Assembly (NCBI GenBank): GCA_016201065.1
Contig: JACQDL010000064.1
Span: 1-64,000, forward strand
Direction of reading: 5' to 3'
Length of the DNA stretch: 64,000 nucleotides
Source of the DNA: Actinomycetota bacterium
GTDB taxonomy: Bacteria > Actinomycetota > Actinomycetes > Mycobacteriales > JACQDL01
The position numbers were made by a program, and so were the translations under genes. Shown one piece after another: positions 1 to 64,000 of the stretch. The notes under the pieces were generated by a model. The model saw only the letters and a list, made by a program, of their open reading frames with translations, searched no databases and was not told the origin of the DNA. The stretch's first letter is position 1. Each line of letters starts with the position of its first letter.

Positions 1-110
1 CCGCTGGCGTGGCTGCCCGCAACGCATCGGCGATATCGTCGCCGCAGCCCTGGTCCTGCTTCACCACGAGCACCACCGCACCACCTGACCCACACCGGCA
101 ATCACACACC
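1..110 (+). mobile_element. End of an insertion sequence: C-terminus of a transposase gene (partial)
   Basis: A frame open from the window edge to a TGA at 86-88 ends with RIGDIVAAALVLLHHEHH and a few more residues. A short hydrophobic ALVLL run followed by His/Glu just before the stop resembles the tail of IS4/IS5-type DDE transposases of actinomycetes (recalled, not searched). The opposing radical SAM gene is cut off just beyond it, as an insertion would do. The rest of the element lies outside the window, so inverted repeats and target duplications cannot be tested. Confidence 0.45.
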
Positions 111-752
111 GTGAGCACCAGTTACGCGGAATGCCTCAATCTGCTTGTTGTCGATGCCCGAGTACGTGAACAATAGTGTCACCTTGACATGCCGAAGCGA
201 GTTGAGCCGGTCGATGTCCGCGGGCTTCATCTGGTGCCGCGTGATGACCAGGACGTGATTTGTCAGCTCACGATCGTCCAGGTCTTCGAGCACGGCGAGG
301 GTACGCGGCCGGACGTTCGGCAAGAACGGATCGGTGGCTCGGTTGAACACCTGCACGGGCGTGATGTGCGGCTGGAAATACCGATGACTCACCAGCTGCT
401 CGACCGCCTCGGCGTCCGTCATGAGGGCGCACGGTTGCCGCTGGTCCCACAGTCCGTAGGTGTGTCGGATGCAGTAAGCACAGTCCAGCGGGCAGCCCTG
501 AATGTGGTTCAGGCTCAGGCCACTCTTGCGGTACTCCACGGCTTCACGCGCGCGCTTCTGTAGCCGGCTGACTTCATCCCTGCTGAGCAGCGGAACATGC
601 GTGCTCACCTGCTCTCCCAACTTCCGAAAGGGCGGACGCGATTCGCCGTCCAGTTCCGCAGAGTAGAGCCGCAGGAAGCGGATCAACAGAAAGTTTCTTG
701 GTATTGCTAGAAATATCCCGATTAATCTAGCGCTCCGGAAATCACTCGCCAT
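102..752 (-). pseudogene. Radical SAM protein, 3'-truncated
   Basis: The 216-residue product carries a radical SAM cluster motif, CPLDCAYC (Cys87, Cys91, Cys94 counted from the ATG at 752), which would bind a 4Fe-4S cluster and S-adenosylmethionine. The following FNRATDPFLP and VLVITRH segments fit the start of a TIM barrel, but the protein stops soon after YSGIDNKQIE, about half to two thirds of a normal barrel. The last residues, RVTGAHGV, look like read-through into foreign DNA next to the insertion-sequence end. The start is uncertain: the ATG at 752 overlaps the upstream regulator by 11 bases, and the first 20 codons are AT-rich with a TTA codon (723-725) and rare AGA, ATA and CTA codons, so the true start could lie further in. 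Substrate unknown; probably inactive. Confidence 0.7.
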
Positions 753-1599
753 CTTCCGGCGGTTCGGGCGCAAGATCATCAATCACCCGGTTGATGATCA
801 CCCGCGCCGCTCGGCCGTAGCTGGCCACGGCTGCCAGCGAGTCGAAGATGCCACCGTAGCGGCTAATCTCTTGCGGCTGGGCCAGGTTCAGCTCGGCCGA
901 GAAGGTCTCGACCATTACGCGGTCGCTGTCGAGCAGCCAGAAGCCGTGCGCGGGGGCGACGACGTACGCCGTCTCGAAGCCGATGATGCCGAGCTTCACG
1001 TTGGGCAGCGCTGAGAAGGAAACCATCCGATCAAGCTGCCCAAGCATGACCTCTGGTGGGCACAGCCGGTAGCGCAAAGCTGCTTCGGTCAGCACGAAGT
1101 GAAACCGCTTGTCCGGCCGGTAGAGGATCTCTTGCCGCTGGATGCGAGCCTTCACCGCCTCGTTGATGTCGTTGCGCACCTGAAACACGGTGATGCTTTG
1201 GGCGAAGCGTGCACGCGCGTACTCGGCCGTTTGCAGAAGACCGGGAACGAAGGTGGACTCGAACGCGCGGAACAGCCGCGTCGTGGCATCCAGCTCCGCG
1301 ATTTCGGTCTGATGTTGCTTCAGCCCGGTCTTGAGCTGTCGATGCCATTCGGCGTGTTGCACTTCGAGCGTGTGCAGCGAGGCGAGCAGGGCTTCTGTCT
1401 CGCCTTCGCTGTTCGTCGCCCGCGTCCAACCCCCGATGTCGTCATCTGTCGGCGTCTGCCGGCCATTCTCCAGCTTGGACACCTTGGACGGCGGCCACGA
1501 CAACGACTCCGCGAGCCGCCGACCGCTCATGTCGGCCTGTTGGCGCAGCTCACGGAGTCGCTTGCCGAGCGCGCCGCGCGCCTCGTGCACGCTAGTCAC
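742..1599 (-). CDS. Scr1-type helix-turn-helix regulator (XRE HTH + DUF5753)
   Basis: The 285-residue protein has an N-terminal XRE helix-turn-helix (GKRLRELRQQADMSGRRLAE ... SKVSKLENGRQTP, about residues 10-55) and a C-terminal DUF5753 region with the hallmark VPGLLQTAEYARA. This architecture is that of Scr1-like regulators, which typically pair with small DUF397-type partners. The GTG at 1599 is chosen because an AGGA lies 9-10 bases upstream and the DUF6879 stop is 11 bases away, so the two genes are coupled. Downstream is the truncated radical SAM gene. It probably controls its own cluster; ligand and operator are unknown. Confidence 0.85.
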   Translation of the reverse strand: MTSVHEARGALGKRLRELRQQADMSGRRLAESLSWPPSKVSKLENGRQTPTDDDIGGWTRATNSEGETEALLASLHTLEVQHAEWHRQLKTGLKQHQTEIAELDATTRLFRAFESTFVPGLLQTAEYARARFAQSITVFQVRNDINEAVKARIQRQEILYRPDKRFHFVLTEAALRYRLCPPEVMLGQLDRMVSFSALPNVKLGIIGFETAYVVAPAHGFWLLDSDRVMVETFSAELNLAQPQEISRYGGIFDSLAAVASYGRAARVIINRVIDDLAPEPPEDGE

Positions 1600-1609
1600 G
1601 CCGGTCGTC

Positions 1610-2101
1610 CTATTCGGTGGCAAAGTCGTCCCGTCGCATGGCACGATGCCAGGCGGCATCGCGCCAGTAGTTGTGCTGCACGATCAGGGCTGGGTCTTCA
1701 ATGATCTCGCCGCCGAGGAAGTTCTCAGCCTCGTCGAAATGCATTCGCACCAGCTTGCACGAGTCGAACAGCCAGTAGTCGTAGTCCGGCAGGCCCGCGG
1801 CTTCGTCCCGTCTCAGGTAGCGGATCTCCTCACCGACCGCGCTGGTGTGTCCGGAGCAAAATATCGCAAATCGGCTGTAGTCGGTCAGTGGCATGGTCAC
1901 CACTCGCACGCGGGCGAAGCGGCGCCCTGCCGCCGTCGCTTCGCGGATCATGATCAGCCAGTTCTGGAACCAGCTCATGCCGACCGGCTCACCCGAGACG
2001 AACTGCCGCAGCGCCTCCGTCTCGTTGGCGGACCTGTAGTGGTCGCGCGTCTCTAGCCGGAAGGCGGTGTGTTCGAAGCTGCGGAAGAGCTGGCTGAACA
2101 C
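1610..2101 (-). CDS. DUF6879 family protein
   Basis: The 163-residue protein starts at GTG and has the features of DUF6879: an N-terminal RSFEHTAFRLETRDHY, a central GEPVGMSWFQNWLIMIREAT, a basic strand RRFARVRVVTMPLTDY and an acidic DYDYWLFDS. The family is abundant in actinomycetes, is nearly always beside an Scr1/DUF5753 regulator, and has no established biochemical role. The gene lies between a broken small-protein gene (gap 17 bases) and the regulator (gap 10 bases), indicating one transcript. The Trp/Tyr-rich core and lack of a signal peptide suggest a soluble cytoplasmic protein. Identification is by recognised motifs only. Confidence 0.75.
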   Translation of the reverse strand: MFSQLFRSFEHTAFRLETRDHYRSANETEALRQFVSGEPVGMSWFQNWLIMIREATAAGRRFARVRVVTMPLTDYSRFAIFCSGHTSAVGEEIRYLRRDEAAGLPDYDYWLFDSCKLVRMHFDEAENFLGGEIIEDPALIVQHNYWRDAAWHRAMRRDDFATE

Positions 2102-2118
2102 GGGTCCGATGAGCAGGC

Positions 2119-2352
2119 TCAGCGCTCCTCCGCCGGCGAGTAGCTGCGCACGTAGAACTTGAGCACATCCTCGGGGATCTCGATGATGGCGTCGCCTTCG
2201 GGCACCGGGCCGATGTCGGCCAACGCCTGGGGGTCGGTCACGACCCAGCCCTGCGCGATGTAGGTCTTGCGATCGGTACGGTCGGTGGCGAACAGCGTGG
2301 GTGACTGGCCTTACTGGGAAGCGGGATCTTTGCCAAGAAAGCGGACGTGCAT
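2119..2352 (-). pseudogene. Small partner protein of the DUF6879 cluster, broken by an in-frame stop
   Basis: Reading from the ATG at 2352 gives MHVRFLGKDPASQ, then TAA at 2311-2313, and in the same frame GQSPTLFATDRTDRKTYIAQ and on to a normal TGA at 2119-2121. Without the stop this is a 77-codon gene ending EIPEDVLKFYVRSYSPAEER. The N-terminal VRFLGKDP, the SPTLFATDR box and the GWVVTDP box resemble the short proteins found upstream of DUF6879 genes in actinomycetes (from memory). No good internal start with a ribosome site is visible after the stop. It lies 17 bases before the DUF6879 gene, so it is the natural first gene of that operon. A sequencing error at the TAA would restore it. Confidence 0.65.
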
Positions 2353-2440
2353 CGTGCCTCCGTTGCTAGAAATTTGGCGAACCGTTCTCGGTAATGGTGG
2401 CGGACTGGGACGAGGCCGTCAACTGTCCGGACCTCGGGAA

Positions 2441-2523
2441 CCGGGTCCTCCTGCACGTCCCAGTTCCACTCCCGACCGGCCCGCCCCATCGCTGCGGCTC
2501 GCTCCGGGTCGGCGAGCAGGCCA
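2441..2523 (-). repeat. Duplicated 3' fragment of the glycosyltransferase gene
   Basis: This stretch repeats 2650-2746, the 3' part of the glycosyltransferase gene, almost base for base. Translated, it reads GLLADPERAAAMGRAGREW then NWDVQ. It lacks 15 bases that encode VEREW in the intact copy; that loss lies between two copies of REW and is easily explained by slippage or recombination. The flanks share no further similarity with the gene. The fragment sits between the broken small gene and the intact glycosyltransferase, has no credible start and is probably untranslated. It marks a rearrangement joint. Confidence 0.8.
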
Positions 2524-2625
2524 CGACCCGGGAGGGCGACCGGGTGGATGTCTTCACGTCGGGCGGGGCCCTCAGTGCCTTCGGCACCGGCCCGTAGCGC
2601 GTATGTATCTGGCCTGGAAGTCGGG

Positions 2626-3747
2626 TCAGCCGGCCAGCAGGCGGGCCAGCCGGGTCGCCTGCACGTCCCAGTTCCACTCGCGCTCCACCCACTCCCGGCC
2701 GGCCCGCCCCATCGCCGCGGCTCGCTCCGGGTCGGCGAGCAGGCCAGCCACCCGCTCGGCAACCGCCGCCACCGACCGGCCGGACACGACGTACCCGGTC
2801 CGTCCCTCCAGCACCGCCTCGGGGGCGCCCCCGGAGTCCCCGGCCACGACCGGCAGACCGCTGGCCGACGCCTCCAGGAAGACGATGCCGAGACCCTCAA
2901 CATCCAGCCCACCACGGCGGGTCCGGCACGGCATCGCGAACACGTCACCCGCCGCGAAGTGGGCCGGCAGCTCCTCCCACGGCACCGACCCGGTGAACAC
3001 CACGTCGTCGGCGACGCCCTCCTGCGCGGCCCACCGCCGCAGGCGCGGCATGTCGGGGCCGCCACCCACCAGCAGCAACGCCGCGTCGGGGACCCTGCGG
3101 CGGATCTCCGGCAGGGCGCGGATCAGGACGTCCTGCCCCTTTCGGGGCACCAGCCGGGACACGCACACCACGGTCGGCCGGTCGGCCAGCCCAAGCCGAC
3201 GACGGACCGCGCCGCCATCCACACCGGGATGGAACGCCGCCGTGTCGACCCCCGGTGGCACCCACTCCAGCCGGACCCGCCGGCCCAGTCCCCGCGCGAG
3301 CAGCCGTCGGGTGTACTCACCGAGGTAGGTCACCACATCGACGTCGCGGGCGATCCGGCGCAGCACCTGGCGGGCGCCGGGCAGCATCGCCCAGCCGGTC
3401 TCGTGCCCGTGGGTGGAGGCCACGAACCGCTTCACCCCGGCCGAGCGCAGGCCGCGGGCCAGCAACCCGAGGGGCGCCGCCGCCCCGAACCACACGGTGT
3501 CGCAGCCGTGGTCCCGGGCCACCTCCCGCAGCCGGCGGGCCACCTCCGGGGTCGGCAGCAGCAGGCTGGTCGGGTGCCGGATCACCTCGAACGGCTGCGC
3601 ACCATCGAACGCCGCCGCGCCCTGCCAGTTCGAGGCGTACACCACGATCGATCCGGGCGGCTGGCGCACGGCGAGCTGGTGCACGAACGCCTGGATGCCG
3701 CCAGCCCTGGGCGGGAAGTCGTTGGTCACCACCAGGGTCCGGCTCAC
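2626..3747 (-). CDS. GT4 glycosyltransferase, PimB'-like mannosyltransferase
   Basis: The 373-residue protein is a GT-B fold glycosyltransferase of family GT4. The N-terminal domain begins TLVVTNDFPPRAGGIQAFVH with STHGHE near residue 111. The nucleotide-sugar domain has VSRLVPRKGQ (196-205) and the E-x7-E element in EGLGIVFLEA (Glu284, Glu292). The closest recalled family is PimB', which adds a GDP-mannose-derived mannose to phosphatidylinositol monomannoside at the inner face of the membrane; the exact acceptor is inferred. The GTG start at 3747 overlaps the stop of the M48 gene (GTGA), so the two are coupled. Part of its 3' end is duplicated just downstream. Confidence 0.85.
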   Translation of the reverse strand: MSRTLVVTNDFPPRAGGIQAFVHQLAVRQPPGSIVVYASNWQGAAAFDGAQPFEVIRHPTSLLLPTPEVARRLREVARDHGCDTVWFGAAAPLGLLARGLRSAGVKRFVASTHGHETGWAMLPGARQVLRRIARDVDVVTYLGEYTRRLLARGLGRRVRLEWVPPGVDTAAFHPGVDGGAVRRRLGLADRPTVVCVSRLVPRKGQDVLIRALPEIRRRVPDAALLLVGGGPDMPRLRRWAAQEGVADDVVFTGSVPWEELPAHFAAGDVFAMPCRTRRGGLDVEGLGIVFLEASASGLPVVAGDSGGAPEAVLEGRTGYVVSGRSVAAVAERVAGLLADPERAAAMGRAGREWVEREWNWDVQATRLARLLAG

Positions 3748-5018
3748 GGTGCGGTCACCTCGTGCAGGCGGGCCCAGTCGCGGGCCAGCGCGATCCGTTC
3801 CGGACCGGTCGGGTGGTCGGCGAAGAGCCCGTAGATGATCGGGTTCGGGTCCAGGTCGGAGAGGTTGGTGACGGACAACCGGCGTTGCATGGCGATGAAG
3901 CCGGCTGGGTCGCCGGTCAGGTCGAGGGCGTGCACGTCGGCGCGGGCCTCGATCCGCCGGGAGACCATGGCGGTCACCGGGCCGATCAACAGCGAGGCCA
4001 GCGACAGCACGAACAGCAGCAGCGCCACCGACCTCGGGTCGCCGAGCCCGCCAACCCCGGCCCGGCGGAGCAACCACCCCCACCCGAACAGCAGGTAGGC
4101 CCCGCAGCTCGCGGCTGCCACGGCCAGCGCCCCGACCACGGTGCCGAAGAGCACGTCGTTCCGCTTGGCGTGGCCGAGCTCGTGGGCGACCACAAGCCGG
4201 ACCTCCTCCGGCGGCGCCGAGGAGAGCAGCGTGTCGTACACGACGATCCGCCGGGTGGCGCCGAAGCCGGACACGTAGGCGTTCAGTGCCGTGGTACGCC
4301 GCGAGGCGTCGGCGACCAGCACGTCGGTGACGGGCACCCCATCGGCTCGCGCGAGCTCCAGCAACGACGTGCGCAGCGCGCCCGCCGGCATCGGGGTGAA
4401 CCGGTTGAACACCGGCTCCACCAGCACCGGATAGACGAAGGACAGCAGGAGCACGAGCGCCGCACCGCCGGTCGCGGCCCACCACCACCACGTGCGCGGG
4501 GCGGCCCGGACCACGCCGTACAGCCCGACCAGGACCACCGAGGTGATCCCGGCGCTCAACCCGAAACCCTTGACCGAGTCGAGCAGCCAGCCGCCCCAGC
4601 CCTGGGTGGACAGGCCGTAGCGGCGCAGCACGGTCTGCCCGTACGCGGCGAACGGCATCGTGACCAGCCGACCGACCATCCCGAGCAGCAACCCACCGAG
4701 AAGGACCTGCCAGACCCACCCGCCACCGAACGGCCGGGCCGCGGCGCCGATCAGCCGGCCGCCCAGCGGGGTGAGGCCGAGCGCACCAGCGACGACCAGC
4801 GAGAGCGCCAGCGCGGTGTAGGCGCCGGGACGGAGCAGGTTGTGGAAGGCGTTCTCGCGGGCGATCTGCGCCTGGGTGAAGTCGAGCGCCGGCTGCACCG
4901 GTCTCGGTCCACCGGGCGGGGTGTCCAGGGTCCGCCACGGTGTGCCCAGCGCGAGCACCGCGAGCACCGCGACGCCGAGCACCACCAGCCCCACGGCCGC
5001 CCCACGGTTGCCTGCCAT
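3744..5018 (-). CDS. M48 family membrane zinc metalloprotease (CAAX protease 1-like)
   Basis: The protein has several hydrophobic segments and the zinc motif HELGH (about residues 279-283), with the likely third ligand Glu in RRIEARADVHA (near 357). An N-terminal membrane segment, a CAAX-protease-1-type N-terminal region and the YVSGFGATRRIVVYDT strand before the active site are typical of the STE24/HtpX clan. It is an integral membrane protease, possibly acting in membrane-protein quality control; no substrate is shown. The ATG at 5018 follows GAGGGG at 11 bases; a GTG four codons upstream (5030) is the alternative. A strong hairpin separates it from the upstream NlpC/P60 gene, and its stop overlaps the glycosyltransferase start. 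Confidence 0.85.
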   Translation of the reverse strand: MAGNRGAAVGLVVLGVAVLAVLALGTPWRTLDTPPGGPRPVQPALDFTQAQIARENAFHNLLRPGAYTALALSLVVAGALGLTPLGGRLIGAAARPFGGGWVWQVLLGGLLLGMVGRLVTMPFAAYGQTVLRRYGLSTQGWGGWLLDSVKGFGLSAGITSVVLVGLYGVVRAAPRTWWWWAATGGAALVLLLSFVYPVLVEPVFNRFTPMPAGALRTSLLELARADGVPVTDVLVADASRRTTALNAYVSGFGATRRIVVYDTLLSSAPPEEVRLVVAHELGHAKRNDVLFGTVVGALAVAAASCGAYLLFGWGWLLRRAGVGGLGDPRSVALLLFVLSLASLLIGPVTAMVSRRIEARADVHALDLTGDPAGFIAMQRRLSVTNLSDLDPNPIIYGLFADHPTGPERIALARDWARLHEVTAP

Positions 5019-5072
5019 CCGGCGTGTCACCCCTCGCCGCGCATCCTATGCGCCATCCCCGCCCGGAAAGAC

Positions 5073-5108
5073 GGTGCGGGGCGGGTGGCACGCCACCCGC
5101 CCCGCACC
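5073..5108 (-). terminator. Strong hairpin between the NlpC/P60 and M48 genes
   Basis: Two 17-base arms (5073-5089 and 5092-5108) are perfectly complementary with only AC between them, so the real loop forms from the innermost pairs. The stem is almost all G-C. It starts 19 bases after the NlpC/P60 stop and lies 55 bases before the M48 start. No U-tract follows on either strand, which is common in high-GC actinobacteria. Confidence 0.75.
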
Positions 5109-5126
5109 GCTGCTGCGCCGCGCTGG

Positions 5127-6155
5127 TCAGCCGACCCGGGTTGCCCCGACATAGCTGCCCCACCGCACCGCGGCGTACTTCACGGGTTGGCCCGAGGTCG
5201 GCGCCTCGATCATGACCCCGTTGCCAACATAGATCGCGACGTGACTGATCGGGCTGTAGAAGAACAGCAGATCGCCCGGCGCGAGGTTGCTCCTGTCGAC
5301 GTGCGTCCCGTAGGTGTACTGCTCGCGTGAGGAGTGCGGCAACGAGACACCCGCCTTCCCCCAAACCACCATGGTCAGGCCGGAGCAGTCGTAGACGTCC
5401 GGTCCGGCCCCACCCCACACGTACATGTGCGGTGGATCGGCGTTCGCGATCACCTTGGCCGCGTTCACGGCGGTCTGTGCGGCCGCCGAGTTGGCCGGCG
5501 GCAGGTTCCCGGGGTCGATCGCGGCGTTGACACCGCCCATCCTGGCCCGTTCCTGGGCGGACAGCCGGTTGTACAGCGTGGTCCAGGTGGCCTGCTGCTG
5601 CTTCAGGGCAGCCATCTGGGTATTCAGATCGGTGGCCTTCGCCTGCGCGGCGCGGACCGCCGCCTCGGCGTCAGCCTTTGCCCTGTCGAGGCCGGACTTC
5701 GCCTCACCGACCTTCGCGATCATCGTCGAGCGCTGGGCCGAGACCCGGTCGAGCGCGGACAGCTGGTCGAGGAAGTTCTGCGGGGAGTCGCTGGACAGGA
5801 ACGCGGCGAACTCACCGAACGGCGCGCTCATGTAGACGCCCGCGACCATCTTCCTGACCTGGCCGACCATCGCCTCGTACTGGCTGTCGATCTTCTGTGC
5901 GTTGCGTTGGGCCGCGCTGGCCTTGGCCTTGGCCTTGTCCAGCGTGACCTTGGCGTACAGGGTTTGCTCGTTCATCGCGTCGAGTTGCTGGGCCAGCTTC
6001 TGGACCTGCTCGGCCGCCTGGGCCGACGTCTGCGGGGTCGCAGTCGTCGTAGGCGCTGCCTGGCTGGCGCCGGGCAGCATGGCGAGGGTGAGGGCTGACA
6101 CAGCGGAAACGACGGCGAGACGGGCTAGGCGCGGAGTGTGCCTGTTGCTCGCCAC
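5127..6155 (-). CDS. Secreted NlpC/P60 peptidoglycan endopeptidase with coiled-coil N-terminus
   Basis: The 342-residue protein begins with a Sec signal peptide (basic start, hydrophobic VVSAVSALTLAML, cleavage near ASQAA at 30-34). Residues 45-205 are a long Ala/Gln/Lys-rich coiled coil. The C-terminal NlpC/P60 domain has Cys257 in DCSGL, His305 in SHVAIYVGN and Glu317 as the third active-site residue, as in RipA-type DL-endopeptidases that cut peptide stems during growth and division. The GTG start has AAGGAG ten bases upstream. The mRNA leader carries a c-di-AMP riboswitch, so expression should follow this second messenger. A strong terminator follows the gene, making it monocistronic. Confidence 0.92.
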   Translation of the reverse strand: MASNRHTPRLARLAVVSAVSALTLAMLPGASQAAPTTTATPQTSAQAAEQVQKLAQQLDAMNEQTLYAKVTLDKAKAKASAAQRNAQKIDSQYEAMVGQVRKMVAGVYMSAPFGEFAAFLSSDSPQNFLDQLSALDRVSAQRSTMIAKVGEAKSGLDRAKADAEAAVRAAQAKATDLNTQMAALKQQQATWTTLYNRLSAQERARMGGVNAAIDPGNLPPANSAAAQTAVNAAKVIANADPPHMYVWGGAGPDVYDCSGLTMVVWGKAGVSLPHSSREQYTYGTHVDRSNLAPGDLLFFYSPISHVAIYVGNGVMIEAPTSGQPVKYAAVRWGSYVGATRVG

Positions 6156-6179
6156 AGGGCGGGCGCTCCTTCTTCCGCT

Positions 6180-6328
6180 CGACCGCCTACCGAGTTAGCT
6201 GACGGGCTCGGGCGGGAAGGACGCCCTACGGACCACCGGGGTCAGACGGCGGAACGATTCGCCCCAGGGAGATGGGTCCCCGGCTCAGGCTCTGGCCTGC
6301 TGGCCGTCGCCCGACTCGGCGGTGTCTG
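6180..6328 (-). promoter_or_regulatory. c-di-AMP riboswitch (ydaO/yuaA class)
   Basis: Read on the minus strand, the leader of the NlpC/P60 gene has the conserved blocks of this class in order: ACCGCCGAGT at the 5' side, GAGCCGGGGACCC, CTGGGGCGAATC and, near the 3' end, GCCCGTCAGCTAAC followed by TCGGTAGGCGGT. ACCGCC-GAGT at the start pairs with ACTC-GGTAGGCGGT at the end, closing the outer helix. In actinobacteria this class is often found upstream of cell-wall hydrolase genes and is generally an off switch. It ends about 25 bases before the GTG start, so either an anti-terminator or occlusion of the ribosome site is possible. Confidence 0.9.
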
Positions 6329-6577
6329 CCCAGTGCCGCCAACTTCGCTGACGACAGACATCTGGGTAGACCGCCGAAACACTAGCCGCGAAGGGCCACC
6401 TTAGACAAACACCTGGAGTGAAAGAGGGGCAGATATTGACCCGTTCGAAGGAACAATCGTTATCACTCAACCGTGTGACGCCCAATCAGGGCGCAAACTG
6501 ACCGAACTAGTATATAGGCATCGACAACCGGTCTCGCTCCGTGATCGAAAACCATGACGCCGCCCGCCGCCGCCCGG

Positions 6578-6763
6578 TCATCCGTTCACCGCCGGTGCCA
6601 GCCGCAGGGGAGGCACCAGGCCGCCCTCCGCCAGCACCGCCAAGGCCCCCTGCTCGGTCTCGTCAAGCTCCAGCGTGCCCGGCCCCACGCCGAGCACGAC
6701 CGTGATCACGCAGTCACGGCAGGCGGAGCCGCGCACCCCGCATCTCTCGCAGTCGATCAACAT
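6578..6763 (-). CDS. Cys-rich 61-residue conserved protein
   Basis: The protein begins MLIDCERCGVRGSACRDC: Cys5, Cys8, Cys15 and Cys18 form two CxxC knuckles, a likely zinc or iron site. The rest is acidic and hydrophobic (GTLELDETEQGALAVLAEGG) and ends with a Pro/Leu-rich tail. The ATG at 6763 has GGAGGAG upstream. It is 131 bases downstream of the NYN-domain gene on the same strand. I recall this small protein as conserved in actinomycetes beside nuclease-type genes, but no function is known to me; it could be a metal-binding regulator or an accessory to a nucleic-acid enzyme. Confidence 0.75.
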   Translation of the reverse strand: MLIDCERCGVRGSACRDCVITVVLGVGPGTLELDETEQGALAVLAEGGLVPPLRLAPAVNG

Positions 6764-6894
6764 GCTCGCTCTCCTCCCGTGAGGGTCGCCGCGGCAGGAG
6801 ACACCCCGGCGACCCAGTGCGCCACGGACGCTAGCGTGGGGCACCGACAGCATCGGACCGCACCGCCGGACTTCGACGCCTCGCGGATCCCGGG

Positions 6895-8202
6895 TCAGCC
6901 TCGCCCGAGCCGGGCCAGCAAGGCGGTCGAGGCGACCGGGTACGCGCCCGAACGTCTGACCCCGTCGGCGACCTCACGATCGGCCGAGACCACGGCGACC
7001 GGGCGGCCGAACGGCTCGGCGGCGACCAACCGCCGGATCAGCTCGTCGGCAGACTGGCCGGACGGGCTGAACAGCACCCGAACCCCGCGGGGCGCCGGCG
7101 GCATGGCGGGCGGCCGGTCCGCGCCGTCGTACACGCAGGTCACCTCGGCACCGGTGCGGGCCGCGAGCACGGCAAGCCCCTGGGTGAGGCGGCTACGTTG
7201 AGTAGCTAACGGTAGATCGCCATAGCCGGTCTTTGTCACGTTGTAGCCGTCCACGATCAGGTGCACCCGCGGCAGCTCCAGCAGCCGGTCGAGGAAGCCA
7301 AGATCGTCACCACGGGGACCGATCCGGGGTGGGAGGACGGCCTGGTCGGCCTCCGCCACCCGGCCGTCGGCCGTGACCAGGTCACCGGGACGGTGCTCGG
7401 TGGGGGCGACCGCGAGCTCGCGGCGCAGCCCCTGCACGGCCCCCGCCACCGTCTCCAGCAGCAACCACAACCTCGCCTCGTCCGTGTTGCGGGCGACCCG
7501 GTCCGCCCTGCGCGCCGCGTCCGCGGCGTCCCCGGCCTCGGCGAGCCGCTGCTTCAGCCGACGGATCTCCGCCTGGGTTGCCGCGTCGGTGGCCGCATCA
7601 TGCTGCCGCAGTTCGGCCAGCGCCTGGACCGCCTCGTCCCGGGCCCGCTCGGCCGACCGGAGCTGACCGGTCAGCTGACGCAACTGCCGGCGCAGCGCGT
7701 CACCGGCCTCGCCGGCCGCGGTAGCGGCCTCCTCCGCCCTGCTGGCCTGCGCGCGCAGCTCCGACCTGGCCTGGTCGAGCTCACCACGCAACGCGCTGAC
7801 GAGCTCGTCCCGGTCGGCGGACCGCAATCGCTCGGCCCGCTCGGCCAGCGCGCGCTCGGCCCGCTCGACGTGACCGGACCACCCGTCGGGACGGATCAGG
7901 TAGGCGGCCACCGCGAGCTCGACCGGATCCGCCGCGGCTGGCACGACCGCCTGCCGGACCGCCTCGGCGATCGCCGGCTGCTCGCGCTCCACCGCCTCAG
8001 CGACCCGCAGCCGGAACAGTGGCTCGGTCTCCAGCGCCGCCGCCAGCGCGGACCTGGCGAGCCTCGCCCGCTTGGCGGGGGCGAACCGCGCCGCTGCCCG
8101 TAATGACGCCGGCACCTCATCCGGGGGCAGCCGGCCCAGGGCGTCCGCAGCCAGTGCGATGACCCGTTGCCGCACCGGCTCCGGCAGCAGCGTGCTGGAC
8201 AC
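6895..8202 (-). CDS. NYN-domain (YacP-like) putative RNase with long coiled coil
   Basis: The 435-residue protein has a helical N-terminal region, an Ala/Arg/Glu-rich coiled coil (about 115-240) and a C-terminal NYN/PIN-like domain: HLIVDGYNVTK (Asp318 to Asn321), TCVYDGADRP (358-363) and VVSADREV (404-411) supply the conserved acidic residues. NYN domains are metal-dependent RNases; YacP/Rae1 cuts mRNA in the ribosome A site in Bacillus. The coiled coil is an addition to that core. The GTG start at 8202 follows an AGGGGG. It is divergent from the DEDD-GIY-YIG gene with 186 bases between starts. RNA cleavage is inferred from the family. Confidence 0.85.
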   Translation of the reverse strand: MSSTLLPEPVRQRVIALAADALGRLPPDEVPASLRAAARFAPAKRARLARSALAAALETEPLFRLRVAEAVEREQPAIAEAVRQAVVPAAADPVELAVAAYLIRPDGWSGHVERAERALAERAERLRSADRDELVSALRGELDQARSELRAQASRAEEAATAAGEAGDALRRQLRQLTGQLRSAERARDEAVQALAELRQHDAATDAATQAEIRRLKQRLAEAGDAADAARRADRVARNTDEARLWLLLETVAGAVQGLRRELAVAPTEHRPGDLVTADGRVAEADQAVLPPRIGPRGDDLGFLDRLLELPRVHLIVDGYNVTKTGYGDLPLATQRSRLTQGLAVLAARTGAEVTCVYDGADRPPAMPPAPRGVRVLFSPSGQSADELIRRLVAAEPFGRPVAVVSADREVADGVRRSGAYPVASTALLARLGRG

Positions 8203-8309
8203 CCTGAGACCCCCTTGACACTCCACGTCGCCCGCACCCGCGTGGGCGATGTGGGGTCGAGGGTAGCCAGCAAGGTCAACGCTCGGCGCGGACCGCCGAT
8301 CGGACCAGC

Positions 8310-8352
8310 CCCGGACGCCCCCCCGGACGCCCCCGGATGGCCCCCGGACGGC
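8310..8352 (+). repeat. Short CCCCGGACG-type direct repeats in the divergent promoter region
   Basis: Between the NYN and DEDD-GIY-YIG genes, four near-copies of CCCCGGACG (one reads CCCCGGATG) occur at roughly 10-12 base spacing. They lie 40-80 bases before the GTG chosen for the plus-strand gene. They may be a protein-binding array or simple GC-rich slippage; nothing decides between the two. Confidence 0.4.
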
Positions 8353-8388
8353 GAGATTCCGTCGGTGCCGGTCGGTACCGTCCACGAC

Positions 8389-10209
8389 GTGTCCTCGACC
8401 GCCACCACGTTCGTGCAGGCGTCGTTCGACGAGCTGGGCGAGCCACTGCGGGAGATGACCTTCTGCGTCGTCGACCTGGAGACCACCGGCGTGGCCCCGG
8501 ACTCCGCGGAGATCACCGAGATCGGCGCGGTCAAGGTGCGTGGTGGCGCGGTCCAGGCCGAGTTCCACTCCCTGCTCGACCCGGGTGGTCCGATCCCCGC
8601 GTTCATCACGGTGCTGACCGGCATCACCGACGCCATGGTGGTCAGCGCGCCCCGGCTGCCCGCGGTGCTCCCGGCGTTCCTGGAGTTCGCCCGGGGATCG
8701 GTGCTGGTCGCCCACAACGCGCCGTTCGACGTGGGGTTCCTCAAGGTCGCCTGCGCCCGGCACGGCTACCCGTGGCCCGGACTCCGGGTGTTGGACACCG
8801 CGATGCTGGCCCGACGGGTCCTGGTCCGCGATGAGGCGCCCAACTGCAAGCTCGCGACGCTGGCCCGGCTCTTCGGTGCCGGCACGACACCCGACCACCG
8901 GGCGCTGTCCGACGCCCGCGCGACCGTCGACGTGCTGCACGGGCTGCTGGAGCGGGTGGGCGCGCTGGGCGTGCAGTCCTACCAGGAGCTGGTCACCTAC
9001 AGCGGCCTGGTCCGGCCCGAGCGGCGGCGCAAGCGGCACCTGGCCGAACCGTTGCCACACGCCCCCGGCGTCTACCTGTTCCGCGATGCCGAGGGCCGGC
9101 CGCTGTACGTGGGCAAGAGCAACGATCTGCGGAACCGGGTGCGGTCCTACTTCACCGCCGGGGAGACCCGGTCCCGGATGGCCGAGATGGTGGGGCTCGC
9201 CGAGCGGGTCGACGCGGTGGTCTGCGCGCACGGCCTGGAGGCGGAGGTGCGTGAGCTGCGGCTGATCGCCGAGCACAAGCCGCGGTACAACCGGCGGTCG
9301 AAGTTCCCCGAGCGTGCGGTGTGGGTCACGGTCACGGTCGAGCCGTTCCCCCGGCTGTCGATCATCCGCACGCCGCGCGGACCCGCCGCCGAGGGCGGCA
9401 GCTACCTCGGGCCGTTCGGGTCGCGCCGGCTCGCCGAGCAGGCCGTGGCCGCCGTGTACGAGGCGCTGCCGTTGCGGCAGTGCGGGGGGCGGCTCCCGCT
9501 GACCCCCCGGCGGTCGGCGTGCGCCCTGGTCGAGCTCGGCCGGTGCGGCGGTCCCTGCGTGGGCGCGGAGAGCAGGACCGCGTACGGCGAACACGTCGCC
9601 ACGTTCAGCTCCGCGGTCGCCGGCGACCTGCGGCCGCTGGTGGAGCCGGTGCTGCACCGGATCGAGGTGCTGTCCGGTCAGCGCCGGTACGAGGACGCGG
9701 CCACGCTGCGGGATCGGCTGGCGGTCCTGGTCCGCGCCGCCGACCGGGTCCAGCGGCTGACCACGCTCGCCGGGATCGCGAGCCTCGTCGCGGCCCGCCC
9801 GGCGGGCGCCGGCGGATGGGAGCTGGCCCTGGTCCGGCACGGGCGGCTGGCCGGCGCCTCGACGGTACCCCAGGGCGCCGCGCCCCGGCCCTACGTCGAC
9901 GCGCTGCTGGCCACCGGGCAGACCGTGCTGCCGGCCACCGGGCAGACCGTGCTGCCGGCCGACCCGCCAGCCTTCGGCACGGTGCCGTACCTCGCCGGTG
10001 GTGTGGAGGAGAGCGAGTGCGTGCAGCGCTGGCTCGACGGCCCGGGGGTGCGGCTGGTGGAGCTGGACGGCCAGTGGGCGACGCCACCGCACGGCGGTGG
10101 CCGGTGGCGGCGCTGGCTGGAGCTCGCCACCGCCGGGCAGCGGGGCCAGGTCGACCCGTTCGCGGACCGGCGGCGACTGGTTCCCGGCCAGACCCGGACA
10201 GGAACCTGA
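8389..10209 (+). CDS. DEDD exonuclease / UvrC-like GIY-YIG fusion protein
   Basis: About 606 residues. The N-terminal domain is a DnaQ-type 3'-5' exonuclease: VVDLETTG (Asp29, Glu31), AHNAPFD (Asp114) and DHRALSDA (His170, Asp175) give the full DEDDh set. It is followed by a GIY-YIG nuclease domain like the UvrC N-terminus (GVYLFRDAEGRPLYVGKSND, near 227-246) and a UVR-like helix pair (SGQRRYEDAATLRDRLAVL). The C-terminal RNase H-like half of true UvrC is absent. Such fusions are known in actinobacteria as DEDD exonuclease domain proteins and are probably repair enzymes. The GTG at 8389 is one of two plausible starts (8365 is the other); neither has a clear ribosome site. A 24-base tandem repeat lies near the 3' end. 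Confidence 0.87.
   Translation: MSSTATTFVQASFDELGEPLREMTFCVVDLETTGVAPDSAEITEIGAVKVRGGAVQAEFHSLLDPGGPIPAFITVLTGITDAMVVSAPRLPAVLPAFLEFARGSVLVAHNAPFDVGFLKVACARHGYPWPGLRVLDTAMLARRVLVRDEAPNCKLATLARLFGAGTTPDHRALSDARATVDVLHGLLERVGALGVQSYQELVTYSGLVRPERRRKRHLAEPLPHAPGVYLFRDAEGRPLYVGKSNDLRNRVRSYFTAGETRSRMAEMVGLAERVDAVVCAHGLEAEVRELRLIAEHKPRYNRRSKFPERAVWVTVTVEPFPRLSIIRTPRGPAAEGGSYLGPFGSRRLAEQAVAAVYEALPLRQCGGRLPLTPRRSACALVELGRCGGPCVGAESRTAYGEHVATFSSAVAGDLRPLVEPVLHRIEVLSGQRRYEDAATLRDRLAVLVRAADRVQRLTTLAGIASLVAARPAGAGGWELALVRHGRLAGASTVPQGAAPRPYVDALLATGQTVLPATGQTVLPADPPAFGTVPYLAGGVEESECVQRWLDGPGVRLVELDGQWATPPHGGGRWRRWLELATAGQRGQVDPFADRRRLVPGQTRTGT
9911..9958 (+). repeat. 24-bp tandem repeat, two perfect copies, inside the DEDD-GIY-YIG gene
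   Basis: Positions 9911-9934 and 9935-9958 are identical and in frame, giving ATGQTVLP twice. The copies are perfect, so the duplication is recent or actively maintained. It lies in the poorly conserved C-terminal region and keeps the frame. Confidence 0.95.
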
Positions 10210-10228
10210 CCTACGACGTACGAGGTGT

Positions 10229-10570
10229 TCAGTGTGGCGGGTGCTGGCAGGTGGGGTGCGCGCACCACGCCAAACCGAGGTAGCCGGGTGGGGCGCCCAG
10301 CCCGTGGGCGATCCGTGCGAGCACGTTGTAGGCGCGGACCTGGCGGCCGTGGATGATCGCGCACACCTCCGGTTGGGATTGCCTGGTGAGCGCACCGATC
10401 GTGTTCTGGCTGTAGCCGCCGGCCTGTAGCCGCCGGTAGACCGCCGTCAGGTCATGGCGGGCCAGCGCCGCGCGCATCGCCGGCTCCTCCCACAGATCCT
10501 CAGGTGGCCGCCTCGGTGGTGACCACGATCGGGAAGCCCGCCCAACGGCCGTCACCTCCCGCCCACTCAC
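10229..10570 (-). pseudogene. N-terminal remnant of an XRE-type regulator
   Basis: The 113-residue frame contains DLWEEPAMRAALARHDLTAV then GGYSQNTIGALTRQSQPEVC and RAYNVLARIAHGLGAPPGYLGLAW. This matches the first ~80 residues of large actinobacterial regulators that carry a TPR region of several hundred residues after the helix-turn-helix. Here the protein ends abruptly with CAHPTCQHPPH, and the stop lies 20 bases from the end of the convergent DEDD gene, so the TPR part is missing. The ATG at 10477, preceded by GGGAGGAG, is a possible start, but it would cut into the first conserved helix. Most likely a decayed gene. Confidence 0.6.
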
Positions 10571-10737
10571 ACGCGACGCGGCGGCAGTCGCATCGCGGCC
10601 GGAGTACGGATCGGGATCGGGGTCATCAGCTGCCCTCCTGCCTTCGCCGTCGCCGGGCAGTCACGGGCTGCCGTTGACGAGTCAGCGTGGTCGTGAGCTT
10701 GCTGATCCGCTCGGGCAGCTACAGTGACGTTGGCTTT

Positions 10738-10763
10738 ATGCTAAAGCAGAATGACATTAGCAT
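10738..10763 (+). promoter_or_regulatory. Inverted repeat ATGCTAA-N12-TTAGCAT, candidate operator
   Basis: A perfect 7-base inverted repeat with a 12-base spacer lies about 100 bases before the Scr1-type regulator gene, in the most AT-rich stretch of the area. The symmetry and spacing suit a dimeric helix-turn-helix protein. It may be the regulator's own operator; the sequence shows only the symmetry and location. Confidence 0.5.
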
Positions 10764-10864
10764 TCCGATAGAGGCAATAGGCTGACTGGATGAACCAGCA
10801 GGGCTGCTCATCCCGCTCCGCGAGGTGGCGGCAGACTGCTCCCGTCTGATCAGGAAGGTTCTTC

Positions 10865-11716
10865 GTGCCGCCTCGGGTCGTACCGACCGTCCGCCGCCGG
10901 CGCCTGGCCGAGCTGTTGAAGCAGCTCCGCAACCAGGCCGGCCTGTCCATCGAAGACGTGGCTGCCCAGTTCGAGTGGTCGGCGAGCAAGCTGTACCGGA
11001 TCGAGCGGGCGGCGCACGGCGTCTCGGTGAGCGACGCTCGCCTGCTACTGGACCTGTACGGCGTCAGCAGCCGGCATGACGAGGTGCTTTCGCTGGTCCG
11101 CGACGCCAAGGAGCGCGGCTGGTGGCACAGCTACGGCGACGCCCTACCTGAGCCTTTCGCGGCGTATGTCGGGCTGGAGCAGGACGCGACGTCCATGGCG
11201 GGCTACTCGAACGAGCTGGTTCCCGGGCTCCTGCAGACTGAGGAGTATGCCAGGGCAGTCCGGCGCGCCTACCTGCACAACGACGACGAAGGGACCACCG
11301 AGCGCTGGCTGGCAGTCCGCAGCAAACGGCAGGCCAGGTTGACCGGTGACGACCGGCTGACCTACTGGGTGGTGCTCAACGAAGCCGTGCTGCATCGACC
11401 GGTTGGTGGCCAGGAAGTCATGAACGCTCAGCTGCGCCACATGATCGAGCTGTCCAACCTGCCCAACGTCACGATCCAGATCCTTCCGTTCGCCGCTGGC
11501 GCCCATCCAGCCATGGACGGCTCCTTCACGATCGTCAGGTTCGTCGACCAAGCCGCGCCTGCCATCGTCTACAGCGAACACCCGACGAGCTGCCTGTACC
11601 TTGAGCGAAGCAGCGACACAGCGCGGTATACGCTCATTTTCGACCACGTTCGGGCACGTGCGCTGGACCCGGACCGGTCCATCGGCATGGTTGCGAGCTT
11701 GATCTTGCAGACCTAG
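10865..11716 (+). CDS. Scr1-type helix-turn-helix regulator (XRE HTH + DUF5753)
   Basis: The 283-residue protein has an XRE helix-turn-helix (LAELLKQLRNQAGLSIEDVA ... SASKLYRIERA, about 12-55) and a DUF5753 domain (ELVPGLLQTEEYARAVRRAY near 115-135, then IELSNLPNVTIQILPF). It shares its architecture, but not close identity, with the regulator at 742-1599. The GTG start at 10865 follows AGGAAGG. The next gene, 19 bases downstream, is a DUF397 protein; Scr1-like regulators and DUF397 proteins commonly act as pairs in Streptomyces and relatives. It probably binds the inverted repeat upstream (inference). Confidence 0.88.
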   Translation: MPPRVVPTVRRRRLAELLKQLRNQAGLSIEDVAAQFEWSASKLYRIERAAHGVSVSDARLLLDLYGVSSRHDEVLSLVRDAKERGWWHSYGDALPEPFAAYVGLEQDATSMAGYSNELVPGLLQTEEYARAVRRAYLHNDDEGTTERWLAVRSKRQARLTGDDRLTYWVVLNEAVLHRPVGGQEVMNAQLRHMIELSNLPNVTIQILPFAAGAHPAMDGSFTIVRFVDQAAPAIVYSEHPTSCLYLERSSDTARYTLIFDHVRARALDPDRSIGMVASLILQT

Positions 11717-11735
11717 CCCACAGAAGGAGAGCACG

Positions 11736-11948
11736 ATGTCCGCACCCGATCTGTCCCGTGCCAGGTGGCGCAAGAGCACCTACAGCGGCAACAACGGCGG
11801 CTGCGTCGAGGTGGCCTTCCTCGACGGCGGCCAGGTAGCCGTCCGGGACACGAAGCAGCTCGGCCAAGGTCCGGTCCTGGTCTTCACCCCACCCGAGTGG
11901 GACGCCTTCCTCAAGGGAGCCAAGGCGGAGGAGTTTGATCCCGACTGA
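11736..11948 (+). CDS. DUF397 domain protein
   Basis: The 70-residue protein has the DUF397 pattern: WRKSTYSGNNGGCVEVAF, then VAVRDTKQ and FTPPEWDAFLKGAKAEEFD. DUF397 proteins are small cytoplasmic partners of Scr1-type regulators; in studied cases the pair behaves as regulator and antagonist. It starts with ATG after AAGGAG and is coupled to the upstream regulator by 19 bases. The whole module is two genes, unlike the cluster at the left edge, which has DUF6879 instead. Confidence 0.93.
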   Translation: MSAPDLSRARWRKSTYSGNNGGCVEVAFLDGGQVAVRDTKQLGQGPVLVFTPPEWDAFLKGAKAEEFDPD

Positions 11949-11973
11949 CCTACCAGCCAGCGACGCGCACACA

Positions 11974-12060
11974 AGATTCGCAGATGCCTGCACGCTGCGA
12001 GGCTGGTCCCAGCAGCGGCTCGCCGATGCGGCCGGCTACCGCATTTCGGTCCGGGCCACC
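11974..12060 (+). pseudogene. Scrap of a helix-turn-helix gene
   Basis: One frame reads RFADACTLRGWSQQRLADAA and then GYRISVR. RGWSQQRLADAAGY is the helix 2-3 portion of an XRE helix-turn-helix. There is no start codon or ribosome site, and the frame runs on without similarity into the 3' end of modC on the other strand. With the truncated regulator at 10229-10570 it suggests that the 10.2-12.1 kb segment gathered pieces of regulator genes. Confidence 0.3.
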
Positions 12061-12088
12061 GCCATCGGTACGACAAGTCGTCGGTGGG

Positions 12089-13171
12089 TCACGCCGGGTA
12101 GACGGTGATCTCGACCGCCTTCACCGAGGCCCACACCGCGACACCGGGGGCCAGGCCGAGGTCGGCCACCGCGGCCGGGGTGACCTCGGCGAGGACGTCC
12201 GGCGGGCCGGCCAGCCGCACCCGGATCGTGCCCGCCACCGGCTCCAGGTCGACGACGGTCGTCGGCCACCGGTTGCGCGGGCTGCCCTCCGGCAGGACCC
12301 GGTACAGCGCCACCGCCGTCGGTGGGAACGCGACGAACGCCGGCCCCGGCGTCGGCCGGCCGACCGCGAGCTCGCCACCCCCGTCGAGCCGGACCGCACC
12401 GCCCTCCCCCACCCCCCGGTACAGGTTCAGCCCGACCAGACCGGCGACGTAGCCGGTGCGCGGATGCCGGGCCACCTCCACGGGTGAGCCCACCTGGACC
12501 ACCCGACCCGTTTCCAGGACCGCGATCCGGTCAGCCAGCACCATCGCGTCCAGCGGGTCGTGGGTCACCACGAGGCACCGCCCGTCGTACGCCGCGACCA
12601 GCCGGCGCAGCTCGCCCCGCAGGGCCGCCCGGGTGCCCACATCGAGGGCCGCGAGCGGCTCGTCGAGCAGCAGCAGCGCCGGCTCGGTGGCCAGCGCCCG
12701 GGCCAGCGCCACCCGCTGGGCCTGCCCGCCGGACAGGGTGTCGGGCTTCCGCCCGGCGTACCCGGCCAACCCGACCCGATCGAGCCAGCCGGCCGCCGCG
12801 GCGCGGGCCGCCGCCCGCTGCTGACCGCGCACCCGCAGCCCGAAGGCCACGTTGTCCAGCGCCGTCAGGTGCGGGAAGAGCCGGTAGTCCTGGAAGACGT
12901 ACCCCACCGGACGGCGCTCGGGCGGCACCCGCCGGCCGGCCACGACATCCTCCAGGATGGTCGGGCCGATCCGCACCGTGCCGGCGAGCAGCCGGTCCAG
13001 ACCGGCCAGGGCGCGCAGCATCGTCGTCTTGCCGGCACCGTTCGGCCCGACGACCACCAGCACCTCACCGGCCGGCACGGTCAGCTCGGCGGCCAGCTCG
13101 AAGCTGCCCCGCCGGACCCGGAGGGCGACCTCCAGCGGGTCCCTGGTCGAGTAGGCGATCTCGGACCTCAC
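12089..13171 (-). CDS. modC: Molybdate ABC transporter ATP-binding protein ModC
   Basis: The 360-residue protein is an ABC ATPase with Walker A GPNGAGKTT, Q-loop region YVFQDYRLFPH, signature LSGGQAQRVALARAL and Walker B LLLLDEP. Residues after about 280 form a TOBE/Mop domain (TTVVDLEPVAGTIRVRL ... VWASVKAVEITV) typical of ModC, where it binds oxyanions and regulates transport. It hydrolyses ATP at the inner membrane face to drive molybdate uptake through ModB. The GTG start overlaps the modB stop. Last gene of the four-gene mod operon. Tungstate cannot be excluded as a substrate. Confidence 0.9.
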   Translation of the reverse strand: MRSEIAYSTRDPLEVALRVRRGSFELAAELTVPAGEVLVVVGPNGAGKTTMLRALAGLDRLLAGTVRIGPTILEDVVAGRRVPPERRPVGYVFQDYRLFPHLTALDNVAFGLRVRGQQRAAARAAAAGWLDRVGLAGYAGRKPDTLSGGQAQRVALARALATEPALLLLDEPLAALDVGTRAALRGELRRLVAAYDGRCLVVTHDPLDAMVLADRIAVLETGRVVQVGSPVEVARHPRTGYVAGLVGLNLYRGVGEGGAVRLDGGGELAVGRPTPGPAFVAFPPTAVALYRVLPEGSPRNRWPTTVVDLEPVAGTIRVRLAGPPDVLAEVTPAAVADLGLAPGVAVWASVKAVEITVYPA

Positions 13172-13983
13172 CCGATCGCTCCGCTGACCCACCGCCCGCG
13201 CAGCCCCACCAGGACCAGCACCGACACCGCCAGCAGGACCAGACTCAACGCGACCGCGCCGTCGACGTCGCTTTCCAGCGCGAGGTACGCCGCGATCGGG
13301 ACCGTCTCGGTCCGGCCCGGGTAGCTGCCGGCGAAGGTGATCGTCGCACCGAACTCGCCGAGCGCCCGGGCCCAGCACAGCATCGCCCCGGCCGCGACAC
13401 CGGGCGCCATCAGCGGGAGGGTCACCCGGCGGAACACCTCCCACCGGGACGCGCCGAGGACCACCGCGGCCTCCTCATACCGGCGGTCCACGCCGTGCAG
13501 CGCGCCCTCCACCGCGATGACGAGGAACGGCATCGCCACGAACGCCTCGGCGAGCACGACCGCCGCCGTGCTGAACGGCAGGCTCACCCCGAACCACGAG
13601 TCCAGCAGCCGGCCGATGACCCCGCGCCGGCCGAAAGCCAGCAGCAGCGCGACCCCGCCGACCACCGGCGGCAGCACCAGCGGCACCGTCACCAGCGCCC
13701 GCAGGAGCCGCTTGCCCCGGAACGAGCTTCGCGCCAGGACCCAGGCCAGCGGGACCCCGAGCAGCAGGCTCACCGCGGTCGCCGCGGTCGCCGAGACCAG
13801 GGACAGCCGCAGCGCGGTGCGCACCACCGGGCCGGCCAGGTGGGCGGGCAGGGTCCGCCACGGTGCCCGGGCCAGCAGCGCGGCCAGCGGGAGGACCAGG
13901 AACGCCACGCCGACGGACGCCGGCAGCCATAGCGCGGCCGGCGTCGCGGTCCGGTGCCCGGGGTCAGACCCGACGCGGGTCAC
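13168..13983 (-). CDS. modB: Molybdate ABC transporter permease ModB
   Basis: The 271-residue integral membrane protein has five to six hydrophobic spans and the permease EAA loop YEEAAVVLGASRWEVFRRVTLP. WARALGEFGATITFAGS is characteristic of the ModB/CysT group. It forms the membrane channel with ModC bound at the EAA loop and ModA delivering substrate from outside. The GTG start overlaps the modA stop and its stop overlaps the modC start, so the three are translationally coupled. Confidence 0.92.
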   Translation of the reverse strand: MTRVGSDPGHRTATPAALWLPASVGVAFLVLPLAALLARAPWRTLPAHLAGPVVRTALRLSLVSATAATAVSLLLGVPLAWVLARSSFRGKRLLRALVTVPLVLPPVVGGVALLLAFGRRGVIGRLLDSWFGVSLPFSTAAVVLAEAFVAMPFLVIAVEGALHGVDRRYEEAAVVLGASRWEVFRRVTLPLMAPGVAAGAMLCWARALGEFGATITFAGSYPGRTETVPIAAYLALESDVDGAVALSLVLLAVSVLVLVGLRGRWVSGAIG

Positions 13984-14783
13984 GGCAGGATGAACCCGGC
14001 GTCCCTGAGCACGGTCCGGCCGGTGCGGGAGAGCACAAGGTCGACGAACGCGCGCGCCGCGACCGGGTTCGGGGCGTGGGACACCACCCCGATCGGGTAG
14101 TCGTTGACCGCCACCGTGGCGTCGGGGATGTCGACGCCGACGACCGTCCCGGCGGCCGACCGCACGTCGGTGCGGTAGACCAGACCGGCGTCGACCTCGC
14201 CGAGCTTCACCAGGGAGAGCACCAACTTCACGTCCTTGGCCAGGGTGACCGGATGCGCGGCAACGCCGGCCGCGCGCAGCACCGTATCGGCGGCCGCACC
14301 GCACGGCACCTGTGGCGCGCACAGCGCGAGCCGGAGACCGGGTCGGGCCAGGTCGGCGACGCCGGTGACGTGTCCCGGGTTGCCGGGTGGGACGGCGATG
14401 GCCAGCACGTTGCGGGCAAAGGTCCGCGTATCGCCGGCGATCTCACCGGCCTTGCGGACGGTCTCCATCGGCTCCGGGGCCGCCGGGGCGAACACGTCCG
14501 CCGGCGCACCCTGGGTGATCTGGGCGGCGAGGGTGGTGCTCGCCCCGAAGCTGAGGGTGACCCGGACGCCGGGATGCGCCGCCTCGAACTCCCGCCCCAG
14601 GGTGCCGAACGACTCGGTCAGCGAGGCCGCCGCGAGCACCGTCAGCGGACCGGCGACGCCGGTCGTCTCCGACCGCGCGCTCCCAGTGTGGGCACAGCCG
14701 GCCGTGAGCAAGGCACCGGCGAGCCCCACCGTGCCCCATCCATGCCGCCTCATCTTCGGGCGCCTCATCTTCGGGCGCCTCAT
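13980..14783 (-). CDS. modA: Molybdate-binding lipoprotein ModA
   Basis: The 267-residue protein has a lipoprotein signal with lipobox LTAGC near residue 29, then a periplasmic-binding-protein fold: LTVLAAASLTESFG, FGASTTLAAQITQGAPADVF and DAGLVYRTDV carry the usual oxyanion-contacting residues. It would capture molybdate outside the cell, anchored to the membrane. The start is unusual: ATGAGGCGCCCGAAG is repeated twice and followed by a third ATGAGGCG, so three ATGs (14783, 14768, 14753) are in frame. The first overlaps the regulator stop (ATGA) and has GAGG seven bases upstream, so it is chosen. Confidence 0.9.
   Translation of the reverse strand: MRRPKMRRPKMRRHGWGTVGLAGALLTAGCAHTGSARSETTGVAGPLTVLAAASLTESFGTLGREFEAAHPGVRVTLSFGASTTLAAQITQGAPADVFAPAAPEPMETVRKAGEIAGDTRTFARNVLAIAVPPGNPGHVTGVADLARPGLRLALCAPQVPCGAAADTVLRAAGVAAHPVTLAKDVKLVLSLVKLGEVDAGLVYRTDVRSAAGTVVGVDIPDATVAVNDYPIGVVSHAPNPVAARAFVDLVLSRTGRTVLRDAGFILP
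14754..14783 (-). repeat. 15-bp tandem repeat carrying successive start codons of modA
   Basis: Two perfect copies of ATGAGGCGCCCGAAG, followed by a partial third (ATGAGGCG), put three in-frame ATGs at the 5' end of modA and lengthen the basic n-region of its signal peptide (MRRPK units). Confidence 0.95.
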
Positions 14784-15178
14784 CGCGCGTCCTCGATCTC
14801 GACGACGACGTTGGTGGCCTTCACCCCGGCGACCGCGATCACGCCGGGCTCCAGCCCGAGCTCGTCGGCCGCCTCCCGGGTCATCAGGGACACCACCCGG
14901 AACGGCCCACACTGGAGGTTCACCTGGGCGACGACCCCGTCCCGGCGCACCTCGGTGACGATCCCGCGCAGGTGGTTACGCACCGACTGACGGAACACCC
15001 GCTCGTCGGGGTCACCGGCCCGGGACCGGACGAACTCCGCCAGCGCCCGCCCCTCGATGGCCAGCCGCCCCGACTCCGCCCGGATGGTGGGCAGCTTGCC
15101 GGCGTCCGCCCAGCGCCGCACCGTGTCGTCCGACACGCCGAGCAGCTCGGCCGCGTCGCTGATCCGCAGAAGCACCAC
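14780..15178 (-). CDS. Excisionase/MerR-type HTH regulator with Mop (TOBE) domain
   Basis: The 132-residue protein joins an N-terminal helix-turn-helix of the excisionase/MerR type (ISDAAELLGVSDDTVRRWAD, about residues 6-25, then GKLPTIRAESGR) to a C-terminal Mop domain (RNHLRGIVTEVRRDGVVAQV ... VIAVAGVKATNVVVEI). Mop domains bind molybdate, so it is probably the molybdate-responsive regulator of modABC, a simpler counterpart of ModE. The GTG at 15178 is chosen, with the next GTG three bases on as alternative; no strong ribosome site is seen, so the transcript may be leaderless. It overlaps modA by four bases. Confidence 0.85.
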   Translation of the reverse strand: MVLLRISDAAELLGVSDDTVRRWADAGKLPTIRAESGRLAIEGRALAEFVRSRAGDPDERVFRQSVRNHLRGIVTEVRRDGVVAQVNLQCGPFRVVSLMTREAADELGLEPGVIAVAGVKATNVVVEIEDAR

Positions 15179-15304
15179 AGGACGTGATCCTATGCCGCAT
15201 CCGCGGGCGCCACCAACCGATCGATCCGAATCCACGGAGTCGGACATGGCCGCTGCCACTGGCAACCTACGGCAGGCTGGACAGCCAGCTCCCGCTGACG
15301 GACA

Positions 15305-15898
15305 TTAGGCCGCCCCGGTCGGCTGAGCGGTACCCATGGACCAGAGCCATCTGCGGCAACTCGCCGAAGCCGCCTTCCCACGACTCATGGACCTACCCGA
15401 GACCGTCAGGGGATTCGTCCACGACCCCAGCCTCGCTTCCTGGAAGGAACCTTGGTGGGTTCCATGTCCGGAAGACCCGGGCTCCTCACCCGCGGCCGCA
15501 CTCAGTGTCGTGTCCACATCCACCCAGGTGCCGCCGCGTTGGAACCGTACCGGCGCCGAATACGCCTGAGTCGTCAGGGTGCCATCGGGATTCGCCCACG
15601 TCGTCGACCTGTCGGCCCGGGCCGACAGGACCTCCACCCTCGTCTTCCGCAACCGGGCCGTGGCCACCGCCGACGGCCGGTCCGGCGCCGTCAACGGACC
15701 CGACGCCGCCCTCGCCGAAGCCCGAACCGGCCTACCGGCCGTCGGTGCCGCCATCGCAGGCGCCACAGGCAACAACGAAGCGACCACCGCCAAGACGGTG
15801 ATCGCTGTCGACCGGCCGCGCCAGGACCGAACCACGTTCAATGCGGATCGACTAGGTCTTTTTTGGGCATGGGCGCGCAACAGCGACATCGGACCCAC
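15305..15898 (-). pseudogene. N-terminal remnant of a large secreted (DNRLRE/RHS-type) protein
   Basis: The frame starts with a basic region and a signal peptide (TAITVLAVVASLLPVAP then AMAAPT), followed by RVEVLSARADRSTTWANPDG and VRFQRGGTWVDVDTTL. These are hallmarks of the start of very large secreted actinobacterial proteins with DNRLRE, LamG or RHS repeats, usually over 1,000 residues. Here similarity fades right after VDVDTTL, and the frame ends about 60 residues later in low-quality sequence. No further pieces are visible before dapB or the mod operon, so the bulk was deleted. It may still be transcribed, but a functional product is unlikely. Confidence 0.65.
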
Positions 15899-16141
15899 CT
15901 CCGTGAGGATCGGGCAAACGACGCAACGTAAACCGATCGCTACGCTATGCGCGCGCTCGAACTTTCGGCGTATCGGGTGACAACGTCCGGTATGCCGCTT
16001 ACCTCACGTTCTACCAGGATGTGATGCCCGTCACAGCCAGCGGTGATGGTGGTGCGGCCGGCCCGTCGGGCCCGGCTCGGGTGCTCAGGAACGATGGGTG
16101 ACCCTTGGGCGCGGCCCACGAACGGGAGCTCTGTTGCGGCG
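15899..16141. other. Intergenic stretch without a recognised gene
   Basis: This lies between the secreted-protein remnant and the dapB 3' end. A plus-strand frame, open from 15907 to a TGA at 16099-16101, includes GDNVRYAAYLTFYQDVMPV, which looks protein-like but has no start, no ribosome site and no family I recognise. It may be another gene scrap. Confidence 0.35.
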
Positions 16142-18237
<2,096 letters not shown>

Positions 18238-18239
18238 GG

Positions 18240-20462
18240 TCAGGAGTCACTGGGGCTGTCGGCCCCGGTCTCGGTGGCAGCGGCGGACTCGTCCTTGACC
18301 AGCTGCAGGCTGATCTTGCCGCGCGGGTCGATCTCGACGATCTCGACCTGCAGCTTGTCGCCGACCTTCACGACGTCCTCGGTCTTGGCCACCCGCTTGC
18401 CGTTGCCCAGCTTGCTGATGTGCACCAGACCGTCCTTGCCGGGCACCAGCGAGACAAAGGCACCGAACGGCGCTGTCTTCACCACCGTGCCGAGGTAGCG
18501 CTCACCGACCTGCGGCATGGTGGGGTTGGCGATGGCGTTGATCCGGTCCACCGCGGCCTGGGCGGACGGGCCGTCGGTGGCCCCGACGTAGATGGTGCCG
18601 TCGTCCTCGATGGTGATGTCGGCACCGGTCTCGTCCTGGATGCCGTTGATGATCTGGCCCTTGGGTCCGATCACCGCACCGATCTTGTCCACCGGGATCT
18701 TGATCGTGGTGACCCGGGGCGCGTACGGCGACATCTCGTCCGGCTCGGCGATCGCCTCCAGCATCACGTCCAGGATGTACAGCCGGGCGTCGCGAGCCTG
18801 GGTGAGTGCCGCGGCGAGCACGTCGGAGGGGATGCCGTCGAGCTTGGTGTCCAGCTGCAGTGCGGTGACGAAGCCTCGGGTGCCGGCCACCTTGAAGTCC
18901 ATGTCGCCGTAGGCGTCCTCGGCGCCGAGGATGTCGGTCAGCGCGACGTACTCCCGCCTGCCGTCGACGTCGTCGGAGACCAGCCCCATCGCGATGCCGG
19001 CGACCGGGGCGGCCAGCGGGACGCCGGCGTTCAGCAGGGCCATCGTGGAGGCGCAGACCGAGCCCATCGAGGTGGACCCGTTGGAGCTGAGCGCCTCGGA
19101 GACCTGCCGGATCGCGTAGGGGAAGTCCTCACGGCCGGGCAGCACCGGGATCAGGGCCCGCTCGGCCAGCGCGCCGTGGCCGATCTCGCGCCGCTTGGGC
19201 GACCCGACCCGGCCGGTCTCGCCGGTGGAGTACGGCGGCATGTTGTAGTTGTGCATGTACCGCTTGGTCCGGTCCGGCGCGAGGGTGTCCAGCTTCTGCT
19301 CCAGCGCCAGCATGTTCAGGGTGGTCACGCCGAGGATCTGGGTCTCGCCGCGCTCGAACAGCGCCGAACCGTGCGCCCGCGGGATGACGTCGACCTCGGC
19401 CGCGAGCTGGCGGATGTCGGTCACCCCACGACCGTCGATGCGGACCTTGTCCCGCAGGATCCGCTGGCGGACCAGCTTCTTGGTGAGGGTGCGGAAGGCC
19501 GCCCCCACCTCCTTGTCGCGACCGTCGAAGGCGCCACCGGCGAACACCCGCTCGGCGGCGAGCACCTTGACCCGGTCCAGCTCCTGCTCGCGCTCCTGCT
19601 TCCCGGCGATCGTCAGGGCCTTGGCGAGCTCCGCGGAGACCGCAGCCTGCACCGCCCCGAACACGTCGTCACCGTGGTCGGGGAACGTCGGGAACTGGCC
19701 GGTCGGCTTCGCCGCCAGCGCGGCGACCTCCTGCTGGGCCTCGCACAGGGTCCGGATGAACGGCTTCGCGGCCTCCAGCCCGGCCGCCACGACCTCCTCG
19801 GTCGGCGCCGTCGCCCCGGCCGCGACCAGCGCGACCGTGCCGGCGGTGGCCTCGGCCTCCACCATCATGATCGCGATGTCATCACCGACGATCCGCCCCG
19901 CGACGACCATGTCGAACGTCGCCCCGGCCAGTGCCTCGTGGGTCGGGAAGGCGACCCACTGGTCCTCGATCAGGGCCACCCGGACCCCACCGATCGGACC
20001 GGAGAACGGCAGGCCGGCGAGCTGGGTCGACATCGACGCGGCGTTGATCGCGAGCACGTCGTAGAAGTCCTGCGGGTGCAGCGACACGACCGTGCACACC
20101 ACCTGCACCTCGTTGCGCAGGCCCTTGACGAAGCTCGGCCGCAGCGGCCGGTCGATGAGCCGGCAGGTGAGGATGGCCTCCTCGCTGGGCCTCCCCTCAC
20201 GCCGGAAGAACGAACCAGGGATCCGGCCGACCGCGTACATCTTCTCTTCGATATCGACCGTCAGCGGGAAGAAGTCGAACTGCTCCTTCGGCGCCTTCGA
20301 CGCGGTGGTGGACGAGAGCACCATCGTCTCGTCGTCGAGATAGGCCACGGCGGAGCCGGCGGCCTGCCGGGCGAGCCGGCCGGTCTCGAAACGGATCGTA
20401 CGGGTGCCAAAGCGGCCGTTGTCGATTGTCGCCACGGCCTCGTGGACGGTCTGATCCGACAC
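18240..20462 (-). CDS. pnp: Polyribonucleotide nucleotidyltransferase (PNPase)
   Basis: The 740-residue enzyme degrades RNA 3'-5' with phosphate and can also add nucleotides. It has two RNase PH domains (for example [20 protein letters not shown], and [20 protein letters not shown] in the second), then KH ([19 protein letters not shown]) and S1 ([20 protein letters not shown]) RNA-binding domains, ending in an acidic tail. In actinobacteria it also makes heteropolymeric RNA tails. The GTG start follows GGAAAGG. It is downstream of rpsO with a strong hairpin between, the classic rpsO-pnp arrangement. Confidence 0.98.
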
Positions 20463-20669
20463 GGATGGGTTCCTTTCCTCGTCGCCTCACCCGTGCTCGG
20501 CGGACCGCGAGGTCGTGCCCGTGCCGGTCTTCGATCGAAGCGCTCGCGGCACCGAGGTGCGACGGCCGCGAAGGCCACTACCGAGGACCGGCTGGCGGAC
20601 GAACCGCGGTGCCGGCCAAGCGGTCCGGCTCGGCGAATGTGTGCCGCGCGGTCCGCGCGGGTTGTCGGT

Positions 20670-20698
20670 GGCCGTGCGGCAGAACGCGCCGCACGGCC
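20670..20698 (-). terminator. rpsO-pnp intergenic hairpin
   Basis: Arms 20670-20680 and 20688-20698 pair perfectly over 11 bases around a 7-base loop, ending only six bases after the rpsO stop. A second GC-rich palindrome (near 20644-20660) follows downstream. The pair could be a partial terminator of rpsO or an RNase III/processing site that lets PNPase control its own message, as known in other bacteria. Confidence 0.75.
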
Positions 20699-20704
20699 GT
20701 CACG

Positions 20705-20974
20705 TCACCGGCGCAGGCCGAGCCGCTCGATGAGCGACCGGTAGCGGCCGATGTCCTTCTTGGCCAGGTACTGCAACAGCCGCCGGCGGCGGCCGACAAG
20801 AAGCAGCAGTCCGCGGCGGCTGTGGTGATCGTGCTTGTGCACCTTCAGGTGCTCGGTGAGGTCGCTGATCCGCTTGGTCAGCATGGCGACCTGAACCTCG
20901 GGCGACCCGGTGTCGCTCTCCACGGTCGCGTACTCGTTCATGATCTTGGTCTTGGTTTCGCTCGCGAGCGCCAC
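20705..20974 (-). CDS. rpsO: 30S ribosomal protein S15
   Basis: The 89-residue protein shows the family signature: [40 protein letters not shown] then [13 protein letters not shown]. It binds the central domain of 16S rRNA early in small-subunit assembly. The GTG start has AAGGAG close upstream. Leader hairpins at 21036-21118 might be involved in autoregulation, which is common for S15. Confidence 0.98.
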
Positions 20975-21035
20975 GGATCTCCTTGTCGCCTGTTCGTGTG
21001 GCCCCCGGTCGATGTCACGGAGGCAGCCTGCACAC

Positions 21036-21054
21036 CGCCGGCCTCATGCCGGCG
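21036..21054 (-). promoter_or_regulatory. Hairpin in the rpsO leader
   Basis: CGCCGGC and GCCGGCG (21036-21042, 21048-21054) form a 7-base stem with a 5-base loop about 60-80 bases before the rpsO start. It may be part of an S15-binding leader; no U-tract follows. Confidence 0.4.
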
Positions 21055-21101
21055 TTCACGCACGATAACAGCCGGTCGTCAGTCGGCGCCAACCGGCCAC
21101 T

Positions 21102-21118
21102 CCCGGTCCCGGACCGGG
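21102..21118 (-). terminator. Hairpin between ribF and rpsO
   Basis: Arms 21102-21108 and 21112-21118 pair over 7 G-C-rich bases with a 3-base loop, 45 bases past the ribF stop. It is the best candidate for the ribF terminator, though weak without a U-tract. Confidence 0.45.
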
Positions 21119-21162
21119 TCGCGCCGGGTCCCGTCGACCGGCGGGTCACGGGTTCAGCCGGG

Positions 21163-22089
21163 TCACGGGATCATCGTGCGGGTCTGGTCGACATCGACCT
21201 TGATCTGGGCGATGAGGTCGTCGATCCGGTCGTACCGTTGCATCCCGCGCAGCCGGGCGTGGAAGTCGAGGCCGACCTTCTCGCCGTACAGGTCGCCGTC
21301 GAAGTCGAGCACGAACGCCTCGACGCGCCGCTCCCGCCCCTCGAACGTCGGGTTGCTGCCGACCGAGATCGCGGCCGGGCGCGCCGCGTCCCGCCACAGC
21401 AGCCGGCCTGCGTACACTCCGTCGGCCGGGACCGCGGCGTACCGGTCGACCCGCAGGTTCGCCGTCGGGAACCCCAGCTGGGAGCCGCCGCGCATGTCGC
21501 CGCGGACCACGAGCCCCTCGATCCGGTGCTCCCGGCCCAGCGCGTGCGCGGCCGCTGCGACATCCCCGGCATCGACGCAGGACCGGACGTAGGTGGAGGA
21601 GATCGTCACACCGTCGTCGGTGAGCAACGGCACGCCCTCGGTGACGAACCCGAAGGTGTCGCCGAGGCTCCGCAGCGCGGCGACGTCGCCCGCCGCCCGG
21701 TGTCCGAAACGGAAGTTGTCCCCCACCACCACGGCCGCCGCGTGGAGGTGCTCGACCAGCACCTCGTGCACGAACTCGGCCGGACCCAGCCGGCTGAACT
21801 CCAGGGTGAACGGCAGGACGCAGGCCACGTCGGCGCCGAGCGCCTCCAGCAGCGCAGCCTTGCGCCGGGTGGAGGTCAGCACGGGCGGGTGCGAGCCGGG
21901 CCGCACCACCTCTGAGGGATGCGGGTCGAAGGTGAGCACCACGCTCGGCATGCCGGTCTCCCGGGCCCGGTCCACCGCCCGGCCGACGATCTGCTGATGC
22001 CCTCGGTGCACGCCGTCGAAGACCCCGATGGTGACGACGCATCGTCCCCACCCGGACGGAGTGCTGTCCAGACCGCGCCACCGCTGCAC
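21163..22089 (-). CDS. ribF: Bifunctional riboflavin kinase / FAD synthetase
   Basis: The 308-residue enzyme makes FMN and FAD. The N-terminal nucleotidyltransferase domain has GVFDGVHRGHQQ and TFDPHPSEVV plus ISSTYVRSCV; the C-terminal flavokinase domain has GSQLGFPTANL and GVYAGRLLW. Length is normal. It is the gene before rpsO and follows truB after 82 bases, as in many actinobacteria. Flavins made here serve redox enzymes in general. The GTG at 22089 is the only start giving a complete N-terminus. Confidence 0.97.
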   Translation of the reverse strand: MQRWRGLDSTPSGWGRCVVTIGVFDGVHRGHQQIVGRAVDRARETGMPSVVLTFDPHPSEVVRPGSHPPVLTSTRRKAALLEALGADVACVLPFTLEFSRLGPAEFVHEVLVEHLHAAAVVVGDNFRFGHRAAGDVAALRSLGDTFGFVTEGVPLLTDDGVTISSTYVRSCVDAGDVAAAAHALGREHRIEGLVVRGDMRGGSQLGFPTANLRVDRYAAVPADGVYAGRLLWRDAARPAAISVGSNPTFEGRERRVEAFVLDFDGDLYGEKVGLDFHARLRGMQRYDRIDDLIAQIKVDVDQTRTMIP

Positions 22090-22171
22090 AGGTACCCACC
22101 CTTCCCGCCGGTTTCGGTACAGCCTGCCATGCCGTGCCCGGCGGGCGTGAGGGACCGCCCCGGCGCGGGAC

Positions 22172-23053
22172 TCAGGTCGCGGGCCGGAGCACGACGACCG
22201 GTCGCGTCACGCCGTCACGCTCCGCGACAAGGGCGACGACGCCGCCGTCCGGACCGAACACGCCATAGGTGCCCGCGGTCCCCACCGCGGGCAACCGGCC
22301 ACCATGTGCCAGCACACGGGCCTCGTCGGGACCGACATCCCGCCGCGGAAGGGTCCGCTCGACGGCGGCGTCCAGCCCGATGGTGACCGGATCGTCGAGA
22401 GTGGCGAGCTCCTCCAGGGTCCGGCAGTCGGCCAGCCCGAACTGACCGACCCGGGTACGCCGCAGCGAGGTCAGGTGCCCGCCGACGCCGAGGGCGGCAC
22501 CCAGGTCACGGGCGATCGCCCGGACGTAGGTGCCGGCCGAGCACTCCACCGACAGGGTCAGATCCAACAGCCCGGAGGTCACCTGGTGCACCCCGCACAG
22601 GTCGAGCCGGGACACCCGCACCCGGCGGGGGGGCAGGACCACGTCCTCGCCGGCCCGGACCCTGGCGTAGGCCCGCCGACCCGCGATCTTGACGGCGGAG
22701 ACGGCCGCCGGCACCTGGTCGATCTCGCCCGTCAGCGCGGCCAACGCGACCCGGATCTCCGCCTCGGTGAGGTCGGCGGCCGGCGCACCGCCGATCAGCT
22801 CACCCTCGGCGTCATCGGTGACCGTCGACTGGCCGAGCCGGACCGTCGCCTCGTACGCCTTCTCGTGCGACGTGAGGTAGCCGAGCAGCTTGGTGGCCCG
22901 CTCGACGCCGACCACCAGCACCCCGGTGGCCATCGGGTCCAGCGTGCCGGCGTGCCCGACCCGCCGGGTCCTGGCCAGCCGGCGGACCCGCGCGACGACA
23001 TCGTGCGAGGTGCAGCCGGCCGGCTTGTCGACGAGCACCAGCCCGCTGGTCAC
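22172..23053 (-). CDS. truB: tRNA pseudouridine-55 synthase
   Basis: The 293-residue enzyme converts U55 of tRNAs to pseudouridine. The catalytic Asp lies in GHAGTLDPMATGVLVV, and the KLLGYLTSHEKAYEATVRLG and VECSAGTYVRAIARDLG motifs follow. A small C-terminal PUA-like region is present. The GTG start overlaps the stop of the MATE gene (GTGA). Confidence 0.97.
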   Translation of the reverse strand: MTSGLVLVDKPAGCTSHDVVARVRRLARTRRVGHAGTLDPMATGVLVVGVERATKLLGYLTSHEKAYEATVRLGQSTVTDDAEGELIGGAPAADLTEAEIRVALAALTGEIDQVPAAVSAVKIAGRRAYARVRAGEDVVLPPRRVRVSRLDLCGVHQVTSGLLDLTLSVECSAGTYVRAIARDLGAALGVGGHLTSLRRTRVGQFGLADCRTLEELATLDDPVTIGLDAAVERTLPRRDVGPDEARVLAHGGRLPAVGTAGTYGVFGPDGGVVALVAERDGVTRPVVVLRPAT

Positions 23054-24354
23054 CGCTGCTCCCCGACCACGGCCCAGGACCCGGCCCGGGTCCGCCAGGT
23101 GGTCCCGAGGAACCTGATCACGATGAAGAGGGTAAGCCCGCCCCAGACCCCGCCCAGACCGAGCCCGGCGGCGTAGGCGAGCAGGGTCGCCGGGATGAAC
23201 CCGAGCACCCCGGCACCGACGGTGAGGGTGCGCAGGAACGCCGCGTCCCCGGCGCCGATGAGCACACCGTCGAGGGCGAAGACCACGCCGGCCAGCGGCT
23301 GCATCGCGGCGAACCACGGCCAGGCCAGCCCGACCTGGGCGAGCACCCCCGGGTCGGTGGTGAACAACCCGGGCACGACGGAGCCGCCGGCCAGCAGGAC
23401 CGCCCCGAACACCGTCCCCGCCAGCGCGCCATACCCGGCAACCCGCCAGGCGACCCGGCTCGCCGTCCGGGCGTCACCGCCACCCAGCGCGCCACCGACC
23501 AGGGCCTGCGCCGCGATCGCGAAGGAGTCCAGCACCAGCGCCAGGAACATCCACAGTTGCAGGGCGATCTGGTGCGCGGCCACCTGGGCGGTGCCCATCC
23601 GGGCGGCAACCCCGGCCGCGACGAGGAAGCACGCCTGCAACCCCAGCGAGCGGACCACGAGGTCGCGGCCGAGCGTGAGCTGGCGACGGATCACCACCAG
23701 GTCGAGCCGGGTGGTCACCCGCTCGGCCCGCAGCGCCCGGACGAACATCGCCGCCCCGAGCGCCTGGGCGACGACGTTGGCCACCGCGGAGCCGGTCAGC
23801 CCGAGCTGCGCGCCGTAGACCAACACCGGGTTGAGCACCGCCGACACCACGTTGGCACCGATCACGAACCGCAGCGGCCGGCGGGTGTCCTGGACGCCCC
23901 GCATCCAGCCGTTACCGGCCACGGCGAGCAGGATGAACGGCGCGCCGAGCACGGCGATCCGCAACCACTGCTCGGCGCCGGCCTGCACCGGCCCGGCGGC
24001 ACCGGCCAGCAACCGGGTCACCGGCCCAGCGAAGGCCTCGCCGAGCATGACGACCAGCACGCCGATGCCGGCCGCCAGCCATGACGCCTGGACCCCTTCG
24101 GCGACGGCATCCGCCCGCCGGCCGGCGCCGTACCAGCGGGCCGCCCGGCTGGTCGTGCCGTAGGCGAGGAAGTTGAGCTGGGCCGTGACCTGGGACAGCA
24201 GCACGCCGCCGATGCCGAGCGCGGCCAGCGGCACGGCACCGAGGTGCCCGACCACGGCCGTGTCGACCAGCACGTACAGCGGCTCCGCGGCCAGCACCCC
24301 CAGCGCCGAGCCGGCGAGCGCGAACACCCCGCGGTGCCGGACCTCCCCGGTCAC
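23050..24354 (-). CDS. MATE family efflux transporter (DinF-like)
   Basis: The 434-residue protein has about twelve hydrophobic spans with the MATE internal duplication: LAAEPLYVLVDTAVVGHLGA and PLAALGIGG in the first half, LVAAGVAARMGTAQVAAHQI in the second. MATE pumps exchange Na+ or H+ for organic cations. DinF-type members sit between rbfA/DHH and truB in many actinobacteria, so it belongs to the core block. It overlaps both neighbours by four bases. Substrate unknown. Confidence 0.93.
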   Translation of the reverse strand: MTGEVRHRGVFALAGSALGVLAAEPLYVLVDTAVVGHLGAVPLAALGIGGVLLSQVTAQLNFLAYGTTSRAARWYGAGRRADAVAEGVQASWLAAGIGVLVVMLGEAFAGPVTRLLAGAAGPVQAGAEQWLRIAVLGAPFILLAVAGNGWMRGVQDTRRPLRFVIGANVVSAVLNPVLVYGAQLGLTGSAVANVVAQALGAAMFVRALRAERVTTRLDLVVIRRQLTLGRDLVVRSLGLQACFLVAAGVAARMGTAQVAAHQIALQLWMFLALVLDSFAIAAQALVGGALGGGDARTASRVAWRVAGYGALAGTVFGAVLLAGGSVVPGLFTTDPGVLAQVGLAWPWFAAMQPLAGVVFALDGVLIGAGDAAFLRTLTVGAGVLGFIPATLLAYAAGLGLGGVWGGLTLFIVIRFLGTTWRTRAGSWAVVGEQR

Positions 24355-25391
24355 GGCGTGATGCGTGGCGCCGCCGTCAGCACGGCCCGGACCCGCTCGA
24401 TCGCCACCGTCCGGTCCCCCTCGACCGTGAAGCCGGCCGCCAACCGGTGCCCGCCGCCGCCCGCTGCCAGGCAGGCCGCCCCCACGTCGACCCGGCCACG
24501 GGAGCGGAGCGAGACGTGGCACACCGGTCCGTAACACTTCAGCACCGCGGCCACGTCGGCCTCCCGAGCGGTGCGGAGCACGTCGATGAGGCTCTCCGCC
24601 TGGTCGGCGGCGAGGTCGAGGTCGGCCAGGTCGGCGGCGCTGACCCAGCTCCAGACCAGGCCGAGGCCACCGGCCTCGGCCGGCTCGAGGCGGGCCCTGC
24701 CGAGCACCTCGGCGAGCAGCCGGTGCCACCCGAACGGGTGGCTGTCGAACAGCTCCCGGCAGACGACGGCGGACCGTACCCCGACGGCCAGCAACCGGCT
24801 GGCGAGCGCGTGCGCGGCCGGCGTCGTCCCAGCGTGCCGGAACGAGCCGGAGTCGGCGGCCAGCGCCGCGTACAGGCAGGTCGCGATGGGGACGTCGAGA
24901 TCGACGCCGAGCCGGCGGATGAGCTCCTCGACCACCACCGCGGTGGCGACCGCCTGCCGGTCGATGAGGTGAATGGTGCCGAACCCGGTGTTCGTCGCGT
25001 GGTGGTCGGCGACCACGACGACGCCGGCGGTGGCGACCCGGCCGGCCAGCTCGCCCAGACGCGCGGCACTGCCGGCGTCGAAGGTCACCAGCAGGCCGGG
25101 CGCGGCCGGCACCTGGGACGGCGGCACCAGCAACTCGAGGCCCGGCAGGAAGCGCAGCGACTCCGGCACGACGAACGGCTCGGGAAAGGACGCCAGCACC
25201 CGCGATCCCCGCTGCCGCAGCGCCAGCCCGAAAGCCAGCATGCTGCCCAGCGCGTCGCCGTCGGGGTTCAGGTGGCAAACGAGCACGACCTCGTCGTGGG
25301 ACCGCACGGCCGCCTCCGCCGCGGCCCAGTCCAGCTCCGGGCCGAGCAGACCGCTGGGGGCACCCGCGGCCGCCCCACCGGCGACCGTCAC
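24351..25391 (-). CDS. DHH-DHHA1 phosphoesterase (NrnA-like)
   Basis: The 346-residue protein has the DHH catalytic motifs: [12 protein letters not shown] near residue 40, [17 protein letters not shown] and the [12 protein letters not shown] block, then a DHHA1 domain ending in [11 protein letters not shown]. This is the bifunctional NrnA layout, which degrades nanoRNAs of 2-5 nucleotides and removes 3'-phosphate from pAp; in mycobacteria relatives also hydrolyse c-di-AMP, of interest because a c-di-AMP riboswitch lies at 6.2 kb. It starts with GTG overlapping the rbfA stop and follows rbfA as in most actinobacteria. Confidence 0.93.
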
Positions 25392-25879
25392 CGGCGACGG
25401 TCCTCGGCAGCCGGCGGCCGCGCTGGCACGCCAACCTCGGCCTGCTCCGCCTCGGCCCGCTCCGCCTCGACCCGGTACGGATCGGGGTCACCGGCGTAGT
25501 GCGCCCCCTCCCGGACCCGGGCCAGGTCGGCGTCGGCCGCCCGGGCCTCCTCGATCAGCTCCGCGATGTGCGCGACGTTCTCCTGCACCCGGTCGGCCAC
25601 GAAGGCCAACGTGGGCGTGTACCGCACACCGGTCTGCCGGCCGACCTCTGAACGGAGCACTCCGCGGGCGCTCTCCAGCGCGGCTGCCGACTCCGCGTGT
25701 GCGGCATCGTCGCCGTAGACGGTGTAGAAGATCGTCGCCTCGCGCAGGTCGGGGGTGACCCGGGAGTCGATGATGGTCACCATGCCCAGCCGCGGATCCT
25801 TGACCCGCTGCTCCAGGGTGGTCGCCACGATCTCTCGTATCCGGACCGCCAGCCGGCGTGCCCGTGCGAGGTCGGTCAT
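25388..25879 (-). CDS. rbfA: Ribosome-binding factor A
   Basis: The 163-residue protein contains the RbfA KH-like fold: [40 protein letters not shown] then ATIFYTVYG. It helps 30S maturation near helix 1 of 16S rRNA. After residue 125 a charged Ala/Glu/Arg tail extends beyond the usual core. The ATG at 25879 has GGGAG about ten bases upstream; an ATG at 25897 is the alternative. Confidence 0.95.
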
Positions 25880-25902
25880 CGCTGTCGTCACTCCCATCAC
25901 GT

Positions 25903-25931
25903 CGCCGCGGGGCACATCATGCCCCGCGGCG
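25903..25931 (-). terminator. Perfect 11-bp hairpin between ylxP and rbfA
   Basis: Arms 25903-25913 and 25921-25931 pair perfectly around a 7-base loop, just past the ylxP stop (25934) and 24 bases before the rbfA start. It is either an attenuator separating infB-ylxP from rbfA or an mRNA processing site. Confidence 0.65.
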
Positions 25932-25933
25932 GA

Positions 25934-26230
25934 TCACTCGTCGTCGCCGGCCCGCAGCCAGCGCCGGGCTGAGAGCAGCGTGAACTCCGGCCGGCCGGCG
26001 ACCAGCCGCTCACACCGATCAAGGACCTCGGTGATGTGGGCGGCATCGCCGGCCACCACCGCGACCGCAACCTCGGCGCGCCGATGCAGGTCGGCGGCGC
26101 CGACCTCGGCGACGGACACCGCGAAGTCGCGGCGGAGGTCGGCCAGCAACGGCTTGACCAGCCCCCGCTTCTCCTTCAGCGAGTGCACGTCGCCGAGGAG
26201 CAGGTCAACGACCAGCGTCCCGGTGAACAC
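25934..26230 (-). CDS. ylxP: YlxP-like DUF503 protein
   Basis: The 98-residue protein begins VFTGTLVVDLLLGDVHSLKE and KRGLVKPLLADLRRDFAVSV, the DUF503 core. It sits between infB and rbfA exactly as ylxP does in Bacillus, suggesting a role in translation or ribosome maturation, but no activity is established. The GTG at 26230 has AGAGG about eight bases upstream; a GTG two codons earlier is possible. Confidence 0.9.
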   Translation of the reverse strand: MFTGTLVVDLLLGDVHSLKEKRGLVKPLLADLRRDFAVSVAEVGAADLHRRAEVAVAVVAGDAAHITEVLDRCERLVAGRPEFTLLSARRWLRAGDDE

Positions 26231-26258
26231 GCTCACCTCTCGCGGGAGGCCGCGGGCG

Positions 26259-29222
26259 TCATGCCCGCGGCTTCTCACGCATCTCGAAGGTCTCGATGAC
26301 GTCACCGATCTTGATGTCGTTGTAGCTGACACCAACACCGCACTCGAACCCCTCGCGTACCTCGGTCGCGTCCTCCTTGAACCGCTTCAGCGACTCGACG
26401 GTGAGGTTCTCGGCCACGACCGCGCCGTCGCGGACCAACCGGGCCTTGCTGTGCCGGTTGATCGTGCCGCCGCGGACGTAGGCGCCCGCGATGTTGCCGA
26501 TCCGCGGGACCTTGAAGACCTCGCGGACCTCCGCGGTGCCGAGATGGACCTCCTCGTACTCCGGCTTGAGCATGCCCCTCAGGGCCGCCTCGATCTCCTC
26601 GATCGCCTGGTAGATGACCGAGTAGTAGCGGATGTCGATGCCCGCGCGGTCGGCCATCTCCCGCGCCCTGCCCTCGGGCCGGACGTTGAAGCCGATGATG
26701 ATCGCGTCGGAGGCCGCCGCCAGATCGATGTTGGTCTCGGTGATCGCACCGACCCCGCGGTCGATGATCCGCAGCGCGACCTCGTCACCGGGTACCTCGA
26801 TCTTCAGCAGGGCGTGCTCCAGCGCCTCCACCGAGCCGGAGACGTCGCCCTTGAGGATCAGGTTGAGGTGTTCGGCCCGTCCCTCGGAGAGGACCTTGCC
26901 CCAGTTCTCCAGGCTGATCCGTGGACGCCGGCGGGCCAGCTCCGCGTTGCGCTCCCGAGCCTGCCGCCGCTCGGCGATCTGCCGGGCGACCCGGTCCTCC
27001 TCGACAACGAGGAAGTTGTCCCCCGCGCCGGGCACCGAGGTCAGGCCGAGCACCTGCACCGGGCGCGCCGGGCCGGCGGAGTCGATCTGCTTGCCGGCCT
27101 CGTCGTACATCGCCCGGACCCGGCCGAAGGCGTCACCGGCGACGATCGAGTCGCCGATGCGCAGGGTGCCCCGCTGGACGAGCACGCTCGCCACCGCGCC
27201 ACGGCCGCGGTCGAGGTGCGCCTCGATCGCGATGCCCTCGGCCGGCTGGTCCGGGTTGGCCCGAAGGTCCAGCGCCGCGTCCGCGGTGAGCAGGATCGCC
27301 TCCAGCAGACCCTCGATGTTGATCCGGGACTTCGCCGAGATGTCCACGAACATCGTGTCACCGCCGTACTCCTCGGCGACCAGCTCGTACTCGGTGAGCT
27401 GCTGGCGGATCTTGGCGGGGTTGGCGCCCTCCTTGTCGATCTTGTTGACGGCGACGACGACCGGAACCTCGGCAGCCTTGGCGTGGTTGAGCGCCTCGAC
27501 CGTCTGCGGCATCACGCCGTCATCGGCGGCGACCACCAGCACCACGATGTCGGTGGTCGACGCCCCCCGGGCCCGCATCGCGGTGAACGCCTCGTGGCCC
27601 GGGGTGTCGATGAACGTGATGGCCCGCTTCTCGCCATCGTGGTCGACCTCCACCTGGTAGGCCCCGATGTGCTGGGTGATGCCACCGGCCTCACCCTCGG
27701 CCACCTTGGTGTGCCGGATCGCGTCCAGCAGCTTGGTCTTGCCGTGGTCGACGTGGCCCATCACGGTGACCACCGGCGGCCTGGCGACCAGGGTCTCCTC
27801 GCCGCCGGAGTCCTCGCCGAAGGTGAGGTCGAAGGACTCCAGCAGCTCCCGGTCCTCGTCCTCCGGGCTCACCACCTGGATGACGTAGCCGAGCTCGGAG
27901 CCGAGCATCTGCAACGTCTCGTCGCTGACCGACTGGGTCGCCGTCACCATCTCGCCGAGGTGGAACATGACCTGCACCAGGGACGCCGGATTTGCGTCGA
28001 TCCGCTCAGCGAAGTCGGTCAGCGAGGCGCCGCGTGGCAGCCGCACCGCCGCACCGTTCCCGCGCGGAACCTGGACCCCACCGACCGACGGGGCCTGCAT
28101 GTTGTCGAACTCTTGACGCCGCTGCTTCTTGCTCTTGCGGGCCCGCGCGGGTCCGCGGCCACCGGGTCGACCACCACCGAACCCAGGTCGGCCGCCACCG
28201 CCACCGCCCACGCCAGGCCGGGCGCCGAAACCGCCCCGGCCACCGCCAGCACCCGGACCGCCCGGTCCGGCTGAGGTGCCGCTCCGTCCGGCGAACCCGC
28301 CGCCTGCGCCACCGGCGCCACCACCGGCGCCACCACCACGGAAACCGCCGCCGCCACCGGCACCACCGGGACGGCCACCACCGGCTGGGGCACCGCCCCG
28401 GAAACCCCCACCGCCAGGACGGCCACCAGCGCCGGGCGCGGGACGTGGACCACCCGTGCCACCGGGCCGAGGTGCGGCCGAGCCGGGGCTGGGCCGCGGC
28501 GGGACCATGCCGGGATGCGGTCGCGGCCCACCCGGACGCGGCGGCATGGTGCCTGCTCCGCCGCCCGTGCGAGGTCCCGGACGCGCACCGGCGGGCCGCT
28601 GGCCAGGGCCGGGGCGGCCAGGCATCTGCGGCATCGGCGGCCTACCGCCACCGCCGGGCCGCGGCGGCATCTGCGGTGCGCCGCTGACCCCGAACGGGTT
28701 GTTCCCGGGGCGTGGCCCCGGGCGCGGCGTGCCGGGCTTCGGGGTCGCCGGACGCGGCGGTGCGAACTCCTCAGCCGGAGCGGCCGGAGCGGCCGGCTCG
28801 GCCGGCTCGGCCTGAGGCTTCGGCCGGCGAACCAGGTCGGCTGGCGACGGCCCACCACCGAGACCGGGCCGCGGGGCGTCGGTCTTCGGCGCGAGATCGG
28901 TCGGCTGGGCGACGGGTTGAGCGGGTGCCGCCACGGCCGGAGCGGGCACCGGCGCGGGGGCGCGCCGACCGGACATCGGGTCGGACCCCGTTCCCGGCCC
29001 CGGCTGCCGTGGCGGACGCGGCCGGCCACCGGGCCTGCCCTGCGCCCCGCCGTTGCCGCCACCCGAAGGGAACGCCTCCTTCAGCTTGCGCGCCACCGGA
29101 GGTTCCACCGTCGAGGAAGCACTCTTGACGAACTCCCCCATCTCCTTGAGCTTGGCCAAGACGACCTTGCTCTCCACACCAAGCTCCTTGGCGAGCTCGT
29201 GTACGCGGGCCTTGCCTGCCAC
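26259..29222 (-). CDS. infB: Translation initiation factor IF-2
   Basis: The 987-residue GTPase positions initiator tRNA on the 30S subunit and promotes subunit joining. The N-terminal IF2_N motif ([20 protein letters not shown]) is followed by a very long Pro/Gly/Arg-rich linker to about residue 365. The G domain has [27 protein letters not shown] and VAVNKIDK; domains II-IV run to the C-terminus ([15 protein letters not shown]). The linker is typical of actinobacteria and causes large spurious proline-rich reading frames on the opposite strand. The GTG start has AGGAG four bases upstream. Confidence 0.98.
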
Positions 29223-29334
29223 TGGACTCCTCGTCTGAGGCCGGCGGCTGCCCGCTCGACCTCGTCGTTACGGATGAAACGCTGTCATCGCTGGCGCTTC
29301 ACGGGTTGCTCATCCGGTCGACCTACTTCTTCGC

Positions 29335-29670
29335 TCACGCGTCCGAGCTGGTGCTCCGGCGCTGGGCCTCGTGCTCGCGACCGTACTCCGTGACGTACTC
29401 CCGCACCGCCGAAAGGTCGACCGGCCCCGGTATCCGCAGAGCCCGGGGGATCGCCTTCCGCCGCTGCGCGAGGTCCAGGCAGAGCGGATCGCGGTGCACG
29501 GAGGCACCGCGACCAGCCAGCCGACGACGGGGGTCGGGGATGATCCTCAAGTCGGACCCACCCCGCACCGCTACGACGCGTAGCAGATCGGAGATCGTCG
29601 AACGCCGACGACACCCCACGCACGTACGAACGGGACCGTTCAGGGGGGAGGTCGAAACTCGACGAACCAT
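29335..29670 (-). CDS. ylxR: YlxR (DUF448) RNA-binding protein
   Basis: The 111-residue protein carries the YlxR signature PVRTCVGCRRR and a basic surface (RIIPDPRRRLAGRGASVH). YlxR is encoded between nusA and infB in most Gram-positive bacteria; structures show an RNA-binding fold and reports link it to RNase P. The gene follows nusA by eight bases. Its N-terminal ~13 residues before PVRTC are less certain. Confidence 0.93.
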   Translation of the reverse strand: MVRRVSTSPLNGPVRTCVGCRRRSTISDLLRVVAVRGGSDLRIIPDPRRRLAGRGASVHRDPLCLDLAQRRKAIPRALRIPGPVDLSAVREYVTEYGREHEAQRRSTSSDA

Positions 29671-29678
29671 CGATCAGT

Positions 29679-30707
29679 CTACCCCGCTGGCGTTCGATCC
29701 TGTGCGGTGGAGGGTGCCGGTGCGCCGGAGTCCGGCTCCGCGTCACCACGGATGTCGATCCGCCACCCGGTGAGCCTGGCGGCGAGGCGCGCATTCTGCC
29801 CTTCCCGCCCGATCGCGAGCGAGAGCTGGTAGTCCGGCACGACCACCCGGGCGGCCTTGGCGACCGGGTCGACGACCTCGACGCTGATCACTTCGGCCGG
29901 CGACAGCGCGTTGGCGACGAACTGCACCGGATCGTCGGCGGCATCCACAATGTCGATCTTCTCGCCGTGCAGCTCGGAGACCACATTGCGGACCCGGCCG
30001 CCCAGCGGCCCGATGCAGGCGCCCTTGGCGTTGACGTTCGGGTCGGTCGACCGGACCGCAATCTTGGAACGGTGTCCCGCCTCACGGGCAACGGCGGTGA
30101 TCTGCACGGTGCCGTCGGCTATCTCCGGGACCTCAAGGGCGAACAGCTTGCGCACCAGGTTCGGATGGGTACGGCTGATCACGACCTGCGGGCCACGGGC
30201 TCCCCTGGTGACCGACACGACGTAGGCCTTCAGCCGGCTGCCGTGCTGGTAGGACTCACCCGGCACCTGCTCCCCGGGTGGCAGCACCGCCTCGACCTTG
30301 CCGATGTCGAGCAGCACGATGCCGCGCTCCGCGCGGGCCCCGTGGTGCTGGATCACACCATTGACGATGTCGCCCTCGCGGCCGGAGTACTCCCCGAAGG
30401 TCGCCTCGTTCTCGGCATCCCGCAGCCGCTGCAGGATGACCTGCCGCGCGGTCATCGCCGCGATCCGACCGAAGTCGTGCGGAGTGTCGTCGTACTCCCG
30501 GAGCACCTCGCCGCCCGCGCCCAGCTCGGCCGCCCAGACCGTGACCTTCCCCGTCTTCCGGTCGATCTCCACGCGGGCGTGCGTCTGCGCGCCTCCGGTG
30601 TGCCGGTAGGCGGTCAGCAGGGCGGTCTCGATCGCCTCGACGACGGTCTCGAACGACACCTCCTTCTCACGCTCGATGGCGCGCAGTGCCGCGATGTCGA
30701 CGTTCAT
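29679..30707 (-). CDS. nusA: Transcription termination/antitermination factor NusA
   Basis: The 342-residue protein has the RNA-polymerase-binding N-terminal domain ([20 protein letters not shown]), an S1 domain ([12 protein letters not shown]), and two KH domains ([39 protein letters not shown]). It lacks the C-terminal acidic repeats of E. coli NusA, as in all actinobacteria. It binds nascent RNA and sets pausing and termination. It overlaps the rimP stop by four bases (ATGA). Confidence 0.98.
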
Positions 30708-31201
30708 GGCTGCTCATCCTCCTCCGACGCACCGCCTGGCCGCGTGAACTCCACCTGCACGGTGCCCGGCCCGAGCCTGGCGTGCTCGATCTCATGGGTG
30801 GCACCGTCGATGTCGAGCACGACACACCGGTCGTCCGCCCGCAGCACCCGCCCCTCGACCGAGCCGAGCTCGGCAACCGTCACCCGGGCCCGCCGCCCCG
30901 CCGCGCGCCGCCAGTGCCGCGGCTCGGTCAGCGGACGGTCCACCCCTGGTGAGGTCACCTCCAGCAGGTATGGCACCGAGCCGAGCAGCCCCTCGTGCTC
31001 GTCGAGGACCCGGGAGATGGCACGGCTGATCTCGGCCACCGCGTCCAGGGACACGCCGTTGTCGCCGTCCACCACGATCCGGACCAGGCTCCGGCGGCCC
31101 GCCCGGCTGACCGTGACGGCATCAAGGTCGTACCCGGCGGCGGTCACCACGGGGTGGAGCAGCGCAGCAAGATCGCCTCGCTGGTGGGTTCCAGCCGTCA
31201 T
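30704..31201 (-). CDS. rimP: Ribosome maturation factor RimP
   Basis: The 165-residue protein contains [20 protein letters not shown], the [20 protein letters not shown] motif and [13 protein letters not shown], all RimP hallmarks. It assists 30S assembly together with RbfA and RimM, also encoded here. The ATG at 31201 is chosen over longer in-frame options because the conserved domain starts within 20 residues. First gene of the rimP-nusA-ylxR-infB operon, divergent from the lipoprotein gene. Confidence 0.95.
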
Positions 31202-31373
31202 CGAGTCCCCTCGCCTGGTCGCTGTGGAGTTGTCATCGCTCCGCGGAGGGCACCCGCCCGCCGACCGGCCGGCCGGACCCGCGGCGGCGCTGCCCACGGC
31301 GAGGGTAGCCGGTCCGACGCGCGGATACGACGCACGGGCCGACGAGCCACCATCTGACAGGATGGGCAGCGCC

Positions 31374-31976
31374 ATGCCAGCTCTGACACCGACCCGACCG
31401 CGCCGGCTGTCTCGCCGCGTGGCGCTGGTCGCGCTGGCCGCCGGCGTGGGCCTGGTGGTCACCGGCTGCGGTTCCGGTGCGGCGGGCGGCACCCCCCACC
31501 CGACCCCGCTCCCGGACCCGCTGCTCCCCGATCTGGAGGACGAGCGGCGGCTGCTGGCCGCCTACGAGGCCACGATGGCGGCATTCCCGTCCCTCGTGGA
31601 TCGGCTCGCCCCGCTGAGGACCAACCACGCCGCGCATGTGGCGGCCCTGGCACGCGCGATCGGCGTACCGCGGGGGGCTCGCCCGTCATCGATCGAGGCG
31701 ACGATGGCGACGCCCGGCCCGGACCTGCCGATCCGCCCCGATACGAGCGGTGCGACCGGCCCTCCCGGTACGACCGGCCCTCCCGGTCCCGGTCCCGGTC
31801 CGGCCACCGGCATCGCAGGCACGCCGGAGTCCGCCGTGGCCGCGCTGCGGCAGCAGGAGCGGGACGCGATGGCCGCCCGCACCGAGTCAGCGGTTCGCGC
31901 CGCCGGCCCGCGCGCGGCGCTGCTCGCCAGCATCTCGGCCGGCTCGGCGTGTCACGAGGCGGTGCTGGGGTGGTGA
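31374..31976 (+). CDS. Lipoprotein with degenerate ferritin-like helices
   Basis: The 200-residue protein has a lipoprotein signal (RRVALVALAAGVGLVVTGC, lipobox VTGC). The mature part shows helices with DLEDERRLLAAYEATMAAF, LRTNHAAHVAALARAIG, a Thr/Gly/Pro-rich loop (about residues 120-145), then ALRQQERDAMAARTE and SAGSACHEAVL. The placement of Glu and His resembles a four-helix ferritin-like bundle split by a flexible loop. Its stop overlaps the start of the DUF4439 gene, a ferritin-like family, so the two may be partners or paralogues. ATG 31374 is favoured over 31362. Function unknown. Confidence 0.7.
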   Translation: MPALTPTRPRRLSRRVALVALAAGVGLVVTGCGSGAAGGTPHPTPLPDPLLPDLEDERRLLAAYEATMAAFPSLVDRLAPLRTNHAAHVAALARAIGVPRGARPSSIEATMATPGPDLPIRPDTSGATGPPGTTGPPGPGPGPATGIAGTPESAVAALRQQERDAMAARTESAVRAAGPRAALLASISAGSACHEAVLGW

Positions 31977-32407
31977 GCAACCCAGACCCGCTCGACGCGC
32001 TCCAGCGCACGCTTGCCGCCGAGCATGCCGCCGTGTGGGGGTACGGCATGGTCGGTGCCGTGCTCGTCGGCCAGCAGCGGGCTGCGGCCCGTGCCGCCGA
32101 TACCGCGCACCGGGACCAGCGTGACCTGCTCGCCGACCTCGTGCGGGCCCGGGGCGCCCGGCCCCGCACCGCGGAACCGGCGTACGAGGTGCCATTTCCG
32201 GTCCGGTCGGCTGCCGACGGGGAACTGCTGGCCGGGCAGCTCGAAGACCGCACCGCCGCGGCGTGGCACTACCTGGTCGGTGCCGCCGACACCGCCGACC
32301 TCCGGCGTACCGCGGTCGCCGGTTTGACCGCCGCTGCGGTCCGAGCCACCCGATGGCGCTGGATCGTCACACCGGACAACCCGACCGTGCCCTTCCCGGG
32401 CCAGTAG
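31973..32407 (+). CDS. DUF4439 ferritin-like protein
   Basis: The 144-residue protein begins LDALQRTLAAEHAAVWGYGM and has a second helix AHRDQRDLLADLVRARGARP and a third ELLAGQLEDRTAAAWHYLVG, the DUF4439 pattern of a ferritin-like four-helix bundle. Glu and His occur at helix positions where di-metal enzymes bind iron, but the full set of six ligands is not evident. The GTG start overlaps the lipoprotein stop (GTGA). It has no signal peptide, so it is probably cytoplasmic while its neighbour is outside. Role unknown. Confidence 0.8.
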   Translation: MSNPDPLDALQRTLAAEHAAVWGYGMVGAVLVGQQRAAARAADTAHRDQRDLLADLVRARGARPRTAEPAYEVPFPVRSAADGELLAGQLEDRTAAAWHYLVGAADTADLRRTAVAGLTAAAVRATRWRWIVTPDNPTVPFPGQ

Positions 32408-32425
32408 ACGCGCGGCGGGCGGCCG

Positions 32426-33145
32426 TCAGGGAGCCACCCGCCAGCTGTCGACAAGGCCGAGCAACTCCGACAGCCGGGGCACCACCGCATCCGGAACGCC
32501 CTGGGTATGGCCACGCTCACTGGCCGGAATCGCGCTGTGCGGGACATGGACGGCCCGCATTCCCACCGATCGCGCGCCGTGGACGTCTTCGAACAGCCGA
32601 TCGCCGACGAAGACGACGCGGCCTGGCTCCACGACGTCCACCGCAGCCAGTGCCGCCCGGAACGCCTCGGGGTGCGGCTTGGCCCACGGGATCTCGCTGG
32701 AGTAGACCGCACCATCGATCAGCTCCAGCAGGCCATCCCGCTGGAGCACCCGCTCGTGCTCGGTCCGGGGCCACAGCGTGTTGGACAGCACGCCGATCCG
32801 GATCCCACGGGATCGCAGGGCCCGGAAGAGCGGCAGCACAGCGGGATCGGAGTGGGTGTACGGCTCCCAGAACGCGAACAGCTCGGGCAACGCCCTCTCG
32901 GTGAGCACGTCCGGCCCGACGGTGAGCTCGGCGAGCGTGAACACCTCGTCCACGGTCGCACTCGCGTGATCCGTGCGGACCCGGGCCCACAGCGCCGCCT
33001 CGGCTGCGAGCAGCCGCTCGGCCACGTCCTCGGCCCGGTCCGGGTCGAGAACCCGGGCGACCGCGCGCCAGCACGCCCGGATGTCCACCGTGTGCCAAGG
33101 CGTCAGGGTGCCACCCCAGTCGAAGATCACCGCATCAACGCCCAT
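32426..33145 (-). CDS. HAD superfamily hydrolase with FDWGGT motif
   Basis: The 239-residue protein has the HAD core: nucleophile Asp9 in AVIFDWGGTLT, motif II IGVLSNTLW, motif III Lys in PWAKPHPEAF and motif IV VVFVGDRLFEDVHGARSVGM. The second Asp of the DxD motif is Gly here (D-W-G), a variant found in several actinobacterial HAD proteins; it would weaken the usual phosphatase chemistry. Otherwise the cap and length fit subfamily IA. It is convergent with the DUF4439 gene. Substrate unknown. Confidence 0.85.
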   Translation of the reverse strand: MGVDAVIFDWGGTLTPWHTVDIRACWRAVARVLDPDRAEDVAERLLAAEAALWARVRTDHASATVDEVFTLAELTVGPDVLTERALPELFAFWEPYTHSDPAVLPLFRALRSRGIRIGVLSNTLWPRTEHERVLQRDGLLELIDGAVYSSEIPWAKPHPEAFRAALAAVDVVEPGRVVFVGDRLFEDVHGARSVGMRAVHVPHSAIPASERGHTQGVPDAVVPRLSELLGLVDSWRVAP

Positions 33146-33199
33146 TGACCAGATCCTGACATCAGCGCACCGAGCGGTGCAGGTGGATGAGTGGGTTGG

Positions 33200-33233
33200 C
33201 CAGAACAGCAGTCTGTCCAGAACAGCGGCCTGC
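33200..33233 (-). repeat. 17-bp tandem repeat just past the GNAT gene
   Basis: CCAGAACAGCAGTCTGT (33200-33216) and CCAGAACAGCGGCCTGC (33217-33233) differ at three positions; a partial third copy overlaps the GNAT stop. No promoter or gene is seen in it. A short GCACC/GGTGC hairpin lies about 25 bases further on. Confidence 0.7.
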
Positions 33234-34073
33234 TCAGAACAATACGGTGGAGAAGACGCCGACCTCCCGAAAGCCGCAGCGCCGGTAGGCGGCCCGGGCC
33301 GACGCGTTGAAATCGTTGACGTAGAGGCTGACCGACGGTGCGATGTCCCGCAGCGCATGCGAGACGACCGCCGCCGTGCCCGCGGTACCGAGCCCGCGGC
33401 CACGTTGGGCCGGGCTGACCCACACGCCCTGGATCTGGCAGGTCCGGTCGCCCACGGCACCGATCTCCGCCTTGTACACCACCTCACCGTGCTCGATCCG
33501 GGCGAGCACCCGCCCCTGCCGAACCAGGTCGCCGACCCGCCGCCGGTATCCCACCCCACCGTCGGCGCCGGTCGGGGACACCCCGATCTCCTCGGTGAAC
33601 ATCGCCACGCACGCCGGTAGCAGGATGTCCAGCTCGCTCGGGTGCACCGGCCGGACGGCGCCGTCCGGCTGCACCGGCGGCTCGGCCGTCGTGACCAGCA
33701 GTGGCTGCCGGGACCGGATCGCGCGGGCAGGCCCCCAGTGTGACCGGAGCAGCTCCCACAGTGGGCCGACCGCCGACCTGGTCCCCACGATGGAGGAGCA
33801 CCGCCGACCTTGCCGGCTCGCGCGCTCGGCGAAGGCCCGCAATGCCACGGGCGAGCTGCCGACCGGCACCAGGTTGGCGCCCGCGTAGCAGGCCGCCTCC
33901 AGCACGGACCCGCCATAGCCCCAGACCTCCGCGCCGAGCCGGCGCGGCGCCAGCCCGGCGGCACTGATCCGGCCGGCGACGAAGCAGTTCACGATCGGAT
34001 CGGTGGCGATCAGCTCCGCCATGGCCGGTAGGTCCCGGTCATCGAGGAGACGCAGGCCGCCGAGCTCAAGCAC
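33234..34073 (-). CDS. GNAT acetyltransferase with N-terminal DUF4081
   Basis: The 279-residue protein has an N-terminal half (ELGGLRLLDDRDLPAMAELI ... CYAGANLVPVGSSPVAL) typical of DUF4081, fused to a GNAT acetyltransferase: IQGVWVSPAQRGRGLGTAGT holds the acetyl-CoA loop (QRGRGLG) and SLYVNDFNASARAAYRRCGF the C-terminal strand and helix. The acceptor is unknown. In many actinobacteria this gene follows ispG, as here (80 bases). The ATG start is unambiguous. Confidence 0.9.
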   Translation of the reverse strand: MLELGGLRLLDDRDLPAMAELIATDPIVNCFVAGRISAAGLAPRRLGAEVWGYGGSVLEAACYAGANLVPVGSSPVALRAFAERASRQGRRCSSIVGTRSAVGPLWELLRSHWGPARAIRSRQPLLVTTAEPPVQPDGAVRPVHPSELDILLPACVAMFTEEIGVSPTGADGGVGYRRRVGDLVRQGRVLARIEHGEVVYKAEIGAVGDRTCQIQGVWVSPAQRGRGLGTAGTAAVVSHALRDIAPSVSLYVNDFNASARAAYRRCGFREVGVFSTVLF

Positions 34074-34153
34074 CTCCTCAGCCTATCGGCCGAGCCGGCC
34101 GATCACCGACGCAGCGACCCGGGGCTCCGCCCGGTGCGGTGCGTCGGCGCCCG

Positions 34154-35311
34154 TCACGGCACCGAGACGGTGGGCGGGCCGGCCAGGGTGCCGGTGGCCC
34201 TGAGCTGATCGGCCAGCCGCAGGGCCTCCCCGATCAGCGTCTCCACGATCTGCTCCTCGGGAACCGTCCTGATCACCTCGCCGCGCACGAAGATCTGACC
34301 CTTCCCGTTGCCGGCGGCCACCCCGAGATCGGCTTCCCGCGCCTCCCCCGGCCCGTTGACGACACACCCCATCACGGCCACCCGGAGCGGCACGTCCAAC
34401 CCGTCCAGGCCGGCATGGACCCGCTCGGCCAGGGTGTAGACATCCACCTGAGCCCGACCGCAGGACGGGCACGACACGATCTCCAGCCCACGCTGCCGCA
34501 GGTTGAGGGCCTCCAGGATCGCGATGCCGACCTTGACCTCCTCCACCGGGGGTGCCGACAGTGACACCCGGATGGTGTCCCCGATCCCGCGGGAGAGCAA
34601 CGCCCCGAACGCCACCGCCGACTTGATGGTCCCCTGGAACGCCGGCCCGGCTTCGGTGACGCCGAGATGCAACGGGTAGTCGCACCGCTCGGCGAGCAGC
34701 TCGTAGGCGGCCACCATCACCACCGGGTCGTTGTGCTTGACCGAGATCTTCAGATCCCGGAAGCCGTGCTCCTCGAACAGCCCGCACTCCCACAGCGCCG
34801 ACTCCACCAGCGCGTGCGGGGTTGCCCGACCGTGCTTGGCCAGCAGCCGGGCGTCGAGACTGCCGGCGTTCACCCCGATCCGGATCGGCACACCGGCGGC
34901 CGACGCCGCGGCGGCGATCTGTGCCACCTTGTCGTCAAAGGCCCTGATGTTGCCGGGGTTGACCCGCACGGCCGCGCAACCAGCATCGATCGCCGCGAAG
35001 ACGTACCTCGGCTGGAAGTGGATGTCGGCGATCACCGGGATCGGTGACTTCGCCGCGATGATCGGCAGCGCCTCGGCGTCGTCATGGCTGGGCACCGCGA
35101 CCCGGACGATCTGGCAGCCGGCGGCCGTCAGCTCGGCGATCTGCTGCAGCGTGCCGTTGACGTCCGCGGTCACGGTGGTGGTCATCGACTGCACGCTGAT
35201 CGGCGCGCCAGCACCGACCAGCACGCCGCCGACGTTGATCTGGCGGGTCGGTCGCCGGGGCGCCAGCGGTGGCGACGCCGGCGCCGGTAGGCCCAAGTCC
35301 ACTGTGGTCAC
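34154..35311 (-). CDS. ispG: 4-hydroxy-3-methylbut-2-enyl diphosphate synthase (flavodoxin-type)
   Basis: The 385-residue iron-sulfur enzyme makes HMBPP in the MEP isoprenoid pathway. The TIM-barrel N-terminus has [20 protein letters not shown]; the cluster-binding region has [14 protein letters not shown] and [16 protein letters not shown] with three conserved Cys. Together with dxr two genes upstream this gives two MEP-pathway steps in one operon, feeding the lipid carriers used by the glycosyltransferases and peptidoglycan synthesis. Confidence 0.98.
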
Positions 35312-35342
35312 GGTTCAGACTCGCCTCACTGCCGGATGCGGC

Positions 35343-36581
35343 TCACTGGAACGGGTTGGCGATGGGGTTCACCAGGTCGGCGAGGATCGTCAGCACCGAT
35401 ATCCCGCCGACCAGGACGACGAAGGCCACCATCACCGGTGCCAGCGTGGCCGGATCGATGCGACCCGGGTCCTGGCGGCCAAGCAGCCGGGCCACGCCGG
35501 AGCGGGCCCGTTCGAACAGCAACACCGCGATGTGCCCGCCGTCCAGCGGGAGCAGCGGCAGCATGTTGAAGATCCCGATGAAGATGTTGATGCTCGCCAG
35601 CAACAGGAAGAAGGTGAGCACCGAACCGGCCTCCAGGGCCTGCCCACCCAGCTTCGAGGCGCCCACCACGCTGATCGGCGAGTTGGGGTCGCGGGGCTTG
35701 CCGGACAGCGCCTCGAACAGCGCCGGAACCTTCGCCGGGAACTGGCCGAGCGCGTCGACGGTGCGTCCCATCAGGTCGAGGGTGAACCCGCCGGTCGCGC
35801 CGACGCCCGCGATCGGACCGTAGCCGATCGTGGCCGGCGGAAGCTTCGCCTCCGTGGCCAGCACACCGACGCTGGCCATCCCGCTTGCGTCGTGGGGCTC
35901 GCCGGGCAACGCGGGACGGTTGGCCCGGCCGATGTTGACGACGGTGCCGCGGGTGACACCGTCGCGCACGTAGTCCACCCGCAGCGCGCTACCCGGATGG
36001 GTCCGGATCGCCAGCACCACCCGGTCCCAGGTCGCTGTGGGCTCCCCGCCCACCGCGACGATCCGGTCACCGGCGGCGAGTCCGGCCAGCCTGGCCGGGG
36101 ACGCGGGGTCGGTCGCCGTGCACTGGTGCACCGTCCCGTTCGGATCGACCGTCTGAATGCAGTCGGCGACCCGCCCGATCACCGGAGCGATGGTGGGATC
36201 GGTGTTCGGCAGCCCGGCCGTGATCGCCACGCCGTAGAGGATCACCAGCGCGAGCCCGATGTGGGTCACCGAACCGGCCGACATCACGACCACACGCTTC
36301 CATGTCGCGAACCGCCAGAACGCCCGAGGCTCGTCGTCGGCGGGCAGTTCCTCCGCGTGCGACATGCCGGCGATCTCCACGAACCCGCCGAGCGGGATCG
36401 CCTTGACGCCGTACTCCGTCTCGCCCTTCCGGAACGACCACAGGGTCCGTCCGAAACCGAGGAAGTAGCGTCGCGCGTTCATGCCGAAGGCCTTGGCGGT
36501 CAGCAGGTGCCCGAACTCGTGCGCGGCGATCGAGACCGCCAGCCCCACCGCGAACAGGACCACACCGGTCACGAACGTCAT
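35343..36581 (-). CDS. rseP: Site-2 zinc metalloprotease (RseP/Rip1-like, M50)
   Basis: The 412-residue membrane protein has the HEFGH zinc motif in the first span (about residues 21-25), a PDZ domain in the middle ([16 protein letters not shown]) and [12 protein letters not shown] near the C-terminus with the third zinc ligand Asp. Rip1 of mycobacteria, the likely counterpart, cuts anti-sigma factors and controls cell-envelope lipid genes. The ATG overlaps the dxr stop (ATGA). Its position between dxr and ispG is conserved in actinobacteria. Confidence 0.95.
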
Positions 36582-37810
36582 TCGGCACGCTCCATCGCGG
36601 TCAGCGCGGTGACCGCCTCGTCCGGCATCAACTCTCGTACCCGTGCCCGCGCCCAGCGCTCCACGGCAACGACATCCTCCACGGAGGTCGGGTGACCATG
36701 GGCGGGCGCCTCGGCGAGCACCTCTCCCACAGTGTCCACGATCCCGAGGAACGGCAACCCACCGGCCAGGAACGCGGCCACGGCCTCCTCGTTGGCGGCG
36801 TTGAGCACTGCTGGCGCGTACCCGCCGGCCGTGCCGGCGGCACGGGCCAACGCGACGGCCGGGAAGGCGGCGCCGTCCAGCGGCTCGAAGGTCCAGCTCT
36901 GCGCGGCCGTCCAGTCCACCGGCCGGGCCGCCGCGGGCACCCGGTCCGGCCACCCCATGGCCAGCGCGATCGGCAACCGCATGTCCGGCGGGCTGGCCTG
37001 ACAGACGGTCGAACCGTCGCAGAACTCCACCATCGAGTGGACCACCGACTGCGGGTGAACGACGACCTCCAGCGCGTCGTAGGGGATGTCGAAGAGCATA
37101 TGCGCCTCGATCAGCTCCAACCCCTTGTTCATCATGGTTGCGCTGTTCACGGTGACGACCGGACCCATGTCCCAGGTCGGATGGGCCAACGCCGCCCGCA
37201 CGGTCACGGTGGCGAGATCTGCCCGGGACCGACCACGGAACGGCCCGCCGCTGGCGGTGAGCACGAGCCGACGCACCTCGTCGGTCCGGCCGCTGCGCAG
37301 GCACTGGGCCAGCGCCGAGTGCTCGGAGTCGACCGGCACGATCTGGCCCGGCCGGGCCACCGCGGCAACCAGCGGCCCGCCGGCGACCAGCGACTCCTTG
37401 TTCGCCAGCGCGAGCGTGCGGCCTGACTCCAACGCGGCCAGCGTGGGGCGCAGCCCCACCGACCCGGTCATCCCGTTGAGCACGACATCGCAGGGGTGGG
37501 CGGCCAGCTCGGCCGCCGCGTCCGGACCGGTGAGGACCTTCGGCACCACGAACTCACCCGCGGTGAGGCCACGCGCCGCGGCGACCGCGGCGAGCGTCGG
37601 GTGGAACTCCTCAGCCGCGGCCGGGCGGGCGATCGCGACCGCCTCGACGTCGAACTCCAGCGTCTGGCGGGCCAGCAGGGCAAGGTCGGCGCCACCCGCG
37701 GCCAGCCCGACGATCCGGAACCGGTCCGGCGCCGCCCGCACCACCGCGGTGGCCTGCCTGCCGATGGAGCCGGTCGATCCGAGCACGACCACGGTGCGTA
37801 GGGGACTCAC
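36578..37810 (-). CDS. dxr: 1-deoxy-D-xylulose-5-phosphate reductoisomerase
   Basis: The 410-residue NADPH enzyme turns DXP into MEP. The nucleotide site is [13 protein letters not shown]; catalytic blocks are [23 protein letters not shown] and [19 protein letters not shown]. Length is normal. First gene of dxr-rseP-ispG, divergent from the NUDIX gene with about 120 bases of shared upstream DNA. It is the target of fosmidomycin in other species. Confidence 0.98.
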
Positions 37811-37929
37811 AGCTCCATCTTCCCTCAGCCGAGTGACTCGCTCGCCCGCGGCTGGTCACCCGGTCGGCTGAGTCAGCGGCGGGGCCGTGTCCTCAGCGAG
37901 ATCGGGGCCGGTGGTGCCAGACTCTCCCC

Positions 37930-38358
37930 ATGGCAGGGCTCGGGGTGAACGCCGTCATCGTCGACGACACCGGCCAGGTACTGCTCGCCCTGCGCGACCG
38001 GCCGGCGATCTGGAACCTTCCCGGCGGCGGTGTCGAACCGGGCGAGGCGCCGTGGGCGGCGGCCATCAGGGAGACGGCCGAGGAGGTCGGCGTCCAGGTC
38101 GACGTGGCACGGCTGACCGGCGTCTACCACCGGCCCCCGCACGGCGAGCCGGTGCTCGTCTTCCGCTGCCGGCTCCGCTCCGGGACACCGACGACCGGCC
38201 CGGAGGCGCGCCGGGTGGGATGGTTCTCCCCCAACGCCCTGCCCGCTCCGATCAACCCGTACCAGCCGGAGCGGATCGCCGACGCACTCCGGCCCGGGCC
38301 GGCGGCCGTGCTGGCCAGCCAACCCGGGCCGAGCGTGCGTGAGCTCTTCCCCGACTAG
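37930..38358 (+). CDS. NUDIX hydrolase
   Basis: The 142-residue protein carries a complete NUDIX box: GGGVEPGEAPWAAAIRETAE followed by EVGV, matching G-x5-E-x7-R-E-x2-E-E-x-G. NUDIX enzymes split nucleoside diphosphates linked to other groups; the substrate is not shown. It is the only plus-strand gene in this stretch, divergent from dxr, and its end overlaps the end of the MMPL gene by four bases (convergent). Confidence 0.92.
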   Translation: MAGLGVNAVIVDDTGQVLLALRDRPAIWNLPGGGVEPGEAPWAAAIRETAEEVGVQVDVARLTGVYHRPPHGEPVLVFRCRLRSGTPTTGPEARRVGWFSPNALPAPINPYQPERIADALRPGPAAVLASQPGPSVRELFPD

Positions 38359-40580
38359 TGACCCCGCAGGCTGGGAGCGGATCCCGGCGCCGGCGCCGGA
38401 TCGGCGCTGGTCTCGCTGATCCCGAACCGGGCGTACAGCCGGCGCAGCGGGCGCGGCGCCCACCAGTTGAACCGGCCCAGCAGCCGCATCGTGGCCGGTA
38501 CCAGCAGCATCCGCACGATGGTCGCGTCCACCGCGATGGCGATCACCATGCCCACCCCGATGAGCTTGACGAACAGCACCTGGGAGGTGGCGAACGCGGC
38601 GGTCACGACGATCAGCAGGAGCGCGGCGCTGGTGATGATCCGACCGGTGCGCTGGACGCCGGTGGCTACCGCCCAGGTGTTGTCCCCGCTGACGTCGTAC
38701 TGCTCGCGCACCCGCGAGAGCAGGAACACCTCGTAGTCCATGGACAACCCGAAGGCCAGCGCCAGCATGAGGATGGGCTGGGTCGCCTCGATGGAGCCGA
38801 CCGAGGTGAAGCCCAGCGGTCCGGACAGATGGCCGTCCTGGAAGATCCAGACCAGCGCGCCGAACGTCGCCGAGAGGCTGAGCACGTTCGTCGCGATCGC
38901 CTTGACCGGCAGCACGACCGAGCCGAAGGCGAGGAACAGCAGGATGAAGGTGGTCACCGCGACCAGGACCGCCATCCACGGCAGCCGGCCCCCGACGCTT
39001 CGCAGCAGGTCAGCGAGGATCGCGCTCTGGCCGCCGACCAGCACCTCGCTCCCGGGTGGTGCCGGCACCGCCCGCACCTTGGCCACCAGATCGCGCACGG
39101 CCGGTGAGGTCGCCTCGCCGTCGTACCCAATGTTGATCTTCGCGTGGTCGCCGCTCACGGCGGCGAGCTGGACGCTGCGGACCCCCGGCACCGCACCCAG
39201 GCGGCCCAGGTAGGACGTGAGGTCGGCCTGGCCCTCCGCGCCGGCCGCGGGTCCCGGCAGCACGACCACGGCCTCGATCGGGCTGGCCACGTTTCCGGGG
39301 AAGTCCCGGGCGATCGCCTCCTGGGCCTGCCGCGCGGGTGAGCTGGCCGGCAGCACCCGGGAGTCCACTCCGCCGAAGGAGACCCGCAGGAAGGGGAGGC
39401 CCAGGGTGACCAGAACGGCCAGCACGGCGGCGACGACCAGCACCGGCCGGCGCATCACGGCGCGGGCGAACCAGGCCCAGGCACCGCTGTCGCCGGGCGC
39501 CGACGCGGCCGCGACCGCGGCCGCCGTGCCGGTGCTGGTCCGGCGGCGCCGCCGGACCAGCCGCTGGAGTGACAGGGCGTCGACCCGATGCCCGAGCACG
39601 GCGAGCAGCGCCGGAAGTACCGTCAGCGCGAACACCATCGCGAGCAGCACGGCGGCCACCCCGCCGTACCCCATCGAACGGAGGAACACCTGCGGGAACA
39701 TGGCCAGTCCGGACATCGCGATGGCGACGGTGACCGCGGAGATCGCGACCGTACGGCCGGCGGTGGCGACCGTACGGCCCAACGCCTCCGGTACCGGCCG
39801 ACCCCGACCGAGCTCCTCCCGGAACCGGCTGACCATGAACAGGCCATAGTCGATCGCCAGCCCCAGGCCGGCGAGCGTGACCAGGTTGATCGAGAAGACC
39901 GAGACGTCCGTCACCTGTGCGATGCCACGCAACGCCGTGAACGCGCCGAGGATCGCCAGGCCGCCGACGACGAGCGGCAGGCTCGCGGCGACAAGGCTGC
40001 CGAAGATCAGGACCAGCAGCACCAGCAGGATCGGCATGGACAGCGCCTCGGCATGCGTGAGGTCACTCGAGACCTGGCGGTTGATCTCGTCGCCGATCGC
40101 CACCGACCCGCCGATGGTGCTGCGCAGGCCCGGCACCGCGAGCCGGTCCTTGATCGCCAGGAAGGAGTCCTTCTTCGCCTGGTCGTCGGCCCCCACGACC
40201 GACAGCACCACATATGTCGCGTGTCGATCGGTGCTGACCAGCTGCGGCACCCGGGCGGGCCAGTAGGTCGTCACCGACCGGACGTTCTCCCGCGGCAGCG
40301 CGGTCACGGTGCGGGCCACGGCCGCGCCGAAGGACGGGTCGTCCACCGTGCGCGCGTCGCTCCGGTAGAGCACGATCACGTCCGGTTCGGCCTGGCCGAG
40401 CTGCGTGGAGATCACCTCCGCGGCCCGGCTGCTCTCCGCCCCGGGATCGGCGAACCCCCCGTAGGTCAGGTCACCGAACACCCGGATGCCCCAGGTGGCG
40501 GCGAAGACCGTGAAGGCCACGGCCAGCCCGATCACCCACCACCGGCGGCGGAACACCCACCGACCGAACGACTCGAACAT
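38355..40580 (-). CDS. MMPL/RND family membrane transporter
   Basis: The 741-residue protein has the MMPL plan: one N-terminal span (RRRWWVIGLAVAFTVFAATW), an extracellular domain, five spans with GLGLAIDYGLFMVSRFREEL, then a second half with ALAFGLSMDYEVFLLSRVRE. The two D-Y motifs in the membrane are the proton relay of this superfamily. Relatives export lipids or drugs. It is divergent from a TetR regulator with about 125 bases between starts, so it is probably that regulator's target. Substrate unknown. Confidence 0.93.
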   Translation of the reverse strand: MFESFGRWVFRRRWWVIGLAVAFTVFAATWGIRVFGDLTYGGFADPGAESSRAAEVISTQLGQAEPDVIVLYRSDARTVDDPSFGAAVARTVTALPRENVRSVTTYWPARVPQLVSTDRHATYVVLSVVGADDQAKKDSFLAIKDRLAVPGLRSTIGGSVAIGDEINRQVSSDLTHAEALSMPILLVLLVLIFGSLVAASLPLVVGGLAILGAFTALRGIAQVTDVSVFSINLVTLAGLGLAIDYGLFMVSRFREELGRGRPVPEALGRTVATAGRTVAISAVTVAIAMSGLAMFPQVFLRSMGYGGVAAVLLAMVFALTVLPALLAVLGHRVDALSLQRLVRRRRRTSTGTAAAVAAASAPGDSGAWAWFARAVMRRPVLVVAAVLAVLVTLGLPFLRVSFGGVDSRVLPASSPARQAQEAIARDFPGNVASPIEAVVVLPGPAAGAEGQADLTSYLGRLGAVPGVRSVQLAAVSGDHAKINIGYDGEATSPAVRDLVAKVRAVPAPPGSEVLVGGQSAILADLLRSVGGRLPWMAVLVAVTTFILLFLAFGSVVLPVKAIATNVLSLSATFGALVWIFQDGHLSGPLGFTSVGSIEATQPILMLALAFGLSMDYEVFLLSRVREQYDVSGDNTWAVATGVQRTGRIITSAALLLIVVTAAFATSQVLFVKLIGVGMVIAIAVDATIVRMLLVPATMRLLGRFNWWAPRPLRRLYARFGISETSADPAPAPGSAPSLRGH

Positions 40581-40625
40581 CGCTGCTTGCCCTCCCGACC
40601 CGGAGCTGCGAGCATCCGGACAACC

Positions 40626-40694
40626 GTGAACACCGTAAACTCGAAAACGGCGTTAACATCACATACTCAGTTCACATTTGTCAAGGATGTTCAC
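40626..40694 (+). promoter_or_regulatory. Candidate TetR operator region between MMPL and tetR
   Basis: The divergent intergenic region is AT-rich and has GTGAAC at 40626-40631 and GTTCAC at 40670-40675 and 40689-40694. The two direct GTTCAC copies are 19 bases apart and the outer pair forms an inverted repeat. The arrangement fits a dimeric TetR-type operator overlapping both promoters, but no match to a known site is claimed. Confidence 0.45.
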
Positions 40695-40705
40695 AGGAGG
40701 TGTCC

Positions 40706-41422
40706 GTGATCGCTCCCCTGCGGCAGCCCGAGAACCGGCGGGACCGGGTCCGGGCGGCGACCCTGGCCGAGATCAGGCAGACCGCCCGCCGGCTGCTCAT
40801 CGACCGGGGCGAGCAGGGCGTGTCGCTGCGTGCCATCGCCCGCGAGATGGGCATGACCGCGCCGGCCCTCTACCGGTACTTCGCCAACCACGGCGACCTG
40901 CTGACCACCGTCGCCGACGACATCTTCGGCGACCTCGTCGCCGCGCTGGTGGCCGCCCGCGACGCCGACCCCGACGCCGATGTGGTCGACCGCCTCGCGG
41001 CGGCCGCTCGGGCCTTCCGGCAGTGGGCGGTGGAACATCCACGGGAGTTCGCCGCGGTCTTCGCCCGCCCGCTTCCCTCCCTCACCGGCGACTGTGACAC
41101 CCCCAACAGCCAGCAGCTCAGCCGGCTCTTCTTCGAGCTGTTCCTGGAGCTCTGGCAGGCCCGGCCGTTCCCGGTGCCGGCCGACGGCGAGCTCGCCCCC
41201 GCACTGCTCGTCCAGCTGCGGAGCTGGGCCGAGGAGACGATCGGCCTGCCGATCCCGGTCGGGGCGCTGTACGCCTTCTTCGCCCTGTGGATCCGGCTCT
41301 ACGGCCTGGTCGCGCTGGAGGTCTTCGGGCACCTCCAGTACGCCGTGCCCGACGTGCAGCCACTGTTCGACACCGCGGTCGCCGAGCTCGCCGGCCGACT
41401 GCGGGCCGGGGAAAGGCCGTGA
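40706..41422 (+). CDS. TetR/AcrR family regulator
   Basis: The 238-residue protein has a TetR DNA-binding domain (ATLAEIRQTARRLLIDRGEQ then GVSLRAIAREMGMTAPALYR and YFANHGDLL) and a C-terminal ligand domain with LQYAVPDVQPLFDTAVAELA, similar to TetR_C_13/WHG types. It starts at GTG 40706 because AGGAGG lies five bases upstream; an earlier GTG (40700) overlaps that site. It is divergent from the MMPL transporter and probably represses it until a ligand binds. Confidence 0.9.
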   Translation: MIAPLRQPENRRDRVRAATLAEIRQTARRLLIDRGEQGVSLRAIAREMGMTAPALYRYFANHGDLLTTVADDIFGDLVAALVAARDADPDADVVDRLAAAARAFRQWAVEHPREFAAVFARPLPSLTGDCDTPNSQQLSRLFFELFLELWQARPFPVPADGELAPALLVQLRSWAEETIGLPIPVGALYAFFALWIRLYGLVALEVFGHLQYAVPDVQPLFDTAVAELAGRLRAGERP

Positions 41423-41490
41423 CCGGGCGGCTGCGATGATGGAGCCAGGACGCTGGGCAGGCACGCCCACCCGGTCTGAGAGGAACGGCC

Positions 41491-41766
41491 GTGACGACCG
41501 ATCAGCAGGACCTCCAGCACGCTGACGCGCTCCAGCACACCACCCCGCACCGCCACGAACGCCCCGAGGACTGGGGCTGGCACGCGGATCTGCATCGGCC
41601 GGCCCGCCTCGGCGGCCTGGCCGCCGCGATCCTCCTCATCCTCCTCGTCTGGTCGACCTCGGGCTCGAAGTGGGAGCTCGTGTGGTCGGTCGGCACCGGC
41701 GTCGCCGTGCTGTTCTGGCTCGGCTACGACCTGGTACGGCGGCGCAGGTCCGCTCGGCGGAGCTGA
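41491..41766 (+). CDS. DUF2631 membrane protein
   Basis: The 91-residue protein has a His/Asp-rich N-terminus (PHRHERPEDWGWHADLHRPA) and two hydrophobic spans (LGGLAAAILLILLVW; LVWSVGTGVAVLFWLGYDLV), then a basic end. DUF2631 proteins are small actinobacterial membrane proteins found near dxr/rlmN; function is unknown. The GTG start follows GAGG. It follows tetR by 68 bases and is convergent with rlmN. Confidence 0.85.
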   Translation: MTTDQQDLQHADALQHTTPHRHERPEDWGWHADLHRPARLGGLAAAILLILLVWSTSGSKWELVWSVGTGVAVLFWLGYDLVRRRRSARRS

Positions 41767-41829
41767 CCCCGACCCCGGCCCGAGCCGGTCGGCGCCCACG
41801 GGGTCACGGAGCAGCGGGGTCACGGACGG

Positions 41830-42933
41830 TCAGCCCTCGAGCGCGGCGAGCTGGCCGCAGGCTCCGTCGATCTCCCGACCCCGGGTGTCGCGCACCGTCG
41901 TGGGCACCCCGTGCGCCCGCAGCCGCCCGACGAACGCCCGCTGGGCTGCCTTCGGGCTGGCGTCCCAGTCACTGCCCGGAGTCGGGTTGAGCGGGATCAG
42001 GTTGACGTGCGCGAGCCTGCCGCGGACCAGGCGGCCGAGCAGGTCGGCCCGCCACGGCTGGTCGTTGACGTCCCGGATCAGCGCGTACTCGATCGACACC
42101 CGGCGGCCGGTCACGTCGGCGTACCGCCAGGCCGCCGCGAGAACCTCGGCGACCTTCCAGCGGGTGTTGACCGGGACCAGCGTGTCGCGCAGCTCGTCGT
42201 CCGGGGCATGCAGGCTCACCGCGAGGGTGACCTGCAGGCCCTCCGCCGCCAACCGGTCGATTCCCGGCACCAGGCCAACGGTGGAGACCGTGACGTGTCG
42301 CTGGGACAGGCCCAGGCCGTCCGGCGCCGGGTCGGTCAGCCGGCGGACCGCGGCGAGCACCCGGGGGTAGTTCGCCAGCGGCTCCCCCATGCCCATGAAC
42401 ACCACATGGGACACCCGGCGGGCCACCTCCCCCGCCGGCTCGTCACGGGTCAGCGCCCGCGCCCCGGCGACGACCTGCTCCACGATCTCCGCGGTCGACA
42501 GGTTGCGGGTCAGCCCCTGCTGGCCTGTCGCGCAGAACGGGCACGCCATCCCGCACCCTGCCTGGCTGGAGACACACAGCGTGACCCGGTCCGGGTAACG
42601 CATCAGCACGCTCTCGAACAGCGTCCCGTCGAAGCCTCGCCATACCGTCTTGCGGGTCAGCTCACCGTCACAGCTCACCTCCCGGACCGCGGTGAGCAGC
42701 TCGGGCAGGAACGCCCCGGCCAGCCGCTCCCGGACGGCGGCCGGGACATCGGTCATGCCCGCCGGGTCGGCACTCAACCGGCCGAAGTAGTGATGGGAGA
42801 GCTGCCGGGACCGGTACGCCGGCTCACCGAACTCCACGACCGCGGCGCGCCGCTCCGCGGGACCGAGGTCGGCGAGATGGCGTGGCGGGCGGGCGCGGCG
42901 CGGCGCGGCGAACACGAGCGGCAGGGCGGTCAT
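41830..42933 (-). CDS. rlmN: 23S rRNA/tRNA adenine-C2 methyltransferase (radical SAM)
   Basis: The 367-residue enzyme methylates A2503 of 23S rRNA and A37 of some tRNAs. The cluster motif is CGMACPFC within [30 protein letters not shown] and [14 protein letters not shown] follow, and the C-terminal [11 protein letters not shown] holds the methyl-carrying Cys. The AT-free context and the gap of one base to cdsA suggest coupling. Confidence 0.97.
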
Positions 42934-42934
42934 G

Positions 42935-43846
42935 TCAGCCCACCGGCACGAACGTCGCGAGCAGGAGATACGCCACCGCGGCCGACGGCAGCAGCGAGTC
43001 GAGCCGGTCCATCAGCCCGCCATGCCCGGGAAGCCACGCGGCCATGTCCTTGATGCCGAGATCCCGCTTGATCATCGACTCGCCCAGGTCCCCGGTCGTG
43101 GCGGTGATCGCCATCGCCAGCCCGAACACCGCGCCCTGCCACCACCGGTCGTGGAAGACCAGATGGAAGTAGACCGCCCCGAAGGCCGTGCAGGCCAGTA
43201 CCGAGCCGGCGAAGCCTTCGATCGACTTCTTCGGGCTCACCGTCGGCGCCAGCGGGTGCCTGCCAACCAGGACCCCAGTTGCGTAGCCGAAGGTGTCGTT
43301 GCAGACCACCACCGCGATGAAGGCGATGACCCGGCTCGCTCCGTCCTCGGACCTGGCCATCAGCACCGCGAAGCCGGCCAGGAACGGCACGTACATCGCC
43401 ACCAGCACACCGGTCGCCGTGTCGCGCAGGTATCCGGTCGGACCGTCGGGCAGCCGCCACACCCCGATCGCCAGCCCGGTCAGCAGGAAGGCCATGCCCA
43501 GCGCCTCCGCGCCACGCAACCAGGCCAGCGCCTCCATCAGCACGCCGCCGACCAGCAGCGGTACGAGCGGCGGCCGCACCTCGGCCCGCGAGACCGCGCC
43601 GACCAGCTCCCAGGTACCCACCCCAACGGCCAGGATCACGAGCACCGCGAACGCCGGCCGGTAGAACAGCAACGTCGCCGCGATCGCGCCGCCAAGGCCG
43701 AGGCCCACGGCGAGTGCGGCCGGGAGGTCACGGCCGGCCCGACGCCGCTCCGGCACCGGGACGACCGGCCGGGGGGTCCGCTGGGTCGGCTCGTCGCTCC
43801 ACGCCATGCCGAACTGGCCGGCCGGCGAGTTCGGATCCGGTCTCAC
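42935..43846 (-). CDS. cdsA: Phosphatidate cytidylyltransferase
   Basis: The 303-residue membrane enzyme makes CDP-diacylglycerol, the precursor of phosphatidylinositol (acceptor of the PimB'-like enzyme), cardiolipin and phosphatidylethanolamine. It has about eight spans and the CdsA signature [12 protein letters not shown] with [16 protein letters not shown] 43846 has GGGAGG seven bases upstream; GTG 43852 is an alternative. It sits between frr and rlmN as in most actinobacteria. Confidence 0.96.
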
Positions 43847-43871
43847 GGCCACCCCTCCCCGCGCCCAGCGG

Positions 43872-44429
43872 TCAAACCTCGAGCAGCTCGGCTTCCTTGT
43901 GCCTGACGAGCTCATCGATGTGGTGGACGTGCTTGGCGGTGACGTCGTCGAGCTCCTTCTCCGCCCGCCGGCCGTCGTCCTCCCCCGCCTCGCCATCCTT
44001 GACGATCTTGTCGAGGGCGTCCTTGGCGTGCCGCCGGATGTTTCGCACCGCGACCTTCGCCTCCTCGCCCTTGTGCCGGGCGACCTTGGCCATCTCACGG
44101 CGGCGTTCCTCGGTCAGCTGCGGGATCACGATCCGGATGATCGTACCGTCGTTGCCCGGGTTGACCCCGAGGTCGGAGTCCCGGATCGCCTTCTCGATCG
44201 CCGCGAGCTGGCCGATGTCATACGGCTTGATGATCGCCATCCGGGCCTCTGCGACGGTGACGGAGGCGACCTGCGGGATCGGTGTCGGCGTGCCGTAGTA
44301 GTCGATCGTCAGCCGGGCGAACATGTGCGGTGTCGCCCTGCCGGTACGGATCCCGGCCAGCTCCTCCCTGGCCACCACGACGGCCTTCTCCATCCTCTCC
44401 TCGGCGTCGAGGAGCGTCTCGTCGATCAC
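43872..44429 (-). CDS. frr: Ribosome recycling factor
   Basis: The 185-residue protein matches the two-domain [23 protein letters not shown] then [33 protein letters not shown] and [20 protein letters not shown]. It splits post-termination ribosomes with EF-G. It follows pyrH by 48 bases, the standard order. Normal length. Confidence 0.98.
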
Positions 44430-44477
44430 CGTGTGCCTCCAGTCGGTGGGGTTCCGCGCGACAGCGCCGGCCGGCCA

Positions 44478-45242
44478 TCAGCCGACGTCGTGACTGACAA
44501 TCGTGCCGATCTTCTCACCCGCGACGGCCCGCGCGATGTTCCCCTCGGTCAGCAGATCGAAGACGACGATCGGCAGGCCGTTGTCCATGCACAGGCTGAA
44601 CGCCGTGGCGTCAGCCACCTTCAGCCCACGCTGCAGGACCTCGACATAGGGCAGCCGGTCGAACTTCGTCGCGCCCGGGTGGGTCCGTGGGTCGGCGTCG
44701 TACACGCCGTCGACGTGGTTCTTGCCCATCAGCAGCACGTCGCAGCCGATCTCCAGGGCACGCTGCGCGGCGCAGGTGTCGGTGGAGAAATAGGGCACGC
44801 CGAGGCCCGCGCCGAAGATCACGACGCGCCCCTTCTCCAGGTGCCGGATCGCCCGGAGTGGGATGTACGGCTCGGCGACCTGCGCCATGTGGATCGCGGT
44901 CTGCACGCGGGTGTCGACCCCGCGCTTCTCCAGGAAATCCTGCAGCGCCAGGCAGTTCATCACCGTGCCGAGAATGCCCATGTAGTCGGCGCGGGCCCGG
45001 TCCATTCCCCCGTCAGACAGCTCCGCCCCGCGGAAGTAGTTCCCGCCACCGACGACGACCGCCACCTGCGCGCCGGTCGCGACGACGTCGCCGATCTGGC
45101 TGGCGATCGCCGCGACCACGTCGGGGTCGACGCCGAGACCGGTGCCCCCGGAGAGGGCCTGGCCGGAGAGCTTGAGCAGCACCCGGCCCCACCGCGGAAA
45201 CTCGGCCGGCGACGCAACGACCGCCGGATCGTCCATGGTCAC
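44478..45242 (-). CDS. pyrH: Uridylate kinase
   Basis: The 254-residue kinase makes UDP from UMP. It has the [14 protein letters not shown] phosphate-binding start, [15 protein letters not shown] and [20 protein letters not shown]. Length is slightly above E. coli because of a short N-terminal extension (about 15 residues) seen in actinobacteria. The ATG start is clear. Confidence 0.98.
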
Positions 45243-45325
45243 GGGCGCTCTCCTCGTCGTCGCGTTCCCGGCACCGATCCGCCGCGCGTCCGCCTGGGGC
45301 GAGCGCGCGGCGGCACCTGCTGACC

Positions 45326-46147
45326 CTACGCCCGGCCCACCTCGAACCGAACGAAGCGGGTCACGGTCACACCGGCGTCGTCGAGCACCTGCCGGACCGT
45401 CCGCTTGTTGTCCTGCACCGAGGACTGCTCCAGCAGCACGGTCTCCTTGAAGAACCCGCTCATCCGACCGTCCACGATCTTCGGCAATGCCGGCTCGGGT
45501 TTGCCCTCCTCGCGGGCGGTCGCCTCGGCGATCCGCCGCTCGTTGGCGACCACCTCGGCCGGCACGTCCTCGCGGCTGAGGTACGTCGGCCGCATGGCCG
45601 CAACCTGCATGGCGGCACCGCGCGCGGCGTCCGCCGACGACCCCTCGTAGGCGATGAGCACCCCGACCTGGGGCGGCAGGTCAATGGCCCGCCGGTGCAG
45701 GTAGACCTCGACCGCACCGTCGACCACCACGACCCGCGCCAGCTGCAGCTTCTCACCAATCACCGAGGACACCGCGTCGATGTTCTCGGTGACGGTCCGC
45801 CCATCGGCGAGCGGCTCGGCGAGCAGCGCCTGGATGTCACCGACCCGCGTCTCGGCGGCCCTCGCCACGATCTCCGCCGCGAGCTGCTGGAACTGTGCGT
45901 TCTTCGCGACGAAGTCGGTCTCACAGTTGAGCTCGATCATCGCGCCGCCCGCAGCCGCGATCAGGCCGTTGGAGGCCGTGCGCTCGGCGCCACGCTTGGC
46001 GACCTTGGCCGCGCCCTTGATCCGCAGGACCTCGACTGCCTTCTCGAAGTCGCCGTCGGTCTCCTCCAATGCCCGCTTTGCGTCCATCATGCCGGCACCG
46101 GTGTTGTCGCGAAGCCTCTTGACGTCCAAGGCGGTGAAGTTTGCCAT
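45326..46147 (-). CDS. tsf: Elongation factor Ts
   Basis: The 273-residue protein begins [20 protein letters not shown] then [20 protein letters not shown], the UBA-like N-terminus, with [12 protein letters not shown] in the core. It recycles EF-Tu GDP to GTP. ATG 46147 is the only start that gives the conserved N-terminus. It follows rpsB after 86 bases. Confidence 0.98.
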
Positions 46148-46233
46148 CGTATGTCTTCCGTCCGTCCTTCTCCGGGCGTGGTCATGCTGCTGGTGGGGAT
46201 GTGCGCCGGCCGGCAGCGCCGAGCCTGCTGCCG

Positions 46234-47208
46234 CTACCGCGAGTCGGCGCTGGCCTCGACCGGGACCGGGACACCTTCCGGCTGGCTGCCATCGGGGAGC
46301 GCGTCGGCACTGCCCGATGCCACCACCGTGACCTGGTCGGCGGGCTGCTCCGCGATCGGCTCGGCGGGCTGCTCCGCGATCGGCTCGGCGGGCTGCTCCG
46401 CGATCGGCTCGGCGGGCTGCTCCAGCAGCTGGCGCTCCCACTCGGCCAGCGGCTCGTCCGAGCCGAGCTGCCCACCGGGCTCCGGCTTGTCGGCTCCGTC
46501 GGTGACGCCCGCGCGGGCCGCAGACCGAGCCATCAGGCCGTCGGCCACCGCGTCGGCGATGACCCGCGTCAGCAACGCACAGCTGCGGATCGCGTCGTCG
46601 TTGCCCGGGATCTTGTAGTCGACCTCGTCCGGGTCGCAGTTCGTGTCGAGCACCGCGACGACCGGGATGCCCAGCTTGCGCGCCTCGCTGACCGCGATGT
46701 GCTCCTTCTTGGTGTCGATGATCCACACCGCACTGGGCACCTTCTGCATGTTCCGAATGCCACCGAGGGTGCGCTCCAGCTTCTCCTTTTCCCGGCGCAG
46801 GATCAGCGACTCCTTCTTCGTGCGGGTGCCGAACGACCCGGCCTGCTCCAGCGCCTCCAGCTCCTTCAGCCGCTGCAGCCGCTTGAACACGGTGGAGAAG
46901 TTGGTGAGCATGCCGCCGAGCCACCGCTGGTTGACGAAGGGCATGCCCACCCGCTGGGCCTGCTCGGCGATCGCCTCCTGGGCCTGCTTCTTGGTGCCGA
47001 CGAACAACACGGTGCCGCCGTGCGCCACGGTCTCCTTGACGAAGTCGTAGGCGTTGTCGATGTAGGTCAGCGTCTGCTGCAGGTCGATGATGTAGATGCC
47101 GTTGCGCTCGGTGAAGATGAACCGCTTCATCTTCGGGTTCCAGCGGCGGGTCTGGTGACCGAAGTGAACGCCGGAGTCGAGCAGGTTACGCATGGTGACG
47201 ACGGCCAT
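46234..47208 (-). CDS. rpsB: 30S ribosomal protein S2 with extended repeat-bearing tail
   Basis: The core ([20 protein letters not shown] ... KNxx-type block [50 protein letters not shown]) is normal S2. The 324-residue protein has about 65 extra residues, including three tandem EQPAEPIA units and an acidic Ala/Pro end. S2 binds late to the 30S head/body junction. Actinobacterial S2 proteins often have acidic tails, but the perfect repeats are notable. Confidence 0.98.
46345..46423 (-). repeat. 24-bp perfect tandem repeat (3 copies plus 7 bases) in rpsB
   Basis: Units at 46345-46368, 46369-46392 and 46393-46416 are identical, followed by the first seven bases of a fourth. Each encodes EQPAEPIA, so copy number changes would keep the frame and lengthen or shorten the S2 tail. 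Confidence 0.97.
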
Positions 47209-47528
47209 GGCCGCGCCTCCCCTTCCGCGCCCCGTGGGGCGCAATCCCGGTTGGTGTCCGGCGGCGGATGCCACCGTGCCTGGCGCCCCTGGCGCGCCGT
47301 TCCGGGTTCGGAACGAACCTGGACCGAGCGGCGCACCACCGGCAGTCGCCGGATCGGGGCACGCGAAGTCGACACGTCAAGAGACGAGCCGCTCCCCGGA
47401 GTGTACGGCGTCCTGGGTGGCGGCCCGAAACGGGCTGATGTCAAGCCACCATCCACAGGACCCCGGCACGCTCCACAGACGCCCGACGCGGGATTGGTTC
47501 CGGCATCCCCGGGCGGCAGGCTCGCGGC
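47209..47528. other. Divergent intergenic region between rpsB and the M23 gene
   Basis: These 320 bases hold no gene. On the rpsB side, GCGCCCC-GT-GGGGCGC (47227-47242) can form a hairpin close to the rpsB start and may be part of its leader. A GTTCCG/CGGAAC inverted repeat lies near 47300-47316. Promoters for both directions must be here, but no convincing -35/-10 pair can be picked by eye. Confidence 0.5.
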
Positions 47529-48293
47529 ATGACACCGCCGCACAGACCGCCGCACAGGCTGGCGCACAGACGGGCGCACAGACGGGCGCACAGACGGGCG
47601 CGCTGGCACCGCCCGATGGTCGCCGCCATGGTCATGTTCCTGGTCACCCTGGTCGGTGGCGTCCTCACCGGTGGCCGGGCGACCGCCGGCGGTGGGGCGC
47701 AGGCTGACCCTGTCCGGTGGGGGTGGCCGCTTCCGGGTCAGCCCGAGGTCACCCGGCGGTTCGACCCACCGACGACGCCCTACGGTCGTGGACACCGCGG
47801 GGTCGACCTCGCCGCGAGCACCGGCGCGCCGGTGCTCGCGGTCGGCGGCGGGGTCGTGGGGTACGCCGGCCCAGTCGCCGGACGCGGGGTGGTGACCGTG
47901 CTCCACCCCGACGGGCTCCGCACGACCTACGAGCCAGTCCTCGCCGGGCTCCGCCCGGGTCAGCCGGTCAAGCGCGGCGATGAGCTCGGGACGGTGCTGC
48001 CCGGGCATCCGGGTTGCCCTCGGCCGGCATGCCTGCACTGGGGGCTGTTGCGTGGTGATGTCTACCTCGACCCACTGTCGCTGGTCGGCCGTCGACCTGT
48101 CCGGCTGCTCCCGATCACCGTCCCGGTTGCCGGTCCCAGCGGCCGTGCGGTCACAGCTCCCCCAGCCGCGTCGGCGAGGCAGGCGGATCGTTCCGGCCGT
48201 GACCCATGGGTCCGGGTCCAGCAGGTCGGTCTCGCCTGTGCGGTGTGTCTCGTCGCGGTCGGGGCGTTCCTCACCGGCCGCCGACCACCGTGA
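47529..48293 (+). CDS. M23 (LytM) family secreted peptidase
   Basis: The 254-residue protein has a basic His/Arg-rich N-terminus, a signal/anchor span (MVAAMVMFLVTLVGGVLTGG), an M23 domain with GHRGVDLAASTGAPV (zinc His and Asp) and RPACLHWGLLRGDVYLDP (second His), and a C-terminal membrane span (VGLACAVCLVAVGAFLTG). The final HxH motif is LHW rather than HxH, so one zinc ligand is in question and it could be a non-catalytic activator. It is divergent from rpsB, a common actinobacterial order. Likely acts on peptidoglycan at the outer membrane face. Confidence 0.88.
   Translation: MTPPHRPPHRLAHRRAHRRAHRRARWHRPMVAAMVMFLVTLVGGVLTGGRATAGGGAQADPVRWGWPLPGQPEVTRRFDPPTTPYGRGHRGVDLAASTGAPVLAVGGGVVGYAGPVAGRGVVTVLHPDGLRTTYEPVLAGLRPGQPVKRGDELGTVLPGHPGCPRPACLHWGLLRGDVYLDPLSLVGRRPVRLLPITVPVAGPSGRAVTAPPAASARQADRSGRDPWVRVQQVGLACAVCLVAVGAFLTGRRPP
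47562..47597 (+). repeat. 12-bp perfect tandem repeat (3 copies) at the start of the M23 gene
   Basis: GCGCACAGACGG occurs at 47562-47573, 47574-47585 and 47586-47597, giving repeated AHRR units in the basic N-terminus. In-frame, so copy number can vary without frameshift. Confidence 0.95.
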
Positions 48294-48304
48294 GATCGAC
48301 CGGT

Positions 48305-48324
48305 CCGCTCCTGATGGGGAGCGG
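48305..48324. terminator. Hairpin between convergent M23 and xerC genes
   Basis: CCGCTCC (48305-48311) and GGAGCGG (48318-48324) form a 7-base stem with a 6-base loop, between the ends of two convergent genes. It could stop transcription in both directions. Confidence 0.6.
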
Positions 48325-48351
48325 GACACCGCACCACGCGCAGGCAGCCAG

Positions 48352-49368
48352 TCAGGCCCGGGGATGGGCCTGCCGGTAGACCGCCCGGAGCCGCTCGACC
48401 GACACGTGCGTGTAGATCTGGGTGCTCGCCAGGCTCGCGTGCCCCAGGATCTCCTGGACCGACCGCAGGTCGGCGCCGCCATCAAGCAGGTGGGTGGCTG
48501 CGGAGTGACGGAGGCCGTGCGGACCGATGTCGGGAGCGCCCGGCACCGCAGCGACCCGTCGGTGCACGACGCGCCGCACGAGGCGTGGGTCGATACGTCC
48601 GCCCCGGTTGCCGAGGATGAGCGCATGGCCGCTGCGGTCCGTGGCCAGAGCGGGGCGCCCGACAACGAGCCACCGGTCCAGCGCCCGTTCGGCGGGCACG
48701 CCGTACGGGACCGCGCGCGGCTTGCGGCCCTTGCCGAGCACCCGCATCAGCCTCCGTTCGCGGTCGACATCGTCAAGGTCGAGGCCGGCGAGCTCGGCGA
48801 CCCGGACGCCCGTGCCGTAGAGCATCTCCAGGATCATCCGGTCACGCAGCTCGGTCGGGTCGAGGCCGTCGACCGCCTCGATGACCGCGCACGCTTCCGT
48901 CTCGCGCAGCACGGCAGGCAAGGTCCGCTGGGCCTTCGGACCGACCAGCCGCAACCCCGGGTCCTGCTTCAGGAGGCCACGGCGGTACGCGAAGGCGGAA
49001 AACGATCGGACGGCGGCCGTTCGGCGCGCCAGGGTACTGCGTGCCGCACCACGCCGGTGCATGCCGGCCAGCCAGACCCGCATGGCGGCGAGGTCCAGCG
49101 CCGCCAGCTCGGTCGCACCGGACCCTGCCAGCTGATCCATGAGATCGACCAGGTCGGTGAGGTAGGCCCGGACCGTGTGCTCCGACAACGACCGTTCAGC
49201 GCGCAGGTACCGCTCGAAGGCGAGGAGAGGTTCACCCAGCCCCTCTGGGAGCGCGCCCCGCAACTCCGCCGTGGACGGCCGCCGGATGGAGCCGGGGGGG
49301 TCCTCCACGCGTTTCCGGCCACCGTGGCGATGTCTCTCGGCGGCCGACGGATCTCTGGCGCTGACCAT
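48352..49368 (-). CDS. xerC: Tyrosine recombinase XerC-like
   Basis: The 338-residue protein has an N-terminal SAM-like core-binding domain ([20 protein letters not shown]) and the catalytic domain with Arg in [32 protein letters not shown] (His, Arg), [15 protein letters not shown] (His and Tyr nucleophile). It resolves chromosome dimers with a partner XerD. It is about 35 residues longer at the N-terminus than E. coli XerC. In actinobacteria xerC usually lies between dprA and the M23/rpsB genes, as here. Confidence 0.93.
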
Positions 49369-49400
49369 GACACTGACCGTCGTCGCTGGAGCCCATCGCG

Positions 49401-50591
49401 TCAACCTCCCTGGGGGTGAGTCGGTAGCACGGCACCACCCGACGCGCGTGGCTGGGGCGCGAGCCGCCACTCGCCGTTCGTTGACTCGACGAACCCCGCC
49501 GCCTCCAGCACTGGAAGGCTCCGCAGCACCGTCCGAGCCGGCACGCCAGCAGCGCGGGCGATCCGCTCGACGGGCGCCGCGCGACGCACCGGCACCCCGT
49601 CGAGGACCTGCCGCGTCGTGTCGTCGAGGGTATCCAGCGGCACACCCGCCGAGGGATCGCGGCAGCCGTCGAGCCCGGCCCCGAGCGGACCGACTTCCGC
49701 CAGCACATCTGCGGCGCAGGTGACCAGCCGAGCGCCGTCGCGGGCAAGGTCGTGACTGCCGACGGACATCGCCGAGGTGACGGGACCGGGCACCACCATG
49801 ACCGGCCGGCCGAGTTCCCGAGCACGCCGCGCCGTCTGCTTGGCGCCGCTGCGCCGGCCGGCCTCGACCACGACCGTCCCCGCGGTCAACCCCGCGATCA
49901 GCCGGTTGCGGACGAGGAACCGGTGCCGCTGCGGCGCGCAACCCGGCGGCCACTCGCTGACCAGCAGCCCCGTGTCGGCGAGCCGGTCGAACAGCCTCCG
50001 GTTGCCGGCCGGGTACGGCAGGTCCAGCCCGCCCGCGATGACCGCGATCGTCGGGGTCGATCCGCTCAACGCGCCGCGATGGGCCGCCGCATCGATGCCG
50101 TAGGCGCCCCCCGAAACCACCGACCAACCCTGCTCGGACAGGTGGTACGCGAGGTCCGTCGCCACATGCGTCCCATACGCCGTCGCCGCCCGACTGCCGA
50201 CCACCGCGACGGCACGCTCGGTCAGCTCCACGGTCCGCCCGGCCCCCCGCAGCCACAGCATCAGCGGTGCGGCCAGATCGGGCACGCCCCGTGCGGTGGC
50301 CACGTCCATCGGCAGAAGTGGGTACGCCGGCCAGTCCGGATCTTCGGGGAAGAGCGTCCGGATGCCGTGCCGGTGGGCGATCTCCAGATCCCGGTCCACC
50401 CTGTCCTCAGCGCTGCGTGCCGCCGCCAGTGACCGGATCGCGTCCGGGGCCGCTCCGCACCGGATCCGGTGCGCGGCCTCCTGCGGACCGAGACGCTCGA
50501 CGTACTCGATCACCGCGGCGGAGCCCGGCTCCACCGTCCTCGCCAACCACACGCGGGCCCGCCGCGCATCGTCAAGGCCGCCACCAGTCAT
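49401..50591 (-). CDS. dprA: DNA-processing protein DprA
   Basis: The 396-residue protein has the Rossmann-like fold: [34 protein letters not shown] and [20 protein letters not shown], and a C-terminal winged-helix ([20 protein letters not shown]). DprA loads RecA on incoming single strands in transformation; in actinobacteria its role is less clear because most lack other competence genes. It overlaps comM by four bases. Confidence 0.96.
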
Positions 50592-52111
50592 GCGACGGCC
50601 CGGTGCCGCAGTCGAAGGTAGGCGGCCTCGTTGACATCGCCGGCATCCGGCATACCTCGCCCGGCCAGGTCGGCGATCGACCAGGCGACCCGGAGCACCC
50701 GCTCGTAGCCACGGAGGCTCAGCTCACCCCGGTCGAGGAGCCGATCGGCAAGCTCACGGGCAGTCCTGGGGAGCGGCCAGCGGCAGCGCAGCTCACGTCC
50801 GGGTACCTCGCAGTTCAGCCGCCACGGCGTACCGGCGAACCTCTCACCGGCGGCGGCCCGGGCCGCGCCAACCCGCTCGGCCACCACCGCGCTGGACTCG
50901 CCGCGATCCGAGGCGTGGAGCTCGGCCCCGCCGACGGGAGTCAGATCGACCTGGAGGTCGACCCGATCCAGGAGCGGCCCGGACAGGCGCGCCGCGTAGC
51001 GACGCCGCACGGTCGACGGGCAGCAGCACGCCTGGTCGCCGGACGCGGAGGCACACGGGCAAGGGTTGGCCGCGAGGACGAGCTGGCATCGGGCCGGATA
51101 GCGGGTCACGCCGTGGGCCCGGGCGAGCACCACCTCGCCCCGTTCCATCGGTTGCCGGAGCGAGTCCAGCACGCGCGGGGCGAACTCCGGCGCCTCGTCG
51201 AGGAACAGGATCCCGCGGTGCGCCAGCGACACCGCTCCCGGCCCGGCCAGCCCCGTGCCGCCGCCCACCAGCGCCGCCATCGACGCGGTGTGGTGCGGAT
51301 CCTGGAACGGTGGCCGGCGGATCAACGGCGGGCCCTCCGGCAACGCCCCGGCGACCGAGTGGATCGCGGTCACCTCCAGCGCCGCCTCGTCGTCAAGGGC
51401 TGGCAGCAGACCTGGCAGCCGCTCGGCGAGCATGGTCTTGCCGGAGCCTGGGGGCCCGGACAGGAACAGGTGGTGGCCGCCTGCCGCGGCGACCTCCACG
51501 GCACGCCGCCCGACGGCCTGACCCACGAGGTCATCAAGGTCAGGACCGGCCACCCGGGCGGGCTGCCCCGACGGTCGGCCCACCACCACGTCGGCCGGGT
51601 CGCCCCGCAGCCAGGCAGCGACGTCGGCGAGGCGGGCCGCGCCGCGCACCTCCACCCCGGAAACGAGAGCGGCCTCGGCGGCGTTCGCCCGCGGCACCAG
51701 CACCCGGCGCACTCCGGCCCGCGCGGCGGCGACCACCGCGGGGAGCACCCCACGCACGGGCCGCACCCTGCCATCCAGCCCGAGCTCGCCGAGGACCACG
51801 ACGTCGTCCAGCGCCCCGACCGGAACCTGCCCAGCGGCGCCACCGATCGCCAGGGCGAGCGCGAGGTCAAAGTGCGAGCCGTGCTTGCGCAACGACGCAG
51901 GAAGCAACCCGACCGTGATCCGGCGAGCCGGCCACGCCAGACCCGAGTTCAGCATCGCCGCCCGGACCCGGTCCCGGGACTCCGACAGCGCCTCGTCCGG
52001 CAGACCGACCAGGCTGAATCCCGGAAGCCCCGCGGACAGGTCCGCCTCCAGGTCGACGAGGTGACCGTCGACCCCCAGAACGGTGACGGAGCGGGTCCGG
52101 GCGAGCGCCAT
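50588..52111 (-). CDS. comM: ComM/YifB AAA+ ATPase (Mg-chelatase-like)
   Basis: The 507-residue protein begins with a Lon-protease-like domain (VLGVDGHLVDLEADLSAGLP), followed by a magnesium-chelatase-type AAA+ core with Walker A SGPPGSGKTMLAERL, LVLAANPCPC and a four-Cys insert between GDQACCCPST and the C-terminus. ComM is a helicase that extends recombination during transformation. It shares one base with the yraN stop (TGATG). Confidence 0.94.
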   Translation of the reverse strand: MALARTRSVTVLGVDGHLVDLEADLSAGLPGFSLVGLPDEALSESRDRVRAAMLNSGLAWPARRITVGLLPASLRKHGSHFDLALALAIGGAAGQVPVGALDDVVVLGELGLDGRVRPVRGVLPAVVAAARAGVRRVLVPRANAAEAALVSGVEVRGAARLADVAAWLRGDPADVVVGRPSGQPARVAGPDLDDLVGQAVGRRAVEVAAAGGHHLFLSGPPGSGKTMLAERLPGLLPALDDEAALEVTAIHSVAGALPEGPPLIRRPPFQDPHHTASMAALVGGGTGLAGPGAVSLAHRGILFLDEAPEFAPRVLDSLRQPMERGEVVLARAHGVTRYPARCQLVLAANPCPCASASGDQACCCPSTVRRRYAARLSGPLLDRVDLQVDLTPVGGAELHASDRGESSAVVAERVGAARAAAGERFAGTPWRLNCEVPGRELRCRWPLPRTARELADRLLDRGELSLRGYERVLRVAWSIADLAGRGMPDAGDVNEAAYLRLRHRAVA

Positions 52112-52464
52112 CAGAAGGCCCCGGGCAGGTGCCGGACCCGCAGGCCACCGCTGCCCCTGAGCACGGTGACCACATCGAACCGCAGCTCCACGGCAGCGTG
52201 TTCGTGGGCGGCGAGCCAGCGCAGGGCCAACCGGCGCACTCTGCCCGCCTTGGCCCGCCCGACAGCCTCGGCGGGGTCACCGAAGGCGAGCCCGGACCGG
52301 GTCTTGACCTCGCAGAACACGAGCACCGGGCCGTCCCTGGCCACGATGTCGAGCTCACCCTCCGGGCAGCGCCAGTTGCGGTCGAGCACGACCAACCCAG
52401 CCCGCTCCAGCTGCTCCACCGCGACCTGCTCACCGAACCGGCCTAGCGCATCCTTGACTCGCAT
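52111..52464 (-). CDS. yraN: YraN/UPF0102 endonuclease-like protein
   Basis: The 117-residue protein shows the PD-(D/E)XK-like core: LGRFGEQVAVEQLERAG, NWRCPEGELDIVARDG (Glu, Asp) and VFCEVKTRSG (Glu, Lys). The family clusters with comM/dprA/rnhB and is thought to be a nuclease; no clear assay exists to my knowledge. ATG 52464 gives the conserved N-terminus. Confidence 0.92.
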   Translation of the reverse strand: MRVKDALGRFGEQVAVEQLERAGLVVLDRNWRCPEGELDIVARDGPVLVFCEVKTRSGLAFGDPAEAVGRAKAGRVRRLALRWLAAHEHAAVELRFDVVTVLRGSGGLRVRHLPGAF

Positions 52465-52580
52465 GCCTCCAGCGTGCGGGCGAGCGGGCCGATCGGCGCC
52501 GGCAGCTACCACGTTGTGGATGAGGTCGACGGCTGTGGACGGTCGCTTGACCGACCCCGCCCGATCCCGTGCCGCCCCGG

Positions 52581-52889
52581 CTAGTCGCCCGGCAGCTCCA
52601 GCTCGGGGCGCTCCAGCTCCTCGATGTTCACGTCCTTGAAGGTGACGACACGGACGTTCTTGACGAATCGCGCCGGACGGTACATGTCCCAGACCCATGC
52701 GTCCTGCATGGCCACCTCGAAGTAGATCTCGCCGTCGGCGTTCCGCGGCTGCAGGTCGACTGAGTTCGTGAGGTAGAAGCGGCGCTCAGTCTCCACGACG
52801 TAGGAGAACTGCCGCACGATGTCGCGGTACTCGCGATAGAGCTGCAGCTCCATCTCGGTCTCGTACTGCTCGAGATCCTCGGTGCTCAT
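52581..52889 (-). CDS. DUF2469 protein
   Basis: The 102-residue protein begins MSTEDLEQYETEMELQLYRE and contains FSYVVETERRFYLTNSVDLQ; it is nearly invariant across actinobacteria next to rnhB. It is acidic and helical at the N-terminus; no function is known. It overlaps the rnhB stop by four bases, so it is translated with it. Confidence 0.93.
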   Translation of the reverse strand: MSTEDLEQYETEMELQLYREYRDIVRQFSYVVETERRFYLTNSVDLQPRNADGEIYFEVAMQDAWVWDMYRPARFVKNVRVVTFKDVNIEELERPELELPGD

Positions 52890-53587
52890 CCAGTCACGCT
52901 CTCCATGCGAGGTGGGAAGACCCCTCCATTCTGGCCCACCGCGCGGGCAACGTTGACGTAGGAGTAGCGATGTTCCGGGCAGGGACCGAGCGCGGCGAGC
53001 GCGGCGGCGTGCGCGGGGGTGACATAACCCTTGTGGGTGGCGAAGTCGTACCGCGGGTAGCGGTCGTGCAGGCGGGACATCTCCCGGTCCCGGGTGACCT
53101 TGGCCAGTACCGAGGCGGCGGCGACACAGGCGGCCACCCGGTCGCCCCTCCAGACGGCCAGCGCCGGAACACCCAGCCCGTCCACGCCGAACCCGTCGGT
53201 CAGCACGTAGGACGGGGCCGGCGACAGCCGCGCCAGCGCCCGCCGCATGCCCTCCAGGTTCGTCACGTGGAGGCCACGACGATCCACCTCCGCCACCGGG
53301 ATCACGACCACCGCCCAGGACTCGGCCCGGGACACCACTTCCTCATACACCCGCTCCCGGGCCGCCGGAGTGAGCAGCTTGGAATCCGCCAACCCGGGAA
53401 CCTGGCCGCGCCGCCCAGCGGGCAGCGCGCAGGCGGCCACCACCAGCGGTCCGGCGCACGCCCCCCGGCCCGCCTCGTCCGCACCGGCGATCCGCGCGAA
53501 GCCGCGGCGGCGCAGCGCCGTCTCCAGCGCCCACAACCCGGCGGAGCGCCGTACCGCCGTCCGCTGCGGGCTCCTCACCCGGCCCAC
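52886..53587 (-). CDS. rnhB: Ribonuclease HII
   Basis: The 233-residue enzyme removes ribonucleotides from DNA and RNA-DNA hybrids. Active-site residues are in ADEAGRGACAGPLVVAA (Asp, Glu), FGVDGLGVPALAV and ASVLAKVTRDREMSRL. The N-terminus is about 20 residues longer than usual; internal starts are possible. It follows lepB by 15 bases. Confidence 0.96.
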   Translation of the reverse strand: MGRVRSPQRTAVRRSAGLWALETALRRRGFARIAGADEAGRGACAGPLVVAACALPAGRRGQVPGLADSKLLTPAARERVYEEVVSRAESWAVVVIPVAEVDRRGLHVTNLEGMRRALARLSPAPSYVLTDGFGVDGLGVPALAVWRGDRVAACVAAASVLAKVTRDREMSRLHDRYPRYDFATHKGYVTPAHAAALAALGPCPEHRYSYVNVARAVGQNGGVFPPRMESVTG

Positions 53588-53602
53588 CTCGGCACCGCGA
53601 CC

Positions 53603-54481
53603 CTACCGGCGCCGAGCCGCCAGCCGCCGGGTCCGCCGCCACCGCCACACGCCGGCCGGGAGCATGACCGCGAGGCTCATCGTGAGCGGTACGGCGGCGC
53701 CCACCGGTCGGCTGGCAGTGACCGTGGACGGCGTGCCCAGGGTGTTCCACCTCGACGGCGGCCACGCGATGACGAACGCGCGGCCGATCACATCGCTGAC
53801 CGCGACGGTGCCGTGCCCGGGGTCAGCCATGTGCGCGCGGCTGTCCAGGGAGTCGTTTCGGTGGTCGCCCATCACCCACAACCGGCCCTGCGGGACCAGC
53901 ACCGGTCCGAACGAGCCCGTGTCCGGCGTCGCCGGACCATCGACGTAGACGTATGGCTCGGTCAGCGGCCGGCCGTCGACCAGCACCCGCCCCTCGGCGT
54001 CGCAGCACCGCACGGTCTGGCCGCCCACGGCGATCACCCGCTTGATGAAGTCCTTCTCGTTGGGCTGCGCGATGCCCACCAGCTGGCCCAGGGCTCGCGC
54101 CGCCCAGGCAACCGGGTTGGTGGGCGGCGACACCCGGGACTCCGGCGCCCACGAGTCCGCTCCGCGGAAGACCACGATGTCGCCCGGCTGCGGGTCCCGG
54201 AACCGGTAGCTCAGCTTCTCGACGAGGACCCGATCACCCGAGCATCCGCCGCATCCGTGCAGGGTCTGCTCCATGGAGCCGGACGGGATGAAGAACGCCT
54301 GCGCCACGAATGTCTTGATCAGAAACGCCAGCACGAGGGCGATCCCGAGCAGGATCGGAAGCTCCCGCCAGAACGACGACCGCACCTTCGGCGCCGCCCG
54401 ATCGGTACCGGCGGCGATACCGGCGGTACCGGCGGTACCGGGGGAATCGACGGAGGACTCGACGGGGGTTTCCTCACTCAT
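53603..54481 (-). CDS. lepB: Signal peptidase I
   Basis: The 292-residue protein has one N-terminal span (ELPILLGIALVLAFLIKTFV), the catalytic Ser69 in IPSGSMEQTL and Lys147 in DFIKRVIAVGG, then VMGDHRNDSLDSR; a second hydrophobic stretch ends the protein. It removes Sec signal peptides, for example from the NlpC/P60 enzyme. The N-terminus has a short GTAGTAG run from a DNA repeat. The CGGC after Ser69 in HGCGGCSGDRV adds two Cys, as in many actinobacteria. Confidence 0.97.
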   Translation of the reverse strand: MSEETPVESSVDSPGTAGTAGIAAGTDRAAPKVRSSFWRELPILLGIALVLAFLIKTFVAQAFFIPSGSMEQTLHGCGGCSGDRVLVEKLSYRFRDPQPGDIVVFRGADSWAPESRVSPPTNPVAWAARALGQLVGIAQPNEKDFIKRVIAVGGQTVRCCDAEGRVLVDGRPLTEPYVYVDGPATPDTGSFGPVLVPQGRLWVMGDHRNDSLDSRAHMADPGHGTVAVSDVIGRAFVIAWPPSRWNTLGTPSTVTASRPVGAAVPLTMSLAVMLPAGVWRWRRTRRLAARRR

Positions 54482-54517
54482 TCCGCGGAGCCTAACCCGG
54501 CAACCTGAGACGCATCC

Positions 54518-54877
54518 TCAGCGAGCCGGGGCCGTCTCCCGCTTCTCCCTGATCTTGGCGGCCTTGCCGCGCAGGTCGCGCAGGTAGTAGAGCTTGGCCC
54601 GGCGGACGTCGCCGCGGGTCACAATCTCGATCTTGGCGATGATCGGCGTGTGCACCGGGAACGTGCGCTCGACCCCGATGCCGAAGCTCACCTTGCGGAC
54701 GGTGAACGTCTCCCGCACACCGCCGCCCTGGCGCCGGATCACCACGCCCTGGAAGACCTGGATCCGCTCGCGGGTGCCCTCGACCACCCGCACGTGCACC
54801 TTGACGGTGTCGCCGGGCCGGAAGTCCGGGATGTCGGAACGCAGCGACCGAGCGTCCAGGGCGTCCAGGGTATGCAT
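54518..54877 (-). CDS. rplS: 50S ribosomal protein L19
   Basis: The 119-residue protein shows [40 protein letters not shown] and [19 protein letters not shown]. It lies at the interface of subunits. The ATG at 54877 gives the normal start; an upstream extension is not conserved. It follows trmD across a 157-base leader with a short hairpin (TCCTC/GAGGA). Confidence 0.98.
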
Positions 54878-55034
54878 CTCGGCCTTCGCTTCCTCAGTAC
54901 GACGGACACGCACGCACGTGCCGTGATCATCTCGACCTGGTGGCAGTCACCAGCCGCCCGACCGGGCAGCGGCAGCCAGCCCACTGTGCCACATCCTCGC
55001 GGGAGGACGAAAACCGGGGCGCCGCGGGAGGGGG

Positions 55035-55823
55035 TCAGGACGGGTGGCCAGGACGGTTCCCGGCCGGTGGGACATCCGCCGCCACCTCGGCGACGACGGC
55101 CTGGTCCCGATCGTCGAGAGTCCCCGCCGGGAGCGCCGCCAGCAGATCCGGCCGGCGGCGGGCGGTACGGCGCAGTGCCTCGTCCCGGCGCCAACGGGTG
55201 ATCTGCTCATGGTGCCCGGAGAGCAGCACCTCCGGCACCCGACGCCCCCGCCAGATCTCGGGGCGGGTGTACGCCGGCCCCTCCAGCAAGCCGTCGGCGA
55301 AGGAGTCCTGCTCGGCGCTGGCCACGTTCCCGAGCACCCCGGGCAGCAGCCGGGCCACCGCCTCCACCACGACCAGCACCGCGACCTCACCACCGGCGAG
55401 CACGTAGTCGCCCAGCGACAGCTCGGTGACCGGCATCCGGGCCGTCGCGTCGTCGATCACCCGCTGGTCGATGCCCTCGTACCGGCCGCAGGCGAACATC
55501 AGCCACGGCTCGCGGGCGAGCTCGTGGGCCAACCGCTGGGTGAACGGCACGCCGGCGGGGGTCGGCAGCACCAGCCGCGGCGGCGGGGTCCGGTCCGGTG
55601 GCGCGACCGCGTCCAGGGCCCGCCCCCACGGTTCGGGCTTCATCAGCATCCCCGGCCCCCCGCCGTACGGGGAGTCGTCGACCGTCCGGTGCGCGTCCTC
55701 GGTCCACCGCCGCAGGTCGTGCACGGTGACGTCGAGCCGACCCCGGTCGACGGCCCGGCCGATCAGGGACTGGCGCAGTGGTGCCAGGTACTCGGGGAAG
55801 ATCGAGATGACGTCGATCCTCAT
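55035..55823 (-). CDS. trmD: tRNA (guanine-N1)-methyltransferase
   Basis: The 262-residue SPOUT-family enzyme methylates G37 of tRNA and prevents frameshifts. The trefoil-knot motifs are [27 protein letters not shown] and [18 protein letters not shown]. The N-terminus [20 protein letters not shown] is standard. Its ATG start overlaps the rimM stop. Confidence 0.98.
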
Positions 55824-56329
55824 AGCTCCAGCAGCCCCTCGGGCGGGGCGACGACGAGCCGGCCGCCGGGCAGGTCGACCTCCGGCACCATCGCGGTGAG
55901 GAACGGCACCAGCGCCTCGCCGCCCGCGGACCGGGCCACCGCGAGCAGGTCGCCGGACGGTGCGTGGATCACCTCCGACACCACGCCCAGCACCTGCCCG
56001 TCCGGCAGCTCTGCCCGCAGACCGACGAGCTGGTGGTCGTAGAACTCATCCGGGTCGGTCAGCTCGGCCAGATCTGTGGTGTCGACCACGAGCAGGGTGC
56101 CCCGCAGCCGCTCTGCCGCCTCCCGACCGCCCACCCCGTCGAAGGTGAGCAGCAGCCGGCCGGAATGCCAGTGCATCCGGCCGACCGTCAACGGACCCCG
56201 TTCGGCCGGGTCGGTGACGAGCACCGACCCGGCCGCGAAGCGCGCCTCCGGGTCGTCGGTGCGGACCTCGACCGACACCTCACCGCGCACACCGTGCGGC
56301 TTGCCGATGCGCCCGACGATGAGCTGCAC
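55820..56329 (-). CDS. rimM: 16S rRNA processing factor RimM
   Basis: The 169-residue protein has the RimM N-terminal [20 protein letters not shown] and the PRC-barrel [18 protein letters not shown] then [12 protein letters not shown]. It helps assemble the 30S head. It lies three bases after the khpA stop. Confidence 0.97.
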
Positions 56330-56332
56330 CGG

Positions 56333-56569
56333 CTAGGGCCGGTCGGTGTCCACGACGTCCACCCGGACGCCCCGACCACCGATACCGGCCATCACCTGGC
56401 GCAGCGCCTTGGCAGTGCGGCCGTTTCGCCCGATCACCTTGCCCAGATCGTCCGGGTGGACCCGAACCTCCAGCCGGCGCCCACGTCGGGAGCTGACCAG
56501 GTCCACCCGCACGTCATCGGGATTGTCGACGATCCCGCGGACCAGGTGCTCCAACGCGGAGGCGAGCAC
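56333..56569 (-). CDS. khpA: KH-domain RNA-binding protein KhpA
   Basis: The 78-residue protein is one KH domain: LVRGIVDNPDDVRV then LEVRVHPDDLGKVIGRNGRT with the GxxG loop GRNG. KhpA pairs with KhpB (Jag) in Gram-positive bacteria to bind RNA and set cell length. It always lies between rpsP and rimM. Its GTG start is adjacent to the rpsP stop. Confidence 0.95.
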   Translation of the reverse strand: MLASALEHLVRGIVDNPDDVRVDLVSSRRGRRLEVRVHPDDLGKVIGRNGRTAKALRQVMAGIGGRGVRVDVVDTDRP

Positions 56570-57034
56570 CTAGCCCTCCGCGGGCACGGCGGCCGGCTCG
56601 GCCGCGGCAGGCACGGCGTCGGTGGCTGGACCGGCGTCGGCCTTCTTCGCCGCCTTCTTCTTCGGCGTCGTGGCCGCGGTGGTCGGCTCCTCCATGGCCT
56701 GCTTCGCGGCGGCCTCGAAGATGGCCCGCCGGTCCGGCTTGGGCGGCGCGGTACGCACGCCCTGGGTCGGGGCGGGCAGCCCCTTGTGCGCCTGCCAGTC
56801 GCCGGTCAGCTTGAGCAGGACCGCGACCGGCTCGGTCGGCTGCGCACCGACACCCAGCCAGTACCGCGCCCGCTCGGAGTCCACCTCGATGAACGAGGGG
56901 TCCTCCTTCGGACGGTACTTCCCGATGATCTCGATGTATTTGCCGTCCCGCTTGGTCCGGGCGTCCGCGACAACGATGCGGTACTGCGGGTTGCGGATCT
57001 TGCCATGGCGCTGCAGTTTGATCTTGACAGCCAC
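56570..57034 (-). CDS. rpsP: 30S ribosomal protein S16 with Ala/Lys-rich tail
   Basis: The 154-residue protein starts [20 protein letters not shown] and has [19 protein letters not shown], which is the normal ~85-residue S16. The extra 60-70 residues ([20 protein letters not shown]...) are low-complexity, as often in actinobacteria. The GTG at 57034 is used, with GGAG upstream. Confidence 0.97.
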
Positions 57035-57261
57035 GTTTGCCGATGCTCCGGTCGATTGAAAGGGTGAACTCCTGGCAACCGCGTGGGGCTCGGTGCCAGG
57101 TGTTCGGGGACAGGATGCGCGGTGGTGAGAGGGTCCGCCCGCGCGCCCAGTGCTCGGCCGATGATTCTGCCACGAGACCACCCCGCAGAGCGAAACCGAC
57201 CGGACCCGAACGTCCCGCCGGCCGGCTCCGGCTCCCGGCTCCGGCTCGCGGCTGGGTGAGA
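57035..57261 (-). promoter_or_regulatory. rpsP leader with a CCTGGCA/TGCCAGG inverted repeat
   Basis: Between proS and rpsP, CCTGGCA (57071-57077) and TGCCAGG (57094-57100) pair over seven bases around a 16-base loop, about 37 bases before the rpsP start. It may be an attenuator or leader structure for the rpsP operon. A GGCTCC(G/C)GGCTC-type direct repeat lies near 57215-57245. No gene. Confidence 0.4.
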
Positions 57262-58668
57262 TCAGTAGGCGCGCGCCACGTAGGCCACCAGCTCCGGCTC
57301 ATCGCCGGAGTCCGGCACCGAGCCGTCGGCACGCACCAGGCAGCGGACGCTGACCGACTGCTCCGCGAGCCGCTGCTCCCCCGCCTCGCCGAGCACCGCC
57401 CAGGGGATCCGAGCCCAGCCGCCCGAGGCCGCCTCGGCGGCCTCCTCCGGGGTGGCGACGTCGACCACCCGCGCATCGAGGCGCTCCCGCGCCGCCCGGT
57501 ACAGTTCGGCCTGCTCCTCGGCGAGCGCGGCGGTGACCGCCCGGACGAGTCCGGTGAGCGGCACGGACGTCTTCGTGCCGGCGATCCGCCGCACCAGGGT
57601 GACCGACTGCTCGGCGAGGTCCCGCGGTCCGATCTCGACCCGCAGCGGGTACCCCTTGAGCTCGGCGTCCACCGCCCGCCGGCCGAACGGCGTGTCGGTG
57701 CGCAGCTCCGCCTCGGCCCGCACGCCCGCCGCGGACAGCTCGGCGGCCACCGCCACGGCCCGCTCGACCGTCTCCGCCTTCACGGCCACCACCAGCACCT
57801 GCACCGGAGCCAGCAGTGGCGGCACCCGCAGGCCGTTGTCGTCGCCGTGCGCCATGATCAGGCCACCGACCATGCGGGTCGAGGCGCCCCAGGAGGTGGT
57901 CCAGACATGCTGCCGGGCGCCCGTGGCGTCTAGGTAGTCGATGTCGAAGGCCCGGGCGAAGTTCTGCCCCAGCTCGTGGCTGGTGCCCATCTGGAGGGCC
58001 TTGCCGTCACCCATCATCCCCTCGCAGGTGAGGGTGTTGATCGCGCCGGCGAACCGCTCCCGCGCGGTCTTCCGACCGACCACGATGGGCATGGCGAGGA
58101 CGTTGACCATGAAGTCCTGGTAGACGTCGTGCAGGATCATCCGGGCGTAGTCGCGCGCGTCCTCGAACGTCGCGTGCGCGGTGTGCCCCTCCTGCCAGAG
58201 GAACTCGCTGGTCCGCAGGAACACCCGGGGCCGCAGCTCCCACCGCACGACGTTCGCCCACTGGTTGAGCAGCAACGGTAGGTCCCGGTAGCTCTGCACC
58301 CACTTGGCCATGAACTCGCCGATGACCGTCTCACTGGTCGGCCGGACCACGACCGGCTCCTCCAGCTCCTTGCCCCCGGCGTGGGTCACCACCGCCAGCT
58401 CGGGGCTGAACCCCTCGACGTGCTCGGCCTCCCGCTTCAGGTACGACTCGGGGATGAACAGCGGGAAGTACGCGTTGCGCGCCCCAGCGGCCTTGATTCG
58501 GGCGTCGACCTCGGCCTGCATCCGTTCCCACAGCGAGTACCCGTACGGCCGGATCACCATCGTGCCGCGCACCGGGCCGGACTCGGCCAGCTCGGCCTTG
58601 GCGATGACGTCCTGGTACCAGCGCGGGAAATCCGCCGCCTGCGGGGTGAGCACGGGTGCCTTTGCCAT
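57262..58668 (-). CDS. proS: Prolyl-tRNA synthetase, archaeal/eukaryotic type
   Basis: The 468-residue enzyme has class II motifs ([60 protein letters not shown]) and ends in an aromatic ARAY. It lacks the long insertion domain found in bacterial-type ProRS and is shorter, matching the archaeal type (ProS3). The ATG start is clear. Only this ProRS occurs in the window; a bacterial type elsewhere cannot be excluded. Confidence 0.95.
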
Positions 58669-58690
58669 GGCGGTGAATGCTACGGGGCGG

Positions 58691-59785
58691 TCAGCACGGC
58701 GGCCGGCCGGCCCCCCGCACCCGGCCCCGGAGCATGATCAGCATCGGCGTGTCCAGCACGGTCAGATCGGACCGGGGGTCGGCGGCGTAGACCACCAGGT
58801 CGGCCGGGGCGCCCTCGACGAGCCCCGGCAGCCCCAGCCACTCCCGGGCGGCCCAAGACCCCGCCGCCAGCGCGTCCGTCGAGGTCAGCCCGGCCGCGTG
58901 CAGCGCGCGGATCTCGTCCGCGACCAGGCCGTGCGGCAGCAGGCCACCCGCGTCAGTCCCGCAGTAGATCGGCACACCTGCCTCGTACGCCGCCCGGACC
59001 CGCTCCCGGGAGGTGCGGTGCAGCCGCCGCATCCGACTCGCGTAGGTGGGGTACTTCGTCGCGTCGGCGGCGATGGCAGGGAAGTTGTCGGTGTTGATCA
59101 GGGTCGGGACCAGGGCCGTGCCGTGCTCCAGCATGCTCCCGATCACGTCGTCGGTCAGGCCGGTGCCGTGTTCGATGGAGTCCACTCCCGCCGCGACAAG
59201 GTCCGGCAGCGCCTCCGCACCGAAGGTGTGCACCGCGACCCGCGCGCCCGCGGCGTGCGCGGCCGCCACCGCCACCCGCAGCGTCTCGGCCGGCCACAGC
59301 GGTGCCAGGTCACCCACCGACCGGTCGATCCAGTCCCCGACCAGCTTCACCCAGCCGTCACCCCGGGCCGCCTGGGCAGCCAGCTCACCGGCGAGCTCGA
59401 TCGGTTCGACCTCGACCGCGAGGCCCCGGATGTACAGCTTCGTCCGGGCCACGTGCCGGCCCGCCCGCAGGATCCGGGGCTGGTCCGCCTCGCCGTCCAG
59501 GAACCGGGTGTCCACCGGCGAGCCGGCGTCCCGCAGCAGCAACGCCCCGGCGTCCCGGTCGGCGGCCGACTGCTCCCGGACGCGGTCGGGTTCGGCGACC
59601 GGACCGTCCGGGCCGAGCCCGACGTGGCAGTGCGCGTCCACCAGGCCGGGCAGCACCCAGCCGGACCGGGTCACGGTCTCCGCCCCCGCCACCGGTTCCA
59701 GGGTCAGGTGGCCGTCCAGCACGTAGAGGTCCCGCTCGACACCGTCGGGGAGGAGCACGCCACGCAGGTGCAGCCGCGGGCTCAC
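58691..59785 (-). CDS. Amidohydrolase family protein
   Basis: The 364-residue protein has a metal-dependent TIM-barrel fold: LPGLVDAHCHVG (HxH), RVAVHTFGAEAL, VDSIEHGTGL and IYCGTDAGGLLPHG with the final Asp. The substrate could be a cyclic amide, dipeptide or N-acyl compound; nothing in the sequence tells. It overlaps ffh by four bases and precedes proS by 22 bases, a common Micromonosporaceae arrangement (from memory). Confidence 0.9.
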   Translation of the reverse strand: MSPRLHLRGVLLPDGVERDLYVLDGHLTLEPVAGAETVTRSGWVLPGLVDAHCHVGLGPDGPVAEPDRVREQSAADRDAGALLLRDAGSPVDTRFLDGEADQPRILRAGRHVARTKLYIRGLAVEVEPIELAGELAAQAARGDGWVKLVGDWIDRSVGDLAPLWPAETLRVAVAAAHAAGARVAVHTFGAEALPDLVAAGVDSIEHGTGLTDDVIGSMLEHGTALVPTLINTDNFPAIAADATKYPTYASRMRRLHRTSRERVRAAYEAGVPIYCGTDAGGLLPHGLVADEIRALHAAGLTSTDALAAGSWAAREWLGLPGLVEGAPADLVVYAADPRSDLTVLDTPMLIMLRGRVRGAGRPPC

Positions 59786-61311
59786 GGCTTCGGGAACCTC
59801 AGCCTGGACAGGTCTGGCAGCTCGGTGCCGGGCGGCAGCCCGGCCAGCGGATGGCCGGCCGGCGGCAGGCCGGGAAGGCCACCGGGGAAGCCTGCCCCAG
59901 GGAGCCGCGGCTGGGTCGGCCCGCGACCGCCGGTCGGGCCGGCCTTGCCCTTCTTCCCCTTCTTGGTGCGGGTCTTGGAGACCCTCCGCCGGGCACCGGG
60001 GAAGCCCGCCGCGCCGGCCATCTGCTGCATCAGCTTGCGTGCCTCGAAGAACCGGTCGACCAGGCTGTTCACCTCGGTGACGGTGACCCCCGAACCGCGG
60101 GCGATGCGGACCCGCCGCGAGCCGTTGATGAGCTTCGGGTCCTGCCGCTCGGCCGGGGTCATCGACCGGATGATCGCCGCGGTCCGGTCCAGCTCCCGCT
60201 CGTCGATGGACCCGATCGCGTCCTTCATCTGCCCGGCGCCGGGGAGCATGCCGAGCAGGTTCTGCAGCGGCCCCATCCGCCGGAGGGCGAGCATCTGCTC
60301 GAGGAAGTCCTCCAGCGTGAAGCTGTTGCCGGAGGCGAGCTTGCTCGCCATCCGCTCGGCCTCGGCCTCGTCGAAGGTCGCCTCGGCCTGCTCAATCAGC
60401 GACAGCACGTCACCCATGCCGAGGATCCGGGAGGCCATCCGGTCCGGGTGGAAGACGTCGAAGTCGGCCAGCTTCTCGCCGTTGGACGCGAACATGATCG
60501 GCTGCCCGGTGACGTGCCGCACCGACAGCGCCGCGCCACCACGGGCGTCGCCGTCGAGCTTCGTGAGCACCACGCCGGTGAAACCGACGCCATCCCGGAA
60601 CGCCGCCGCGGTGGTCACCGCGTCCTGCCCCAGCATCGCGTCGACGACGAACAGCGTCTCGTCGGGGTTGATCGCGTCCCGGATCGCGGCCGCCTGCGCC
60701 ATCATCTCGGCGTCGATGCCGAGCCGGCCGGCGGTGTCCACGACGACGATGTCGTGCATCCGGTGCCTGGCCTGCTCGACACCCTGGCGGGCCACCGCGA
60801 CCGGGTCGCCGATCCCGTTGCCCGGCTCGGGCGCGAACACCTCGACCTCGGCCTGGCGGGCGACCACCTGGAGCTGGGTGACCGCGTTGGGGCGCTGCAG
60901 GTCGGCGGCGACCAGCAGCGGGGTGTGCCCCTGCTTCCGCAGCCACAGCGCGAGCTTGCCGGCGAGGGTGGTCTTGCCGGCACCCTGCAGGCCCGCGAGC
61001 ATGATCACGGTCGGTGGGTTCTTCGCGAGCCTCAACCGGCGGGTCTCCCCGCCGAGCACGGTGACGAGCCCATCGTCGACGATCTTGATGATCTGCTGCG
61101 CCGGGTTCAGCGCCCTGGAGACCTCCGCGCCCCGGGCCCGGGTCCGGATCGCGGCAATGAACTCCTTGACGACCGGCAGCGCGACGTCTGCCTCCAGCAG
61201 CGCGATCCGGATCTCCCGGGCGGTCGCGTCAATGTCGGCCTCGGTCAGCCGACCCTTGCTACGCAGACCGGAGAAGACCTTCTCCAAGCGCTCGGAGAGC
61301 GTGTCGAACAC
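59782..61311 (-). CDS. ffh: Signal recognition particle protein Ffh
   Basis: The 509-residue protein has the N domain, GTPase domain (MLAGLQGAGKTTLAGKLA; VVDTAGRLGIDAEMM; VVLTKLDGDARGGAALSV) and a Met-rich M domain (LEQMLALRRMGPLQNLLGML) that holds signal sequences and SRP RNA, then a Pro/Gly tail. It targets nascent membrane proteins to the translocon. The GTG at 61311 gives the standard N-terminus. Confidence 0.98.
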   Translation of the reverse strand: MFDTLSERLEKVFSGLRSKGRLTEADIDATAREIRIALLEADVALPVVKEFIAAIRTRARGAEVSRALNPAQQIIKIVDDGLVTVLGGETRRLRLAKNPPTVIMLAGLQGAGKTTLAGKLALWLRKQGHTPLLVAADLQRPNAVTQLQVVARQAEVEVFAPEPGNGIGDPVAVARQGVEQARHRMHDIVVVDTAGRLGIDAEMMAQAAAIRDAINPDETLFVVDAMLGQDAVTTAAAFRDGVGFTGVVLTKLDGDARGGAALSVRHVTGQPIMFASNGEKLADFDVFHPDRMASRILGMGDVLSLIEQAEATFDEAEAERMASKLASGNSFTLEDFLEQMLALRRMGPLQNLLGMLPGAGQMKDAIGSIDERELDRTAAIIRSMTPAERQDPKLINGSRRVRIARGSGVTVTEVNSLVDRFFEARKLMQQMAGAAGFPGARRRVSKTRTKKGKKGKAGPTGGRGPTQPRLPGAGFPGGLPGLPPAGHPLAGLPPGTELPDLSRLRFPKP

Positions 61312-61408
61312 AGGCACCCCAGGGTTCTCGGCCACGGCCGGCGCACCTCGGGCGCCGGCTCGCAGCCAGCGTAGTCGGTGCTCTGCGGCGCCGTCGGTGG
61401 CCGGCTGA

Positions 61409-64000
<2,592 letters not shown>

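What the first reader, a model, noticed from the sequence alone, without database searches (positions are those of the whole stretch)
102..2352. Radical SAM / DUF6879 / Scr1-type regulator / small-protein cluster of unknown function
Four tightly packed minus-strand genes (small protein, DUF6879, XRE-DUF5753 regulator, radical SAM) look like one transcript. DUF6879 has no known role, and pairing it with a radical SAM enzyme is suggestive of a modification or signalling system rather than plain regulation. Here the first and last genes are broken, so the strain may have lost it.
Basis: partly seen in the sequence, partly recalled or inferred. Interest (0 to 1): 0.6.

Follow-up and report, generated by a model that had tools for sequence, protein, structure and literature searches.

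The report
Regulated mobile radical-SAM nucleotide operon, IS-broken
The four genes are the front half of a rare, horizontally moving bacterial operon, here broken by a jumping gene, in which a small regulator set switches on a radical enzyme, a DNA-end-trimming enzyme and a nucleotide kinase that probably make an unusual nucleotide, perhaps against viruses.

Summary
Of 38 related loci from other species, 26 keep DUF6879-XRE(DUF5753)-radical SAM in this order, most with the small gene in front; four of five further loci sampled independently do too. The cluster continues beyond the window: radical SAM, DEDDh 3'-5' exonuclease, thymidylate-kinase-like kinase, often an aldo/keto reductase. In this genome the radical SAM gene is split by a multicopy IS; its second half, exonuclease and kinase are intact on contig C21. 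The small gene has a stop at codon 14.

Small protein, DUF6879 and XRE form a regulatory module that also occurs without the radical SAM gene. DUF6879 is predicted to be a PLD fold without the HKD catalytic motif; the small protein does not look like a RiPP substrate. Conserved dyads lie before the radical SAM gene and the small gene. Relatives on plasmids add a CMP-5-hydroxymethylase-like enzyme, NDK, MazG-like or dGTPase-like HD proteins. Some carriers lie beside Avs2, Gabija or Shedu genes.

Best reading: an inducible, mobile operon making a modified pyrimidine nucleotide, for defence or as an antimetabolite. Chemistry and purpose are unproven.

The parts
1..138 (-). End of a multicopy insertion sequence that interrupts the radical SAM gene; also the contig edge
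   Evidence: about 20 near-identical copies, many at contig ends; other IS end abuts the rest of the gene at the end of C21
139..608 (-). 5' half of the radical SAM gene (about 157 codons, CxxxCxxC present); second half at G000:C21:101491-102168, outside the window
   Evidence: tblastn to intact relatives, 80% identity; start set by relatives and an RBS-like GGGAG
688..715 (-). Putative operator of the radical SAM operon: TTTCTAGCAA-N5-AGAAACTTTCT
   Evidence: AGAA-N(2-3)-TTTCT in 18 of 26 radical SAM upstream regions against 0.25% of background windows; TTTCKAGMAA in 14 of 26 against 0.4%
742..1599 (-). XRE-family regulator with DUF5753 (Scr1/WhiJ type)
   Evidence: PF13560 46.6 bits, PF19054 121 bits; about 58-88% identical in linked loci
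1610..2101 (-). DUF6879 protein; predicted PLD fold without HKD motif, probable sensor subunit (inferred)
   Evidence: PF21806 181 bits; AlphaFold pLDDT 94.8; best matches Nuc Z 11.4, TrmBL2 Z 10.2; HKD in 0 of 15
2119..2352 (-). Small conserved gene, about 77 codons, with stop TAA at codon 14 (2313-2311): pseudogene in this strain
   Evidence: alignment of 25 relatives, 63% mean column identity, no stop in relatives
2363..2389 (-). Putative operator of the regulatory module: GAGAACGGTTC and TTTCTAGCAA just upstream of the small gene
   Evidence: GAGAA-N(2-3)-TTC[TG] in 13 of 24 small-gene upstream regions against 0.27% of background

Best explanation
The window holds the regulatory front and the first enzyme gene of a mobile two-part cassette, now decaying. 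Part 1 (small protein, DUF6879, XRE-DUF5753) is a switch: XRE binds GAGAA/TTCTC-like dyads before its own module and before the radical SAM gene; DUF6879, a PLD fold without catalytic motif that resembles the effector domain of TrmB, and the small protein tune XRE in response to a ligand. Part 2 (radical SAM, DEDDh 3'-5' exonuclease, NMP-type kinase, often aldo/keto reductase; in relatives also a CMP-5-hydroxymethylase-like enzyme, NDK, MazG-like or dGTPase-like HD protein) makes and handles a modified pyrimidine nucleotide. The radical SAM enzyme alters a nucleotide, the kinase (plus NDK) raises it to the triphosphate, and the proofreading-type exonuclease and NTP hydrolases remove it from host nucleic acid or pools. 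The likeliest use is an inducible antiviral or antimetabolite nucleotide. Shown by sequence: gene linkage, synteny, horizontal spread, breakage, dyads, domain identities. Predicted: the DUF6879 fold. Inferred: XRE binding, sensing, nucleotide substrate, defence use.
For: Linkage: DUF6879-XRE-radical SAM in 26 of 38 loci, most with the small gene; exonuclease next to radical SAM in 35 of 38, kinase in 31, reductase in 15. Independent sample: L087 and L088 keep the whole arrangement; L091 and L092 (one genome) join the same regulatory module to the other subtype with hydroxymethylase-like enzyme and NDK. Partners are nucleotide-directed: PF00929 exonuclease, PF02223/TIGR00041 kinase; relatives add NDK, MazG-like and dGTPase-like HD proteins, and a 'thymidylate synthase' far closer to CMP 5-hydroxymethylase (E 7e-73) than to thymidylate synthases (E 8e-14). 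Dyads before both transcripts, 18 of 26 against 0.25% background. DUF6879 = PLD fold resembling TrmB-type domains, HKD absent. Mobility: 39 plasmids, many mobilizable or conjugative; radical SAM tree conflicts with taxonomy. Defence context: Avs2 between XRE and radical SAM in Lentzea (E 5e-274), DUF5677 genes in that slot in others, GajA in a Frankia locus, Shedu and ABC-three-component genes on alphaproteobacterial plasmids. A WhiJ-type XRE regulator activating a neighbouring gene has a precedent in WhiJ9-iosA (PMC10294661).
Against: No chemistry or phage test exists. The radical SAM protein has no sequence match in the PDB even as a profile and a generic partial-barrel fold tied between PFL-activase and spore photoproduct lyase, so its substrate is unknown. 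Hydroxymethylase-like enzyme and NDK are absent from the window's own subtype. Most large flanking genes tested in actinobacterial loci were not defence hits (8 of 10). No rate of defence neighbours in control loci was measured, and plasmids carry many defence genes anyway. Annotators tie DUF6415, a neighbour on Streptomyces plasmids, to natural products.
Confidence: 0.45

Rival explanations
1. A biosynthetic operon for a nucleoside antibiotic or antimetabolite (mildiomycin- or bacimethrin-like logic), controlled by the abaA/whiJ type of regulators that govern secondary metabolism; the exonuclease and hydrolases give self-protection.
For: CMP-5-hydroxymethylase-like enzyme, NDK, MazG-like protein and reductase in Streptomyces plasmid versions, with HATPase and DUF6415 genes upstream; WhiJ/Scr1-type regulators act on development and antibiotics (PMC10294661, PMC6262351).
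Against: Compact 3-4 gene core, spread to Rhizobium, Labrenzia, Gluconobacter and Nostoc plasmids, defence neighbours; no transporter or resistance gene kept with the core.
Confidence: 0.27
2. A nucleic-acid repair cassette: a spore-photoproduct-lyase-like enzyme reverses a pyrimidine lesion, the exonuclease trims ends, the kinase salvages thymidylate; the regulatory module is damage-inducible.
For: Spore photoproduct lyase is among the top fold matches with 243 aligned residues; thymidylate-kinase-like partner.
Against: SPL is tied with PFL-activase and only about 10% identical; hydroxymethylase-like enzyme, NDK and reductase do not fit repair; very patchy distribution, 0 of 295 other genomes in a phylum sample.
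Confidence: 0.12
3. RiPP-type system: the small protein is the precursor that the radical SAM enzyme modifies.
For: A small gene sits in the same cluster as a radical SAM gene.
Against: Small protein conserved end to end with no leader/core split and no invariant Cys; occurs with DUF6879 away from any radical SAM gene; not found in radical SAM loci with other regulators (L025-L027, L032-L038).
Confidence: 0.03

Closest known systems
WhiJ-BldB(DUF397)-AbaA/IosA modules of Streptomyces (PMC10294661; Scr1-Scr2, PMC6262351)
   Same: XRE-type regulator, small partner protein and a neighbouring regulated gene; many paralogues per genome; WhiJ9 binds repeats before its target.
   Different: Partner here is not detectably DUF397; a PLD-fold DUF6879 stands where AbaA's HATPase would be; the linked genes are a multi-enzyme nucleotide-type operon.
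Prokaryotic viperins (radical SAM nucleotide dehydratases; PMC12926258, PMC9642334)
   Same: Radical SAM enzyme proposed to act on nucleotides; rare and patchy; some defence-gene neighbours.
   Different: Extra conserved C-terminal cysteines and constant exonuclease and kinase partners; viperin is only a middling fold match (Z 12) and no PADLOC profile matched.
MilA/BcmA CMP 5-hydroxymethylase pathways (mildiomycin, bacimethrin)
   Same: Relatives of the operon carry a MilA/BcmA-like enzyme (E 7e-73 to PDB 5jnh).
   Different: Absent from the window's own subtype; pathway names and details are from memory and were not compared here.
PA0069 / Rv2578c radical SAM families
   Same: Best, weak, NCBIfam matches of the radical SAM protein (18.7 and 17.4 bits).
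   Different: Far below the cut-offs of 360 and 430 bits.

Membership tests
Radical SAM superfamily | CxxxCxxC motif and partial TIM barrel | tested here: met
   C43/C47/C50 invariant in 31 sequences; fold matches to radical SAM enzymes Z 14-15; Pfam score 19.9 is under the 29.5 cut-off
WhiJ/BldB/AbaA module | XRE-type HTH with a DUF5753-type C-terminal domain | tested here: met
WhiJ/BldB/AbaA module | DUF397 partner | tested here: not met
   small protein: no Pfam hit; profile comparison with DUF397 probability 0.1%
PLD superfamily | PLD fold (DUF6879) | tested here: met
   predicted model: Foldseek E 5.7e-5; Nuc Z 11.4, rmsd 3.4, 126 aligned
PLD superfamily | HKD catalytic motif | tested here: not met
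   0 of 15 sequences
Prokaryotic viperin | Match to a defence-library profile | tested here: inconclusive
   no PADLOC family matched the radical SAM protein; fold alone does not decide
Prokaryotic viperin | Production of a ddh-nucleotide | not testable with these tools
   needs biochemistry
RiPP precursor plus radical SAM maturase | Precursor with leader and variable core | tested here: not met
   end-to-end conservation; occurs without radical SAM
DEDDh exonuclease | RNase_T domain | tested here: met
   PF00929 77.9 bits in L017; own-genome copy 71% identical, open frame, DxE motif present
dTMP kinase | Thymidylate kinase profile and P-loop | tested here: met
   TIGR00041 113 bits over cut-off 83 in L017; P-loop and DRY in own copy; substrate not tested
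CMP 5-hydroxymethylase (relatives only) | Closer in sequence to CMP 5-hydroxymethylases than to thymidylate synthases | tested here: met
   activity not tested

The most novel reading that the evidence does not exclude
A new class of nucleotide-based bacterial immunity: a radical SAM enzyme outside the viperin family makes a modified pyrimidine nucleotide poison, a dedicated proofreading-type exonuclease and NTP hydrolases protect the host, and a pseudo-PLD sensor with an XRE regulator switches it on.
Probability: 0.25. Interest if true: 0.88.

Novelty: new variant of a known kind. Interest (0 to 1): 0.62.

Why it matters
It gives DUF6879, a family with no assigned role and several copies per genome in many actinomycetes, a predicted fold, partners and candidate operators. 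It also defines a syntenic radical SAM-exonuclease-kinase operon, found in actinobacteria, alphaproteobacteria and in part on a cyanobacterial plasmid, that none of the searched family libraries names. If the nucleotide reading holds, it would be a second route, beside viperin, by which radical SAM chemistry makes bioactive nucleotides in bacteria.

Tried and rejected
Small protein as RiPP precursor: rejected. Small protein as DUF397: no support. Phage origin: no match in 50,697 phage records; six viral-contig hits exist and four of them carry the plasmid-type gene order, but their viral nature was not tested. Naming the radical SAM family through Pfam, NCBIfam, PHROGs or PDB sequence: nothing above cut-off. 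Rfam on 1-6000: nothing. Literature for DUF6879: none; for the gene combination: none, and the one paper with DUF5753 and radical SAM concerns graspetides; the library is open-access only. A clean IS target duplication was not found.

Full report
Observation. The four minus-strand genes are present. DUF6879 and DUF5753 are certain by Pfam. The radical SAM frame 102-782 overstates the gene: relatives start at the position of the GTG at 608, leaving about 133 bp between XRE and radical SAM. The small gene has a stop at codon 14. The radical SAM frame runs into the end of an IS with about 20 near-identical copies in the genome. The missing half of the gene, residues 161-386, lies at the end of contig C21 beside the other end of that IS. 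Next to it are an open exonuclease frame, an open thymidylate-kinase-like frame and a resolvase-like small gene. Only one N-terminal half and one C-terminal half exist in the genome, so this is most simply one gene split by an IS; a clean target duplication was not resolved.

Does the grouping recur? A scan of one genome per species with the radical SAM half gave 38 loci. Mapping the genes on them gives: DUF6879 and XRE immediately upstream of radical SAM in 26, most of these with the small gene; the small gene alone in one more (L012); exonuclease next to radical SAM in 35; kinase in 31; aldo/keto reductase in 15. The loci without the module (L025-L027, L032-L039) include ones with a different, TPR-type XRE gene nearby. 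An independent draw of 298 genomes from the order found the radical SAM gene in six others. The joining of the module to two different operon subtypes is the strongest evidence for a functional link.

The regulatory module. DUF6879 copies number five in the own genome and 2-11 in ten carrier genomes; in the own genome other copies sit with small-gene and XRE relatives and without radical SAM. So the module is general and the radical SAM operon is one of its clients. AlphaFold gives DUF6879 a PLD fold with mean pLDDT 94.8, matching Nuc (Z 11.4) and the TrmB/TrmBL2 effector domains (Z 9-10), without an HKD motif; a sensor role is inferred. The small protein is conserved along its length and is not detectably DUF397. 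Conserved dyads stand before both transcripts: AGAA-N(2-3)-TTTCT in 18 of 26 radical SAM upstream regions against 0.25% of background windows, GAGAA-N(2-3)-TTC[TG] in 13 of 24 small-gene upstream regions against 0.27%. The window keeps both. The patterns were chosen after looking at the same sequences, so the contrast is optimistic; in the new loci these patterns were found at the promoters only in L089, which repeats L004, so the operator is best supported within the closer relatives. A precedent for a WhiJ-type XRE regulator acting on its neighbour is WhiJ9-iosA (PMC10294661).

The enzyme operon. Plasmids carry the radical SAM gene in 39 records, from Streptomyces, Nocardia, Rhizobium, Sinorhizobium, Mesorhizobium, Agrobacterium, Labrenzia/Roseibium, Gluconobacter and Nostoc; about a dozen of these are only 25-27% identical. 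Streptomyces plasmids show hydroxymethylase-like-NDK-radical SAM-exonuclease-AAA kinase-reductase and often a MazG-like gene. Several alphaproteobacterial plasmids show radical SAM-exonuclease-kinase-HD protein, the HD protein being weakly dGTPase-like. The gene annotated thymidylate synthase is closest to CMP 5-hydroxymethylase (E 7e-73 against 8e-14 for the best thymidylate synthase; repeated with L091). The partners therefore point to nucleotides. The radical SAM protein itself has no PDB sequence relative and a generic fold; four further cysteines (C274, C295, C298, C306) are invariant and could hold a second cluster.

Spread and purpose. No other genome in an even draw over the phylum had the gene (0 of 295). 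In the tree, near-identical proteins come from different orders (Lentzea, Actinomadura, Actinokineospora, Streptomyces, Sinosporangium), which means horizontal transfer. A full Avs2 gene sits between XRE and radical SAM in L003; L013 and, weakly, L010 have DUF5677 genes in that slot, and L005 what looks like a disrupted relative of the L013 gene; GajA is near the module in L023; Shedu and ABC-three-component genes flank two Rhizobiaceae copies. Eight of ten large flanking proteins gave no defence hit. The defence reading is therefore suggestive, not shown; an antimetabolite pathway is the main rival.

Verdict. The finding is real and larger than reported; in this strain it is inactivated. The mechanism offered, an inducible operon making a modified pyrimidine nucleotide, is the best fit of gene content (confidence 0.45); the radical SAM substrate and the biological purpose need experiments.

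Noticed in passing
window 2440-2770: By eye, the stretch around 2450-2530 looks like a partial copy of the 3' end of the neighbouring glycosyltransferase gene (around 2655-2760).
   Followed up: no
window 1-138 and about 20 other places in G000: A multicopy IS end lies at many contig ends of this 3.65 Mb genome; it probably caused much of the assembly fragmentation.
   Followed up: partly
L060 (G000:C29) 7987-8544 and 9822-10218: Two near-identical segments (MGTTAEVIALLRAAVAAMEQVV...) flank another small-DUF6879-XRE module.
   Followed up: no
L060 5402-7706: A second small-DUF6879 pair sits beside a different XRE gene (TPR-like) instead of XRE-DUF5753.
   Followed up: no
L006 934-2602 and L007 2202-3981: An abaA/whiJ/bldB-like set (XRE, DUF397 and a third gene) lies directly upstream of the small-DUF6879-XRE module.
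   Followed up: no
L072 4595-7468: A distant radical SAM relative (27% identity) on a Streptomyces plasmid next to a MurA-like enolpyruvyl transferase and an HTH gene, perhaps another nucleoside pathway.
   Followed up: partly
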